From NCBI GenBank assembly GCA_001914695.1, contig MNCZ01000099.1, positions 24,833 to 88,832 on the forward strand: DNA of 64,000 bases, in the 5' to 3' direction. This DNA is from Gammaproteobacteria bacterium 13_2_20CM_66_19 (GTDB lineage Bacteria; Pseudomonadota; Gammaproteobacteria; Steroidobacterales; Steroidobacteraceae). Each line of letters starts with the position of its first letter. The stretch's first letter is position 1. Positions 1 to 64,000 of this stretch are shown piece by piece. The notes beneath the pieces were generated by a model. The model was not told the origin of the DNA, searched no databases, and saw nothing but the letters and a program-made list of their open reading frames with translations. The translations under genes and the position numbers were made by a program.

Positions 1-605
1 AGCGTGCTCTCATCGAGCGCCCGCTCGACGGGCAAGCTCTTGACGAAAGCCGGCGTCGCCGGAAGCACCGGGGCGTCCGCGCCACCGAACACGACTTCGA
101 GCGCGTCCGCGGCTACGCCGGCTCGCTGCAGCACCTCGCGCAGCCGCACCCCGCGCCAGCGCGCGTTGCCCATCGCGCCGCCGCCCCACTGAACCCCGGG
201 TACGCGGGGAGTGAAGAGCCCACGCCGATTTCCCGCGCATTGATTGACCGCCACGACCTCGACCTGCTCAAAGCCGCTCCTGAGCTCGGCGAGCGACAGG
301 GTGAGTGCCCGGCGTGCGCTGGCGCCGGAGACCTGCAGCCGCCAGCTGTCAGGATCGATGCGCGGAATCACCGTGAGGTGATAGCGCACGAAGAACGCGC
401 CGTTGTCCGTGAGCGGGGCCGCGAGATCCGCGAGCGGGGTTTCGAAGTTCGGCGGGCGGAAGCTACGCCGGATGAGCGGCTTCTTGCCGGGGAGCGCAGC
501 GAGTGCCTCGACCTGCGCCACCGTGCCCGCGCCATCGGAGGCCCACACGCGCCCGATGAGGCAGCCGCCCGTGGCGGCGAGCAGGAGCTCACGCCGGGTC
601 GCCAT
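1..605 (-). CDS. Sulfite oxidase-family molybdopterin-dependent oxidoreductase (3'-truncated by the window edge)
   Basis: Manual minus-strand translation from ATG at 605: MATRRELLLAATGGCLIGRVWASDG...VVAVNQCAGNRRGLFTPRVPGVQWGGGAMGNARWRGVRLREVLQRAGV; NQCAGNRR...W..GA.GNA.W.GV.L is the Mo-cofactor motif of the SorA/sulfite oxidase family. Absent from the ORF track because it has no stop in the window. Confidence 0.85.
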   Translation of the reverse strand, partial: MATRRELLLAATGGCLIGRVWASDGAGTVAQVEALAALPGKKPLIRRSFRPPNFETPLADLAAPLTDNGAFFVRYHLTVIPRIDPDSWRLQVSGASARRALTLSLAELRSGFEQVEVVAVNQCAGNRRGLFTPRVPGVQWGGGAMGNARWRGVRLREVLQRAGVAADALEVVFGGADAPVLPATPAFVKSLPVERALDEST

Positions 606-761
606 GGCGACTCAATTCCGCTGGTTTCATTGGAATCCCCCGGCGCAGCCGACCTGGCTCAAGCGGGCGGGAAGGATACCGTAATCCCCCGAAGCGGGGG
701 TACCGCCGCCACCGGCCGGGCGCCCGCGAGCGGACGCGAGTACCCTAAGGCTCCCAACGCC

Positions 762-1841
762 ATGATGACGCGCATGCTCAGGTTCATCCTCGCCGCGCTT
801 TCCGCGGTGCCGTGCCTGGCCATGCAAGCGGTCACCGCAGCTCCCGCGGCGCCGCTGCCCGCTCGGGGGGCGTGGCTCGAGCGCACGGAAGCGATCATGG
901 GCACACGCATTTACGTGCAGCTCTGGTCGCAGGACCGGGCCAAAGGCAACGCCGCGATCGATGCGGTGATGGCGGAAATGCGCCGCATCGATGCGCTCAT
1001 GAGCCACTACAAGCCCGAGAGCCAGTTGTCGCAGATCAACGCGCGCGCCAACCGCGAGCCGGTCCAGGTGGACAAGGAGCTGTTCGATCTCATCAAGCTC
1101 TCGACCCACTACTCCGAGATCACCGCAGGCGCCTTCGATATCACCTACGCGAGCGTCGGCTACCTCTACGACTATCCGCGCCACGTCCATCCGACCGAAG
1201 CGCAGATTCAGCAAGCGCTCCCTGCGGTCAACTGGCGCCGCATGCTGCTCGATGAGCAGCATCACACCGTGCGCTTCGAGCATCCTGGGATGCGTATCGA
1301 CCTGGGCGGCATCGGCAAGGGGTACGCCGTCGATCGCGGTGTTGAAATCCTCGAGGCGCGCGGCATCCGGCACGCCGTGGTCAGTGCAGGCGGCGACAGC
1401 CGCATCCTCGGCGATCACCTGGGTCGGCCGTGGCTGGTGGCGATCCGCCATCCCGATGACCCGCACAAGGTGGTGACCCGCATTCCGCTCAGCGACATCG
1501 CCATGTCGACTTCGGGCGACTACGAACGCTATTTCGACGAGAAGGGCGTCCGCTACCACCACATCATCGACCCGCGCACCGGCCATTCGGCCAGCAAGGT
1601 GCGCAGCGCCACGATCCTCGCGCCGACCGCCACGCAGACCGACGGCATGTCGAAGACCGCTTTCGTGCTGGGCCCTGAAAAAACGCTCGAGATCATCAAC
1701 CGCATGCCCGAGTACGATGCGGTGTTCGTGTGCCCTGACGGGCGGGTGTTGTACTCCAACGGGCTACGGCCGCCGGCGCCACGGCCGGCGGGCGCCCCGC
1801 CGGCAACGCCTACTGCGGTGAGCCCCCGTGTGACACCTTGA
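762..1841 (+). CDS. apbE: FAD:protein FMN transferase (ApbE family)
   Basis: WLERTEAIMGTRIYVQLW...MRIDLGGIGKGYAVDRGVEILEARGIRHAVVSAGGDSRILG...STSGDYERYF...HHIIDPRTG; true start is the internal ATG at 762 preceding a signal peptide, not ORF start 240. Confidence 0.93.
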   Translation: MMTRMLRFILAALSAVPCLAMQAVTAAPAAPLPARGAWLERTEAIMGTRIYVQLWSQDRAKGNAAIDAVMAEMRRIDALMSHYKPESQLSQINARANREPVQVDKELFDLIKLSTHYSEITAGAFDITYASVGYLYDYPRHVHPTEAQIQQALPAVNWRRMLLDEQHHTVRFEHPGMRIDLGGIGKGYAVDRGVEILEARGIRHAVVSAGGDSRILGDHLGRPWLVAIRHPDDPHKVVTRIPLSDIAMSTSGDYERYFDEKGVRYHHIIDPRTGHSASKVRSATILAPTATQTDGMSKTAFVLGPEKTLEIINRMPEYDAVFVCPDGRVLYSNGLRPPAPRPAGAPPATPTAVSPRVTP

Positions 1842-2082
1842 GCAGCGCGTCGATCTCCGCTTCCGCGGCGAGCCAGTCCTCGGTCTCGTGACCGGGGGCA
1901 AAGCCGCGCCGCTCGGCGCGCAGGTATGCGTTTTCCGCGATCGTCGTGCGCCGCATTTCGGCGGTCAGCGTCACCCGCGTGGGTTGCGGCGTCACTGACT
2001 TGGGCGGCCGCGCGGCAACGCGCGGCGTGCCGGTGCGTGCGGTGGAACTCGCCGGGATATCGCTTGAGCGTCTGGTAGCCAT
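1810..2082 (-). CDS. DUF2934-like small protein
   Basis: Ends with IAENAYLRAERRGFAPGHETEDWLAAEAEIDALL, typical of DUF2934; ATG at 2082. Confidence 0.75.
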   Translation of the reverse strand: MATRRSSDIPASSTARTGTPRVAARPPKSVTPQPTRVTLTAEMRRTTIAENAYLRAERRGFAPGHETEDWLAAEAEIDALLKVSHGGSPQ

Positions 2083-2192
2083 CGACTCCTCCTTCAACGA
2101 GGCGCTCACTTTGCGCGGGCAGCTTCGCGTGCGCAAGGGCCGGCAGGCGATGCAAGCGCTTACCGCGCGGCGCTCGTGTTCCTCCGCCCGCC

Positions 2193-2303
2193 GGGACGGG
2201 ACTCGGACTTACCTTGTGCCGGGAGATCGTCGAAGCGCACGGCGGGCTGAGCCTCGCGAACCGTCCGGGGGGCGGCGCGCTCGCCACGGTTTGGCTGCCG
2301 TGA
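2193..2303 (+). pseudogene. C-terminal relic of a sensor histidine kinase (HATPase G2 box to stop)
   Basis: Plus-strand frame reads [36 protein letters not shown]-stop, the canonical end of an HK ATPase domain, with no recognisable upstream kinase. Confidence 0.75.
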
Positions 2304-3240
2304 GAGCGCCGCCGTTGCCGGCCGCGGCTGGGCGCGCGGGCGCGGGGGCGCCGGCCGAGAGGTCGAGACCCTGCAGGTATTTGCGAAAGCCGCGTCCGAG
2401 CTCGGCGTGGCCGAGCGCGTATTCGACGGTCGCCTGCAGATAGCCGAGCTTGCTGCCGCAGTCGTAGCGCTTGCCGCTGAAGCGATAGGCGTAGACCGCC
2501 TCCTCGCGCATGAGCGCCGCGATGCCGTCGGTGAGCTGGATCTCGCCGCCGGCGCCCGAGCCGATGCTCTCCAGATGCTCGAAGATCGCCGGGGTGAGCA
2601 CGTAGCGGCCGACGACCGCGAGGTTCGAGGGTGCGACGGCGGGCTTGGGCTTCTCGATGATGCTGCGCACGCGGCTGGTCACCGCGCGGTCGCCGTCCAC
2701 TGCGACGATGCCGTACTTCTCGGTGTCCTGCCGCGGCACCACCTGCACGCCGAGCACGCTGGAGTGCCGGGACTCGTAGACCTGCGCCATCTGTGCGAGG
2801 CAGGCGACGTCGCTGCGAATGAGATCATCCGCCAGATGCACGAAGAAGGGCTCGGCGCCCACGGCGGGCTGCGCGCAGAGCACCGCATGACCGAGCCCGA
2901 GGGGCGCCGGCTGCCGGATATAGATGCAGGAGGCGTAGGAAGGCAGGACGCTGCGCAGCTGGTTGAGCAGATCGCTCTTGCCCTGCTGCTTGAGCGTCAG
3001 CTCCAGCTCCTGGTCGGAGTCGAAGTGATCCTCGATGGCGCGCTTGGAGGCGCCGGTGATGAACACCAGGCGCTGCGCGCCCGCGGCGAGGGCTTCCTCG
3101 ACCGCATACTGGATCAGCGGCTTGTCGACCACCGGGAGCATCTCTTTAGGGCTCGCCTTGGTCGCGGGCAGAAAGCGCGTGCCGCGCCCCGCCACGGGAA
3201 AGACCGCGGTGCGGATCGCCGACTTGAAGCGGGTCCTCAT
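2209..3240 (-). CDS. galU: UTP--glucose-1-phosphate uridylyltransferase
   Basis: [57 protein letters not shown] at 3240. C-terminal ~49 aa after YLQGLDL are non-GalU-like. Confidence 0.95.
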
Positions 3241-3254
3241 CTTCTCTCCAGGGC

Positions 3255-4409
3255 TCACTGGGGGCCGCCGCCGCAGGTGGCCCCCGCCGGCCGCTCGGTG
3301 CGCTCGGCCCACTTGAAGACCGAGGGCCGCATGCTGTCCCAGGAGCGGCATTTCGGGCAGCGCCAGTACCAGCCGACGCTGTGGAGCCCGCAGTCATCGC
3401 ACTGGTAGCGGCCGCCGGCATCGCCGATGCGCATCAGGAGCGCGCCGAGCGAGCTCGCCTCCGCAGCCGACTCGATCCCGCCGCCGAGGTCCGCAGCCAG
3501 GCCCGCAAGTCCGGCGGCGTCCGCGGGCGGCAAGGCGGTGGCGAGAAGCCAGGCGAGCTGCCGCGGCGTGACCCGGCCGCTCTGTCGCAACCGCGCCCCG
3601 AGCTCGCTCAACATGTCGGCGCGCCCGATCTGGCGAGCGCTGCCGAGCACCGCGGGAATGATCTCGAGCGCAAGTCCCGGCGACATCTCGAGCGCGTGCA
3701 GGTAGAGGAGCAGGGCACCCGCGGCGTCACCGGCCTTCTCGGCGATACGCGCGGTGAGGATGTCAGCCCGCGGCAGCTCCGGCTGGTGCGTGCGCGCCTG
3801 CCGCAGCAGCGTCCGCGCGCGCTCGCTGTCACCCTGCACCAGCGCGTGCTCGGCGAGCTCGCAGAGGTAGTGGGCGGCGACCCGCCCCCGCTCGGCCTGC
3901 ACGGCCGGCGGCAGCTCGTGGAACACCTTGAGCGCCTTGGCCCAGTCGCCCTGGGTCTCGTAGATGGCTACCAGCTGATCGAGCGCCGCGTGCCGGTACT
4001 CGCGCGAAGCCGCCAACTCCTCGAAGACACGCTCGGCCCGGTCCATGAGTCCCGCGCTCTGATAGTCGAGCGCCAGAGCGAACGCGGCCTTGTCGCGCAG
4101 GCGTGGACCGCCGTGATCGCGCAGGCGCGAATGAAGCGCGATGGCGCGATCGACCTCGCCGCGGCGCCGGAACAGGCTCCCCAGCGCGAACTGCATCTCG
4201 GCGGCATCGCCCTCCGCCTCGGCGGCCATGCGCGTGAAGATCTCAGCGGCGTGATCGAAGCGGTCGTTGATGAGGTGGTCGAGGCCCACGTAGTAGTCGC
4301 GCGGCAACCGCACGGTGCGCGCCGCGCCGTTGCGGCGGCCGAGAAACCAGGCGGCGAGCCCGACGAGGATGAACGCCAGAGCCAGGAGCAGTGGGGGCAG
4401 CTCGAACAC
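3255..4409 (-). CDS. lapB: Lipopolysaccharide assembly protein LapB (TPR + rubredoxin-like)
   Basis: N-terminal [26 protein letters not shown], TPRs, C-terminal [28 protein letters not shown]. Confidence 0.93.
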
Positions 4410-4468
4410 ACCGCGACGATATCAGGTCCGCGTGGCAAGCGATAACGCCGGCCGCCGGACGGTGGACT

Positions 4469-4783
4469 CTAGTCGCGGATCGGCCGGCCGGCCCCATCGT
4501 TCACGCGCTCGCGCAGATCCTTCCCGGGCTTGAAGTGCGGCACGTGCTTGCCGGAGAGTGCCACCGCCTCGCCGGTCTTGGGGTTGCGCCCCTGACGCGG
4601 CGGCCGGAAGTGCAGCGAGAAGCTGCCGAAGCCGCGAATCTCGATGCGCTCGCCCTGCGAGAGCGCGTCGCTCATGATCTCGAGAATCTGCTTCAGCGCC
4701 AGCTCGACGTCCTTGGCCGGCAGGTGCTTCTGCTTGGCAGTGATTATCTCGATGAGCTCAGACTTGGTCATGCGTTGCGACAT
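4469..4783 (-). CDS. ihfB: Integration host factor subunit beta
   Basis: [68 protein letters not shown]; lies directly downstream of rpsA. Confidence 0.96.
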
Positions 4784-4797
4784 AAGGCCAGAAGCGC

Positions 4798-6474
4798 TCA
4801 GCGTTCTCCGGAACCGATCTGCTCTTTCAGGAGATCCCCGAGGCTGGTGCCCGAGGGCGTCTGCTCCGAGCGGTAGCTCTGGACAGCCTCGGCCTCCTCG
4901 TGCGCTTCCTTGGCCTTGATCGACAACGAGATGGTGCGTGATTTCTTGTCGACGCCGGTGAACTTCGCCTCCACCTCGTCGCCGACCTTGAGGACCGTGC
5001 GCGCGTCCTCGACTCGGTCGCGGCCGAGCTCGGAGGCGCGCAGCTGTCCTTCGACACCGTTGCCGAGATCGATGACCGCGCCGCGGGCGTCGACGTCCTT
5101 CACCACACCCTTGACGATCGTGCCCTTGGGGTTGTCGGCGATGTAGCTCGAGAACGGATCCTTCGCGAGCTGCTTGACGCCGAGCGATATGCGCTCGCGC
5201 TCCGGGTCGATCGACAGCACCATGGCCTCGATCTGCTGGCCCTTCTGGTAGTTGCGCACCGCCTCCTCGCCGGGCTGATCCCAGGAGATGTCCGACAGGT
5301 GCACGAGGCCGTCGATGTTGCCGGGGAGCCCGATGAAGATGCCGAAGTCGGTGATCGACTTGATCTGGCCCGCCACCTTATCGCCGCGGTTGTAATTCTC
5401 AGCGAACTCCTTCCACGGGTTCGCCTGGCACTGCTTGAGGCCGAGCGATATGCGGCGGCGCTCCTCGTCCACGTCGAGCACCATCACCTCGACTTCCTGG
5501 CCGGTGTGCACCACTTTCGCGGGGTTGACGTTCTTGTTGGTCCAGTCCATCTCCGAGACGTGCACCAGTCCCTCGACCCCGTCCTCGATCTCGACGAAGG
5601 CGCCGTAGTCGGCGATGTTGGTGACCTTGCCGAACACGCGGGTGTTCGGCGGGTAGCGCCGCGCGATGTTCTGCCACGGATCGGCGCCGAGCTGCTTGAG
5701 TCCCAGGCTCACCCGCGAGCGCTCGCGGTCGAACTTGAGGATGCGCACCTCGACCTCGTCGCCCACCTTCACGACCTCGGAGGGGTGCTTGACGCGCTTC
5801 CAGGCCATGTCGGTGATGTGCAGCAGCCCATCGATCCCGCCGAGATCGACGAAGGCGCCGTAATCGGTGAGGTTCTTGACCGTGCCGCGCACCACCGCGC
5901 CTTCCTGCAGGTTGTCCATGAGCGCGCTGCGCTCGGCGGAGAACTCCTGCTCGACCACCGCGCGGCGCGACACCACGACGTTATTGCGCTTCTGATCGAG
6001 CTTGATGACCTTGAACTCGAGCGGCTTGCCTTCGAGATACGAGGTATCGCGCACCGGGCGCACGTCGACGAGCGACCCTGGAAGGAAGGCGCGCACGTTC
6101 TCGATCTCGACGGTGAAGCCCCCCTTGACGCGCCCGGTGATGACACCGGTCACGATCTCGGATTTGTTGAACGCCTCCTCGAGGCGCGTCCAGGTGCGGG
6201 CGCGCTTTGCCTTCTCGCGCGACAGGCGGGTCTCGCCGGTGCCGTCCTCCACCGAATCGAGTGCGACCTCCACCTGGTCGCCGGGCTTGACCTCGACCTC
6301 GCCGCGCTCGTTCTTGAACTGCTCGAGGGGGATGACGGCCTCGGACTTGAGGCCTACGTTGACGATGACGACGTCGGGGGTGACATCCACCACGAGCCCC
6401 GTGAGGATCATTCCCGGGCGGATGCGTTGATTGGCGAGACTGTGCTCGAAAAGCTGCGCGAAACTTTCTGTCAT
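4798..6474 (-). CDS. rpsA: 30S ribosomal protein S1
   Basis: [53 protein letters not shown] with repeated S1 domains; start at 6474 rather than ORF start 6582. Confidence 0.97.
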
Positions 6475-6610
6475 ACCTTCACTTTGCACGCCACCGGCGT
6501 GCCTGCACTGGAGCACTCGTCCTGAGGCCCAGGAAAGAAACACCGGGCACCCGCAATCCGGCGAGCGCCGACTTCGAATCACCTTCCGTGCGTACGCGAA
6601 CGAGAGGCTG

Positions 6611-7300
6611 TCACGGCCACAGGCACCGGGCGGTCATGAGTTCCAGCACCCGCCCGACGATCGCCTCGATCTTGATGCCGGTCGAGTCGATCACGCAGGC
6701 GTCGGACGCCGGCCTCAACGGGGCGACCGGGCGGGTCTGATCCCTGAGGTCCCGCTCGGCTATCTCGCGCGAAAGGGCGGGAAGGCTAACATCCGATCCC
6801 TTGTCTTTCAACTGCTTATGCCGGCGCAGGGCCCTTTCTTCGGGGGTGGCGGTCAGGAAGATCTTCAGGTCGGCCCCGGGGAAGACCACGGTGCCCATAT
6901 CGCGCCCGTCCGCGACCAGCCCCGGGGATCTGGCAAAGGCCCGCTGGCGCCCGAGGAGGGCCGCGCGGACCGCCGGCCATGCCGCAACCCGTGAGGCCCC
7001 CTGCCCGGCGCCTTCCGAGCGAATCGCCTCGGTGACGTCGCGCCCGTCGAGCCACACGCGCTCGCTCCCGTCGGGGGCGGAGCCGAAACGGGCGTCCATG
7101 GACGCGGCGATCTCGCCATGACCGCGCTCGTCGACGCTCTCGAGACCCGCGGTGGCGCCGGCCAGCGCCACCAGGCGGTACAGCGCGCCGCTGTCGAGCA
7201 GGTGCCAGCCGGTGCGGCGCGCGACGGCGCGGCTGATGGTGCCCTTGCCCGAGCCACTCGGGCCGTCGATGGTCACGATAGGGGATCGCGTGCGGGACAT
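6611..7300 (-). CDS. cmk: Cytidylate kinase
   Basis: [39 protein letters not shown]...[32 protein letters not shown]. Confidence 0.96.
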
Positions 7301-7316
7301 CCTCAGGCAGCGTCCG

Positions 7317-8642
7317 TCAGAGCGCCTCGATCCGCAAGCCCGCGGCGCGCGCCGTGTCCACGAACCCCGGGAAAGAGGTCGCCACGTTCGCCACCTCGAG
7401 GATCTCGATCGGCGCGCGCGCTTTGAGCGAGGCGACCGCGAACGCCATCGCGATGCGGTGATCGCCTGAGCTGTCGATGGTGCCGCCGCCGAGCTCTCCG
7501 GCGCCGCGGATCCACAGGCCGTCGGGGAGCAGCTGGTGCTCGACCCCGAGACGCTCGAGCCCCGCCGCCATGGCAGCCAGCCGATCGCTCTCCTTGACGC
7601 GCAGCTCGAGCGCGCCGCGCACCAGCGTCTCGCCGCTCGCGCACGCGGCGGCGATGAAGAACACCGGAAACTCGTCGATCGAGTTGGGAATCAGCGTCTC
7701 GGGCACGGTGATGCCGTGGAGCGCGCTGCGGCGCACCTCGATATCCGCGACCGGCTCGGCGTCGCTGTCCCCGGCTGCGGTGCGCGGCTGCAGGCGGATG
7801 TCGGCTCCCATGCGGCGCAGCAGCTCGATGAGACCGGTGCGCGTCGGGTTCACGCCGACGTTGGTGAGGGTGAGGGCGGGATCGGCCGCCAGGCAGCCGG
7901 CGACCAGAAAGAACGCCGCCGAGGAGAAATCCGCGGGCACCGCGATGCGCGTGCCGGTGAGCGGCTGCCCCCCCTCCATCGCAATCCTTCGCCCGTCGCG
8001 CTGCAGCCGTACGCCGAAGGCGCCGAGCATGCGCTCGGTGTGATCGCGCGCGGGCGCGGGCTCCGTGAGCTCGGTGCGTCCGGTGGCGGCGAGCCCCGCG
8101 AGCAGCACCGCGGACTTCACCTGCGCGCTCGCCACCGGGAGGCTGTAATGAATGGCGCGCAGATGCGGCGTGCCGCGGATCTCGACCGGCGGGCGGCCCT
8201 CGCGCGTGTGGATGCGCGCGCCCATCATCTGCAGCGGCACGGCGACCCGCTCCATCGGCCGGCGCATCAGCGACTCGTCGCCGATGAGCGTCGAGTCGAA
8301 TCTCTGCGGCGCCAGCACTCCCATCATCAGGCGCATCGCCGTGCCGGCGTTGCCCATGTCGAGCGGCGCCGGCGACGGCGCGAGGCCGTGTGCGCCCACG
8401 CCGTGCACCACGACCTCGGTTTCCGCGGGCCGCTCGATCGCAACCCCGAGCTGCTCGAGCGCCCGCGCGGTGGACAGGCAGTCCTCGCCCGCGAGAAACC
8501 CGCTGATGTGCGTGTCCCCGTCGGCGAGTGCGCCGAGCATGAGGGCGCGGTGCGAGATCGACTTGTCGCCGGGCACGGTGAGCGAGCCCTTGATGCTCCC
8601 GCCGGCGCGCACTCGATAGCGGTCGGCGCCCGGTGGGCTCAT
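7317..8642 (-). CDS. aroA: 3-phosphoshikimate 1-carboxyvinyltransferase
   Basis: GSLTVPGDKSISHRALMLGALADG...LDMGNAGTAMRLMMGVL...GDHRIAMAF; ATG at 8642 overlaps the pheA stop. Confidence 0.96.
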   Translation of the reverse strand: MSPPGADRYRVRAGGSIKGSLTVPGDKSISHRALMLGALADGDTHISGFLAGEDCLSTARALEQLGVAIERPAETEVVVHGVGAHGLAPSPAPLDMGNAGTAMRLMMGVLAPQRFDSTLIGDESLMRRPMERVAVPLQMMGARIHTREGRPPVEIRGTPHLRAIHYSLPVASAQVKSAVLLAGLAATGRTELTEPAPARDHTERMLGAFGVRLQRDGRRIAMEGGQPLTGTRIAVPADFSSAAFFLVAGCLAADPALTLTNVGVNPTRTGLIELLRRMGADIRLQPRTAAGDSDAEPVADIEVRRSALHGITVPETLIPNSIDEFPVFFIAAACASGETLVRGALELRVKESDRLAAMAAGLERLGVEHQLLPDGLWIRGAGELGGGTIDSSGDHRIAMAFAVASLKARAPIEILEVANVATSFPGFVDTARAAGLRIEAL

Positions 8643-9835
8643 TGCACCGCCCGCGGATAGGAGCCGAGCACCCGGAAGAGCGAGGCGCGCTTCCTGAGCG
8701 CCGCCAGCGCCTTGGACACCCGCGGCTCGTCGGCATGCCCCTCGAGGTCCATGAAGAACACGTAGTCCCACTTGCGCCGCCTGGAGGGCCGCGACTCGAT
8801 GCGGGTGAGCGACACCCGGTGGCGCGCGAGCGGCTCGAGCAGCCGGTAGAGCGCCCCGGGCGCGTCGGTGTGCCCCACCGAGACGAGGAGCGTCGTGCGA
8901 TCCTCGCCGCTCGGGGCGAAGAGCCTGCGCCCGAGCACGAGGAAGCGCGTCGTGTTGTCGGCGCGGTCCTCGATCTCCGCGACCAGGATCTTCAGGCCAT
9001 AGATCTCGGCCGCGGTCTCGCCCGCGATCGCGGCGCTCCCCTTCTCGTCGCGGGCGCGCCGCGCCCCCTCGGCGTTGCTGGATACCGGCACCTGCTCGAC
9101 GCCCGGCAGGTGCTCGTCCAGCCACTGCCGGCACTGGCCGAGAGACTGGGGGTGCGAGCAGACGCGCTCGATGCGCGCGATCTCGCTCATGGCGCCCATG
9201 AGGTGATGACGCACGCGCAACTCCACCTCGCCGCAGATCTTGAGCGGGGAAGTGAGGAAGCGATCGAGCGTGTGGTTGACCGTGCCCTCGGTGGAGTTCT
9301 CGATCGGCACGACGCCGAAGTCGGCGCTCCCCGATTCCACCTCGTGAAATACCTCATCGATCGAGGCGAGAGGGAGCGCGCGTACGGAGTGGCCGAAGTG
9401 ATTGAGCACCGCGGTCTGAGTGAAGGTGCCTTCGGGACCGAGGAACGCCACCTTGAGCGGCTCCTGCTGCGCAAGACACGCCGACATGATCTCACGGAAC
9501 AGGCGCAGGATCTCCGCATCGCGCAACGGCCCGGTGTTGCGCGCCTGGGCCTGCCGCAGCACCTGCGCCTCGCGCTCCGGGCGATAGAAATCCACCGTCC
9601 GCGCGCCGCTCGTCTTCGAGATCCCGACCTGCTGCGCGAGGCGCGCCCGCTCGTTGATCAGCGCCTGAATCTTCTCGTCGACCGCGTCGATGCGGCCGCG
9701 CGCCTCCCCGAGATCGAGCGGCCCTGGCGCCGGCGCCGCCCCCGGCGCGATGCGCGCCGGCCCGTCCCCCGCCGGCGCCCGAGGTGCGGACTTGCGGCGC
9801 GCCGCGCGCGGGGGCTTCGGGTTCTTTCGGGCCAT
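8639..9835 (-). CDS. pheA: Bifunctional chorismate mutase/prephenate dehydratase
   Basis: LGEARGRIDAVDEKIQALINERARLAQQVG (CM) followed by VAFLGPEGTFTQTAVLNHFG...GVVPIENSTEGTVNHTLD and an ACT domain (ESRPSRRRKWDYVFFMDLEGH). Confidence 0.96.
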   Translation of the reverse strand: MARKNPKPPRAARRKSAPRAPAGDGPARIAPGAAPAPGPLDLGEARGRIDAVDEKIQALINERARLAQQVGISKTSGARTVDFYRPEREAQVLRQAQARNTGPLRDAEILRLFREIMSACLAQQEPLKVAFLGPEGTFTQTAVLNHFGHSVRALPLASIDEVFHEVESGSADFGVVPIENSTEGTVNHTLDRFLTSPLKICGEVELRVRHHLMGAMSEIARIERVCSHPQSLGQCRQWLDEHLPGVEQVPVSSNAEGARRARDEKGSAAIAGETAAEIYGLKILVAEIEDRADNTTRFLVLGRRLFAPSGEDRTTLLVSVGHTDAPGALYRLLEPLARHRVSLTRIESRPSRRRKWDYVFFMDLEGHADEPRVSKALAALRKRASLFRVLGSYPRAVQ

Positions 9836-9862
9836 GGACAGGCGCTCCCCCTTGCCGTGCGC

Positions 9863-11032
9863 TCAGGCGATGCGCGCCGACAGCACCCCGTCGATGGCGC
9901 CGATCCTCGCGAGGAGCTCCTCGCCGACGCCGCCGTCGGCATCGATGAGCGTGTAGGCGTACTCGCCGCGCGACTTGTTCAGCAGGTCGGCGATATTGAT
10001 CCCATGCGCGGCGAGACAGGTGGAGATCTGGCCTACCATGTTGGGCACGTTGCGGTTGGCGACGCTGAGTCGCGTGGTGTTCGGTACCCTCGGCAGCACC
10101 GCCTCCGGATAGTTGACGCTGTTTCTTATGTTGCCGTTCTCGAGAAAGTCGCGCAGCTGCTCGGCGACCATGACGGCGCAGTTCTCCTCCGCCTCCCCGG
10201 TCGAGGCGCCGAGATGCGGCAGGGTCATCACCCGGGGATGCTCCTTGAGCAGACGGCTCGGGAAATCGCACACGTAGGCATGCAGCCGCCCGGCGTCCAG
10301 AGCCGCGAGCACCGCGGCGCTGTCGACGATGGCGGCGCGCGCGAAGTTGAGCAGCGTCGCGCCGGACCTCGCGAGCGCGAGCCGCGCGCCGTTCACCAGT
10401 GCCTCGGTGCTCTCATTCAGGGGCACGTGCACCGTGATCGCGTCGGAGCGCGTGAACAGGTCTTCGAGGGAGAGTGCCTGTTCGACGCTCGACGACAGCT
10501 GCCAGGCGCGCTGCACGGTGAGCTGCGGATCGTAGCCGAGCACCTTCATGCCGAGCGCCAGCGCCGAATTCGCCACCTCGACGCCGACCGCCCCGAGCCC
10601 CACCACCCCGAGCGTGCGACCGGGGAGCTCGAAGCCGAGGAAGCTCTTCTTGCCCTTCTCGACCGCGGCCTCGATGGCCGCATCGTCCCCCTCGAGGGCA
10701 CGCACGAACAGCCACGCGGGTCCGATGTTGCGCGCCGCCAGCAGCAGCCCCGCCAGCACCAGCTCCTTCACCGCGTTGGCGTTGGCGCCCGGGGTGTTGA
10801 AGACCGGAATGCCGCGCCGGCTCATCTGGTCGATGGGGATGTTGTTCACGCCCGCGCCGGCGCGGCCGATGGCGCGCACGCCCGGCGGGATCGCGAAGTC
10901 GTGCAGGTCGGCCGAGCGCACCAGGATCGCGTCGGGGTTCGTCACCTTCGCGCCGACCTCGTAGCGCTCGCGCGGCAGCCGCGCGAGCCCCCGGCTGCTG
11001 ATCTCGTTGAGCGTCAGGATACGGTAAGCCAT
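9863..11032 (-). CDS. serA: Phosphoglycerate dehydrogenase
   Basis: RAIGRAGAGVNNIPIDQMSRRGIPVFNTPGANANAVKELVLAG...LGVVGLGAVGVEVAN...LPHLGASTGEAEENCA and C-terminal ACT domain. Confidence 0.94.
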   Translation of the reverse strand: MAYRILTLNEISSRGLARLPRERYEVGAKVTNPDAILVRSADLHDFAIPPGVRAIGRAGAGVNNIPIDQMSRRGIPVFNTPGANANAVKELVLAGLLLAARNIGPAWLFVRALEGDDAAIEAAVEKGKKSFLGFELPGRTLGVVGLGAVGVEVANSALALGMKVLGYDPQLTVQRAWQLSSSVEQALSLEDLFTRSDAITVHVPLNESTEALVNGARLALARSGATLLNFARAAIVDSAAVLAALDAGRLHAYVCDFPSRLLKEHPRVMTLPHLGASTGEAEENCAVMVAEQLRDFLENGNIRNSVNYPEAVLPRVPNTTRLSVANRNVPNMVGQISTCLAAHGINIADLLNKSRGEYAYTLIDADGGVGEELLARIGAIDGVLSARIA

Positions 11033-11038
11033 TTGCCT

Positions 11039-12121
11039 TCAGCCGTGGCGGCGCTCGAATTCCTTCATGAAAGCCACCAGGGCCTGCACCCCCTCGAGCG
11101 GCATCGCGTTGTAGAGGCTCGCGCGCATGCCGCCGACGGAGCGATGGCCCTCGAGGTTGGCGAGCCCGGCGCGGCGGGCCTCGGCGACGAAGGTCTCATC
11201 GAGCGAAGGCGTGGCGAGCGTGAAGGGCACGTTCATCCACGAGCGGCACTCCCGCGCGACCGGGTTCGAGTAGAAGCCGGAGCCGTCGATCGCCTGATAG
11301 AGCAGCTCCGCCTTGGCGCGGTTGCGCGCGGCGACCGCACCGAGTCCCCCCTGCGCCCTCAGCCACCGGAACACGAGGCCCGCGCAGTACCACGCGAAGG
11401 TGGGCGGGGTGTTGAGCATCGACCCTGCCTCCGCGATGCCTTTGTAGTCCCACACCGCGGGCGTCCCGGGCCGCGACTTGCCCGTCAGCTCCTCGCGCAC
11501 GATGACGACCGTGAGACCGGCCGGCCCGATGTTCTTCTGCGCCCCCGCGTAGATCAGGCCGAACTTCGACACCTCGAGAGGACGCGAAAGGATCGTCGAG
11601 GACATGTCGGCCACCAGCGGCACGCCGGCGGTGTCGGGCACGTACGGAAACTCCACTCCACCGATCGTCTCGTTGGGCGTGTAGTGCACGTAGGCGGCGC
11701 CCGGGGTGAGGCGCAGCGTCTCGGCGGCAGGCACGGTCGTGTAGCGGGAGGCGCCCTCGTCGGCGACGATGCTCACCTTCCCGGCGAGCCGGCGCGCCTC
11801 GCCGATCGCCTTCTTCGACCAATGGCCGGTATTCAGGTAATCGACGGCGGAGTCGGCGCGCGCGAGGTTCAGTGGCACGGCGGCGAACTGACCCGTTGCG
11901 CCACCCTGCACGAACAGCACCTTGTAGCTCTCGGGAACCGCGAGCAGCTCGCGCAGCAGCCGCTCGGCTTCGCGCGCCACCGCGAGGAAGGGCTTGCTGC
12001 GATGGCTCACCTCCATCACCGAGGCGCCCGAGCCCTGCCAGTCGGTGAGTTCCCCGCGGACCTGTTCGAGGACTTCCAGGGGCAGCGCGGCCGGCCCCGC
12101 TGCGAAGTTGAAGACGCGCAT
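11039..12121 (-). CDS. serC: Phosphoserine aminotransferase
   Basis: MRVFNFAAGPAALPLEVLEQVRGEL...GASVMEVSHRSKPF...YAGAQKNIGPAGLTVVIVRE...GGMRASLYNAMP. Confidence 0.96.
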   Translation of the reverse strand: MRVFNFAAGPAALPLEVLEQVRGELTDWQGSGASVMEVSHRSKPFLAVAREAERLLRELLAVPESYKVLFVQGGATGQFAAVPLNLARADSAVDYLNTGHWSKKAIGEARRLAGKVSIVADEGASRYTTVPAAETLRLTPGAAYVHYTPNETIGGVEFPYVPDTAGVPLVADMSSTILSRPLEVSKFGLIYAGAQKNIGPAGLTVVIVREELTGKSRPGTPAVWDYKGIAEAGSMLNTPPTFAWYCAGLVFRWLRAQGGLGAVAARNRAKAELLYQAIDGSGFYSNPVARECRSWMNVPFTLATPSLDETFVAEARRAGLANLEGHRSVGGMRASLYNAMPLEGVQALVAFMKEFERRHG

Positions 12122-12124
12122 GGC

Positions 12125-14749
12125 CTAAGTATCTGCGGCCGGCTCGCCGGCGCCGGCCTGCAACTCGCGCTCGGCCGCGGCCTCCTCTTCGCCCGTATCC
12201 AGGCTCTCGACGCGCCCGATCCCGGCGAGCCGCTCGCCTTCGCCGAGCCGGATGAGCCGCACTCCCTGGGTGTTGCGACCCTGCACGGAGATCTCGTCCA
12301 CCGCGGTGCGCACCAGCGCGCCGGTGGAGCTGATCAGCATGATCTCCTGCCCCGGCATCACCTGCAGCGCCGCCACCGTGTCGCCGTTGCGGTCGGAAGT
12401 CTGCAACGCGATCACGCCCTGGCCGCCGCGGCCGTGCACGGGAAACTCCGCGAGCGGGGAGCGCTTGCCGTAGCCGGCGGCGGAGCCGGTGAGCACGTGC
12501 CCCTCGCCGACCACGATCAGCGAGATCAGCTGCTGGCCGCTACCCAAGCGTATGCCGCGCACCCCGGCCGCTTCGCGCCCCATGTAGCGCACTTCGCTCT
12601 CGTGGAAGCGGATGGCCTTGCCGCCGCTCGACACCAGTATGATCTCGCGCTCGCCGTCGGTGAGCGCCACCCCGACCAGCTGATCGTTGTCGTGCAGGTC
12701 GACCGCGATGATGCCGGTGGAGCGCGGGCGCGAGAAGGCGCTGAGCGGCGTCTTCTTCACCGTGCCGGCGCGGGTGGCCATGAACACGAAGTGCTGCTCG
12801 TCGTACTGCTTGATCGGCAGCAGCGCGTTGATCTTCTCGCCCTCCTCCAGCGGCAGCAGATTCACCATGGGCTTGCCGCGCGCGCCGCGGCCCGCCTGCG
12901 GCAGCTCGTAGACCTTGAGCCAATACACCTTGCCGCGGTTGGAGAAGCACAGCACGGTGTCGTGGGTGTGGGCGACGAACAGCTTCTCGACGAAGTCCTC
13001 GTCCTTGACGGCGGTGGCGCTCTTGCCGCGACCGCCCCGGCGCTGGGTCTGATACTCGGTGAGCGGCTGGCTCTTGGCGTAACCGGCGTGCGACAGCGTC
13101 ACCACCACGTCCTGAGGCTCGATCAGGTCTTCGGTGGTGAGGTCGAGGTGATCGCGATTGATCTCCGTGCGGCGCGCATCGCCGTAGTTCGTGCGGATCT
13201 CGAGCAGCTCCTCGCGCACCACCTGGGTGAGCCGCTCGGGGCGCGCCAGGATGTCGCTGAGGTCCTGGAGCTGCGCGAGGAGCTCGCGGTACTCGGCGAC
13301 GATCTTGTCCTGCTCGAGCCCGGTGAGCCGGTGCAGCCGCATGTCGAGGATCGCCTGCGCCTGCGCGTCGGACAGCCGGTAGGCCCCGCCGGCGAGTCCG
13401 GCCTCGGCCGGCAGCTCCCGCGGGCGCGTGGAGATGGCGCCGGCGCGCTCGAGCAGCTCGCTCACGATGCCCGGCGGCCAGGAGCGCGCGAGCAGCCCCG
13501 CGCGCGCCTCGGCGGGCGAGGCGGCGGCCTTGATGAGCGCGATCACTGCATCGATGTTGGCGAGCGCGACCGCGAGGCCCTCGAGGATGTGCGCCCGCTC
13601 GCGCGCCTTGGCGAGGTCGAAGATCGTCCGCCGGGTGACGACCTCACGCCGGTGGCGGATGAACGCCTCCAGCATCTCCTTCAGCGACATCAGCTTCGGC
13701 TGGCCGTCCTGGAGCGCCACCATGTTGATGCCGAACACCGTCTCCAAAGGCGTCTGGGCATACAGGTTGTTGAGGACGATCTCGGTGACCTCGCCGCGGC
13801 GCAGCTCGATCACGATGCGCATGCCGTCCTTGTCGGATTCGTCGCGCAGCCCGTCGCCGGCGATGCCGTCGATCTGCTTCTCGCGCACCAGCTCCGCGAT
13901 GCGCTCGATGAGGCGCGCTTTGTTCACCTGGTAGGGGAGCTCGGTCACCACGATCGCCTGGCGATCGCCCCGGCCGATGTCCTCGATGCTGACCCGCGCG
14001 CGCACCGACAGGCGCCCCCGCCCGGTGCGATAGGCGGTGGCGATCTCCTGCGCGCCGTTGATGATGCCGCCGGTCGGGAAGTCCGGCCCCGGCATGTGCT
14101 GCATGAGCGAGGCGAGCGGCAGCGACGGATCCTCGAGCAGCGCCAGGCACGCATCGACGGTCTCCGTGAGATTGTGCGGCGGAATGTTGGTCGCCATGCC
14201 GACCGCAATGCCGGTCTGACCGTTCACCAGCAGGTTCGGGATGCGCGTCGGCAGCACCGAGGGCTCGAGCTCGGTCTCGTCGTAGTTGGGCGTGAATTCG
14301 ACGGTTTCCTTGGCGATGTCGGCCAGCAGCTCGTGCGCGATGCGCGACATGCGCACTTCGGTGTAGCGCATGGCCGCCGGCGGATCGCCGTCGACCGAGC
14401 CGAAATTGCCCTGGCCGTCGACCAGCAGGTAGCGGAGCGAGAACGGCTGCGCCATGCGCACGATGGTGTCGTACACCGCGCTCTCGCCGTGCGGGTGGTA
14501 CTTGCCGATCACGTCGCCCACCACGCGGGCGGACTTCTTATAGGCCTTGTTCCAGTCGTTGCCGAGCTCGCGCATGGCGTGCAGCACGCGGCGGTGCACG
14601 GGCTTGAGTCCATCACGGACGTCGGGCAGCGCCCGCCCGACGATCACGCTCATGGCATAGTCGAGATAGGACTGCCGCATCTCTCCTTCGAGACTGACCA
14701 GCAGCACTTCACGGGCGATTTCGGCCATCGAAGGGCTTGAGTCCCCCAC
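12125..14749 (-). CDS. gyrA: DNA gyrase subunit A
   Basis: [36 protein letters not shown]...[22 protein letters not shown]...[10 protein letters not shown] (GyrA box) and beta-pinwheel C-terminus. Confidence 0.97.
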
Positions 14750-14802
14750 CTTATCCGGCGGCGAAATAAAACGGCAATTCTATCACGCGAGCGCCGCCGC
14801 CC

Positions 14803-14820
14803 CGGGGCCTGACGGCCCCG
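14803..14820. terminator. Candidate hairpin (CGGGGCC-TGAC-GGCCCCG) between the GYD gene and gyrA
   Basis: Perfect 7-bp inverted repeat with 4-nt loop, extendable by GCCGCC/GGCGGC flanks; no strong T tract, so the termination role is tentative. Confidence 0.4.
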
Positions 14821-14841
14821 CGAGGCGGCGGGCGAGCGCCT

Positions 14842-15162
14842 TCAGGCGCCCGGGGCTCTGTAGGTGAGCTTCTTCGTCAGCGCGCGATCGGTCTCCTCAA
14901 CGGTGAGAAGCGCCGTGGTCCGGGTTCTGGCGATACCGGTCGCGGATACGGCGAGGGAAAGCGCCGCCGCGCTCACCGTGTCGGGGAACTCCGCAATCAC
15001 GACGACGTCGCTGTCGCCGAGCGCGAAGTAGAAGGCCTCGACCTTCCCCTCGAGGCTCTCGACCGCCTTGACGACTGCCTGCTTGCGACCGGACGCCTTG
15101 TCTTTCTGCAGGCCGCGCAAGCCTTCGGCCGAATAGGCCGCCTGGATGAGGTACTTGGGCAT
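14842..15162 (-). CDS. GYD domain-containing protein
   Basis: MPKYLIQAAYSAEGLRGLQKDKASGRKQAVVKAVESLEGKVEAFYFALGDSDVVVIAEFPD; start at 15162. Confidence 0.85.
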   Translation of the reverse strand: MPKYLIQAAYSAEGLRGLQKDKASGRKQAVVKAVESLEGKVEAFYFALGDSDVVVIAEFPDTVSAAALSLAVSATGIARTRTTALLTVEETDRALTKKLTYRAPGA

Positions 15163-15282
15163 GGTGTGCTCCTTGGTGAAAACCGCGCCGCACATTCTAA
15201 GCCCGCCCATGCACCGATATACTGCGCGTAAGCGCTTCGCGCTCATCGCGACAGCTCTCGGGGAGTCACCGCTGGGAAAACC

Positions 15283-16626
15283 GTGTCCACCAGGCAACCG
15301 GCCGACCTGCTGATCGAAGCCCGCTGGCTGCTGCCGATCGCGCCCGCGAACGTCGCTCTTGCCGAGCACGCGCTCGCGGTATCGGCGGGACGCATCCTCG
15401 CGGTGGGTCCCGCGGCGGAGCTGCGCGAGCGCTTCGAGGCCCGCGAGCACGTAGTGCGTTCGCGCCATGTGCTGCTGCCCGGCCTGGTGAACGCCCACAC
15501 GCACGCCAGCCACGCGCTGCTCCGGGGCCTCCCGGTGCGCGGTCCGCGCTCATCCTGGCTGCGCGAGACCCTCGCGCCCATCGAGCGGCGCTGCCTGAGC
15601 GCCGACTTCGTGCGCGACGGAACCCGGCTCGCGCTCGCGGAGATGCTGCGCGCCGGGATCACCTGCTTCGCGGACCTGAGTCTCCATCCGGAGGAGGCCG
15701 CGCGCGCTGCGGCCGCGGCGCACGTGCGCGCGGCGATCGCACTGCCGGTCTCGGAAGCCCCCACCCCGTGGGCGGAGAGTGCGACCGCACATCTCGCCCG
15801 CGCCGAACGGCTCTGGGACGAGTACCGGTCGGACCCGCGGATCGCGCTTTACTTCGCGCCGCTCGTCTCGCACGGTATGAGCGAGGCGCTGCTCACGCGA
15901 GTGCGGCGCGTGGCCGATGAGCTCGACGCCCGCATCGCGCTGCACCTCGAGGAATTTGCCGCTCTGACGGAGCCTTCCGGGCCCGGGCCGCAGGGCGCGC
16001 CTGGCGTCGAGGACAGCGCGCGCGCGCCGCCCGGCTCAGGGTGGCTGCGCCAGCTCAGGGCACTCGGCCTGCTGCGCGCCGGATTCACCGCGATCGGCGC
16101 CACGGTCTGCGATGAGGCGGATCTGGAACTCCTCTCCCGCCACGGCGCGAGCGTGGTCAGCTGTCCGCAGGCGGATCTGCGCCTCGGCGCGCGTGTCCCG
16201 GTCGTGGCGAGGGGCGTCGATCGCGGCGCGCTCGGCACCGACAGTCCGGCCGCGGCCGGCGCGCTCGACGTGCTCACCGAAGCGCGCACCGCGGCGCTCG
16301 TCTGCGGCGTAGATGCGGCGCAGGCGCTGCGCATGGCGACGCTCGGCGGCGCCGCGGCGCTCGGGCTTGCCGCGAGGATCGGCTCGCTCGAGCCCGGCAA
16401 GGCGGCCGATCTCGCCTGCATCGATCTCGGGGGGCTCAGCGGCGCTCCGGGCTCAGGCGTCCACGACGCGATCGTGTTCGGGGCCGCCCGCGGCCAGGTG
16501 AGCGATGTGTGGACGGCCGGGCGGGCGGCGCTCTGCGCCGGGCGCCTCGTGGCACTCGATGAGGAGGAGCTCGCCGCGCTCCCCATGCGCTGGGCGGAGC
16601 GCATCGGGATGGAGGCCGCCGCGTGA
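15283..16626 (+). CDS. mtaD: TRZ/ATZ-family amidohydrolase (5-methylthioadenosine/S-adenosylhomocysteine deaminase-like)
   Basis: LIEARWLLPIAPANVALAEHALAVSAGRILAVGP...HVLLPGLVNAHTHASHALLRGLP...LGTDSPAAAGALDVLTEAR...LGLAARIGSLEPGKAADLACIDL; GTG start; ATGA/GTGA-type overlap with ubiG. Confidence 0.85.
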   Translation: MSTRQPADLLIEARWLLPIAPANVALAEHALAVSAGRILAVGPAAELRERFEAREHVVRSRHVLLPGLVNAHTHASHALLRGLPVRGPRSSWLRETLAPIERRCLSADFVRDGTRLALAEMLRAGITCFADLSLHPEEAARAAAAAHVRAAIALPVSEAPTPWAESATAHLARAERLWDEYRSDPRIALYFAPLVSHGMSEALLTRVRRVADELDARIALHLEEFAALTEPSGPGPQGAPGVEDSARAPPGSGWLRQLRALGLLRAGFTAIGATVCDEADLELLSRHGASVVSCPQADLRLGARVPVVARGVDRGALGTDSPAAAGALDVLTEARTAALVCGVDAAQALRMATLGGAAALGLAARIGSLEPGKAADLACIDLGGLSGAPGSGVHDAIVFGAARGQVSDVWTAGRAALCAGRLVALDEEELAALPMRWAERIGMEAAA

Positions 16627-17330
16627 GCGCACCCGCGGGCGCAAACGCCGACCGCGCGGAGCTCGCGCGGTTCGAGGCCGCCGCCGCGGGGTTCTGGGAT
16701 CTGCAGGGAGAGTTCCGGCCGCTGCACCTCATCAACCCGGTGCGGCTCGAATTCATCGCCGAGCGCGCAAGGCTCGCGCACCAGCGGGTGCTCGATGTCG
16801 GCTGCGGCGGCGGGCTCCTCGCCGAGGCGCTCGCGCGCGCCGGCGCACGCGTCACCGCCATCGATCTCGCGCCCGGAATGATCGAGGTGGCGCGGCTGCA
16901 CGCGGCGCAGGGCTCCCTCGCCATCGACTACCGCGTCGCCGCCGCAGAGGAGCTCGCGGCGGCGGAGCCTCGAGCCTTTGACGTCGTGACCTGCATGGAG
17001 ATGCTCGAGCACGTGCCCGAGCCCGCAGCGATGGTGGCGACGCTCGCGCGCGCGCTGCGCCCGGGCGGCGCGCTCTTTGTCTCGACGCTCAACCGCAACC
17101 TCCGCTCGTTCCTCCTGGCCATCGTCGGCGCGGAGTATCTGCTCAAGTTGATTCCTCGCGGCACGCACGAGTACGAGCGGCTCATCCGGCCCGCGGAGCT
17201 GGCCCGCTGGGCGCGCTCCGCCGGGCTCGAGCTGCGCTCGATGGCGGGCCTCGAGCTCAACCCCTTCACCGCGCGCGCAGCGCTCACTCGCAGCGTCGCG
17301 GTGAACTACCTGGCGCATTTCGGGCGATGA
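16623..17330 (+). CDS. ubiG: Bifunctional 2-polyprenyl-6-hydroxyphenol methylase/3-demethylubiquinol 3-O-methyltransferase
   Basis: FWDLQGEFRPLHLINPVRLEFI...VLDVGCGGGLLAEALARAGARVTAIDLAPGMIEVARLH...NRNLRSFLLAIVGAEYLLKLIPRGTHEYERLIRPAEL. Confidence 0.95.
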   Translation: MSAPAGANADRAELARFEAAAAGFWDLQGEFRPLHLINPVRLEFIAERARLAHQRVLDVGCGGGLLAEALARAGARVTAIDLAPGMIEVARLHAAQGSLAIDYRVAAAEELAAAEPRAFDVVTCMEMLEHVPEPAAMVATLARALRPGGALFVSTLNRNLRSFLLAIVGAEYLLKLIPRGTHEYERLIRPAELARWARSAGLELRSMAGLELNPFTARAALTRSVAVNYLAHFGR

Positions 17331-18724
17331 CGACGCTCGCCGTTCTCCTCGTCGCCGCGGCCGCGCTCGCCACCGGCGCGGTGCTCGGTGCCCTGGTGGT
17401 GCAGCTGCGCGCCGCGGGTCGCATCGAGGCGCTGCGGATCGAGCTCGCCGCCGCGAGCGTGCGACTCGAGGCGAGCGCCCTCAATGAAGCCGATCGCCTG
17501 AAGCTCCTCGAGGAATCCGAGACGCGGCTGCGCGCCGCGTTCGACTCGCTCGCGGGAGAGACGCTGCGCACGAACAGCGAGCTCTTCCTGCGCCTCGCGC
17601 GCGAGGCGCTGGGACGCGACCAGGCCGTGGCTGCCGGCGCGCTCCGGGAGCGCGAGCTCGCCATCGAGCAGCTGGTGCAGCCGCTGCGCGCCGCGCTCGA
17701 GCGCACCGAGGCGCAGGTGCAATCCCTCGAGTGCGAGCGCCGCGAGGCCTTTGCGACTCTCCGCACCCAGATCGAGACGCTCGCCGGCGGACAGGCGCAG
17801 CTGCAGCGCGAGACGCGCAACCTCGCCACCGCGCTCCGCCGTCCCGAGGTGCGCGGCCGCTGGGGCGAGCTGACGCTTCGCCGCCTGGTCGAGCTCGCCG
17901 GCCTCACCGAGCACTGCGACTTCACCGAGCAGCTGCAGGTGGTGGGCGAGGACGGCTCGCTCCGTCCCGATCTCGTCGTGCACATGCCCGACGCGCGCGA
18001 TCTCGTGATCGACGCCAAGACGCCGCTCGAGGCCTTTCTCACCGCCCTCGAGGCGCAGAGCGAGGAGGAGCGCCGCGAGGCGCTCAGGCGCCACGCGCAG
18101 CAGGTCGAGACGCGGGTGCGCGAGCTCGCCTCCAAGGAGTACTGGACGCAGTTCGAGCGCAGCCCCGAGTTCGCGGTGCTGTTCCTGCCGGGCGATCAGT
18201 TCCTCTCCGCAGCTCTCGGCGAGCGTCCGGAGCTGCTCGAGACCGCGCTCGGCCAGAATGTGATCATCGCCACGCCGTCGACGCTGATTGCGCTGCTCAA
18301 GGCGGTCGCCTACGGCTGGCGGCAGGCGGCAGTCGCGCACAACGCCGCGCTGATCCGCGACTTGGGTCAGGAGCTCTACCGGCGGCTCGCCACCTTCAAC
18401 GGCCATCTCGGGCGGATGGGACAACGTCTCGCCACCGCGGTTGAGGCCTACAACGCGGCCGTCGGCTCGCTCGAGCGCCACGTGCTGCCGCAGGCGCGTC
18501 GCTTCGGCGAGCTCGGCGTCACGGCGGACGCGCCGCTCCCGGAGCTCGAGCCGATCGTGCAGCTCACGCGCAGCCCCGGTGGCCCGAGCGCAGCGGAGCG
18601 ACCGACCGCCTCACCGCCCGCCGGCGCGCCCGTCGCCGCGCCCGTCGCCGCCCCCGGAGAGGACACGCCGGGCGTCGCCCAGCCCGGAGGCAGCCCGGGC
18701 GCGAGCAATGCCCGACAGGCCTGA
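17327..18724 (+). CDS. rmuC: DNA recombination protein RmuC
   Basis: N-terminal TM, coiled coil, LATALRRPEVRGRWGELTLRRLVELAGLTEHCDFTEQ...RPDLVVHMPDARDLVIDAKTPLEAFL. Confidence 0.93.
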   Translation: MTTLAVLLVAAAALATGAVLGALVVQLRAAGRIEALRIELAAASVRLEASALNEADRLKLLEESETRLRAAFDSLAGETLRTNSELFLRLAREALGRDQAVAAGALRERELAIEQLVQPLRAALERTEAQVQSLECERREAFATLRTQIETLAGGQAQLQRETRNLATALRRPEVRGRWGELTLRRLVELAGLTEHCDFTEQLQVVGEDGSLRPDLVVHMPDARDLVIDAKTPLEAFLTALEAQSEEERREALRRHAQQVETRVRELASKEYWTQFERSPEFAVLFLPGDQFLSAALGERPELLETALGQNVIIATPSTLIALLKAVAYGWRQAAVAHNAALIRDLGQELYRRLATFNGHLGRMGQRLATAVEAYNAAVGSLERHVLPQARRFGELGVTADAPLPELEPIVQLTRSPGGPSAAERPTASPPAGAPVAAPVAAPGEDTPGVAQPGGSPGASNARQA

Positions 18725-19544
18725 GGCGCCCGCCGCCCGCGCCCTCGCCTGGCTCTACTCCCCTCGGGCGTTGCGCGAGCCGCTCGCGACGCTCTTCGCC
18801 CTCGAGCGCGAGATCGGCGAGAGTCTCCGCCCCGGCCTCGACACCCAACTCGCCCACGCGCGCCTCGCGTGGTGGCGAGAGGAGTGCGAGCGCTCCACGC
18901 AGGCACGCCCGAGCCACCCACTCACCCGCGAGCTCGGCGCGCTGTTTGCGGCCTCGGGGCTCGCGCCGCCCGCAGGCCTCGCGGGACTGGTCGACATCGC
19001 CGTGTGGGACCTGGCCGCGGCGACTTTCGGAACGCGCCGCGAGCTCGAGGGCTATTGTGAGCGCTGGAGCGCCGCCATGATCGAGCCGGCGGTGCAGCTC
19101 GCCGCGCCGGCGGCGGCGGCGGAGCCCGCGCGCGCCCTCGGCCGGAGCCTGCGCGAGATCGAGCTGCTGCTCTCGCTCGCGAGCGATGCGCGGCTCGGAC
19201 GGCTGCGGCTGTCGCTCGATGAGCTCGAGCGCGCCCCGGCGACGCCGGAGGAGCTCGCGCGGCCGCCGTGGCCGGCGGCCCTTGCGGAGCTGGTGCGGGC
19301 GCGGCACCGCCAGGCGCGGGCGGCGCTCGAGGCGAGCGTCGCTGCGCTTCCGCCCCTGGCGCAGCCGCCGCTGCGCGGTCTCATCGTCTGGGCCGCCGTG
19401 AGGCGCGCGCACTCGCGGCGCGCGGAACGCCGCTTGCCGCGCGCGAGCCTCTCGCGCGAGCATCACGCGCCGCTCGACGGCTGGTGCGCGTGGCGCGCCG
19501 CGCGGCGGGCGGACGCCGGACGCGGCTTCGCCCGATCAGGCTGA
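18708..19544 (+). CDS. Squalene/phytoene synthase family protein
   Basis: MPDRPEAPAARALAWLYSPRALREPLATLFALEREIGESLRPGLDTQLAHARLAWWREECERS resembles the squalene/phytoene synthase (NDUFAF6-like) family; overlaps the rmuC 3' end. Confidence 0.7.
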   Translation: MPDRPEAPAARALAWLYSPRALREPLATLFALEREIGESLRPGLDTQLAHARLAWWREECERSTQARPSHPLTRELGALFAASGLAPPAGLAGLVDIAVWDLAAATFGTRRELEGYCERWSAAMIEPAVQLAAPAAAAEPARALGRSLREIELLLSLASDARLGRLRLSLDELERAPATPEELARPPWPAALAELVRARHRQARAALEASVAALPPLAQPPLRGLIVWAAVRRAHSRRAERRLPRASLSREHHAPLDGWCAWRAARRADAGRGFARSG

Positions 19545-19572
19545 GCCCAAGCGAGAGGAGCGCTGAACCTTA

Positions 19573-20370
19573 GTGTTTGATCCCCGCAACCACACCGCAG
19601 GTCCCGCCGAGCTCGCCGGCCGGGTGATCGCGATCACCGGTGCAGGCTCGGGCCTCGGCCGCGCGGTCGCCCTCGCCTGCGCCCGGCATCAGGCGAGCGT
19701 CATCGTCGTCGGCCGCAACGCGCCGGCCCTCGAGGCGGTGCACGCCGAGATCGCCGCGGCCGGGCAGCCGGAGGCGAGCATCGCGCTGCTCGACCTCGAG
19801 AAGGCGGTGGCGCGCGATTACGAGGCCCTCGCTCATGCCGTGCTCGAGCGCTACGGGCGCCTCGACGGACTGCTGCACAACGCCGGGCTTCTCGGAACCC
19901 TGACGCCGATCGAGCACTACGACGTGCCAACCTGGTGCCGCGTGCTGCACGTCAACCTCACCGCGGCGTTCGTGCTCACCCAGGTGCTGCTGCCCGCGCT
20001 GAAGAAATCCGCCGACGCGTCGCTCGTGTTCACCGCCAGCAGCGTCGGGCGCCGCGGGCGCGCCTACTGGGGCGCGTACGCCGTGTCCAAGTTCGCCGTC
20101 GAGGGGCTGGCGCAGGTGCTGGCCGCGGAGCTGGAGAACGTGAGCCACGTGCGCGTCAACACTCTCAACCCCGGGCGCGCGCGCACCGCCATGCGCCGCC
20201 AGGCCTATCCCGCCGAAGACCTCGAGAGCCTGCCGCCGCCGGACTCCCTCACCGGACCCTACATTGCGCTCCTCGGGCCGGCGAGCCGCGGGGTCACGGG
20301 GCAGGCCTTCGACGCTCAGACGCCGGGCGGAGCCGCCGGCCCGGGGAGCAGCGCGCGGCGCTCCGCCTGA
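19573..20370 (+). CDS. Short-chain dehydrogenase/reductase (YciK-like)
   Basis: RVIAITGAGSGLGRAVALACARHQASVIVVGRN...LHNAGLLGTLTPIEHYD...GAYAVSKFAVEGLAQVLAAEL; GTG start. Confidence 0.9.
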   Translation: MFDPRNHTAGPAELAGRVIAITGAGSGLGRAVALACARHQASVIVVGRNAPALEAVHAEIAAAGQPEASIALLDLEKAVARDYEALAHAVLERYGRLDGLLHNAGLLGTLTPIEHYDVPTWCRVLHVNLTAAFVLTQVLLPALKKSADASLVFTASSVGRRGRAYWGAYAVSKFAVEGLAQVLAAELENVSHVRVNTLNPGRARTAMRRQAYPAEDLESLPPPDSLTGPYIALLGPASRGVTGQAFDAQTPGGAAGPGSSARRSA

Positions 20371-21175
20371 GTGAGCTCGCGGAAGCGGCCGCGCGCGAGC
20401 GTGCGCTCGAGCATGACGGGGCCGAGCTGGGTACGCAGCACGCGGCTCACCAGCGCCCCCTGGCGCTCGAAGAGTTGCCGCACCTGCCGGCCGCTCGCGC
20501 CGCGCACCGTGAGCGCGTACCAGCGATTGGCGGCCTCCCCGCCGCCGGCCTCGCAGCGCTCGACCGCGAGCTGCGCCCCGCTATCGAGGGCTCCGCCGCG
20601 GATGCCCTCCAGCTGCGGCGCGCTGAGCTCCCCTCGCACCCGCACGCTGAATTCGCTCCTGAGCGAGTGAACCGCGCGCTGCAGATGCAGCGCCAGCTCG
20701 CCGTCCGAGGTCACGAGCTCGAGGCCCCCATCCGGACGCGGCATCGGACTCACCGCGATGAAGCGCCGCCCCGAGCGCCGCGGCAACCGCTCGAGGAGCG
20801 CCGTCCGGGGTGTCTCTCCCGCAGCGGGGTCCCCGGGGTCGGCCGGCGTCCGCAGCGGCTCGCCGGGCGAGCGGTGACAGACGAAGGCCCGCGCCCGAGC
20901 GGGCGCGGCGTGCGCGCGCACCAGGCGACCGTCGAGACGCACCTCGTCGTGGGGAGCGACGCGCGCCCCGAGCGTCGCGGTGCGGCCGTTGACGGTGAGC
21001 CGGCCGGCGCGGATCCAGACTTCCGCCTCGCGCCGCGAGGCGAGCCCGGCACGCGCCAGCATCTTCTGCAGCCGCTCGGTGAGCGGCCGCACCGCCGCGC
21101 GCGCCGCAGTCGGGCCACGCGGGCGGCCGGGAGCTCGGCGACGCGCGGCGGCCGCGGGCCGCGGTGCGCGCCGCA

Positions 21176-21176
<1 letters not shown>
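20316..21176 (-). CDS. rluB: 23S rRNA pseudouridine(2605) synthase-like
   Basis: ERLQKMLARAGLASRREAEVWIRAGRLTVNGRTATLG (S4) and GASGRQVRQLFERQGALVSRVLRTQLGPVML; gene order with scpB. Confidence 0.88.
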
Positions 21177-21816
<640 letters not shown>

Positions 21817-21820
<4 letters not shown>

Positions 21821-22770
21821 CGGGGATCCTGTCCGGCGTGCGGTGCGCGCGGGTCGGCGCCCTCGGGCGCCGCAGCGGGGCCAGCTACCACGCGCAAGCC
21901 CGGCGCGGGGCTCGCGGCGCGCACGTGCAGCGGGCCGTAGGCCTCGGCCTGCACGATCTCGATCAGCGCCTCGCGCAGGAGCTCGAGCACCGCGGCGAAG
22001 GTGACCGTGACGCCCATGCGCCCTTCCTCCGGCCGGAACAGCTGCACGAAGGGCACGAACCCCGAGGCGCCCTCCAGCTGCGCGAGGATGTCGCTCATGC
22101 GCTCGCCCACCGACAGGCGCTCGCGCTGGATGTGATGGTGGGCGAACATCTCCGAGCGCGCCACGACTTCCTTGAACGCGATCAGCATCTCCTGCAGCGC
22201 GATCTGCGGCAGCGCCTCGAGCGGGCGGCGGTCCTTCAGCTCGACGCTCGTCGGCCACACGTCGCGCTCCAGGCGCGGCAGGCTGTCGATCTCGGCGGCG
22301 GCGCGCTTGAAGCGCTCGTATTCCTGAAGCCGCCGCACCAGCTCCGCGCGCGGGTCCTCCTCGGCCCCCTGCTCGGCCTTCGGCCGCGGCAGGAGCATCC
22401 GCGACTTGATCTCCGCCAGCGTCGCGGCCATCACCAGGTACTCCCCCGCGAGCTCCAGCTGCAGCTCCTGCATCAGCTCGATGTACTTGATGTACTGGCG
22501 CGTGATCTCCGCGAGCGGGATGTCGAGGATGTCGAGGTTCTGCCGGCGGATGAGGTACAGGAGCAGATCGAGCGGCCCCTCGAAGGCCTCGAGGAACACC
22601 TCGAGCGCCTGCGGCGGGATGTAGAGGTCGCGCGGCAGCTGCGAGATCGGCTCGCCGTTGACGACCGCGAACGGCATCTCGACCTGCTGCGGCGGCGGCT
22701 CGGGCGCGCTCGGCTGGGGTGTGTTGGAGACCACGATCGAAAGGGTCGGTTTCGCCTTCATGGGGGTCAC
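21817..22770 (-). CDS. scpA: Segregation and condensation protein A
   Basis: VFLEAFEGPLDLLLYLIRRQNLDILDIPLAEITRQYIKYIELMQELQLELAGEYLVMAATLAEIKSRMLLPR. Confidence 0.96.
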
Positions 22771-22778
22771 CGCGTAAG

Positions 22779-23993
22779 TCAGTCGGGACGCAGGTGCATG
22801 GCGCGGCGGACTTCGTCGAGCGTCTCGCGCGCCGCTTCGCGCGCCTTGTCGGCGCCCTCGGCGACGATGCCGCGCACCAGCTCCGGGTTGTCCTCGTACT
22901 CCTGGGCGCGCCGGCGCATGCCGTTGATCTCCTCGACTATCTTATCGATCACCGGCTGCTTGCAGTCGAGGCAGCCGATGCCGGCGCTGCGGCAACCCTC
23001 GCTCGCCCACTTGCGGGTCGCCTCGTCGGAATAGATCTGGTGCAGGTCCCACACCGGGCACTTGTCGGGGTCGCCGGGATCGGTGCGCCGCACGCGCGCG
23101 GGGTCGGTCTTCATGGCACGGAGTTTTTGTGCCACCTGCTCGGGCTCCTCGCGCAGCCCGATGGTATTGCCGTAGGACTTCGACATCTTGCGCCCATCGA
23201 GTCCCGGCACCTTCGGAGTTGCCGTGAGGAGCACCTGCGGCTCGGGCAGGATCGTGACGCCCGTGCCCTCGAGGAAGCCGAGCAGCCGCTCGCGGTCGGC
23301 CACCGTGATGCGGTTATTGCTGTGCACCAGAGCCTGCGCGCGCTGCAGCGCCTCGGTGTCGCCGGCCTCCTGGAACCTGCGGCGGAGCTGGCGGTAGTTG
23401 GTTGCGTTGCGTCCCCCGAGGCTCTTCACGGCGCGCTCCGCCTTCGCCTCGAAGTCGGGCTCGCGTCCGTAGAGATGATTGAAGCGCCGCGCGGCCTCGC
23501 GCGTCAGCTCGACGTGCGCCACCTGATCCTCGCCCACCGGCACGTAGGCGGCGCGATACACCAGGATGTCCGCGCTCTGCAGCAGCGGGTAGCCGAGGAA
23601 GCCGTAGGTGCCGAGATCCTTCTCTTTCAGCTGTTCCTGCTGATCCTTGTAGCTCGGCACGCGCTCGAGCCAGCCGAGCGGAGTGATCATCGACAGCAAC
23701 AGGTGCAGCTCCGCGTGCTCGGGCACGTGCGACTGGATGAAGAGCGTCGCGACTCCGGGGTTGAGGCCCGCGGCCAGCCAGTCGATGAGCACCTCGCGGA
23801 TGTGCTCCTGAAGCGGCGCCGTCTCGTCGTAGCCGGTGGTGAGCATGTGCCAGTCGGCGACGAAGAAGAAGCACTCGTACTGGTACTGCAGCTCGACCCA
23901 GTTGCGCAGCGCGCCGTGGTAGTTGCCGAGGTGCAGCCGGCCGGTGGGCCGCATGCCGGAGAGGACGCGCCGCGCGGGCGCCGGCTGGCTCAC
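22779..23993 (-). CDS. trpS: Tryptophan--tRNA ligase
   Basis: RRVLSGMRPTGRLHLGNYHGALRNWVELQ...YPLLQSADILVYRAAYVPVGEDQVAHVELTREAARRFN...GRKMSKSYGNTIGL. Confidence 0.96.
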   Translation of the reverse strand: MSQPAPARRVLSGMRPTGRLHLGNYHGALRNWVELQYQYECFFFVADWHMLTTGYDETAPLQEHIREVLIDWLAAGLNPGVATLFIQSHVPEHAELHLLLSMITPLGWLERVPSYKDQQEQLKEKDLGTYGFLGYPLLQSADILVYRAAYVPVGEDQVAHVELTREAARRFNHLYGREPDFEAKAERAVKSLGGRNATNYRQLRRRFQEAGDTEALQRAQALVHSNNRITVADRERLLGFLEGTGVTILPEPQVLLTATPKVPGLDGRKMSKSYGNTIGLREEPEQVAQKLRAMKTDPARVRRTDPGDPDKCPVWDLHQIYSDEATRKWASEGCRSAGIGCLDCKQPVIDKIVEEINGMRRRAQEYEDNPELVRGIVAEGADKAREAARETLDEVRRAMHLRPD

Positions 23994-24115
23994 GTGCCTG
24001 GCCGCAGCAGCGCTGCGGCTGCCGGCACGGGTGGCTGTGCGTCGCGGGGGATGGCGGCGGCGCGCGGTTGCCCCGCACGGCGCACGACGGAAAGGCGCTG
24101 ATTCACGAGGGCGAA

Positions 24116-24748
24116 TTATAGCGCACGCCCGGTGATCGGGCCGAGATCGCCCTTGCCCTGGCGCACGATCAGCGGCGGCGTCACCGAGAGATCAACCACG
24201 GTCGTCGGCTCGATGCCGCAGTCGCCGCCGTCGAGAACCGCATCGATCTCGTGGCCGAGCCGCGCCATGATCTCGCGCCCCTCGGTGAGGGGTTGTGGGT
24301 CGGAGGCCAGCAGCAGCGTCGAGCTCATCAGCGGCTCGCCGAGCTCCTTCAGCAACAACCGCGGCACCGGATGATCGGGGATGCGCACGCCGATGGTGCG
24401 CCGGCGCGGGTGCTGCAGGCGGCGCGGCGTCTCGCGCGTCGCGCGCAGCAGAAACGTGTACGGCCCGGGCAGACACGCATGCAGCATGCGGAACTGCCAG
24501 GTCTCGAGCCGTGCGAAGCGGCCGACCGCGGCGAGATCCGCGCACACCAGCGTGAAGTGGTGATGGCGATCCGCCTGGCGGATGCGGCGCACGCGCTCGA
24601 GTGCGGCCTTGTCGCCGATGTGCCAGCCGAGCGCGTAACAGGAATCGGTCGGGTAGGCGATGACCGCTCCGGACCGCAGCAGCTCCACGGCGCTGCGGAT
24701 GAGGCGCGGCTGCGGATTGACGGGGTGCAGCTTGATGTATTCGGCCAT
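24116..24748 (-). CDS. yciO: YciO/Sua5 family (L-threonylcarbamoyladenylate synthase-like) protein
   Basis: MAEYIKLHPVNPQPRLIRSAVELLRSGAVIAYPTDSCYALGWHIGDKAALERVRRIRQADRHHHFTLVCADL; ATG at 24748, not ORF start 25072. Confidence 0.9.
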   Translation of the reverse strand: MAEYIKLHPVNPQPRLIRSAVELLRSGAVIAYPTDSCYALGWHIGDKAALERVRRIRQADRHHHFTLVCADLAAVGRFARLETWQFRMLHACLPGPYTFLLRATRETPRRLQHPRRRTIGVRIPDHPVPRLLLKELGEPLMSSTLLLASDPQPLTEGREIMARLGHEIDAVLDGGDCGIEPTTVVDLSVTPPLIVRQGKGDLGPITGRAL

Positions 24749-24807
24749 TGCTTCGCGCTGCCGCAGAACTCCCTGACGATGGAACTCGGACGCCGCGCAT
24801 GACAATA

Positions 24808-24829
24808 TACGCGGCCGTTTTGCCGCGTA
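24808..24829. promoter_or_regulatory. Perfect 8-bp inverted repeat TACGCGGC-N6-GCCGCGTA in the yciO/yciB divergent intergenic region
   Basis: Read directly; minus strand continues as TATATT, a candidate -10. Confidence 0.4.
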
Positions 24830-24865
24830 CAGCCTCGACTTCGGAACACCCGCGCACCGCTCCCC

Positions 24866-25438
24866 ATGCAGGCTCTCACCGCCCTCGCGCCGCTCGTGGC
24901 ATTCTTCGCGACCTACCGGCTGCGCGGCCTGTACGCGGCGACCGCGGTGCTCATGGCCGCCATGGTGCTGGTGCTCGCCCTCGACTGGCTGCGCCACCGG
25001 CGCATCCCCGCGCTCCACGCGTTGTCGGCGGTGCTGGTGCTCGTCTTCGGCTCGGCGACGCTGCTGCTGCACAATCGCCTGTTCATCCAGTGGAAGCCCA
25101 CCGTGTTGTTCTGGGCGCTCGGCCTCGCTTTCCTCGCGAGCTCGCGGATCGGCGAGCGCACGCTCACGGAGCGGCTGCTCGCGCCGGCGCTCGGCGAGCG
25201 GTTGCGGGCGAGCCCCGCTCAGTGGCAGCGGCTGAACCTCTCGTCGGGGGTGCTGTACGCGCTGCTGGGCGCACTGAACCTGGTGGTGGCCTACAACGCC
25301 AGCGAGCGCGCCTGGGTCAACTTCAAGATGTTCGGGCTGACGCTGCTCACCTTCGCCGGCATCACCCTGCAGCTGCTGTGGCTCGCACGCGCGCGCATCG
25401 CCGCCCGCCCCGGCGCCGGCGCCTGCGAGGGCGGCTGA
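24866..25438 (+). CDS. yciB: Inner membrane septation protein A (YciB/IspZ)
   Basis: LVAFFATYRLRGLYAATAVLMAA...IQWKPTVLFWALGLAFLAS...NASERAWVNFKMFGLTLLTFAGITLQLLWLAR. Confidence 0.92.
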   Translation: MQALTALAPLVAFFATYRLRGLYAATAVLMAAMVLVLALDWLRHRRIPALHALSAVLVLVFGSATLLLHNRLFIQWKPTVLFWALGLAFLASSRIGERTLTERLLAPALGERLRASPAQWQRLNLSSGVLYALLGALNLVVAYNASERAWVNFKMFGLTLLTFAGITLQLLWLARARIAARPGAGACEGG

Positions 25439-25452
25439 ACGGAGGCAAGCGT

Positions 25453-25734
25453 ATGAGCGAATCGGTCATGGTGCAGATGCGGACCGCGCTCGAGCGCGCG
25501 CTCGCGCCGAGCACGCTCGAGATCGTCGACGACAGCGCGCGCCACGCGGGCCACGCGGGCGCACGCGGCGGCGGCCATTTCAAGGTGACGCTGGTGGCCG
25601 GTGCCTTTCGCGGCCGCAGCCGCCTCGAGCGCCACCGCATGGTCTACGCCGCGGTCGCCCCGTTGATGGGCGAGGCCGTGCACGCACTCAACATCGTCGC
25701 GCGCAGCCCCGAGGAAGCATCCGATCGAGGATGA
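25453..25734 (+). CDS. BolA family protein
   Basis: MVQMRTALERALAPSTLEIVDDSARHAGHAGARGGGHFKVTLVAGAFRGRSRLERHRMVYAAVAPLMGEAVHALNIVARSPEE; ATG at 25453. Confidence 0.93.
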   Translation: MSESVMVQMRTALERALAPSTLEIVDDSARHAGHAGARGGGHFKVTLVAGAFRGRSRLERHRMVYAAVAPLMGEAVHALNIVARSPEEASDRG

Positions 25735-25778
25735 GTCGTCACCAACAAGTCGTTTCCAACAGCCAATTCGGTGTCTCC

Positions 25779-26717
25779 ATGAACCACTTGCGTCTCCTGC
25801 TCCTCGCGGCCGCGCTCGCCGCGCTCGGCGCCTGCCAGCCGAAGACCGCGGCGACCGCCGGCGATGTCTCGCCGCCGGTAGCGACCGTGGACGGCACCCC
25901 CATCAGCCGCGACTTCTATGAGTTCTACATCAAGGGAATCAGCGGCAAGACTTCCGCGGAGCTCCCCCCCGAGCAGCGCAGTCTCGCGCTCGACAACCTG
26001 ATCCGCGCGCGCCTCGTGGCCGAGGAGGCCGCCAAAGAAGGTCTCGACAAGAGCACCGACACCGCAGCGCTCCTCGAGCTCTCGCGCCTCAACGTGCTGC
26101 AGCAGGCGGTGTCGGACCGCTACCTGAAGGATCGCAAGGCGAGCGAGCAGGAGCTGCGCGCGGAATACGAGACGCAGCTGGGCAGTCAACCGAAGCAGGA
26201 ATACCACGCGCGCCACATCCTGGTGGCCACCGAGCCCTTCGCCGAGAAGATCGTCACGCGCCTCGGCAAGGGTGAGAAGTTCGACGAGCTCGCCAGGCGC
26301 GAGTCCATGGATCCCTCCAAGAGCAACGGCGGCGACCTCGGCTGGTTCACCCCCGATCGCATGGTGCCGGAATTCTCGGGCGCGGTGATGGGCCTCAAGC
26401 CCGGTGAATACACTCACAAGCCCGTGCAGACGCAGTTCGGCTGGCACGTGATCCAGCTGCTCGACAGGCGCGAGCTGACGCCGCCGCCCTTCGAGCAGGT
26501 GCGCCAGCGCCTCGAGCAGATCGTGCAGAACAAGAAGTTCCACGGCTACGCCGACGAGCTGATGCGCAGCGCCAAGATCCAGAGGTTTCTCGACAAGGCG
26601 CCCTCGGGTCAGGCGGCGGGCAACGCGGGAGGCGCCGCTGCGCCGGGCGCGGCGACGGCGGCACCGGCTGGCACGCCCGCGGCGCCCGCGCCGAGCCCAA
26701 CACCGAGAAAGAACTAA
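25779..26717 (+). CDS. Parvulin-type peptidylprolyl isomerase, probable lipoprotein
   Basis: LLLLAAALAALGAC lipobox; EYHARHILVATEPFAEKIVTRLGKGEKFDELARRESMDPSKSNGGDLGWFTPDRMVPEFSGAVMGLKPGEYTHKPVQTQFGWHVIQL. Confidence 0.9.
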   Translation: MNHLRLLLLAAALAALGACQPKTAATAGDVSPPVATVDGTPISRDFYEFYIKGISGKTSAELPPEQRSLALDNLIRARLVAEEAAKEGLDKSTDTAALLELSRLNVLQQAVSDRYLKDRKASEQELRAEYETQLGSQPKQEYHARHILVATEPFAEKIVTRLGKGEKFDELARRESMDPSKSNGGDLGWFTPDRMVPEFSGAVMGLKPGEYTHKPVQTQFGWHVIQLLDRRELTPPPFEQVRQRLEQIVQNKKFHGYADELMRSAKIQRFLDKAPSGQAAGNAGGAAAPGAATAAPAGTPAAPAPSPTPRKN

Positions 26718-26734
26718 GCGCGCCGCTCACCCGC

Positions 26735-29595
<2,861 letters not shown>

Positions 29596-29619
29596 TAGTG
29601 CCCCGCTCCGTAAGGATGG

Positions 29620-32600
29620 TCAGACCGCCGCCAGCCGCACGGCCTCGTCGACGTCGACCGTGACCAGGCGCGAGACGCCCGGCTCGTTCATGGTCACGCC
29701 GATCAGCTGCGAGACGAGCTCCATGGTGGCCTTGTTATGGGTGATGAGCACGAACTGCACGCGCGAGGACATGTCGCGCACGATGTCGCAGAAGCGTCCG
29801 ACGTTGTGCTCGTCGAGCGGCGCGTCGACCTCGTCCAGCAGACAGAACGGGGCGGGGTTGAGATCGAAGATCGCGAACACGAGCGCCACCGCAGTCAGCG
29901 CCTTCTCGCCGCCGGACAGGAGGTGGATGGTGCTGTTTTTCTTGCCCGGGGGCCGCGCCATGACGGCGACGCCGGCGGTGTGCTTGTCCTCGCCGACCAG
30001 CTCGAGGTAGGCGTGCCCTCCGCCGAAGAGGCGCGGGAATTTGTCGCGCAGCCCCGTGTTGATGCGTTCGAACGTGTCCTCGAACCGCGCACGGGTCTCC
30101 TTGTCGATGCGCCGCATCGCCTCCTCGAGCGTCGAGAGCGCCGACGTGAGGTCGGCGTACTGACTGTCGAGATACTCCTGGCGCTGCGTCTGCTCCTTGA
30201 GCTCGTCGATGGCGGCGAGATTGACCTGTCCGAGCTTCTCGACCTCGGCACGCGCCTCGGCGAGCGACTGCTCCCAGGCCGCCACATCGGCGGTCGGCTC
30301 GAGGCCGGCGAGCACCTCGCCGAGGTCGCAGCCGGTCTCCGCGAACTGCTCGGCGAGCGCCGCCCGCCGCACGTGAGTCTCCTGGGCGGCGAGGCGCGCC
30401 GCATCGAGCTCCTCGCGCGCAGCGCTCACCCGCTGCTCGGCCATCAGGCGCCGCTCATCGAGCGCCTTGAGGGCGGCGTCGGCTTCCTCGAGGGCGCTGC
30501 GCGCCACGGCCAGCTCCGCCTCCACCGTGAGTCGCAGCGCCAGCGCCTCGTCGAGGCGCGCCTGAAGCGCGGCGATCGGCTCATCGCCCGTGGCCAGCTC
30601 CTGCTCGAGCTCCGCGCGCCGTCGCTCGAGCTGCTCGCGCTGCTCGCTCATGCGACGCAGGCCCACGGCCATCGAGCTCTCGCTCGAACGGCGCGACTCG
30701 AAGCTGACGTGCAGGTCGCGAGCCCTCGCCTGCGCCTCCTGTGAGCGCGCACGCGCCGAGCCAAGCGCCGCGCGCCGCTCCTCGCGCTCCTCGCTCAGCG
30801 TGCGCTCGCGCGTCGCGAGCTCGGCGGCCAGCGCCTGCGCGCGCGCGAGCTCGGCGGCGGCGCGTGACAGCGCCTCCTCGGCCACCGCGCTCTCGCGCGC
30901 GATGTCTGCGGCGCTCTGCTGCAGCCGCTCGCCGCGCTCGCTCACTTCCTCGGCGCGCGCCTGGGTCGCCTTGAGCCGGCCGAGGAGCTCGGCGTGCCTC
31001 TGCTGTGCGGCCTGCAGCGCCGTCTGGGTACGCTCGCGCTCGGTCTCGGCCTGCGCTTGCCGCTCGCGCGCCGCGGCGAGCTCTGCTTCGGCCTCCGCGA
31101 CCCGCTGGTCGGCTTCCGCCGACGCACCGCGCAGGCTCCTCAGGCGGTGCTCGCGCTCGAGAGTCCCGGCCCGCGGGTCGGGGCCGCGGCTGACGCGCAG
31201 CCAGTCGCGGCCGACCCACTCGCCCGCGGGCGTGATGAAGGAGCGTCCGTCGACGAGGCCGCCGCGCGCCGCGAGCGCCTTGCCAAGCGATTCGGCCGTC
31301 GACACCGCGGCGAGCCGCGCGATGACCGCCGGCGGACCCTTGACGTGGGCGGCGAGCGTCTTCGCCTCAGCACCGCGGGCGCGTTCGCCGCTCTCCACCA
31401 GGGTGAGTCGCCCGGCGGCGAGACCGGCGAGTGCGCCCGAGAGCTCCTCCAGCCGCTCGACGCACACGGCCTCCAGGTAGTCACCGAGCGCGGTCTCGAC
31501 GGCGCGCTCCCAGCCCGGCTCGACTTCGAGATCCGCCGCGAGCCGCGGCCGCGCGGCGAGGCCCGCACCGCGCAGCCACTCGGCGGCCTGCCCCGCATGA
31601 TCCGAGAGCGCCGCCGCCTGCAGCGCCTCGAGCGAGGTGAGCTCGCCGCGCGCCGCTTCGCGCGCGCCGCGCGCGCCCTCGAGGCGCTCCTCGCAGCCGA
31701 GCTGCGCGGTGCGCAGCGCCTGCACCCGCGCCTGCGCCTCGGCGAGCGCCCCCGCGCACCGCTCGCTCGCGCGACGCGCCTCGGATTCCTCGAGCGCGAG
31801 CTGGCCGAGCTGCGGGCCGCCATCCTGCGCGCCGAGACTGAGCCGCTCTCCGGCGAGCCGCTCGGCCTGCGCCCGAAGCTGCCGCAGCTGGTTCTCGAGT
31901 TGCTCGATGCGGGTACGCTCGACCTCGGTGGACTGCTGCGCCCCGCTCGCCGCCCGCGTGTGCTCTTCCCAGCGCTGCTGCCACTCCTGGAGCGCCTGCT
32001 CGCTCGCCTCGAGCGCCGCGCCGGTGCGCTGCTCGGCCTGCTGCGCGGCCTCGCGCTCGGGCGCGAGCCGCGCGATCTCCGCACACACCGCGGCGAGCTC
32101 GCCCTGGTCGCGGGCGATGTCCGCCGCGAGCTCCCCGAGTGTCGCCTGCGCCTGCGCGAGATCCGCGCGCTGGCGCTCGCGCAGCTCGCGGGTGTGCTCG
32201 ATCGACTGCTCGAGCCGCGAGATGTCGGCTCCGACCTGGTAGTAGCGGCCCTGCACCGCCGACAGACGGTCGCCGTGAGCCGTCTGCACCGCACGCTGCT
32301 TCTCGATCGCGGCCTCGGCGGCGCGCTGCGCGGCGAGCGCCTCCTGCATGGCGAGCTCGCGCCCGCGCACCGCGGCGTCGTGCACCTTGCCGCCGCTGTC
32401 GAGGTCCCGCAGGCGCAGCGCCAGGAGCTCCGCGGCGAGGCGTCGCTCCTGCTCCTTCAGCGCCTGGTAGCGCCGGGCGGTCGCCGCCTGACGCTGCAGG
32501 TGCCGGATCTGCTTCTCCACCTCGTCGCGCACGTCCTGGAGCCGCTCGAGATTCTCGCGGGTCTCGGCGATGCGCGCCTCGGTCTCCTTGCGCCGCTCCT

Positions 32601-33120
32601 TGTAGCGCGAGACACCGGCGGCTTCCTCGACGAAGGCGCGCATGTCCTCGCTCTTCGCCTCGATGACGCGCGAGATCGTGCCCTGCTCGATGATGGCGTA
32701 GCTGCGCGAGCCGAGCCCCGTGCCGAGAAACAGGTTGGTGATGTCCTTGCGCCGGCAGCGCACGCCGTTGATGAAGTACGCCGAGGTGTCGTCGCGCGCC
32801 ACCTGGCGCTTCAGCGAGATCTCACCGTAGCTCGCGTAGGCGCCGCCGATCTTGCCGTCGGAGTTGTCGAACACCAGCTCGACGGAGGCCATGCCGACCG
32901 GCTTGCGCGCGGCGGAGCCGTTGAACACCACGTCCGCCATGTTGTCGCCGCGCAGATGCTTGGCGGAGAGCTCGCCCATCACCCAGCGCACGGCGTCGAT
33001 GACGTTCGACTTGCCGCAGCCGTTGGGACCGACGACACCGGTGAGATTGCTGGGGAAGGTTATTTGGGTGGGATCGACGAAGGACTTGAAGCCGGCGAGC
33101 TTGATCTTGGTCAGCCGCAT
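29620..33120 (-). CDS. smc: Chromosome segregation protein SMC
   Basis: MRLTKIKLAGFKSFVDPTQITFPSNLTGVVGPNGCGKSNVIDAVRWVMGELSAKHLRG; hinge; LLSGGEKALTAVALVFAIFDLNPAPFCLLDEVDAPLDE; ATG at 33120. Confidence 0.97.
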   Translation of the reverse strand: MRLTKIKLAGFKSFVDPTQITFPSNLTGVVGPNGCGKSNVIDAVRWVMGELSAKHLRGDNMADVVFNGSAARKPVGMASVELVFDNSDGKIGGAYASYGEISLKRQVARDDTSAYFINGVRCRRKDITNLFLGTGLGSRSYAIIEQGTISRVIEAKSEDMRAFVEEAAGVSRYKERRKETEARIAETRENLERLQDVRDEVEKQIRHLQRQAATARRYQALKEQERRLAAELLALRLRDLDSGGKVHDAAVRGRELAMQEALAAQRAAEAAIEKQRAVQTAHGDRLSAVQGRYYQVGADISRLEQSIEHTRELRERQRADLAQAQATLGELAADIARDQGELAAVCAEIARLAPEREAAQQAEQRTGAALEASEQALQEWQQRWEEHTRAASGAQQSTEVERTRIEQLENQLRQLRAQAERLAGERLSLGAQDGGPQLGQLALEESEARRASERCAGALAEAQARVQALRTAQLGCEERLEGARGAREAARGELTSLEALQAAALSDHAGQAAEWLRGAGLAARPRLAADLEVEPGWERAVETALGDYLEAVCVERLEELSGALAGLAAGRLTLVESGERARGAEAKTLAAHVKGPPAVIARLAAVSTAESLGKALAARGGLVDGRSFITPAGEWVGRDWLRVSRGPDPRAGTLEREHRLRSLRGASAEADQRVAEAEAELAAARERQAQAETERERTQTALQAAQQRHAELLGRLKATQARAEEVSERGERLQQSAADIARESAVAEEALSRAAAELARAQALAAELATRERTLSEEREERRAALGSARARSQEAQARARDLHVSFESRRSSESSMAVGLRRMSEQREQLERRRAELEQELATGDEPIAALQARLDEALALRLTVEAELAVARSALEEADAALKALDERRLMAEQRVSAAREELDAARLAAQETHVRRAALAEQFAETGCDLGEVLAGLEPTADVAAWEQSLAEARAEVEKLGQVNLAAIDELKEQTQRQEYLDSQYADLTSALSTLEEAMRRIDKETRARFEDTFERINTGLRDKFPRLFGGGHAYLELVGEDKHTAGVAVMARPPGKKNSTIHLLSGGEKALTAVALVFAIFDLNPAPFCLLDEVDAPLDEHNVGRFCDIVRDMSSRVQFVLITHNKATMELVSQLIGVTMNEPGVSRLVTVDVDEAVRLAAV

Positions 33121-33175
33121 CGCGCCTATCTTCCGCCTCCTGGGCGGCCCCGAGGATGGTGTAGTGTAGAGGAAT

Positions 33176-33565
33176 ATGCCCACGACGCCCACCAAGGCTC
33201 TCGAGACCTTCGCGAACCCCGCGCCCGATCGCGACTACACCATTCGCATGCAGATTCCCGAGTTCACGTGTCTGTGTCCACGCACAGGGCAGCCGGACTT
33301 CGCGACGCTGGATCTGGAGTACGTGCCCGACCGGCTGTGCGTGGAGCTGAAATCGCTGAAGCTCTATATCTGGTCGTTCCGCGACCGTGGCGCGTATCAC
33401 GAGGCGGTCACGAACGAAATTGTCGATCACCTCGACGCGACGCTCCGCGCGCGGTTCCTCCGCCTCACGGCGCGCTTCAACGTGCGCGGCGGGATCTGCA
33501 CGACCGTTGTCGCAGACAGACGACAGGACGCCTGGGAGCCGCAGCCGAAGGCGGTCCTGCCGTAG
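33176..33565 (+). CDS. queF: NADPH-dependent 7-cyano-7-deazaguanine reductase (short form)
   Basis: [62 protein letters not shown]. Confidence 0.95.
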
Positions 33566-33674
33566 AAGTCCCGCGGCCGCGGCGGCGCAGCGCAGCGCAC
33601 CCGCGCAGCGCAGCACCCGCGGAGGGCGCACATCAGGTAAACCACCACCCCGAAAGAGCTCAGGTTTCACCACC

Positions 33675-33702
33675 TGTACAGCCCGGGGACCGCCGGTATA
33701 AT
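33675..33702 (+). promoter_or_regulatory. Candidate sigma70 promoter for dksA (TGTACA-N16-TATAAT)
   Basis: Perfect TATAAT at 33697-33702, 45 bp upstream of the dksA ATG. Confidence 0.55.
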
Positions 33703-33746
33703 CGCGCGTTCTTCACGAGGCTGATGCCGATTTGAGGAGCCATTAG

Positions 33747-34520
33747 ATGCCGGCCAAGAGACCAGCGCCTAGGTCCGCGAAGGGCAAGAAGGCGGCCAGC
33801 CGGCCAGCGGTCAGGAAGGCGACCGCGCACAAGCCCGAACCGCTGCGTGTGAGAGCGGTCGCGGCGCCGCCGCACAAGACCCCGCCCCCGCCGAAGAAGC
33901 CCGGCGCGGCCGCACCCCCCGCTGCCAGCGAGCCGGCTGCCGAAACGAGAAAGCCGCTGCGCCCCGGGCTTCCCGCGAGCCCGCCCCGCGCTGCGACCTC
34001 GATGCTCGGCGGCAACCGCGTCGGGCCCGCGCCCGCTGCGACGGCCGACGGCGAGGACGCCGAGCTGATCGAGCCGGGAAGCCTGCTCGCCGGTCCCCGC
34101 AACGTCCAGCCGTACATCGCCAAGCGGGGCGAGCAGTACATGAGCAAGGAGCAGCTCCAGCACTTCCGCAACATTCTCAACAGCTGGAAGCGCGACCTCA
34201 TGGTCGAGGTGGATCGCACCGTCACGCACATGAAGGACGAGGCGGCGAACTTCCCGGATCCCAACGACCGCGCAACGCAGGAGGAGGAATTCAGCCTCGA
34301 GCTGCGCACGCGTGACCGCGAACGGAAGCTCATCCGCAAGATCGACGACGCCCTCAAGCGCATCGAGGATGGCTCCTACGGCTACTGCCTCGAGACCGGC
34401 GAAGAGATCGGGATCAAGCGCCTCGAGGCGCGCCCGGTGGCCACGCTCAGCATCGAAGCCCAGGAACGCCGCGAACGGCGCGAGCGCCAGTACGGCGACC
34501 GCGACGACCGCTATCGCTAG
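33747..34520 (+). CDS. dksA: RNA polymerase-binding protein DksA (long basic/Pro-Ala N-terminus, degenerate zinc finger)
   Basis: MSKEQLQHFRNILNSWKRDLMVEVDRTVTHMKDEAANFPDPNDRATQEEEFSLELRTRDRERKLIRKIDDALKRIEDGSYGYCLETGEEIGIKRLEARPVATLSIEAQERRERRERQ. Confidence 0.95.
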   Translation: MPAKRPAPRSAKGKKAASRPAVRKATAHKPEPLRVRAVAAPPHKTPPPPKKPGAAAPPAASEPAAETRKPLRPGLPASPPRAATSMLGGNRVGPAPAATADGEDAELIEPGSLLAGPRNVQPYIAKRGEQYMSKEQLQHFRNILNSWKRDLMVEVDRTVTHMKDEAANFPDPNDRATQEEEFSLELRTRDRERKLIRKIDDALKRIEDGSYGYCLETGEEIGIKRLEARPVATLSIEAQERRERRERQYGDRDDRYR

Positions 34521-35418
34521 AGCACCCCGGGCCGCGCGGGCGGACTACGTCGGGCGCTTCGCGCCCTCCCCGACCGGATCGCTCCATCTCGGCTCGCTCG
34601 TCGCCGCGGTGGGCAGCTTCGCCGATGCCCGCAGTCGCGGCGGCCGCTGGCTGCTGCGGATGGAGGACCTGGACGCATCAAGGGTGATTCCCGGCTGCGC
34701 CGAGCGCACGCTGCGCATGCTCGAGGCCCTCGGGCTCACCTGGGACGGCGCGGTCGAGTACCAGAGCGCCCGCACGCATCACTACGGCGAGGCCCTCGCC
34801 ACCCTCGAGGCGCTCGGCCTCACCTTCCAGTGCAGTTGCACGCGGGCCGAGCGCAATGCCGACGGCGGTTATCCGGGCACGTGCCGCAACGGACCGCAGA
34901 GCCGGGGAGCCACTGCCACGCGCTTTCGCGTCGATGACAGAACGGTCTGCTTCGAGGACCGCGCGCAGGGGGAGTGCCGCTTCGAGCTGGGCGAGCGCGG
35001 GGACGTCATCATCCGCCGCCGCGACGGGGCGTTCGCCTATCAGCTGGCGGTGGTCGTGGACGATGCGCTGCAGGGGGTGACGGACGTCGTCCGCGGTGCC
35101 GACCTGCTCGACAGCACGCCCTGGCAGATCGCGCTGCAGGGGGCATTGAGGCTGCCCACCCCGCACTACCTCCACCTGCCGCTGGTCACGGAGCCCGGCG
35201 GCGCGAAGCTCGCCAAGGCCCGGCGCTCCGTGGCGCTCGATCCGCACCCCTCAGGCCGGGAGCTGCACGAGGCCCTCAGGCTCCTCAACCAGGGCCCTCC
35301 GGACACGCTCAAGCTCGAGTCACCCAGCCGGGTGCTCGAATGGGCCTGCGCCCACTGGGAACTGGACCGGTTCCACGGCGTGCGGGAAGTCCGCGCCGCC
35401 GCCCCCGGCGCCGACTGA
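34501..35418 (+). CDS. gluQRS: Glutamyl-Q tRNA(Asp) synthetase (start unresolved)
   Basis: DYVGRFAPSPTGSLHLGSLVAAVGSFADARSRGGRWLLRMEDLDASRVIPG...FQCSCTRAERNADGGYPGTCRNG. Homology begins about 34544; no ATG/GTG/TTG/CTG in frame between 34369 and there. Confidence 0.88.
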   Translation, partial: ATTAIARAPRAARADYVGRFAPSPTGSLHLGSLVAAVGSFADARSRGGRWLLRMEDLDASRVIPGCAERTLRMLEALGLTWDGAVEYQSARTHHYGEALATLEALGLTFQCSCTRAERNADGGYPGTCRNGPQSRGATATRFRVDDRTVCFEDRAQGECRFELGERGDVIIRRRDGAFAYQLAVVVDDALQGVTDVVRGADLLDSTPWQIALQGALRLPTPHYLHLPLVTEPGGAKLAKARRSVALDPHPSGRELHEALRLLNQGPPDTLKLESPSRVLEWACAHWELDRFHGVREVRAAAPGAD

Positions 35419-35543
35419 AGCGGAGTCTCCGGAAGCGCGCTCGGCGAGTTGGGTTCGCGGCGCCGCTACCGACGGATGTAATATGGTATGTCGAAACGGC
35501 CCAGCACTAGGGAAGGTGCATAACCCATAGTGAGGGACCTGCG

Positions 35544-35879
35544 ATGAGCGCGCGAATAATTAAGAAGTATCCCAACAGGCGGTTGTACGACACGGTAGAG
35601 AGTCGGTACATCACGCTCGCCGATATCCGCCGGCTGGTGATCGAGCGGGTCGACTTCGTGGTCATCGACAAGAAGACCCAAGGCGACATCACCCGCCCGA
35701 TCCTGCTGCAGGTGATCGCGGAGCAGGAGCATGACGGCGAGCCGCTCATGAGCCGCGATTTCCTCTCACAGGTGATCCGCTCCTACGGCGACGCCATGCG
35801 CAGCACCGTCGGCAGCTACCTGGAGCAGAGCCTGAAGCTGTTTGCGAGCCAGAACGGCGGACGCGGGCCCCCGGGCTGA
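35544..35879 (+). CDS. phaR: Polyhydroxyalkanoate synthesis repressor PhaR
   Basis: RIIKKYPNRRLYDTVESRYITLADIRRLVIERVDFVVIDKKTQGDITRPILLQVIAEQE. Confidence 0.93.
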   Translation: MSARIIKKYPNRRLYDTVESRYITLADIRRLVIERVDFVVIDKKTQGDITRPILLQVIAEQEHDGEPLMSRDFLSQVIRSYGDAMRSTVGSYLEQSLKLFASQNGGRGPPG

Positions 35880-35905
35880 GAGGCAAGCGCGCGGCGCCGC
35901 GGCCG

Positions 35906-37990
35906 TCAGGAGTCGAGGTCGCGCATCGACAGACGGATGCGTCCCTGGCGATCCACCTCGAGAACCTTCACGCGAATCAGATCGCCCTCCTTGAGCTTGT
36001 CGCTCACCCGCTCGACGCGCTCGTTCGAGATCTGCGAGATGTGCACCAGCCCGTCGCGGCCGGGAAGGATGGTCACGAAGGCTCCGAAATCCATGAGCCG
36101 CGCGACCTTGCCCTCGTAGATCTGGCCCACCTCGACGTCGGCGGTGATGAGCTCGATGCGCCGCTGCGCCTCGCGCCCGGCGGCGCCCGAGACCGAAGCG
36201 ATCTTGACCGTGCCGTCGCTCTCGATGTCGATGGTGGTGCCGGTCTCCTCGGTGATCTGGCGGATGACCGCCCCGCCCTTGCCGATGACGTCGCGGATCT
36301 TCTCCTGATCGATCTTGAGCGTGATGATCGACGGGGCCCACTCGGACATCTTGGCGCGCGGCTCGCGGATGACCTTGTTCATCTCATCGAGGATATGCAG
36401 GCGGCCAGCGCGCGCCTGCTCGAGCGCCACGCGCATGATCTCGGGCGTGACGCCTTCGACCTTGATGTCCATCTGCAGCGCCGTCACGCCGTCCCTGGTG
36501 CCGGCGACCTTGAAATCCATGTCGCCGAGGTGATCCTCGTCGCCGAGGATGTCGGTGAGCACCTTATAGCGGCTGCCCTCGAGCACCAGCCCCATGGCAA
36601 CGCCCGCCACCGGCGCCTTGATCGGAACCCCCGCGTCCATGAGCGACAGCGACGTGCCGCACACGCTCGCCATCGAGCTCGAGCCGTTCGACTCCAGGAT
36701 CTCCGACACGACGCGGATCACGTACGGAAAGGCAGTCATGTCCGGCATCACCGCACTGACGCCGCGACGCGCGAGATTGCCGTGCCCGATCTCGCGCCGC
36801 TTCGGGGCTCCCATCATGCCGGTCTCGCCCACCGAGAAGGGCGGGAAGTTGTAGTGCAGCATGAACGGCTCGCGCCGCTCGCCCTCGAGGGCGTCGATGA
36901 TCTGCGCATCGCGGGTGGTGCCGAGCGTGGTCAGCACCAGAGCCTGGGTTTCCCCGCGGGTGAAGAGCGCCGACCCGTGCGTGCGCGGCATCACGCCGAC
37001 CTTGACCGTGATCGGGCGTACGGTGCGCGTGTCGCGCCCGTCGATGCGCGGCTCGCCGTTGAGGATCCGCTGGCGCACGATGCGGCTCTCGAGCCTGAAG
37101 AGCGCGCTCTCGACGGCCTCCTGGGTCCACTTGGGCTGATCCCCTCCGGCGAGCGTCGCGAGGGTCTGGGTCTTGATCTCGGTGAGCCGCGCGTGCCGCT
37201 GCTGCTTCTCGGTGATGGTGTAAGCCTGGGCGAGCGCCGCCTGCGCATGGAGGCTGAGCGCGCTCATGAGCTCGGCGTTTTCCGCCGGCGGCTGCCAGCT
37301 CCAACGCGGCTTGCCCGCTTCCGCGGCGAGCTCCTTGATGACGCGGATGGCGGTCTGCATCTGCTCGTGTCCGAACACGACGGCTCCGAGCATCACTTCC
37401 TCGGACAGCCCCTTCGCCTCCGACTCGACCATCAGCACCGCGTGCGCGGTGCCGGCGACCACCAGATGCAACTGCGATTGCGCGAGCTCCGTCGCGGTCG
37501 GGTTGAGGACATAACGGCCGTCCTTCCACCCGACCCGCGCAGCTCCGATCGGGCCGTTGAACGGAATGCCCGACAGGGCGAGCGCGGCGGATGCGCCGAG
37601 GAGCGCCGGAATGTCGGCATCGATGTCCGGGTCCATCGACAGCACCGTCGCCACCACCTGCACGTCGTTGTAGAACCCGTCCGGAAACAGTGGACGGATG
37701 GGGCGGTCGATGAGGCGCGAGGTCAGCGTCTCCTTCTCGGTCGGCCGGCCCTCGCGCTTGAAGAAGCCGCCCGGGATGCGGCCGGCGGCGTAGGTCTTCT
37801 CGACGTAGTTGACGGTCAGGGGAAAGAAATCGCGCCCCGCGGTCGGGGTCTGCTGTATGCAGGCGGTGACCAGCACGACGGTATCGCCCATGGCGACGCG
37901 CACCGCGCCTTCCGCCTGGCGGGCGATCTCACCCGCGTCGATGGTGACTGAATGCTGACCATATGAGAATGATTTGCTGACGACGCTCAA
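35906..37990 (-). CDS. pnp: Polyribonucleotide nucleotidyltransferase
   Basis: [52 protein letters not shown]...[27 protein letters not shown] and S1 domain. Confidence 0.97.
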
Positions 37991-38074
37991 GGCTCAATCC
38001 TCGAAAAGTTGGATCTTCGGAAATCTCAAGGGCGAAAACACAAAGGCCGCGCGTTGCCGGCGGCCCTTGAGTTT

Positions 38075-38344
38075 TCAGCGGCGAAGCCCGAGTCGCTCGA
38101 CGAGCTCCTGGTACTTCTGGGGTTGCGTGGCTCTGAGGTAATCGAGGAGCTTGCGCCGCTGGTTCACGAGCTTCACGAGCCCGCGGCGCGAGGCGTGGTC
38201 ACGCTTGTGCGCGGTGAAGTGCTCGCCGAGTCCGTTGATGCGCTCGGAGAGCAGTGCCACCTGAACTTCCGGTGAGCCGGTGTCGGCCGGTCCGCGGCGG
38301 AACTGCGCGAGGATTCCGCCCTTTTTCTCGCTGGTTAAGGCCAT
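38075..38344 (-). CDS. rpsO: 30S ribosomal protein S15
   Basis: [74 protein letters not shown]. Confidence 0.97.
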
Positions 38345-38457
38345 GGCGCGATCGTCCTAACTAATTGTCTCAAGAGCCCTTTTAGCAAGCGCGGGATTCT
38401 ACCCGCCCGTAGCGTGCCGCTACAAGCCGCACGCGATGCGTTCCGTTACGCGGCCGT

Positions 38458-38490
38458 CCGATGAGCGGCGCAACGGTGTGCGCTCATCGG
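38458..38490. other. Perfect 10-bp inverted repeat CCGATGAGCG-N13-CGCTCATCGG upstream of rpsO
   Basis: Read directly from the sequence; located about 115-145 nt upstream of the rpsO start on its strand. Confidence 0.5.
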
Positions 38491-38744
38491 CGAGCCGCAC
38501 GGGACGACTCACCTGCCATGCGGCGCGAGAATCGCGGGGGCGGCGTGCGATTCCGAAGTGCGCCGCGCCCTGTCCGCGGTTTGCATCAGGCGCCGCTCAC
38601 GACATAATGCGGCCGACAAATCAGCGACTTACGAATCCTGTCTCAGAGCGCACTGCGCTGGCGCGACGTGCATCTACGACTCCCCGGCCGGCGCGTCCGT
38701 AGGATCGCACGCAGTTCTGTCGCGATCCTGAAACGTCTGCCCGC

Positions 38745-40367
38745 ATGAGCGCTGATGCATTGATCGAAGGACTGCCCGATCTCGTCGTCCTGATCCGACG
38801 GGACGGCCTGGTGCTGGAATGCGGCGGAGGACACGGCGTGCCGGGCCTTCGCTGCCGCTTGGATGCGGCCGGCAAGCGGATCGAGAGTCTCTGGCCGGCG
38901 CCCGTCGCGGAGTTCCTGAAGCTGCTCATGCGCCGGTCGCTGGCGCTGCGCACCACGGCGGAAGCGCGCTTGGAGCACGACGGCATCGCCTATGAGGCAC
39001 GCGCCAGCGCCCGGGGTCCGGAGCGCGCGCTGTGCATCATCCGGCAGGCCTCGGCAAGCTCGCGGGACGACTCGCTCGAGGGGAGCGACGAGCGGCCCCG
39101 TCCCCAGCTCGACCGCCGCGGCTTCCTCAGACGTTGCAAGGAGTCGATGGCGATGGCGGCGCTGCGCGAGCGGCCGCTCGCGGTCGCCGTCATCCAGCTC
39201 GACGGCATCAGCGACATCGCGCAGATCATCGCCACCAAGGTCTCCGAGCAGATCATGAGCACGGCGATCCTGCGTCTGCCGGCCAAATCGGACGAGCGGG
39301 ACGGTAAGCCCTGGTGGTACCTCGGGCAGCTGAGCGAGAGCCTGCTCGCGCTGGTGCTCGAGAGTGCGGATCGCGAAGCGATCGGCGAGTGCGTGGCGGG
39401 GTTGTCCGCGAGCCTGCGCGAGCCGATTGCGATCGGCGGCGCGGAGTTCCATCTGACGCCGTACGCGGGCGTCGCCATCCTCGGCCAGGACGCCTCCACG
39501 CCGAAGCTGCTCCTCGATCATGCGCGCGCGGCGGCGACCGAAGCGCGCCGCCGCGGCTCATCCGAAGTGTGCTTCTTCACGGATACGATGCGGCTCGAGT
39601 CGCTGGCGCGCCTCGACATCGCCCGCGAGATGCGCGAGGCGATCGCCAATCGCGACATCCGCCTGCGCTACGTCGGCCGGCACGATCTCGAGACCGGGCG
39701 CCTCACCGCCTGGGTCGGGTACCTGCGCTGGCTGCACCCGCTGCGCGGTGAGATCCGGCCGGCCGAGTTTCTGCGGGTCGCCGAGACGACGGGCCTTGCG
39801 GCGCAGCTGTCCCGGGCCGTCCTCGGTTGCCTCAAGGAGGATTTCGCATCGCTCGCCGCCGCTGCCGACCCGGACGTGCGGGTGTCCTTCGGAGCGCTGC
39901 GCCATCACGTGCTGCACGAGGATTTTGCGGCCGACATCGGCCGCTTCCTGGCGGAAGGGGCGCTGCCGCCCGAGCGGCTCGAGCTGCGCATCGCCGAGCG
40001 CGCGCTCGTCACCCGCGACCCGCTCGACCTTCACGACCTCGCGCGGCTCGGCGCCCGAGTGGTCGTCGATGAGGTCGCCCGCGGCATGGGCTCACTCGAG
40101 CTGCTGGCACGCGCGCCGCTCTGGGGCCTGCAGCTCGATCGCGCCTGGGTCACGGGGCTGCGCCGCGAGACCCAGTCACGCAAGGTGTGCCAGGCCGGCA
40201 TCGCGGTCGCCCAGGCGTTCGGGCTGACTCCGATCGCCAGCGGCGTCGACGATTCCGGGCAGCGCGAAGCGCTCCTGGCGCTCGGCTGCCGCTACGGCAG
40301 CGGCGACCTGTTCCGCGATGCCGCACCTGACATAACAGCGCCCGCGCGCGCGGCCGTCGGAGCCTGA
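38745..40367 (+). CDS. Degenerate GGDEF/EAL domain protein (predicted enzymatically inactive)
   Basis: EAL-domain scaffold (IRLRYVGRHDLETGRLTAWVGYLRWLHPLRGEIRPAEFLRVAETTGLA) with EAL replaced by VGY and DDFGTGYSS replaced by VDEVARGMGS; GGDEF region replaced by GQLSES. Confidence 0.8.
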   Translation: MSADALIEGLPDLVVLIRRDGLVLECGGGHGVPGLRCRLDAAGKRIESLWPAPVAEFLKLLMRRSLALRTTAEARLEHDGIAYEARASARGPERALCIIRQASASSRDDSLEGSDERPRPQLDRRGFLRRCKESMAMAALRERPLAVAVIQLDGISDIAQIIATKVSEQIMSTAILRLPAKSDERDGKPWWYLGQLSESLLALVLESADREAIGECVAGLSASLREPIAIGGAEFHLTPYAGVAILGQDASTPKLLLDHARAAATEARRRGSSEVCFFTDTMRLESLARLDIAREMREAIANRDIRLRYVGRHDLETGRLTAWVGYLRWLHPLRGEIRPAEFLRVAETTGLAAQLSRAVLGCLKEDFASLAAAADPDVRVSFGALRHHVLHEDFAADIGRFLAEGALPPERLELRIAERALVTRDPLDLHDLARLGARVVVDEVARGMGSLELLARAPLWGLQLDRAWVTGLRRETQSRKVCQAGIAVAQAFGLTPIASGVDDSGQREALLALGCRYGSGDLFRDAAPDITAPARAAVGA

Positions 40368-40530
40368 CCGGCCCTCCCGGGCCTCACCGACCCTCTCCCG
40401 GGCCTCACCGGTCGCGCCGCGCTGGAGGCGCGCGTGAGTCTGTCTGTGTCGCGGTCTCGCCGGCGATTTGACAGGCCTCTTATGCGAAGCACGTCACACG
40501 CCGCTGCCGGCGATGCGAGTCCGGTTCCGC

Positions 40531-40546
40531 TGTGACCGGCGTCACT
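40531..40546. promoter_or_regulatory. CRP/Clp-like palindrome TGTGA-CCGGCG-TCACT
   Basis: Matches the CRP consensus TGTGA-N6-TCACA except the last base; 49 bp upstream of the 27-codon ORF. Confidence 0.5.
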
Positions 40547-40594
40547 TCCCGACGACAATGCCGCCCCAAGAAACCCACTAAGAGACTCCGGGAT

Positions 40595-40678
40595 ATGCGA
40601 ACTCTGCGCGCCAGCGCCTCGATACTGATCGCGCTGCTGTCGATGACGGCGCTCGCCGCTGCGGCACCCAACCAGTAA
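40595..40678 (+). CDS. Putative 27-aa signal-peptide-like small protein
   Basis: MRTLRASASILIALLSMTALAAAAPNQ-stop: basic N-region, hydrophobic core, AxA cleavage site, then about 4 residues. Confidence 0.4.
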   Translation: MRTLRASASILIALLSMTALAAAAPNQ

Positions 40679-40757
40679 GCCGACTGTGACGCAGCTCTCG
40701 TAAAGCGGACCGGCAGCAGCAAGCCTGACTTCGGTCAACACATCCGGAACCGCCCCC

Positions 40758-45250
<4,493 letters not shown>

Positions 45251-45254
<4 letters not shown>

Positions 45255-47011
45255 GCGGCACGGTCGCAACGACAGGCGTCGCGATCATCGCCGACGACGA
45301 GGATCTCGGCCGCCTGCTGCTCGCCGAGGCGGTCAGCGCGAGCGGACTCACGCCGCTGGCCTTCGACAACGGCGGGGCCGCACTCGAGGCCGCCCGCTCG
45401 CAGGATGTCGCGATCGTGCTCCTCGACGTCGACATGCCGGGCCTCGACGGCTACTCGGTGTGCCGCCGGCTGCGCTCGGAGCCGCGCTTCGCCACCGTGC
45501 CGATCGTGATGGTGACCGGGCACGAGGACGCCGAGGCCATCGGCCGCGCCTTTGACGCCGGAGCCACGGACTTCATCAGCAAGCCGGTCAACTGGGCCCT
45601 GCTGCCGCGACGCCTCGATTACATCCTGCGCAATGCCGCCGCCGCCGAGCGTATCGAGCGTCTCGCGTACTTCGACCCGCTCACCGGGCTGCCGAACCGC
45701 CAGTGCTGCATCGAGACCGCCGAGCGGCTCGTGCCCGAGGCGGCGCACCTTCAGGAAGCCGTGGCGATCGTGTACCTCGACCTCAACAGCTTCAAGCGGG
45801 TGAACGACACCTTCGGCCACTCGGTGGGAGATGCGGTTCTGCGTAACGTCGCCGGGAAGCTCAGCGGCGTGCTCGAGGGCTTCAGGGCCGAGAACCAGCA
45901 CCTGTCGCTCTCGCGCTTCGGCGGCGACGAGTTCGTGATCCTGCTGCGGCATCCCGCGGCGCGCGCGCGCGCCATCTCGATCGCGGAAGCCTGCGCGGCG
46001 GCGTTCAAGGAGCCGATTCTCTACGAGGGGCTGGAGTTCTACCCGGCGCCCAGCGTCGGGCTCGCCGTCTATCCGGACGACGGCGGCGACGTCGTCACCG
46101 TGCTCAAGCACGCCGACACCGCCATGTACCAGGCCAAGAGCGGCGCCGCCGAGTCGGTTGCCGTCTACACGCCTGCGATGAGCAGCCGGTTGAGCAACTG
46201 GCTCGACCTCGAGGCGCGGCTGCGCCGCGCTGTGGCCGAGGATCGCCTGCGCCTGGTGTATCAGCCCAAATTCCGTCTGCGGGACAATCAACTGGTGGGC
46301 GTCGAAGCGCTGCTGCGCTGGTGCGACTCGGAGTACGGCGATATCCCGCCGACGCGCTTCATCGAGATCGCCGAGGACAGCGGCCTGATCCTCGACATCG
46401 GCAGCTGGGTGGTGCGCGCGGTGTGCAGGCAGCTGCGCGCGTGGCTAGACCGCGGCTTCACCGTGCCGGTGGCCATCAACGTCTCGGGCAAGGACCTGCT
46501 GCATGGCGACCCGGCGCGCGTCATCGCCGAGGAGACGGCGGCGGCCATGATTCCTGCGTCTCTGATCGAGGTGGAGATCACCGAATCGGTGCTGATCAAG
46601 GACTCCGCCGCCGGGCGCACCGCGCTCAAACGGCTGCGCGAGCTCGGCTGCCGGGTCGCGCTCGATGACTTCGGCACCGGCTATTCCTCGCTCGCCTACA
46701 TCACCCGCTTTCCGCCCGACCGCATCAAGATCGACAAGGCGTTCGTGCACGACGTGGACACTGCCGCGGGCAACGCCGCCATCGCCAACGCCATCCTGTC
46801 GCTGGCCGAGAGCCTCGGGGTCACCGTGACGGCCGAGGGGATCGAGCGTCCCGGGCAGCTCGAGTGGCTGCGCTCGCGAGGCTGTCAGGAGGCGCAGGGG
46901 TTTCTCCTCGCGCGTCCGCTTTCGCCCGCGGATCTCGAGCGGCAGTTCCTCGCGCCCGCGAAGCCCACCGCGGAGGCGGAAACGCTTGCGCCGCGCTCGG
47001 GCCGGTTCTAG
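45251..47011 (+). CDS. Response regulator with REC, GGDEF and EAL domains
   Basis: GVAIIADDEDLGRLLLAEA...IVLLDVDMPGLDGYSVCRRL; LSRFGGDEFVILL; YQPKFRLRDNQLVGVEALLRW...VALDDFGTGYSSLAYI...TAEGIE; ATGA overlap with the upstream kinase. Confidence 0.95.
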
Positions 47012-47032
47012 CATCGGGATGAGGTACCTCCG

Positions 47033-47317
47033 ATGCTCAAGACCCTCCTCACCGGCGCCTTCCTGCTCCTCACGCTCATGGCATGCGCCACGGTCGCCCC
47101 CACCCCGGCGCGCGATGTGGCGAGAGCCGCTTCGCTCGCCGCGGCCCCCCGGCGGGACTGCGTTTCCGACACGGCGACCCGGATTCCGGTGAAGGCCGAC
47201 GAGTGCGTTGGATTCGGCCAGACGTACACCCAGAACGACCTCCAGCGCACCGGCCAGCGCGAGCTGGGACCGGCGCTGCGGATGCTCGATCCCTCGCTGA
47301 CCGTGCACGGCCGCTGA
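47033..47317 (+). CDS. Small putative lipoprotein
   Basis: MLKTLLTGAFLLLTLMACATVAPTP: type II signal peptide with LMAC lipobox; 94 aa; no family recognised. Confidence 0.65.
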   Translation: MLKTLLTGAFLLLTLMACATVAPTPARDVARAASLAAAPRRDCVSDTATRIPVKADECVGFGQTYTQNDLQRTGQRELGPALRMLDPSLTVHGR

Positions 47318-47320
47318 GGC

Positions 47321-48202
47321 TCAAATCCCGGGGTTGAGAAGCCGGCGCGGTCGCACCGCGCGCCCGTCCGCCTCTCCGAGACCGAGGAACACGCCGCTGT
47401 CGTCGTACAGGCGCACCCGCGCGGGCGCTTCGGGAACCTGCGCCGGCACGCTCTGCCCCTGGAGGAGCCGGCGCGCCTCGTCCGCTTCGAGGCGCACCGC
47501 GGCGAGATGCGCGAGCGGCCAGTCGGGCGGCAGCAGCGCGGGCCAGGCTCCCCGGGCCCGCACCTCTGCCAGCGACTCGAGCGTCTGCATCGGCTCGGCT
47601 GCGAAAGGCTCGACGTAGAGTCTTCTCAGCGCGCTCACGTGGCCGCAGGTACCGAGAGCCTGCGCCAGGTCCTCGGCCAGCGCGCGAACGTAGGTGCCCT
47701 TCGAGCACAGTATCTCGAGCTCGAGGCCCGCGGTCTCGAGCCTGAGCAGCTCGAGCTCGAACAGCTCCACCTCGCGCGCCGCGCGCTCGACGGTCACCCC
47801 TGAGCGTGCGAGCCGGTAGAGAGGCTGTCCGGCGCGCTTCAGCGCCGAGTACATCGGTGGAGTCTGCTTCTGGCGGCCGCGGAACTGCGCCAGCACCGCC
47901 TCGACCGCGCCGCGCTCGAGCGGCGGCACGGGCGCGCTCGCGGTGACCGCGCCTTCCGCGTCGCCGGTCGCGGTGCGCTCGCCGAGGCTCAGCGTGAAGC
48001 GATAGCGCTTACGGGCGGCGAGGATCTCGCCGGCGATCTTGGTGGCCTCGCCGAGGCAAAGCGGCAGCATGCCGGTGGCGAGCGGGTCGAGGCTTCCGAC
48101 GTGGCCCGCCTTCGGACGCGAGAGGAGCGCCCGAACGCGCTGCAGTGCTGCATTCGACGTGAGGCCCCGCGGCTTGTCGAGCAGCAGGATGCCGCTGGGC
48201 AT
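47321..48202 (-). CDS. truB: tRNA pseudouridine(55) synthase
   Basis: SGILLLDKPRGLTSNAALQRVRALLSRPKAGHVGSLDPLATGMLPLCLGEATKIAGEIL. Confidence 0.96.
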   Translation of the reverse strand: MPSGILLLDKPRGLTSNAALQRVRALLSRPKAGHVGSLDPLATGMLPLCLGEATKIAGEILAARKRYRFTLSLGERTATGDAEGAVTASAPVPPLERGAVEAVLAQFRGRQKQTPPMYSALKRAGQPLYRLARSGVTVERAAREVELFELELLRLETAGLELEILCSKGTYVRALAEDLAQALGTCGHVSALRRLYVEPFAAEPMQTLESLAEVRARGAWPALLPPDWPLAHLAAVRLEADEARRLLQGQSVPAQVPEAPARVRLYDDSGVFLGLGEADGRAVRPRRLLNPGI

Positions 48203-48207
48203 GCGGG

Positions 48208-48651
48208 TCAGGGGTTGCAGCGCCCCGGGGGGCCGGCGCCGGTCTCAGGCGGCCCGGGGTCCGCGCCGGGGGCGGGTTGCGACGCCGTGGCGCCGGCGCC
48301 GGCTGGCGCGCCGGCGACCGCGCGGTTGATGAGGCTCGTGAGGCGCGCCGCGTCCTCGACGCTCTCGTCGAACACGAACTCGAGCCGCGGCGCATAGCGC
48401 AGCGCCAGCCGCCGCCCGAGCTCGCCCCGCAGGAAGCCCGCGGCGTGAGTGAGTCCGCTGCGCACCTCGTGCGGGGTGTGCTGCGAGGCAAAGGGCGTGA
48501 AGAACACGCGCGCCGTGGCCATGTCGGCCGCGATGCTCACCGCCGTGATGGTCACGTTGCCGACGCGCGGATCCTTCAGCTCGCGTGCGATCAGCGTCGC
48601 GAGCGCCCGCTGGATCTCGGACTCCAGCCGTTGGGTGCGGGCCTGCGTCAT
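48208..48651 (-). CDS. rbfA: Ribosome-binding factor A
   Basis: TQRLESEIQRALATLIARELKDPRVGNVTITAVSIAADMATARVFF; ATG at 48651. Confidence 0.94.
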   Translation of the reverse strand: MTQARTQRLESEIQRALATLIARELKDPRVGNVTITAVSIAADMATARVFFTPFASQHTPHEVRSGLTHAAGFLRGELGRRLALRYAPRLEFVFDESVEDAARLTSLINRAVAGAPAGAGATASQPAPGADPGPPETGAGPPGRCNP

Positions 48652-51230
48652 TACTGCAGGGTTCTCGCGACCTCGATGCGCGCGAAGCACTCGATCTGAT
48701 CGCCGGCGCGCACGTCCTGGTAGTTCTTGACGCCGATACCGCACTCGGTGCCGGCGCGCACCTCGTTCACGTCGTCCTTGAAGCGGCGCAGCGACTCGAG
48801 CGCGCCCTCGAAGATAACTACGTTATCGCGCAGCACGCGGATCGGATGGTTGCGCCGCACGTAGCCCTCGGTCACGAGGCAGCCCGCCACCACGCCGAAC
48901 TTGCTCGAGCGGAACACCTCGCGCACCTGCGCCACGCCCACGATCTGCTCCTTGACCTCGGGCCGCAGCATCCCGGTCATCATCTGCTTCACGTCGTCGA
49001 TGGCCTCGTAGATGATGCTGTAGTAACGCACCTCGACTCCGGTCTCCTTGACCGCCTCGCGCGCACCGGCATCGGCGCGCACGTTGAAGCCGATGACGAG
49101 CGCCTTGGAGGCCGCGGCGAGCTGCACGTCGGAGACGGTGATGCCGCCCAGGCCGCTGGCGACGATCTTCACCTGAACCTCCTCGGTGGAGAGCTTGGTG
49201 AGCGCCTCGCGCAGCGCCTCGGCGCTGCCCTGCACGTCGGCCTTGATGAGCACCGACACCAGCCCCGCCTTGTCCTCGCCGATCTGCGAGAACGCGTCCT
49301 CGCCGCGCGGTGTCTGGCGCGCGAGCTTGACGTCGCGGAACTTGCCCTGCCGGTAGAGCGCCACCTCGCGAGCTTTGCGCTCGCTCTCCACCACCAGCAG
49401 GTCATCCCCGGCGTTGGGAGCGCTCGAGAGGCCGAGTACCACCACCGGCATCGAGGGCGGCGCCTCGGTGACCGCCTTGCCGTTCTCGTCGAACATCGCG
49501 CGCACCCGCCCGTACTCGGAGCCTGCGATGATCGGATCGCCGAGGCGCAACGTACCCTTCTTCACGAGCACCGTCGCCACCGCGCCGCGCCCCTTCTCCA
49601 CGCTCGATTCGATCACCACACCGGAGGCGAGCCCGGTGCGCGGTGCGCCGAGCTCGAGAACTTCCGCCTGCAGCAGGATCGCATCGAGCAGCTGATCGAT
49701 CCCCTGTCCGGTGCGCGCCGAGACCGGCACGAACATGTTCTGCCCGCCCCAATCCTCGGAAATCACCTCGTGCTTCGAGAGCTCGGTGCGCACGCGGTCC
49801 GGGTCGGCGTCGCTCTTGTCGATCTTGTTGACGGCCACCACGATCGGCACGCCGGCCGCGCGCGCGTGCTGGACGGCCTCGATGGTCTGCGGCATCACGC
49901 CGTCGTCGGCCGCGACCACCAGCACCACGATGTCGGTGGCCTTGGCGCCACGCGCCCGCATGGCCGTGAATGCCGCGTGGCCCGGGGTATCGAGGAAGGT
50001 GATCACGCCCTTCGGGGTCTCGACGTGATAGGCGCCGATGTGCTGGGTGATGCCGCCCGCCTCGCCTGCCGCGACCTTGGTGCGGCGGATGTAGTCGAGG
50101 AGCGAGGTCTTGCCGTGGTCGACGTGACCCATGACGGTCACGACCGGCGGACGCGGCGCAACTTCCGCCTCGGCCTGCGCTCCCTGCAGGCCCTCCTCGA
50201 TCTGGTTCTCCTTGAGGACCTTCGGCGTGTGGCCCATCTCCTCGACCACGAGCACCGCGGTGTCCTGGTCGATCGGCTGGTTGATGGTGGCCATGACGCC
50301 CATGTTCATGAGCGCCTTGATAACCTCGGTCGCCTTCACGGCCATCTTCTGCGCCAGCTCCGCCACCGTGACGGTCTCGCCGACGCCGACCTCGCGCACC
50401 ACCGGTGCGGTCGGCATCTCGAATCCGTGCCGGCCCTCGGCGGCCGCCGGAACGGGGCGCGCCTTGGCGCGGCGTTTCTTCTTATAGCGCGAGCTGACGT
50501 CGCCGGTGACGTGCAGCTCCTGGCGGCCGTAGCGGGTTTGCTTGTCGTCGGCCGCGGCCGCCGGAGCGGCGGCGACGGCGGCGGCGGCGGCGGCGACGCG
50601 CTCGCGCGCGACCGGTGGGGGCGGGGGACTCGCCGGCGGGCGCTCCCGGTCGCCCTCGCGCCGCTCGTGCTCCTCGCGCTCACGCGTGCGTCGCGCCTCG
50701 TCCTCGCGGGTGCGCTGCTCGGCGGCGCGGCGGGCATCTTCGGCGGCGCGGCGGCGCGCCTCCTCCTCCTGCTCGACCCGGCGGCGGTTCTCGGCCTCGA
50801 GCCGCTCGCGCTCGCGCCGCTCGGCCTCGGCGCGCTCGCTCTCCGCGCGCGCGGCCTCCTCGACCTCGCGTCGGCGGTGATCGATCTCGTCCTGCTGCAC
50901 GCGCGCCCGCTCTTCCAGCACGTCGCGCTTGATGTAGGTACGCTTGCGGCGCACTTCCACGTTCACGGTGCGGGCGCGCCCCTGGACGCTCGCCAGCTTC
51001 AGCTCGCTCTGGGTCTTGCGCTTGAGCGTGATGCGGCGCGGCGCGCCGTCGCCGTCCGCCTCGCTCCCGTGGCTGCGGCGCAGGTGCGTCAGCAGCTCGA
51101 GCTTGGCGTCGTCGCTGATGCGCGCGTCGGGGCCCGACACCTTGATGCCGGCCTGGTCGAGCTGCACCAGCAACCGGTCGACCGGCACCTTGAGAACCTC
51201 GGCAAACTGGGAAACGGTCACTTCCGCCAT
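48651..51230 (-). CDS. infB: Translation initiation factor IF-2
   Basis: [90 protein letters not shown]. Confidence 0.97.
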
Positions 51231-51234
51231 ACGC

Positions 51235-52728
51235 TTAACCTGCCTCGAACCACGGGGCGCGCGCGGTCATGATGAGCTTCGCCGCCTGGTCGGCGGCCAG
51301 CCCCTCGATGTCCGCGAGCTCGTCGACCGACTGCTCGGCGAGATCCTCGCGCGTGCGCACGCCGCGCCGCGCGAGGGTGAGCGCCAGGTCCGGGCTCATG
51401 CCCTCGAGCAGCAGCAGGTCATCGGCCGGCATCGACTGATCGAGCGTTTCTTCGCTCGCGATCGCCTGCGTGAGCAGTACGTCGCGCGCGCGATTGCGCA
51501 GCTCCTTCACGATGCCCTCGTCGAACTCCTCGATCGCGGCGATCTCGGCTTGCGGCACGTAGGCGATCTCCTCGATGGTCGAGAAGCCCTCCTGCGCGAG
51601 GATCGTGGCGACGTCCTCGTCGACGTCGAGCTGCTTCATGAAGTTCTGCACGAGTTCCTTCGCCTCCGTCTCGCTCTTGGTCTCGGCGTCGGATTCGGTC
51701 ATGACGTTGAGATCCCAGCCGCTGAGCTGGCTCGCGAGGCGGATGTTCTGGCCGCCGCGCCCGATCGCCTGCGACAGCTTGTCCTCCGCCACCGCGATGT
51801 CCATGCTGTGCGCGTCCTCGTCCACGACGATCGACATGACCTCCGCCGGCGACATGGCGTTGATCACGAACTGGGCAGGATTATCGACGTAGGGAATGAT
51901 GTCGACGCGCTCGCCGGCGATCTCGTTGGACACCGCCTGCACACGCGAGCCGCGCATGCCGACGCAGGCCCCCACCGGATCGATGCGCGGGTCGTTGCTG
52001 CGCACCGCGATCTTGGCGCGCACTCCGGGGTCGCGCGCCGCGCCGAGGATCTGGATGAGGCCCTGCCCGACCTCGGGGACTTCGAGCTTGAAGAGCTCGA
52101 TCAGAAACTCGGGCGCCGTGCGCGTCAGGAACAGCTGCGGACCGCGCGGCTCCGAGCGCACCTCCTTCAGGTACGCCTTGATGCGATCCTGGGGCTTCGC
52201 CTGCTCGCGCGGGATCATGTCGATGCGCGGCACGAAGCCTTCCGCGTTGCCGCCGAGGTCGATGTAGATGCCGTTGCGGTCGACGCGCTTGACCACCCCG
52301 CCCACCAGCGAGCCGACGCGGTCGCGGTAGGCGTCGACGACCTGGGCGCGCTCGGCCTCGCGCACTTTCTGAACGATCACCTGCTTGGCCTGCTGGGCGG
52401 CGATCCGCCCGAAGGCCACCGACTCCATAGGCTCCTCGACGTAGCCGCCCGCTTCAGCCTTGGGATCGAGCTCGAGCGCGTCCTCGAGCCGCAGCTCGTG
52501 CTCGGGCACCTCGAGCTCCTTGGAGTCGTCGGCGAACACTTTCCAGCGCCGGAAGGTCTCGTAGTCGCCGCTCTTGCGGTCGATGGCGACGCGCACGTCC
52601 CACTCCTCGCCGTGTTTCTTGCGGGTCGCGGACGCGAGCGCGGCTTCGAGCGCCTCGAAGATCACTTCCTTGTCGACGCCCTTCTCGTTGGAGACGGCGT
52701 CCACCACCATCAGGATTTCCTTGTTCAC
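51235..52728 (-). CDS. nusA: Transcription termination/antitermination protein NusA
   Basis: [62 protein letters not shown]...S1/KH domains, C-terminal acidic repeats. Confidence 0.97.
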
Positions 52729-52763
52729 TGTGCCGCGTACCTCTCTAACACGCGCTTCGCCCG

Positions 52764-53225
52764 TCAGGACGCAAGCCTCGCCTCGCCAATCTCCGCAAAC
52801 CCCATCGCCACGCGCTCGCGGTCGACCTCGAGCGCGATGCCGCCCTCATCCACCGTGAGCAGCGTCCCGGTGTAGCGCCGCCGCCCGGCGCGCGGCTCCT
52901 TGAGCTCGACGAACACCCGGGAGCCGACGAAGCGCCCGAAGTGCGCCCGGGTGCGCAGCAGCCGGTCGAATCCCGGCGAGGACACCTCCAGCGTGTAGGC
53001 GGACGGGATCGGGTCCTCGACGTCGAGGAGCGAGGACACCTCGCGGCTGACGCGCTCGCAGTCATCGAGCCCGACGCCCGCTTGCGCGTCGATGTAGAGC
53101 CGCAGGAGCGAGCGGCCGTGGCCCGGGGCGTAATCGAGCTCGACGAGCTCGTACCCGAGCCGCGTGAGCAGCGGCTCGAGCAGCGCCCACAAGCGCTCGC
53201 GCAGACCTGCCGTGACCGTCTTCAT
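52764..53225 (-). CDS. rimP: Ribosome maturation factor RimP
   Basis: [79 protein letters not shown] at 53225. Confidence 0.94.
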
Positions 53226-53259
53226 CGCCTTCGTTCCCGTCCGTCCCAGTGCCGCAAAC

Positions 53260-53280
53260 AAAAAAAGGGCCCCAAGGCCC
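53260..53280 (-). terminator. Intrinsic terminator 2 in the rimP leader (GGGCC-TTGG-GGCCC then T7)
   Basis: Minus strand GGGCCTTGGGGCCCTTTTTTT read directly. Confidence 0.7.
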
Positions 53281-53284
53281 ACCG

Positions 53285-53316
53285 AAAAACAAAAAGCCCC
53301 GCGGGGGGCTTTCGGT
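53285..53316 (-). terminator. Intrinsic terminator 1 in the rimP leader (AAAGCCCC-N4-GGGGCTTT then TTTTTGTTTTT)
   Basis: Minus strand AAAGCCCCCCGCGGGGCTTTTTGTTTTT; flanked by an alternative outer ACCGAAA/TTTCGGT repeat (53281-53287, 53310-53316). Confidence 0.75.
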
Positions 53317-53524
53317 CATATCTTATTCTCGGGGGCGCCGCGCTCTTTAGTCCGCTCCGCCGCGCGACACCAGCCACCCGTCCCCGCACGGCCGCAGCCC
53401 GCGCGGGGCGCGCATTTTACCGGAACCGGGGCGCGCAGGGAACAGCGCGGCAAAGGGCGCCGGGCTTCGGGCAGCGCGCCGCGCCCGGTCCTCGCCCTGG
53501 ACCCCCCGGTCTCCACCCTGGACC

Positions 53525-53534
53525 TGTATAGACA
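53525..53534 (+). promoter_or_regulatory. Candidate HutC operator (TGTATAGACA)
   Basis: Near-palindromic CTGTATAGACAAC just upstream of the hutC ATG; resembles known HutC sites of the TGTATATACA type. Confidence 0.5.
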
Positions 53535-53556
53535 ACTCGGCCCTCCCGGTGCCACC

Positions 53557-54309
53557 ATGGCGCCCCTCGCAGTCCCTCGCGATCCGCCCCCAATGTCGCT
53601 GCCCCAGGCCGCCGCCCGCTACCTCCAGGTGAAGGACTTCATCCTCGAGCGGATCGCGGGCGGGGCGCTGCGTGCCGGCGAGCGCGTGCCCTCCGAGAAC
53701 GAGCTCACCCGCACCCTGACCGTCTCGCGCATGACCGCGAACCGGGCGCTCCGCGAGCTGGCCGCGGACGGGGTGCTGGTCCGGGTGGCCGGAGTCGGCA
53801 CCTTCGTCGCCGAGCAGCGCGTGCACGCCCACCCCCTCGAGGTGCGCAACATCGCCGACGAGATCCGCGCGCGCGGCAGGCAGCATCGCGTGCGCGTGCA
53901 CGCGCTCGAGTCGGTGAGCGCCTCGCGCGAGCTCGCCGAGCGCTGCGGGGTCAAGCCCGGCGCGGCGCTCGACTACTCGCTCCTCACTCATTTCGAGGAC
54001 AGCACCCCGCTCCAGGTCGAGGAGCGCTACGTCAATCCGCAGGTCGCTCCCGGCTACCTGCGCAACGACTTCTCCCACATCACGCCCCACGAGTTCCTGA
54101 TCCGCGTGGCGCCGCTGCAGCGCGCCGAGCACATCGTGCGCGCGGTGGTGCCGGAGCGGCGTATCCGCCGGCTCCTCAAGCTCGAGGGGGACGAGGCGTG
54201 CTTGCTGATCCTGCGCCGCACCTTCTCCCGCGGACGTGTCGCCAGCGTCGCCGACCTCTATCATCCCGGTTCCCGCTACGAGCTCGCGGCGAACAGCCAG
54301 CCGAGGTAG
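53557..54309 (+). CDS. hutC: Histidine utilization repressor, GntR/UTRA family
   Basis: [67 protein letters not shown]...[16 protein letters not shown]; start 53557 or 53593. Confidence 0.93.
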
Positions 54310-54313
54310 TGCC

Positions 54314-55920
54314 ATGAACGACTCCGTAAAGACCCGCCCGCCGCTGCGCGCCCCGCGCGGCACGGCCCTCTCGTGCCGAAGCTGGCTCACGGAGGCGCCG
54401 CTGCGCATGCTGATGAACAACCTCGATCCCGAGGTCGCCGAGCGGCCGCAGGAACTCGTGGTCTACGGCGGCATCGGCAAGGCGGCCCGCAACTGGCAGT
54501 GCTTCGACGAGATCGTGGCGGCGCTCAAGGCGCTCGGGGACGACGAGACGCTGCTCATTCAGTCCGGCAAGCCGGTCGGCGTATTCCCGACGCACGCAGA
54601 CGCCCCGCGCGTGCTGCTCGCCAACTCCAACCTCGTGGCGCGCTGGGCGGACTGGGATCACTTCAACGAGCTCGATCGCAAGGGGCTCATGATGTTCGGC
54701 CAGATGACCGCCGGCTCCTGGATCTACATCGGCAGTCAGGGCATCGTGCAGGGCACCTACGAGACCTTCGTGGAGATGGGGCGCCAGCACTACGGCGGGC
54801 GGCTCGCCGGCAAGTGGATTCGATGCTCGCCGTCGAGTGCCGCCCCGAGCGCATCGCCAAGCGCTTGAAGACGCGCTACCTCGACGTCGAGGCGCGAACG
54901 CTGGACGAGGCTCTCGAGATCCTCGAGCGCGCGCGGCGCGCCGCGAAGCCGGTGTCGGTCGGCCTGCTCGGCAACGCCTGCGAGGTGCTCCCGGAGCTCC
55001 TGCGCCGCGGCGTGCGCCCCGATGCGCTGACCGATCAGACCTCGGCGCACGACCCGGTCAACGGCTATCTGCCGGGCGGCTGGACGCTCGAGAAGTGGGA
55101 CCGCCTGCGCGGTGAGGATCCGGCGCAGGTCGCGCGCGAAGCGCGCGCCTCGATGCGCGCTCACGTGGAGGCGATGCTCGAGTTCCAGAAGCAGAAGGTC
55201 CCGGTTTTCGACTACGGCAACAACATCCGCCAGGTCGCCCTCGACGAGGGCCTGAAGGAGGCCTTCGCCTTCCCCGGCTTCGTGCCGGCGTACGTGCGGC
55301 CGCTGTTCTGCCGCGGCATGGGTCCCTTTAGATGGGTTGCGCTCTCGGGCGATCCGGAGGACATCTACCGCACGGACAAGAAAGTGCGCGAGCTCCTGCC
55401 AGGCGACACGCACCTGCATCACTGGCTCGACATGGCGCGCGAGCGCATCCAGTTCCAGGGGCTGCCGGCGCGCATCTGCTGGGTGGGGCTCGGCGACCGG
55501 CACCGCCTCGGCCTCGCCTTCAACGAGATGGTCGGTCGCGGTGAGCTCAAGGCGCCCATCGTGATCGGCCGCGATCACCTCGATTCGGGCTCCGTCGCCA
55601 GCCCCAACCGCGAGACCGAAGCGATGAAGGACGGCTCGGACGCGGTGGCCGACTGGCCGCTGCTCAATGCCCTCCTCAACACCGCGAGCGGCGCCACCTG
55701 GGTGTCGATCCATCACGGCGGCGGCGTCGGCATGGGCTACTCGCAGCACGCCGGCGTGGTGATCGTGTGCGACGGCACCGCGGCGGCTGCGCGCCGCATC
55801 GAGCGCGTGCTGTGGAACGATCCGGCGAGCGGCGTGATGCGCCACGCCGACGCCGGCTATGAGAGCGCCATCGAGTGCGCCCGGGCGCGCGGCCTCAACC
55901 TGCCGTTCCTGCGGGGCTGA
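54314..55920 (+). pseudogene. hutU: Urocanate hydratase, frameshifted by an internal ~64-nt deletion
   Basis: N-part [61 protein letters not shown]...[12 protein letters not shown] in one frame (to 54820); C-part [22 protein letters not shown]...GLNLPFLRG in another; the segment between (family [21 protein letters not shown]) is missing. Confidence 0.88.
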
Positions 55921-55938
55921 GCGCGGAACGGGTCGGCC

Positions 55939-57165
55939 ATGGCCGAAGCGCTCAAGCTCTGGCGCAACGCACAGCTCTACACCTGCGACGGGCACTCGCG
56001 GATCATCGCGCGCGGCGCGCTCCTGACACGCGGCAGCCGCATCGAGTGGGTCGGGGACGAAGCCGCGGTTCCCGGGGCAGCGGCGCACGAGGTGCACGAC
56101 CTCTCCGGCGCGTGGGTCACCCCGGGACTCGTCGACAGCCACACCCACCTGGTGTTCGCCGGCACGCGCGCCACCGAGTACGCCGAGCGCCTTCGCGGGC
56201 GCTCGTACGAGGAGATCGCGCTCTCGGGCGGCGGCATCCTCACCACGGTGCGCGCGGTGCGCGCGGCGAGCGAGGAGCAGCTGTTCGATGAGAGCGCACC
56301 GAGGCTCGCCTCGCTCCTGAGCGAGGGCGTGACCACCGTCGAGATCAAGTCCGGCTACGGCCTCACCCTCGCGGACGAGGCGAAGATGCTGCGCGTGGCG
56401 CGCTCGCTCGGGCGGTCATTCCCGGTGACCGTGCGCACGACGCTGCTCGCCGCCCACACGCTGCCGCCCGAATACCAGGGTCGCGCCGACGAGTACATCG
56501 ACGTCGTCGCGCGCGAGTGGCTGCCGGAGCTCGCCGGACAGGGCCTCGTCGATGCGGTGGACGTGTTCTGCGAGCGCATGGCCTTCAGCGTGGCGCAGGC
56601 CGCGCGGCTGTTCGAGGCCGCGCGCACGCTCGGCCTGCCGGTGAAGATGCACGCCGAGCAGCTCAGCAACCTCGGCGGCACGCTGATGGCGGCTGCTGCC
56701 GGCGCCCTCTCCTGCGATCACCTCGAGTACGCGGGCGAAGCGGAGGCCGCGGCGCTCGCGCGCGCCGGCACCGTGGCGGTGCTGCTCCCGATCGCCTACT
56801 ACTGCCTGGCGCCCGAGCGCCGGCCGCCGCTCGATGCGCTGCGCGCGCACCGCGTGGCGCTCGCGGTCGCGAGCGACTGCAATCCGGGGTCCGCGCCCGC
56901 GGCATCGCTCCTCACCGCGATGAGCATGGCGACGCGGCTCTTCGGGCTGACCGCGGAGGAAGCGCTGCTCGGCGCGACGCGCCATGCGGCCCGCGCTCTC
57001 GGGCTCGAATACGAGCGCGGCGCGCTCGCCCCGGGGCAGGCGGCGGACTTCGTGGCGTGGAACGTGCGCTCGATCGAGGAGCTCGGTTACTGGATTGGCT
57101 TCAATCCCCGCCGGACGGTGGTCCGCGCGGCAGAGGTGCTGCGATGGCCGAACCCGAACGCCTGA
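55939..57165 (+). CDS. hutI: Imidazolonepropionase
   Basis: WVTPGLVDSHTHLVFAGTRATEYAERLRGRSYEEIALSGGGILTTVRAVRAASEEQLFDE...DCNPGSAPAASLLTAMSMATRLFGLT. Confidence 0.96.
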   Translation: MAEALKLWRNAQLYTCDGHSRIIARGALLTRGSRIEWVGDEAAVPGAAAHEVHDLSGAWVTPGLVDSHTHLVFAGTRATEYAERLRGRSYEEIALSGGGILTTVRAVRAASEEQLFDESAPRLASLLSEGVTTVEIKSGYGLTLADEAKMLRVARSLGRSFPVTVRTTLLAAHTLPPEYQGRADEYIDVVAREWLPELAGQGLVDAVDVFCERMAFSVAQAARLFEAARTLGLPVKMHAEQLSNLGGTLMAAAAGALSCDHLEYAGEAEAAALARAGTVAVLLPIAYYCLAPERRPPLDALRAHRVALAVASDCNPGSAPAASLLTAMSMATRLFGLTAEEALLGATRHAARALGLEYERGALAPGQAADFVAWNVRSIEELGYWIGFNPRRTVVRAAEVLRWPNPNA

Positions 57166-58682
57166 AGCTTGGCTCCCGGCCGCTGCGACTCGGGGAGCTG
57201 CGGCGCGTGTACGCGGGCCCGCTGAGCGTGGCAATCGATGCGGCAGCGCTCGGCGCGGTGCGCGAGGCGCACGCCGTTACCGCGCGCCTCGCCGCCGGCG
57301 ATGCGCCCGTCTACGGGATCAACACCGGCTTTGGGCTGCTTGCGAACACCCGCATCGCCCCGGCGCAGAGAACGCTCCTGCAGCGGAACATCATCCTCTC
57401 GCACAGCGCCGGGGTCGGCCCGCTGCTCGATGACGCGATCGTGCGCCTGACGCTGGTGCTGAAGCTCGCGAGCCTGCTGCAGGGATTCTCCGGGGTGAGC
57501 GTCGAGCTGGTGCGCTTTCTCGAGCGGCTCATCAACTCCGGTCTCATGCCCTGCGTGCCGGCGCAAGGGTCGGTCGGCGCCTCCGGCGATCTCGCCCCGC
57601 TTGCGCACCTGTCGCTCGCCGTGCTCGGCCTCGGGGAAATCCGCCGTCACGGCGAGGTGCTGCCCGCCGCGGAGGCTCTGGCGCAGGAGGGACTCACGCC
57701 GCTCGCGCTCGGGCCGAAGGAGGGACTGGCGCTCCTCAACGGCACGCAGGTATCGACCGCGCTCGCGCTCGCGGGGCTCTTCGAGCTCGAGACGGTGTTC
57801 GCGGCGGCGGTGGTGAGCGGGGCGATGTCGCTCGATGCACTGCAGGGAAGCGATGCGCCCTTCGACGCGCGCATCCATCACGTGCGCGGTCACGACGGCC
57901 AGGCGCGGGTGGCGCAGGTGTACCGCGAGCTCCTCGAGGGCAGCGCGATCCGCGAATCGCATCGCACCTGCAGCCGCGTGCAGGACCCCTATTCGCTTCG
58001 CTGCCAGCCGCAGGTGATGGGGGCGTGCCTCGATCTCATGACCCAGCAGGCCGCGACGCTCGCCGTGGAAGCGAATGCGGTAACCGACAATCCGCTCATC
58101 TTTCCGGAGGCAGGCGAAGCGCTCTCGGGCGGGAACTTCCATGCCGAGCCCGTGGCGTTCACGGCCGACATCCTGGCGCTCGCCTGCGCCGAGGTCGGCT
58201 CGCTGGCCGAGCGGCGCCTGGCACTGCTCATCGATCCGAAAATGAGCGGCCTGCCGCCGTTCCTCACGCCCGACAGCGGAGTCAACTCCGGCTTCATGAT
58301 GGCGCAGGTGACCGCCGCCGCGCTCGTCGCCGAGAACCGCATGCTCTGCCACCCGGCGAGCGTCGACAGCATTCCGACTTCGGCGAACCAGGAAGATCAC
58401 GTGAGCATGGCCACGCACGGCGCGCGGCGGCTGCTCGCCATGACGGGCAACGCGCTGAACGTCGTCGCGCTCGAATTTCTCGCCGCCTGTCAGGGGTTGG
58501 ATTTCAGGGCGCCGCTCAAGACCTCGGCGCGACTCGCGGGTGCCCACGGGGCACTGCGGCTTCGGGTCCCCTTCGCGCAGAGCGACCGGCTGCTCGCACC
58601 CGACATCGCAGAGGCCGCTCTCGTCGTGCGCCGCTCCGAGGTGCAGTCGCTCGTCAGCTCCGTGCTACCGAGCTTCCGCTGA
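57144..58682 (+). CDS. hutH: Histidine ammonia-lyase
   Basis: VYGINTGFGLLANTRI...QGSVGASGDLAPLAHLSLAVLG (MIO motif ASG)...TSANQEDHVSMATHGARRL; ATG at 57144. Confidence 0.96.
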   Translation: MAEPERLKLGSRPLRLGELRRVYAGPLSVAIDAAALGAVREAHAVTARLAAGDAPVYGINTGFGLLANTRIAPAQRTLLQRNIILSHSAGVGPLLDDAIVRLTLVLKLASLLQGFSGVSVELVRFLERLINSGLMPCVPAQGSVGASGDLAPLAHLSLAVLGLGEIRRHGEVLPAAEALAQEGLTPLALGPKEGLALLNGTQVSTALALAGLFELETVFAAAVVSGAMSLDALQGSDAPFDARIHHVRGHDGQARVAQVYRELLEGSAIRESHRTCSRVQDPYSLRCQPQVMGACLDLMTQQAATLAVEANAVTDNPLIFPEAGEALSGGNFHAEPVAFTADILALACAEVGSLAERRLALLIDPKMSGLPPFLTPDSGVNSGFMMAQVTAAALVAENRMLCHPASVDSIPTSANQEDHVSMATHGARRLLAMTGNALNVVALEFLAACQGLDFRAPLKTSARLAGAHGALRLRVPFAQSDRLLAPDIAEAALVVRRSEVQSLVSSVLPSFR

Positions 58683-58758
58683 GCACGCCGCTCAAACGCT
58701 TAAGCGCACGGCCTCGCCCAGGCCGGCGCCTGTTGACATATTCCGTCCGGGCGCGATT

Positions 58759-58977
58759 TCAGGCTGGGGCGTATTCCGCCTTGGGCTTCTCCGGCGCCTC
58801 CGCCTGCTGCTCGCGTTTGATGCGCTCGTAGATCTCTTCGCGGTGTACCGCGACACTCTTCGGCGCATTGATGCCAACGCGAACCTGATTTCCCTTGACC
58901 CCCAGAACTGTAATGGTGACTTCGTCGCCGATCATTACGGTTTCGCCAACCCGGCGCGTAAGAATGAGCATCTTCAA
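58759..58977 (-). CDS. csrA: Carbon storage regulator CsrA
   Basis: [54 protein letters not shown]. Confidence 0.97.
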
Positions 58978-59111
58978 ATCCCTCTAGATCTTTCTAGTTT
59001 TAGGTATCCCACTGCGACTCAAGCTCGACTCGAAGCTCGCTCCGTGCACGCAGTTATCCATGTCAGAGTACGGGAAAACTTCGATAAAGAGAATCCTACT
59101 GTCCCCACGGT

Positions 59112-59144
59112 AGCAAGCGCTTGAATGTATGCGCCATACGTATG
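59112..59144. promoter_or_regulatory. Cluster of palindromes CAAGCGCTTG and GTATG-CGC-CATAC-GTATG
   Basis: CAAGCGCTTG 59114-59123; GTATG-CGC-CATAC 59127-59139; CATACGTATG 59135-59144, between nagE stop and csrA start. Confidence 0.4.
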
Positions 59145-59166
59145 TTCACGCATCCAAACCGTGGGC

Positions 59167-60870
59167 TTAACCCAGCAGGCTTCTGAGCGCGCTTGCCACC
59201 TCGGCCGCGGCCGGACCCACGATCACGTGCACGCACCGCGGCTCCGGCACCGCCACCCCGCGCAGCCCCAGGCCGCGGATGGCGCTTGGGTCGACGAGCG
59301 CAGCATCGCCCACGCTCACACGCAGACGACTCGAGGCGGTCTCGACCGCGTGCACGTTGGCACGGCCGCCGAGCGCGGCGAGCAGCGCCGCCGCGTCGGC
59401 GCCGGAACCGGCGTGCGCGGGCGCCCGCGCCGCCGGGAGCGCGCCGCGGATCTCCCCGGCGAACTGGTCGGCCTGGGGGCCGACCACGACCTGCAGCGCG
59501 TTGGCGGCGGGGCGCACGAGGCCCCGGGCCCCGAGCCTCGTCAACGCCGCGGCATCGACCGCGGACTGATCGGCGATGACGAGCCGCAGCCGCGTGGTGC
59601 AGGCGTCCACCGACACGAGGTTGGCGGCGCCGCCGAGGGCCGCGATCCACGCGCGCGCGCGATCGGCCGGCGCGGCGGGAGGCGGCGCCGCGGCGCTCTC
59701 GGCGGCGTCGCGTCCCGGAGTCTTCAGATCGAGCCTGACAATGACGAGCCGGAACAGCCCGTAGTAGAGCGCGAAGTACACGAGCCCCACCGGCAACAGC
59801 CACAGCGGCCGCGTGGCGCGGCTGTAGTTCAGCACATAGTCGAAGAGTCCCGCCGAGAAGCCGAACCCGAGCTTCACGTGCAGCGCGTTCATGATGATGA
59901 ACGCGACTCCCGTGAGCAGCGCGTGCACGCCATAGAGGGCCGGCGCGAGGAAGATGAAGGTGAACTCGATCGGCTCGGTCACCCCGGTCAGTATCGAGGT
60001 GAGGGCGATCGAGCCGAGGAGTCCCCCGACCGCGCGGCGCCGCTCGGGGCGCGCGGTGTGATACATGGCGAGGCAGGCGGCCGGCAGCCCGAACATCATC
60101 ACCGGAAAGAAGCCCGCCATGAAGACTCCGGCGGTCGGATCGCCCGCGAAGAAACGTTTCAGATCGCCGGTGACGCCGTGGTAGTCGCCGAGGATGAACC
60201 AGGCGATGTTGTTGATGATGTGATGGAGCCCGGTCACGATCAGCACGCGATTCAACACCCCGTAGGCGAAGAGTCCGAAGGCGCCCGCATGCAGCACCGA
60301 GCGGCTGAGCACGTCCATGCCCGCCTCGAGGTGCTGCCACTGCGTGCCGAATGCGCCCGCGAGAAGGAGTCCCGCGAGCCCGCTGGCGATCGGCACGAAG
60401 CGCCGTCCGCCGAAGAAGGCGAGATAGCTCGGGAGCTTGATGTCGTAGAAGCGGTTGTAGAGCGCTCCGGCGATCAGTCCGGAGAGGATTCCCGTCGGCA
60501 CGCTGAGCTTGGCGAGCTCGCGCGTCTTGTAGGCGGCGGCGGCGAGCTCGCGCGCGCGGCCGCTCAAGTCCGCCACTGCGTCCGGCGGCACGGCGATCAG
60601 CACCTCCGCTCCCCTGGTCGCGACCAGATACGCGACCACGCTCGCGAGCCCCGCCGCACCGTGATTCTCGCGCGCGAGCCCGACCGCGACGCCGATCGCG
60701 AAGAGCAGCCCCAGGTTCGAGAAGATCGCCGCGCCCGCCGCGGCCACGGACGCCGAGTCGAGGAGGTCCGGCTGCCCGAGTCGCAGCAAGAGGCCCGCGA
60801 TCGGCAGCACGGCGATGGGCAGCATCAGGGCGCCGCCCACCTTCTGCAATCCCGCGAGCCCGAGCCTCAC
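59167..60870 (-). CDS. nagE: PTS EIIC-EIIB transporter, N-acetylglucosamine/glucose type, with a second Cys-less EIIB-like domain
   Basis: GLQKVGGALMLPIAVLPIAGLLLRLG...ILTGVTEPIEFTFIFLAPALYGVHALLTG (EIIC); VSVDACTTRLRLVI (EIIB); VHAVETASSRLRVSV (second EIIB-like). Confidence 0.9.
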   Translation of the reverse strand: MRLGLAGLQKVGGALMLPIAVLPIAGLLLRLGQPDLLDSASVAAAGAAIFSNLGLLFAIGVAVGLARENHGAAGLASVVAYLVATRGAEVLIAVPPDAVADLSGRARELAAAAYKTRELAKLSVPTGILSGLIAGALYNRFYDIKLPSYLAFFGGRRFVPIASGLAGLLLAGAFGTQWQHLEAGMDVLSRSVLHAGAFGLFAYGVLNRVLIVTGLHHIINNIAWFILGDYHGVTGDLKRFFAGDPTAGVFMAGFFPVMMFGLPAACLAMYHTARPERRRAVGGLLGSIALTSILTGVTEPIEFTFIFLAPALYGVHALLTGVAFIIMNALHVKLGFGFSAGLFDYVLNYSRATRPLWLLPVGLVYFALYYGLFRLVIVRLDLKTPGRDAAESAAAPPPAAPADRARAWIAALGGAANLVSVDACTTRLRLVIADQSAVDAAALTRLGARGLVRPAANALQVVVGPQADQFAGEIRGALPAARAPAHAGSGADAAALLAALGGRANVHAVETASSRLRVSVGDAALVDPSAIRGLGLRGVAVPEPRCVHVIVGPAAAEVASALRSLLG

Positions 60871-61634
60871 GACAGCGTCCCGGCCAGCACCGCAGCCAGC
60901 GCCTGCACGGCGACCGTGGCGTCGGGCCCGGTGGCACGGATCTCGATCTCCTCCCCGCGCTCGACGCCGAGCGCCATCAGCGCCACGATGCTGCGCGCGT
61001 TGGCCTCGCGTCCGTGCGCCGCGATGCGCACGTCCGCGGCGAGACTCCTCACCGAGCGCGCAAGCAGCGCCGCCGGCCGCGTGTAAATGCCGTGCTCAAA
61101 GTCGACTCTGAGGCGGCGCACCGTTGCCGCATCGCCCGGCGCAGTCCGCGCGGGCACCTCAGCCGCTTGCGAGGCGACTTCCATGAGGAAGTTCCCGACC
61201 GCGAGCTCGCAGCCCGAGCTCCGGCGCACGATCCGAAAGCCGCTGTCGGCAGTCACGATCACGGGGGTGAGGACGCTCTTGGCGCGCCGCGCGAGCAGAT
61301 CCAGATCGAAGCTGAGGAGCGGCTCGCCCGCTCTGACCCGGACACCCTGCCGCGCGTGCAGCTCGAAACCCTGCCCCCCGAGTTCCACGCTATCGATGCC
61401 GACGTGCAGCAGCACCTCGCACCCTTCCGGAGTGCGGAGCGTCACGGCGTGTCGCGCGGCGGCGATCACGATGAGCTCCCCGTCGCAGGGGGCGCAGAGC
61501 CTGGCCGAGGTCGGATCGATGGCCACTCCGTCGCCGAGCAGACCTCTGGCGAACACCTCGTCCGGCGCCTCTTCCAGTGGGGTGCTCCAGCCCGCGAGCG
61601 GGGCGAGCAGCCTCACGGTGCGCACCGCCGTCAT
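60867..61634 (-). CDS. PTS EIIA(Glc-type)-HPr fusion, lacking an EI domain; HPr active His replaced by Tyr
   Basis: EVLLHVGIDSVELGGQGFELHARQGVRVRAGEPLLSFDL (EIIA) and LRVDFEHGIYTRPAALLARSVRSL...SIVALMALGVERGEEIEIRATGPD (HPr-like). Confidence 0.9.
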   Translation of the reverse strand: MTAVRTVRLLAPLAGWSTPLEEAPDEVFARGLLGDGVAIDPTSARLCAPCDGELIVIAAARHAVTLRTPEGCEVLLHVGIDSVELGGQGFELHARQGVRVRAGEPLLSFDLDLLARRAKSVLTPVIVTADSGFRIVRRSSGCELAVGNFLMEVASQAAEVPARTAPGDAATVRRLRVDFEHGIYTRPAALLARSVRSLAADVRIAAHGREANARSIVALMALGVERGEEIEIRATGPDATVAVQALAAVLAGTLS

Positions 61635-63808
61635 GGCGAGAGCTGCACCCAGTCGATCGCCCACGTGGGATCGAGGGTGCGCTGGGTGAAGCGGAAACAC
61701 AGGTCGTGCGCTCCGGGCGCACCCGGCACCGACACCGGGGGGAGCTCGGTCACGGCGTCGTTGTCGGCCGCCGGCGCGAGCGGCAGCACCGCGACCGGAT
61801 CTCCGTCGCAGGAGTCGAGGCGCACCTCGAGCTCTCCCGCGGCCGTGCGCGGCGGGTCGAGCTTGATCGCCTCGATGTCCTTGCCGATCTGGAAATTGAA
61901 CGGCACCTGCCCGACCGCCACCGTCAGTCTCGAGGTGGGCGAGAGCTCGGCGGCGGGCAGCATCCAGCAGGGATTCATGATGTCGATGAGAAACACCGCG
62001 CGCGCGCCCTCGATCGGCGCGTCATCCTCGAGCGACAGGACGAGCTTGCCGGTGCAGGTCTTGAGGTCCTGGCTCATGTGCCGATCGTGCGGCCCGACGC
62101 TCCGCGGCGGTGCGAACACATCGTCCGAGTAGTGCACGCCGAGCGACTTCAGGCGACGGAACTCCGCGGGCAGCCGCAGCGTGAAATCCGACCAGTCGAG
62201 ACGGCCCGGCGGCGACCAACCGACCTCGGCGAGGGCGGCCGCACGCGGCCAGGTCATGTAGGCCGCGCGCTCTTCGGTTCGCACGTGCTCCGTCCAGAGA
62301 TTCCCCTGGAGCCCGAGCACGTGAGCCTGGTCCCCCGCGAGAGGCCCCGGGAGCGGGTCGAAGTGATAGACGTCGGCGAGCGTCTCGACGGTGCCGCGGC
62401 CCGGTGGCTCGCTCGGCGAGCGGCCCTGGCGGCTGTCGAGATAGAGCGTCGGGTCGGGCGAGAGCACCGCATCGTGTCCGGCGGCGGCCGCCGCGATCGC
62501 GCCCTGCACGCCGCGCCAGGACATGACCGCCGCATCGGGCGGCACGCCGCCCTCGAGGATCTCGTCCCAGCCGACGAGGCGCCGGCCGTGCGCACGCAGG
62601 TACTCTCCCATGCGGTGAGTGAAGTAGCCCTGCAGCGCATCCTCGCTCGCCACCCCGAGCTCGCGCATGCGCTCGTGCACCCGCGCGGAGGCCTGCCACT
62701 GGTCCTTGACCGCCTCATCGCCCCCCACGTGGATGAATTGCCCCGGAAAGAGCTCCATGACTTCGGCGAGCACGTCCTCGAGAAAGGCGAAGGTGGATTC
62801 CTCCACGTTGAAGAGGTTGGTGAAGACGCCCCAGTCGCTGGGCACTGCGGGCGGCGGATCGCTCATCACGCCGAGCTGTGGATAGGCCACGATGGCGGCG
62901 CTCGCGTGACCCGGCATTTCGATCTCCGGCACGATCGTGACGTTGCGTGAGGCGGCAAAGCTAACGATGCGGCGGACCTCATCCTGACTGTAGTAGCCGC
63001 CGTAGAGGCGCGGCCGGCCGGTGGCCGGGTCGATGTCCCGCGCCGCCGCACGGCCCGCCGGCACGCGCCAGGCTCCTACTTCGGTGAGGCGCGGATACTT
63101 CTTCACCTCGAGCCGCCAGCCCTGGTCGTCGGTCAAGTGCCAGCCGAGCACGTTGAGCTTGTGCAGCGCCATCCAGTCGATGTAGCGCATGACGAACTCG
63201 GGCGACTGGAAGTGGCGCGCCGAGTCGAGCATCAGGCCGCGCCAGCGAAAGCGCGGCGCATCGATGATGTGCAGCGCGGGGATCTGCAGCGCGGGCAGCG
63301 TGATGCGGCGCGCCGACTGCGCGCCGGTTGCCGGCGCCCCCATGCCCGCGGTACACAGCTGCCAGAGTGTCACGCCGCCATAGAAGAGGCCGCGCCGATC
63401 GCCCGCCGACACCACGACTTGCCGCGGCGTGACGCGGATCTCGTAGCTCTCCGGGCTCGCGCCGGGCGGCGCGCGCTCGAGATCGAAGACGATCGCAGGC
63501 CTCTTTGTGCGGCCGGGCGAGCCCGCGATCGCGGTCAGCCAGCCGGGGTGCGTCCGGCGCACCAGGTCGGCGAAGTAGCGCGCACTCTCGCCTGCTCCCG
63601 GGTCGCGCGGTAGCCACACGACCGTCCGCTCGCTGACGAGGAACGCGCCGCGCCCGGGGACGAGCTGCGCCGGGGCGGGAATGATGTCGGCCGTGGTGCG
63701 AATGCCATGCGCGGCGTCCGGCCCACCCGCGTGCGCCGGGGGACCGCCGGTCACGCAGCCCCATACGAGGAGCGCCGCGGCACGGCAGTCCGGGGCCGGA
63801 CGCCTCAC
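61631..63808 (-). CDS. Glycoside hydrolase family 20 beta-N-acetylhexosaminidase
   Basis: DAPRFRWRGLMLDSARHFQSPEFVMRYIDWMALHKLNVLGWHLTDDQGWRLEVKKYPRLTEVGAWR...IPEIEMPGHASAAI...FPGQFIHVGGDEAVKDQW; GTG start. Confidence 0.95.
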   Translation of the reverse strand: MRRPAPDCRAAALLVWGCVTGGPPAHAGGPDAAHGIRTTADIIPAPAQLVPGRGAFLVSERTVVWLPRDPGAGESARYFADLVRRTHPGWLTAIAGSPGRTKRPAIVFDLERAPPGASPESYEIRVTPRQVVVSAGDRRGLFYGGVTLWQLCTAGMGAPATGAQSARRITLPALQIPALHIIDAPRFRWRGLMLDSARHFQSPEFVMRYIDWMALHKLNVLGWHLTDDQGWRLEVKKYPRLTEVGAWRVPAGRAAARDIDPATGRPRLYGGYYSQDEVRRIVSFAASRNVTIVPEIEMPGHASAAIVAYPQLGVMSDPPPAVPSDWGVFTNLFNVEESTFAFLEDVLAEVMELFPGQFIHVGGDEAVKDQWQASARVHERMRELGVASEDALQGYFTHRMGEYLRAHGRRLVGWDEILEGGVPPDAAVMSWRGVQGAIAAAAAGHDAVLSPDPTLYLDSRQGRSPSEPPGRGTVETLADVYHFDPLPGPLAGDQAHVLGLQGNLWTEHVRTEERAAYMTWPRAAALAEVGWSPPGRLDWSDFTLRLPAEFRRLKSLGVHYSDDVFAPPRSVGPHDRHMSQDLKTCTGKLVLSLEDDAPIEGARAVFLIDIMNPCWMLPAAELSPTSRLTVAVGQVPFNFQIGKDIEAIKLDPPRTAAGELEVRLDSCDGDPVAVLPLAPAADNDAVTELPPVSVPGAPGAHDLCFRFTQRTLDPTWAIDWVQLSP

Positions 63809-64000
63809 TTCGAAGCCTGCAGACGTTCTGCGAGATACGCTCGCACGCGCGCGGCGTCCGCCGCGGAGAGCTCGCCCAACACGCCGCGCCGCGGCTCGGG
63901 AATGTGCTCGCTGACCCCGTCCTGCGCTGCGAACACGTAGTGATCGAAGAGCGCTCGCCAGGCCTCACGGGTCACCGCCGGGAGCGGGCGCAGGTTGAGC
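63805..64000 (-). CDS. C-terminus of an unidentified protein, possibly cupin-like/JmjC type (5' part beyond window)
   Basis: Manual translation: LNLRPLPAVTREAWRALFDHYVFAAQDGVSEHIPEPRRGVLGELSAADAARVRAYLAERLQASK-stop; GTGA overlap with the GH20 start; family call from remembered C-termini of cupin-like proteins. Confidence 0.45.
   Translation of the reverse strand, partial: LNLRPLPAVTREAWRALFDHYVFAAQDGVSEHIPEPRRGVLGELSAADAARVRAYLAERLQASK

Follow-up and report, generated by a model that had tools for sequence, protein, structure and literature searches.

What do two hairpins, each followed by a run of T, do ahead of rimP? The question arises from a 64,000-nt stretch of DNA (the window) from an organism represented solely by a metagenome-assembled genome. 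An earlier note had described both hairpins and a candidate −10 hexamer upstream of them, and had proposed a two-terminator leader through which NusA feeds back on its own operon. Both hairpins lie where that note placed them, on the minus strand, as does the −10 hexamer (Table 1). Pfam searches identified RimP, NusA, IF2, RbfA, and TruB in that order, indicating an intact rimP-nusA-infB-rbfA-truB operon; the second KH domain of nusA falls below the Pfam cut-off. Elsewhere in the window, a hybrid histidine kinase with a two-component regulator propeller (40758-45254, plus strand) is followed by a response regulator-GGDEF-EAL protein (about 45250-47011, plus strand).

Table 1. Features of the rimP leader, its operon, and the neighboring gene in the window.
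Feature	Position	Strand	Description
hutC	ATG 53593	plus	GntR and UTRA domains; next gene upstream, divergent from rimP
Promoter	53442-53414	minus	−35-like TTCCCT (53442-53437), 17-nt spacer, −10 TAAAAT (53419-53414)
5′ domain, model R1	53413-53325	minus	P1 hairpin, ACGGGTGGCTGG, P2 hairpin
P1	53408-53382	minus	GC hairpin at presumed 5′ end
P2	53380-53330	minus	Hairpin after ACGGGTGGCTGG; outer strand overlaps the ACGGGTGGCTGG segment
T1 with outer extension	53316-53281	minus	Longer T1 form; ACCGAAA (53316-53310) / TTTCGGT (53287-53281)
T1	53313-53291	minus	GAAAGCCCC-CCGC-GGGGCTTTTT; intrinsic terminator, CCCC..GGGG stem
T2	53280-53260	minus	GGGCC-TTGG-GGCCC-TTTTTTT; intrinsic terminator, GGGC..GCCC stem; stem-loop 53280-53267, T7 tail 53266-53260
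rimP	53225-52764	minus	RimP_N and C-terminal SH3 domains; first gene of the operon
nusA	52728-51235	minus	497 aa; NusA_N, S1, KH, and C-terminal HHH domains
infB (IF2)	51230-48651	minus	Pfam
rbfA	48651-48208	minus	Pfam
truB	48202-47321	minus	Pfam

To place the hairpins relative to a promoter, we compared 49 leaders, comprising that of the window, those of its genus, and those of its nearest neighbors. A −10 hexamer was found in all of them (TACAAT in 26, TAGAAT in 21, TAAAAT in the window, and TAGACT in 1), with a −35-like hexamer 16 to 18 nt upstream in 45; the promoter is thus conserved genus-wide. From its position, we infer a transcription start near 53407. Because the neighboring hutC gene is divergent, T1 and T2 cannot terminate the transcript of an upstream gene, a role that we rejected on these grounds; they would act only on transcripts from the leader promoter, i.e., as attenuators. 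The intergenic region common to hutC and rimP also contains a HutC-operator-like palindrome (CCTGTATAGACAA, 53523-53535). TTGTCTATACAGG recurs in several relatives, suggesting that HutC may also bind just upstream of the rimP promoter. The urocanase gene, hutU (54236-55920, plus strand), looks frameshifted, by mutation or assembly error, because it is split over two overlapping frames (54236-54868, N-terminal domain; 54373-55920, the rest).

Strict patterns for the two terminators (GCCCCN4GGGGCTTTT for T1; GGGCN6GCCCTTTTT for T2) each occurred once in the 64-kb window and in 0/100 dinucleotide shuffles. The end of the T2 tail is 34 nt from the rimP ATG, and that of the first T run of T1 is 65 nt away; a second T run, GTTTTT, also follows T1. 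By itself, the T1 hairpin has a folding energy of −13.6 kcal/mol, compared to −8.7 kcal/mol for T2, and both are predicted to form in the nascent window transcript (probabilities of 0.99 and 0.95, respectively). A loose terminator scan of the window was not discriminating (4 sites versus 2.7 expected), and the folding energy of the whole leader was no better than that of shuffled sequences (z = −0.21). With a leader of such ordinary stability, the case for T1 and T2 rests on their conservation and not on folding energy.

A potential antiterminator is listed for the tandem variant of the rimP leader, and the earlier note had suggested that an outer repeat bracketing the first hairpin could form an alternative structure. 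The repeat, ACCGAAA/TTTCGGT, is indeed present; however, it lengthens T1 instead of replacing it (−15.9 kcal/mol versus −13.6 for T1 alone) and leaves T2 free, so that the two coexist. The lower stem that it adds is only loosely kept among relatives. Because the repeat stacks on T1, leaves T2 intact, and is loosely kept, we rejected it as an antiterminator. Arms of T1 and T2 are able to cross-pair, at −20.3 versus −26.5 kcal/mol, that is, 6 kcal/mol weaker. Neither these cross-pairing energies nor upstream competition with T1 among relatives yielded a conserved antiterminator. Sequestration of a T1 arm by the upstream domain was rejected as well: the probability of T1 in the nascent RNA ranged from 0.33 to 1.0 among relatives, without pattern. 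An 85-aa open frame (MTESPPRGFLFFGG..., 53319-53062, minus strand) begins just before T1 and crosses both terminators. We rejected it as a leader peptide, given that an ATG just before T1 was present in only 9/49 leaders and hence is not conserved in the genus.

Judged by its sequence features, the tandem-terminator leader is the known rimP leader (RF01770) in its gammaproteobacterial tandem form. Among predicted attenuators, Naville and Gautheret (2010, PMC2965389) found the rimP leader to be the commonest. Its GGGc..gCCC terminator is conserved in their account, and several gammaproteobacteria add a second, upstream terminator with the inverse CCCg..cGGG motif. In the window, the element occupies the 5′ untranslated region of the rimP-nusA-infB operon; GGGCCTTGGGGCCCTTTTTTT (T2) provides the GGGc..gCCC stem and U stretch, and AAAGCCCCCCGCGGGGCTTTTT (T1) provides the upstream CCCg..cGGG terminator of the gammaproteobacterial variant. 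When 421 bases were searched, RF01770 was the top Rfam match of the leader (53342-53260; E = 0.012; 28.3 bits), and the alignment spanned the full model (1-102). No match in the window or the whole genome exceeded the RF01770 cut-off of 47 bits, a gathering threshold that is Rfam's own and is not among the features by which this leader was defined in print. Leaders with the same T1-T2 layout in other families of the order also scored below this cut-off (29 to 36 bits), so the low score appears to reflect a narrow RF01770 model and not a different element. The window leader thus shares with the tandem form of RF01770 its gene, position, order of the two terminators, inverse stem motifs, and full-length covariance-model alignment. 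It differs in scoring below the gathering cut-off, in being GC-rich, in having a structured 5′ domain before T1, and in a shorter T1-T2 spacer (15 nt stem to stem).

Two characterized leaders offer further points of comparison. The metY-rimP-nusA-infB leader of Escherichia coli (PMC6511841) also has two terminators (t1 and t2) before rimP in the same operon; there, however, metY (tRNA-fMet2) heads the operon and RNase III sites are present, whereas the window has P1-P2 in metY's place. The earlier note had suggested that a two-terminator version here would be a direct feedback device. We do not regard the form as special to this locus, since it is already published and is common across gammaproteobacteria. 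The nusA-operon leader of Bacillus subtilis, as cited in PMC12288461, likewise contains an intrinsic terminator; according to that account stimulation of attenuation by NusA has been demonstrated there, whereas for the window leader it is a prediction.

To determine how widely T1 and T2 are conserved, we surveyed leaders from 90 genomes, taken at every level between the genus of the window and its order. T1 was found in nearly all of these relatives at the same place, and T2 was recognized in 80/90. Covariation among relatives, to which the earlier note had looked for confirmation, was observed in T2 as a compensatory change of the closing pair (T-A in 54 relatives, C-G in 12). We then extended the survey to single genomes from 69 further gammaproteobacterial families, scoring terminators within 260 nt of rimP. 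At least one terminator preceded rimP in 67/69 families, two or more did so in 31/69, and a GGGC..GCCC-type terminator was present in 48/69. A tRNA-fMet gene (metY) lay upstream on the same strand in 40/69 families, and tandem terminators were also found in 12 of the 29 class leaders without an adjacent tRNA-Met. These counts indicate that a pair of terminators ahead of rimP is common in the class and suggest that the ancestral order was likely tRNA-fMet, T1, T2, rimP.

Within the order, metY is likewise found upstream of T1 in several families, and in other families T1 directly follows tRNA-fMet. In the Steroidobacteraceae genus of the window, metY is absent between the promoter and T1, the place that it occupies in most of the gammaproteobacterial families sampled. 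ARAGORN detected no tRNA in the 64-kb window, and no tRNA match at E ≤ 1 was obtained in the scanned loci of the genus and its nearest neighbors. T1 is nearly unchanged throughout this genus, which lacks metY at rimP. Together, these comparisons suggest that T1 probably descends from the metY terminator and was retained after metY was lost; T2 is the ancient rimP-leader terminator. We rejected the 5′ domain as a remnant of tRNA-fMet, as it gave no tRNA signal and bears only an acceptor-like CGGGG..CCCCCG resemblance.

Several relatives show other arrangements at this position. In one family (leaders L068, L070, and L073), a partial relic of a lost tRNA-fMet gene, the 3′ end CCCCCGCTACCA, lies upstream of T1; in the same three leaders, a TGGTAG comes after CCCCCGCTACCA and, being complementary to the CCA end, would pair with it. 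CTACCA..TGGTAG-like motifs occur in L065, L077, L085, and L087, likewise without a recognizable tRNA. In another family (L082, L084, and L088), the sole terminator, a CCCC..GGGG hairpin, immediately follows tRNA-fMet and lies shortly before the rimP start. T2 is missing from these three leaders, in which nature thus tests a leader with a single terminator.

The segment that separates the promoter from T1 is a conserved, folded RNA of ∼90 nt, which was not among the observations of the earlier note. A covariance model of this domain (R1) matched the window with 67.5 bits, and no other match there exceeded 16 bits. In a MAFFT alignment of 15 leaders (A1), 5 pairs had double changes (3/500 shuffles), and the 12 double-change cells were reached by 0/500 shuffles. 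In an alignment of 20 model matches (A4), which was fitted to the structure and is hence biased towards the R1 fold, 9 pairs were changed on both sides (0/500 shuffles). Genomes with R1 had a single copy each, which invariably preceded rimP. With strict filters, it was found in 12/49 genomes of the genus, including that of the window, and in 0/31 other genomes of the order; run on the 90 leaders, the model gave 16 matches at E < 0.001. The rest of the genus carries a two-hairpin domain of similar layout and different sequence (model R2). R2 matched its own group well; its covariation support is weak because the sequences of this group are too alike. Neither R1 nor R2 matched an Rfam family above that family's cut-off. 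In the rest of the genus, we also considered a pseudoknot between a GGCUG bulge in P2 and CAGCC before T1, and rejected it since it did not rise above shuffles (113/500). By themselves, the tandem terminators are unremarkable, and what sets this leader apart as a variant is its genus-specific 5′ domain. That the domain (P1, ACGGGTGGCTGG, and P2) is a new genus-specific regulatory RNA controlling readthrough of T1, for example as a binding site for RimP, NusA, or IF2, is a proposal to which we give rather low credence.

Taken as a whole, the leader is best explained as a transcription-attenuation leader of the rimP-nusA-infB operon in the gammaproteobacterial tandem form, a reading we consider probable. 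RNA polymerase starting near 53407 would first transcribe the ∼90-nt structured 5′ domain and then meet T1 and T2 in series. We infer that these sites terminate transcription, that they do so incompletely, and that NusA acts as the regulator. A polymerase would have to pass both terminators to transcribe rimP-nusA-infB-rbfA-truB, and operon dosage is most likely set by the readthrough fraction. Readthrough is most likely lowered by NusA itself, in a negative feedback, and is possibly raised by cold-shock proteins. NusA has been proposed as the best candidate regulator of the rimP leader (PMC2965389), and the NusA encoded here has its N-terminal, S1, KH, and C-terminal HHH domains. The B. subtilis precedent invoked in the earlier note is sound as far as PMC12288461 reports it: NusA is established there as controlling its own operon through attenuation in the leader. 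In E. coli, transcripts of the operon rise in mutants with reduced NusA termination (PMC6511841). By analogy with these systems, NusA feedback is the regulation we favor in this organism, although tentatively and at slightly under even odds.

Other readings of the same leader were weighed against NusA-responsive attenuation. In the first, the leader would be unregulated: T1 would be a relic of the terminator of the lost metY, T2 would work at constant efficiency, and together they would fix a lower level of expression with no modulating factor. The tRNA-fMet genes that directly precede T1 in other families and the lack of a conserved antiterminator are in line with this idea. However, a useless relic would not stay nearly unchanged, as T1 does in the genus without metY, and effects of NusA, Csp, and ProQ on the operon or its leader have been published for other bacteria. 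We regard an unregulated leader as somewhat unlikely. It is unlikely, too, that the main signal is antitermination by CspA-family proteins rather than NusA, such that a rise in Csp melts T1 and T2 and induces nusA, infB, and rbfA. CspA, CspC, and CspE do decrease termination in the metY-rpsO operon of E. coli and raise nusA and rbfA expression (PMC9765468, PMC12562117). Nevertheless, nothing in the window sequence is specific to Csp, and in B. subtilis autoregulation by NusA is the better documented control; the two are not exclusive.

Alternatively, the promoter, 5′ domain, and T1 could constitute a small-RNA gene of their own (∼120 nt, folded from the first bases on and ending at T1), with rimP expressed by leakage past T1 and T2. 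The 5′ domain is compact, covarying, and single copy, and the rimP leader is listed among ProQ-bound small RNAs derived from attenuators (PMC5391140). Against this, no target or role in trans is known, the genome, which is incomplete, yielded no ProQ gene, and the 5′ domain was never found away from rimP, a better fit to a cis element; we therefore consider a separate small-RNA gene quite improbable. Finally, chance, functionless hairpins in a GC-rich intergenic region, a notion that the loose scan (barely above shuffles) and the unexceptional stability of the leader might have encouraged, are refuted by the conservation of the terminators at one position throughout the order and the class, and have next to no likelihood; the strict T1 and T2 patterns, moreover, arose in none of the 100 shuffles.

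We conclude that, in its tandem terminators, the NusA- and IF2-encoding operon follows a design that was already known and is almost universal. To this, the comparison among genomes adds that T1 apparently derives from the metY terminator and was kept after the gene was lost, and that a conserved folded RNA, unlisted in Rfam, fills the vacated place of metY in one genus. If this 5′ RNA is regulatory, the genus would represent a natural experiment on how the leader of an essential operon is rebuilt.
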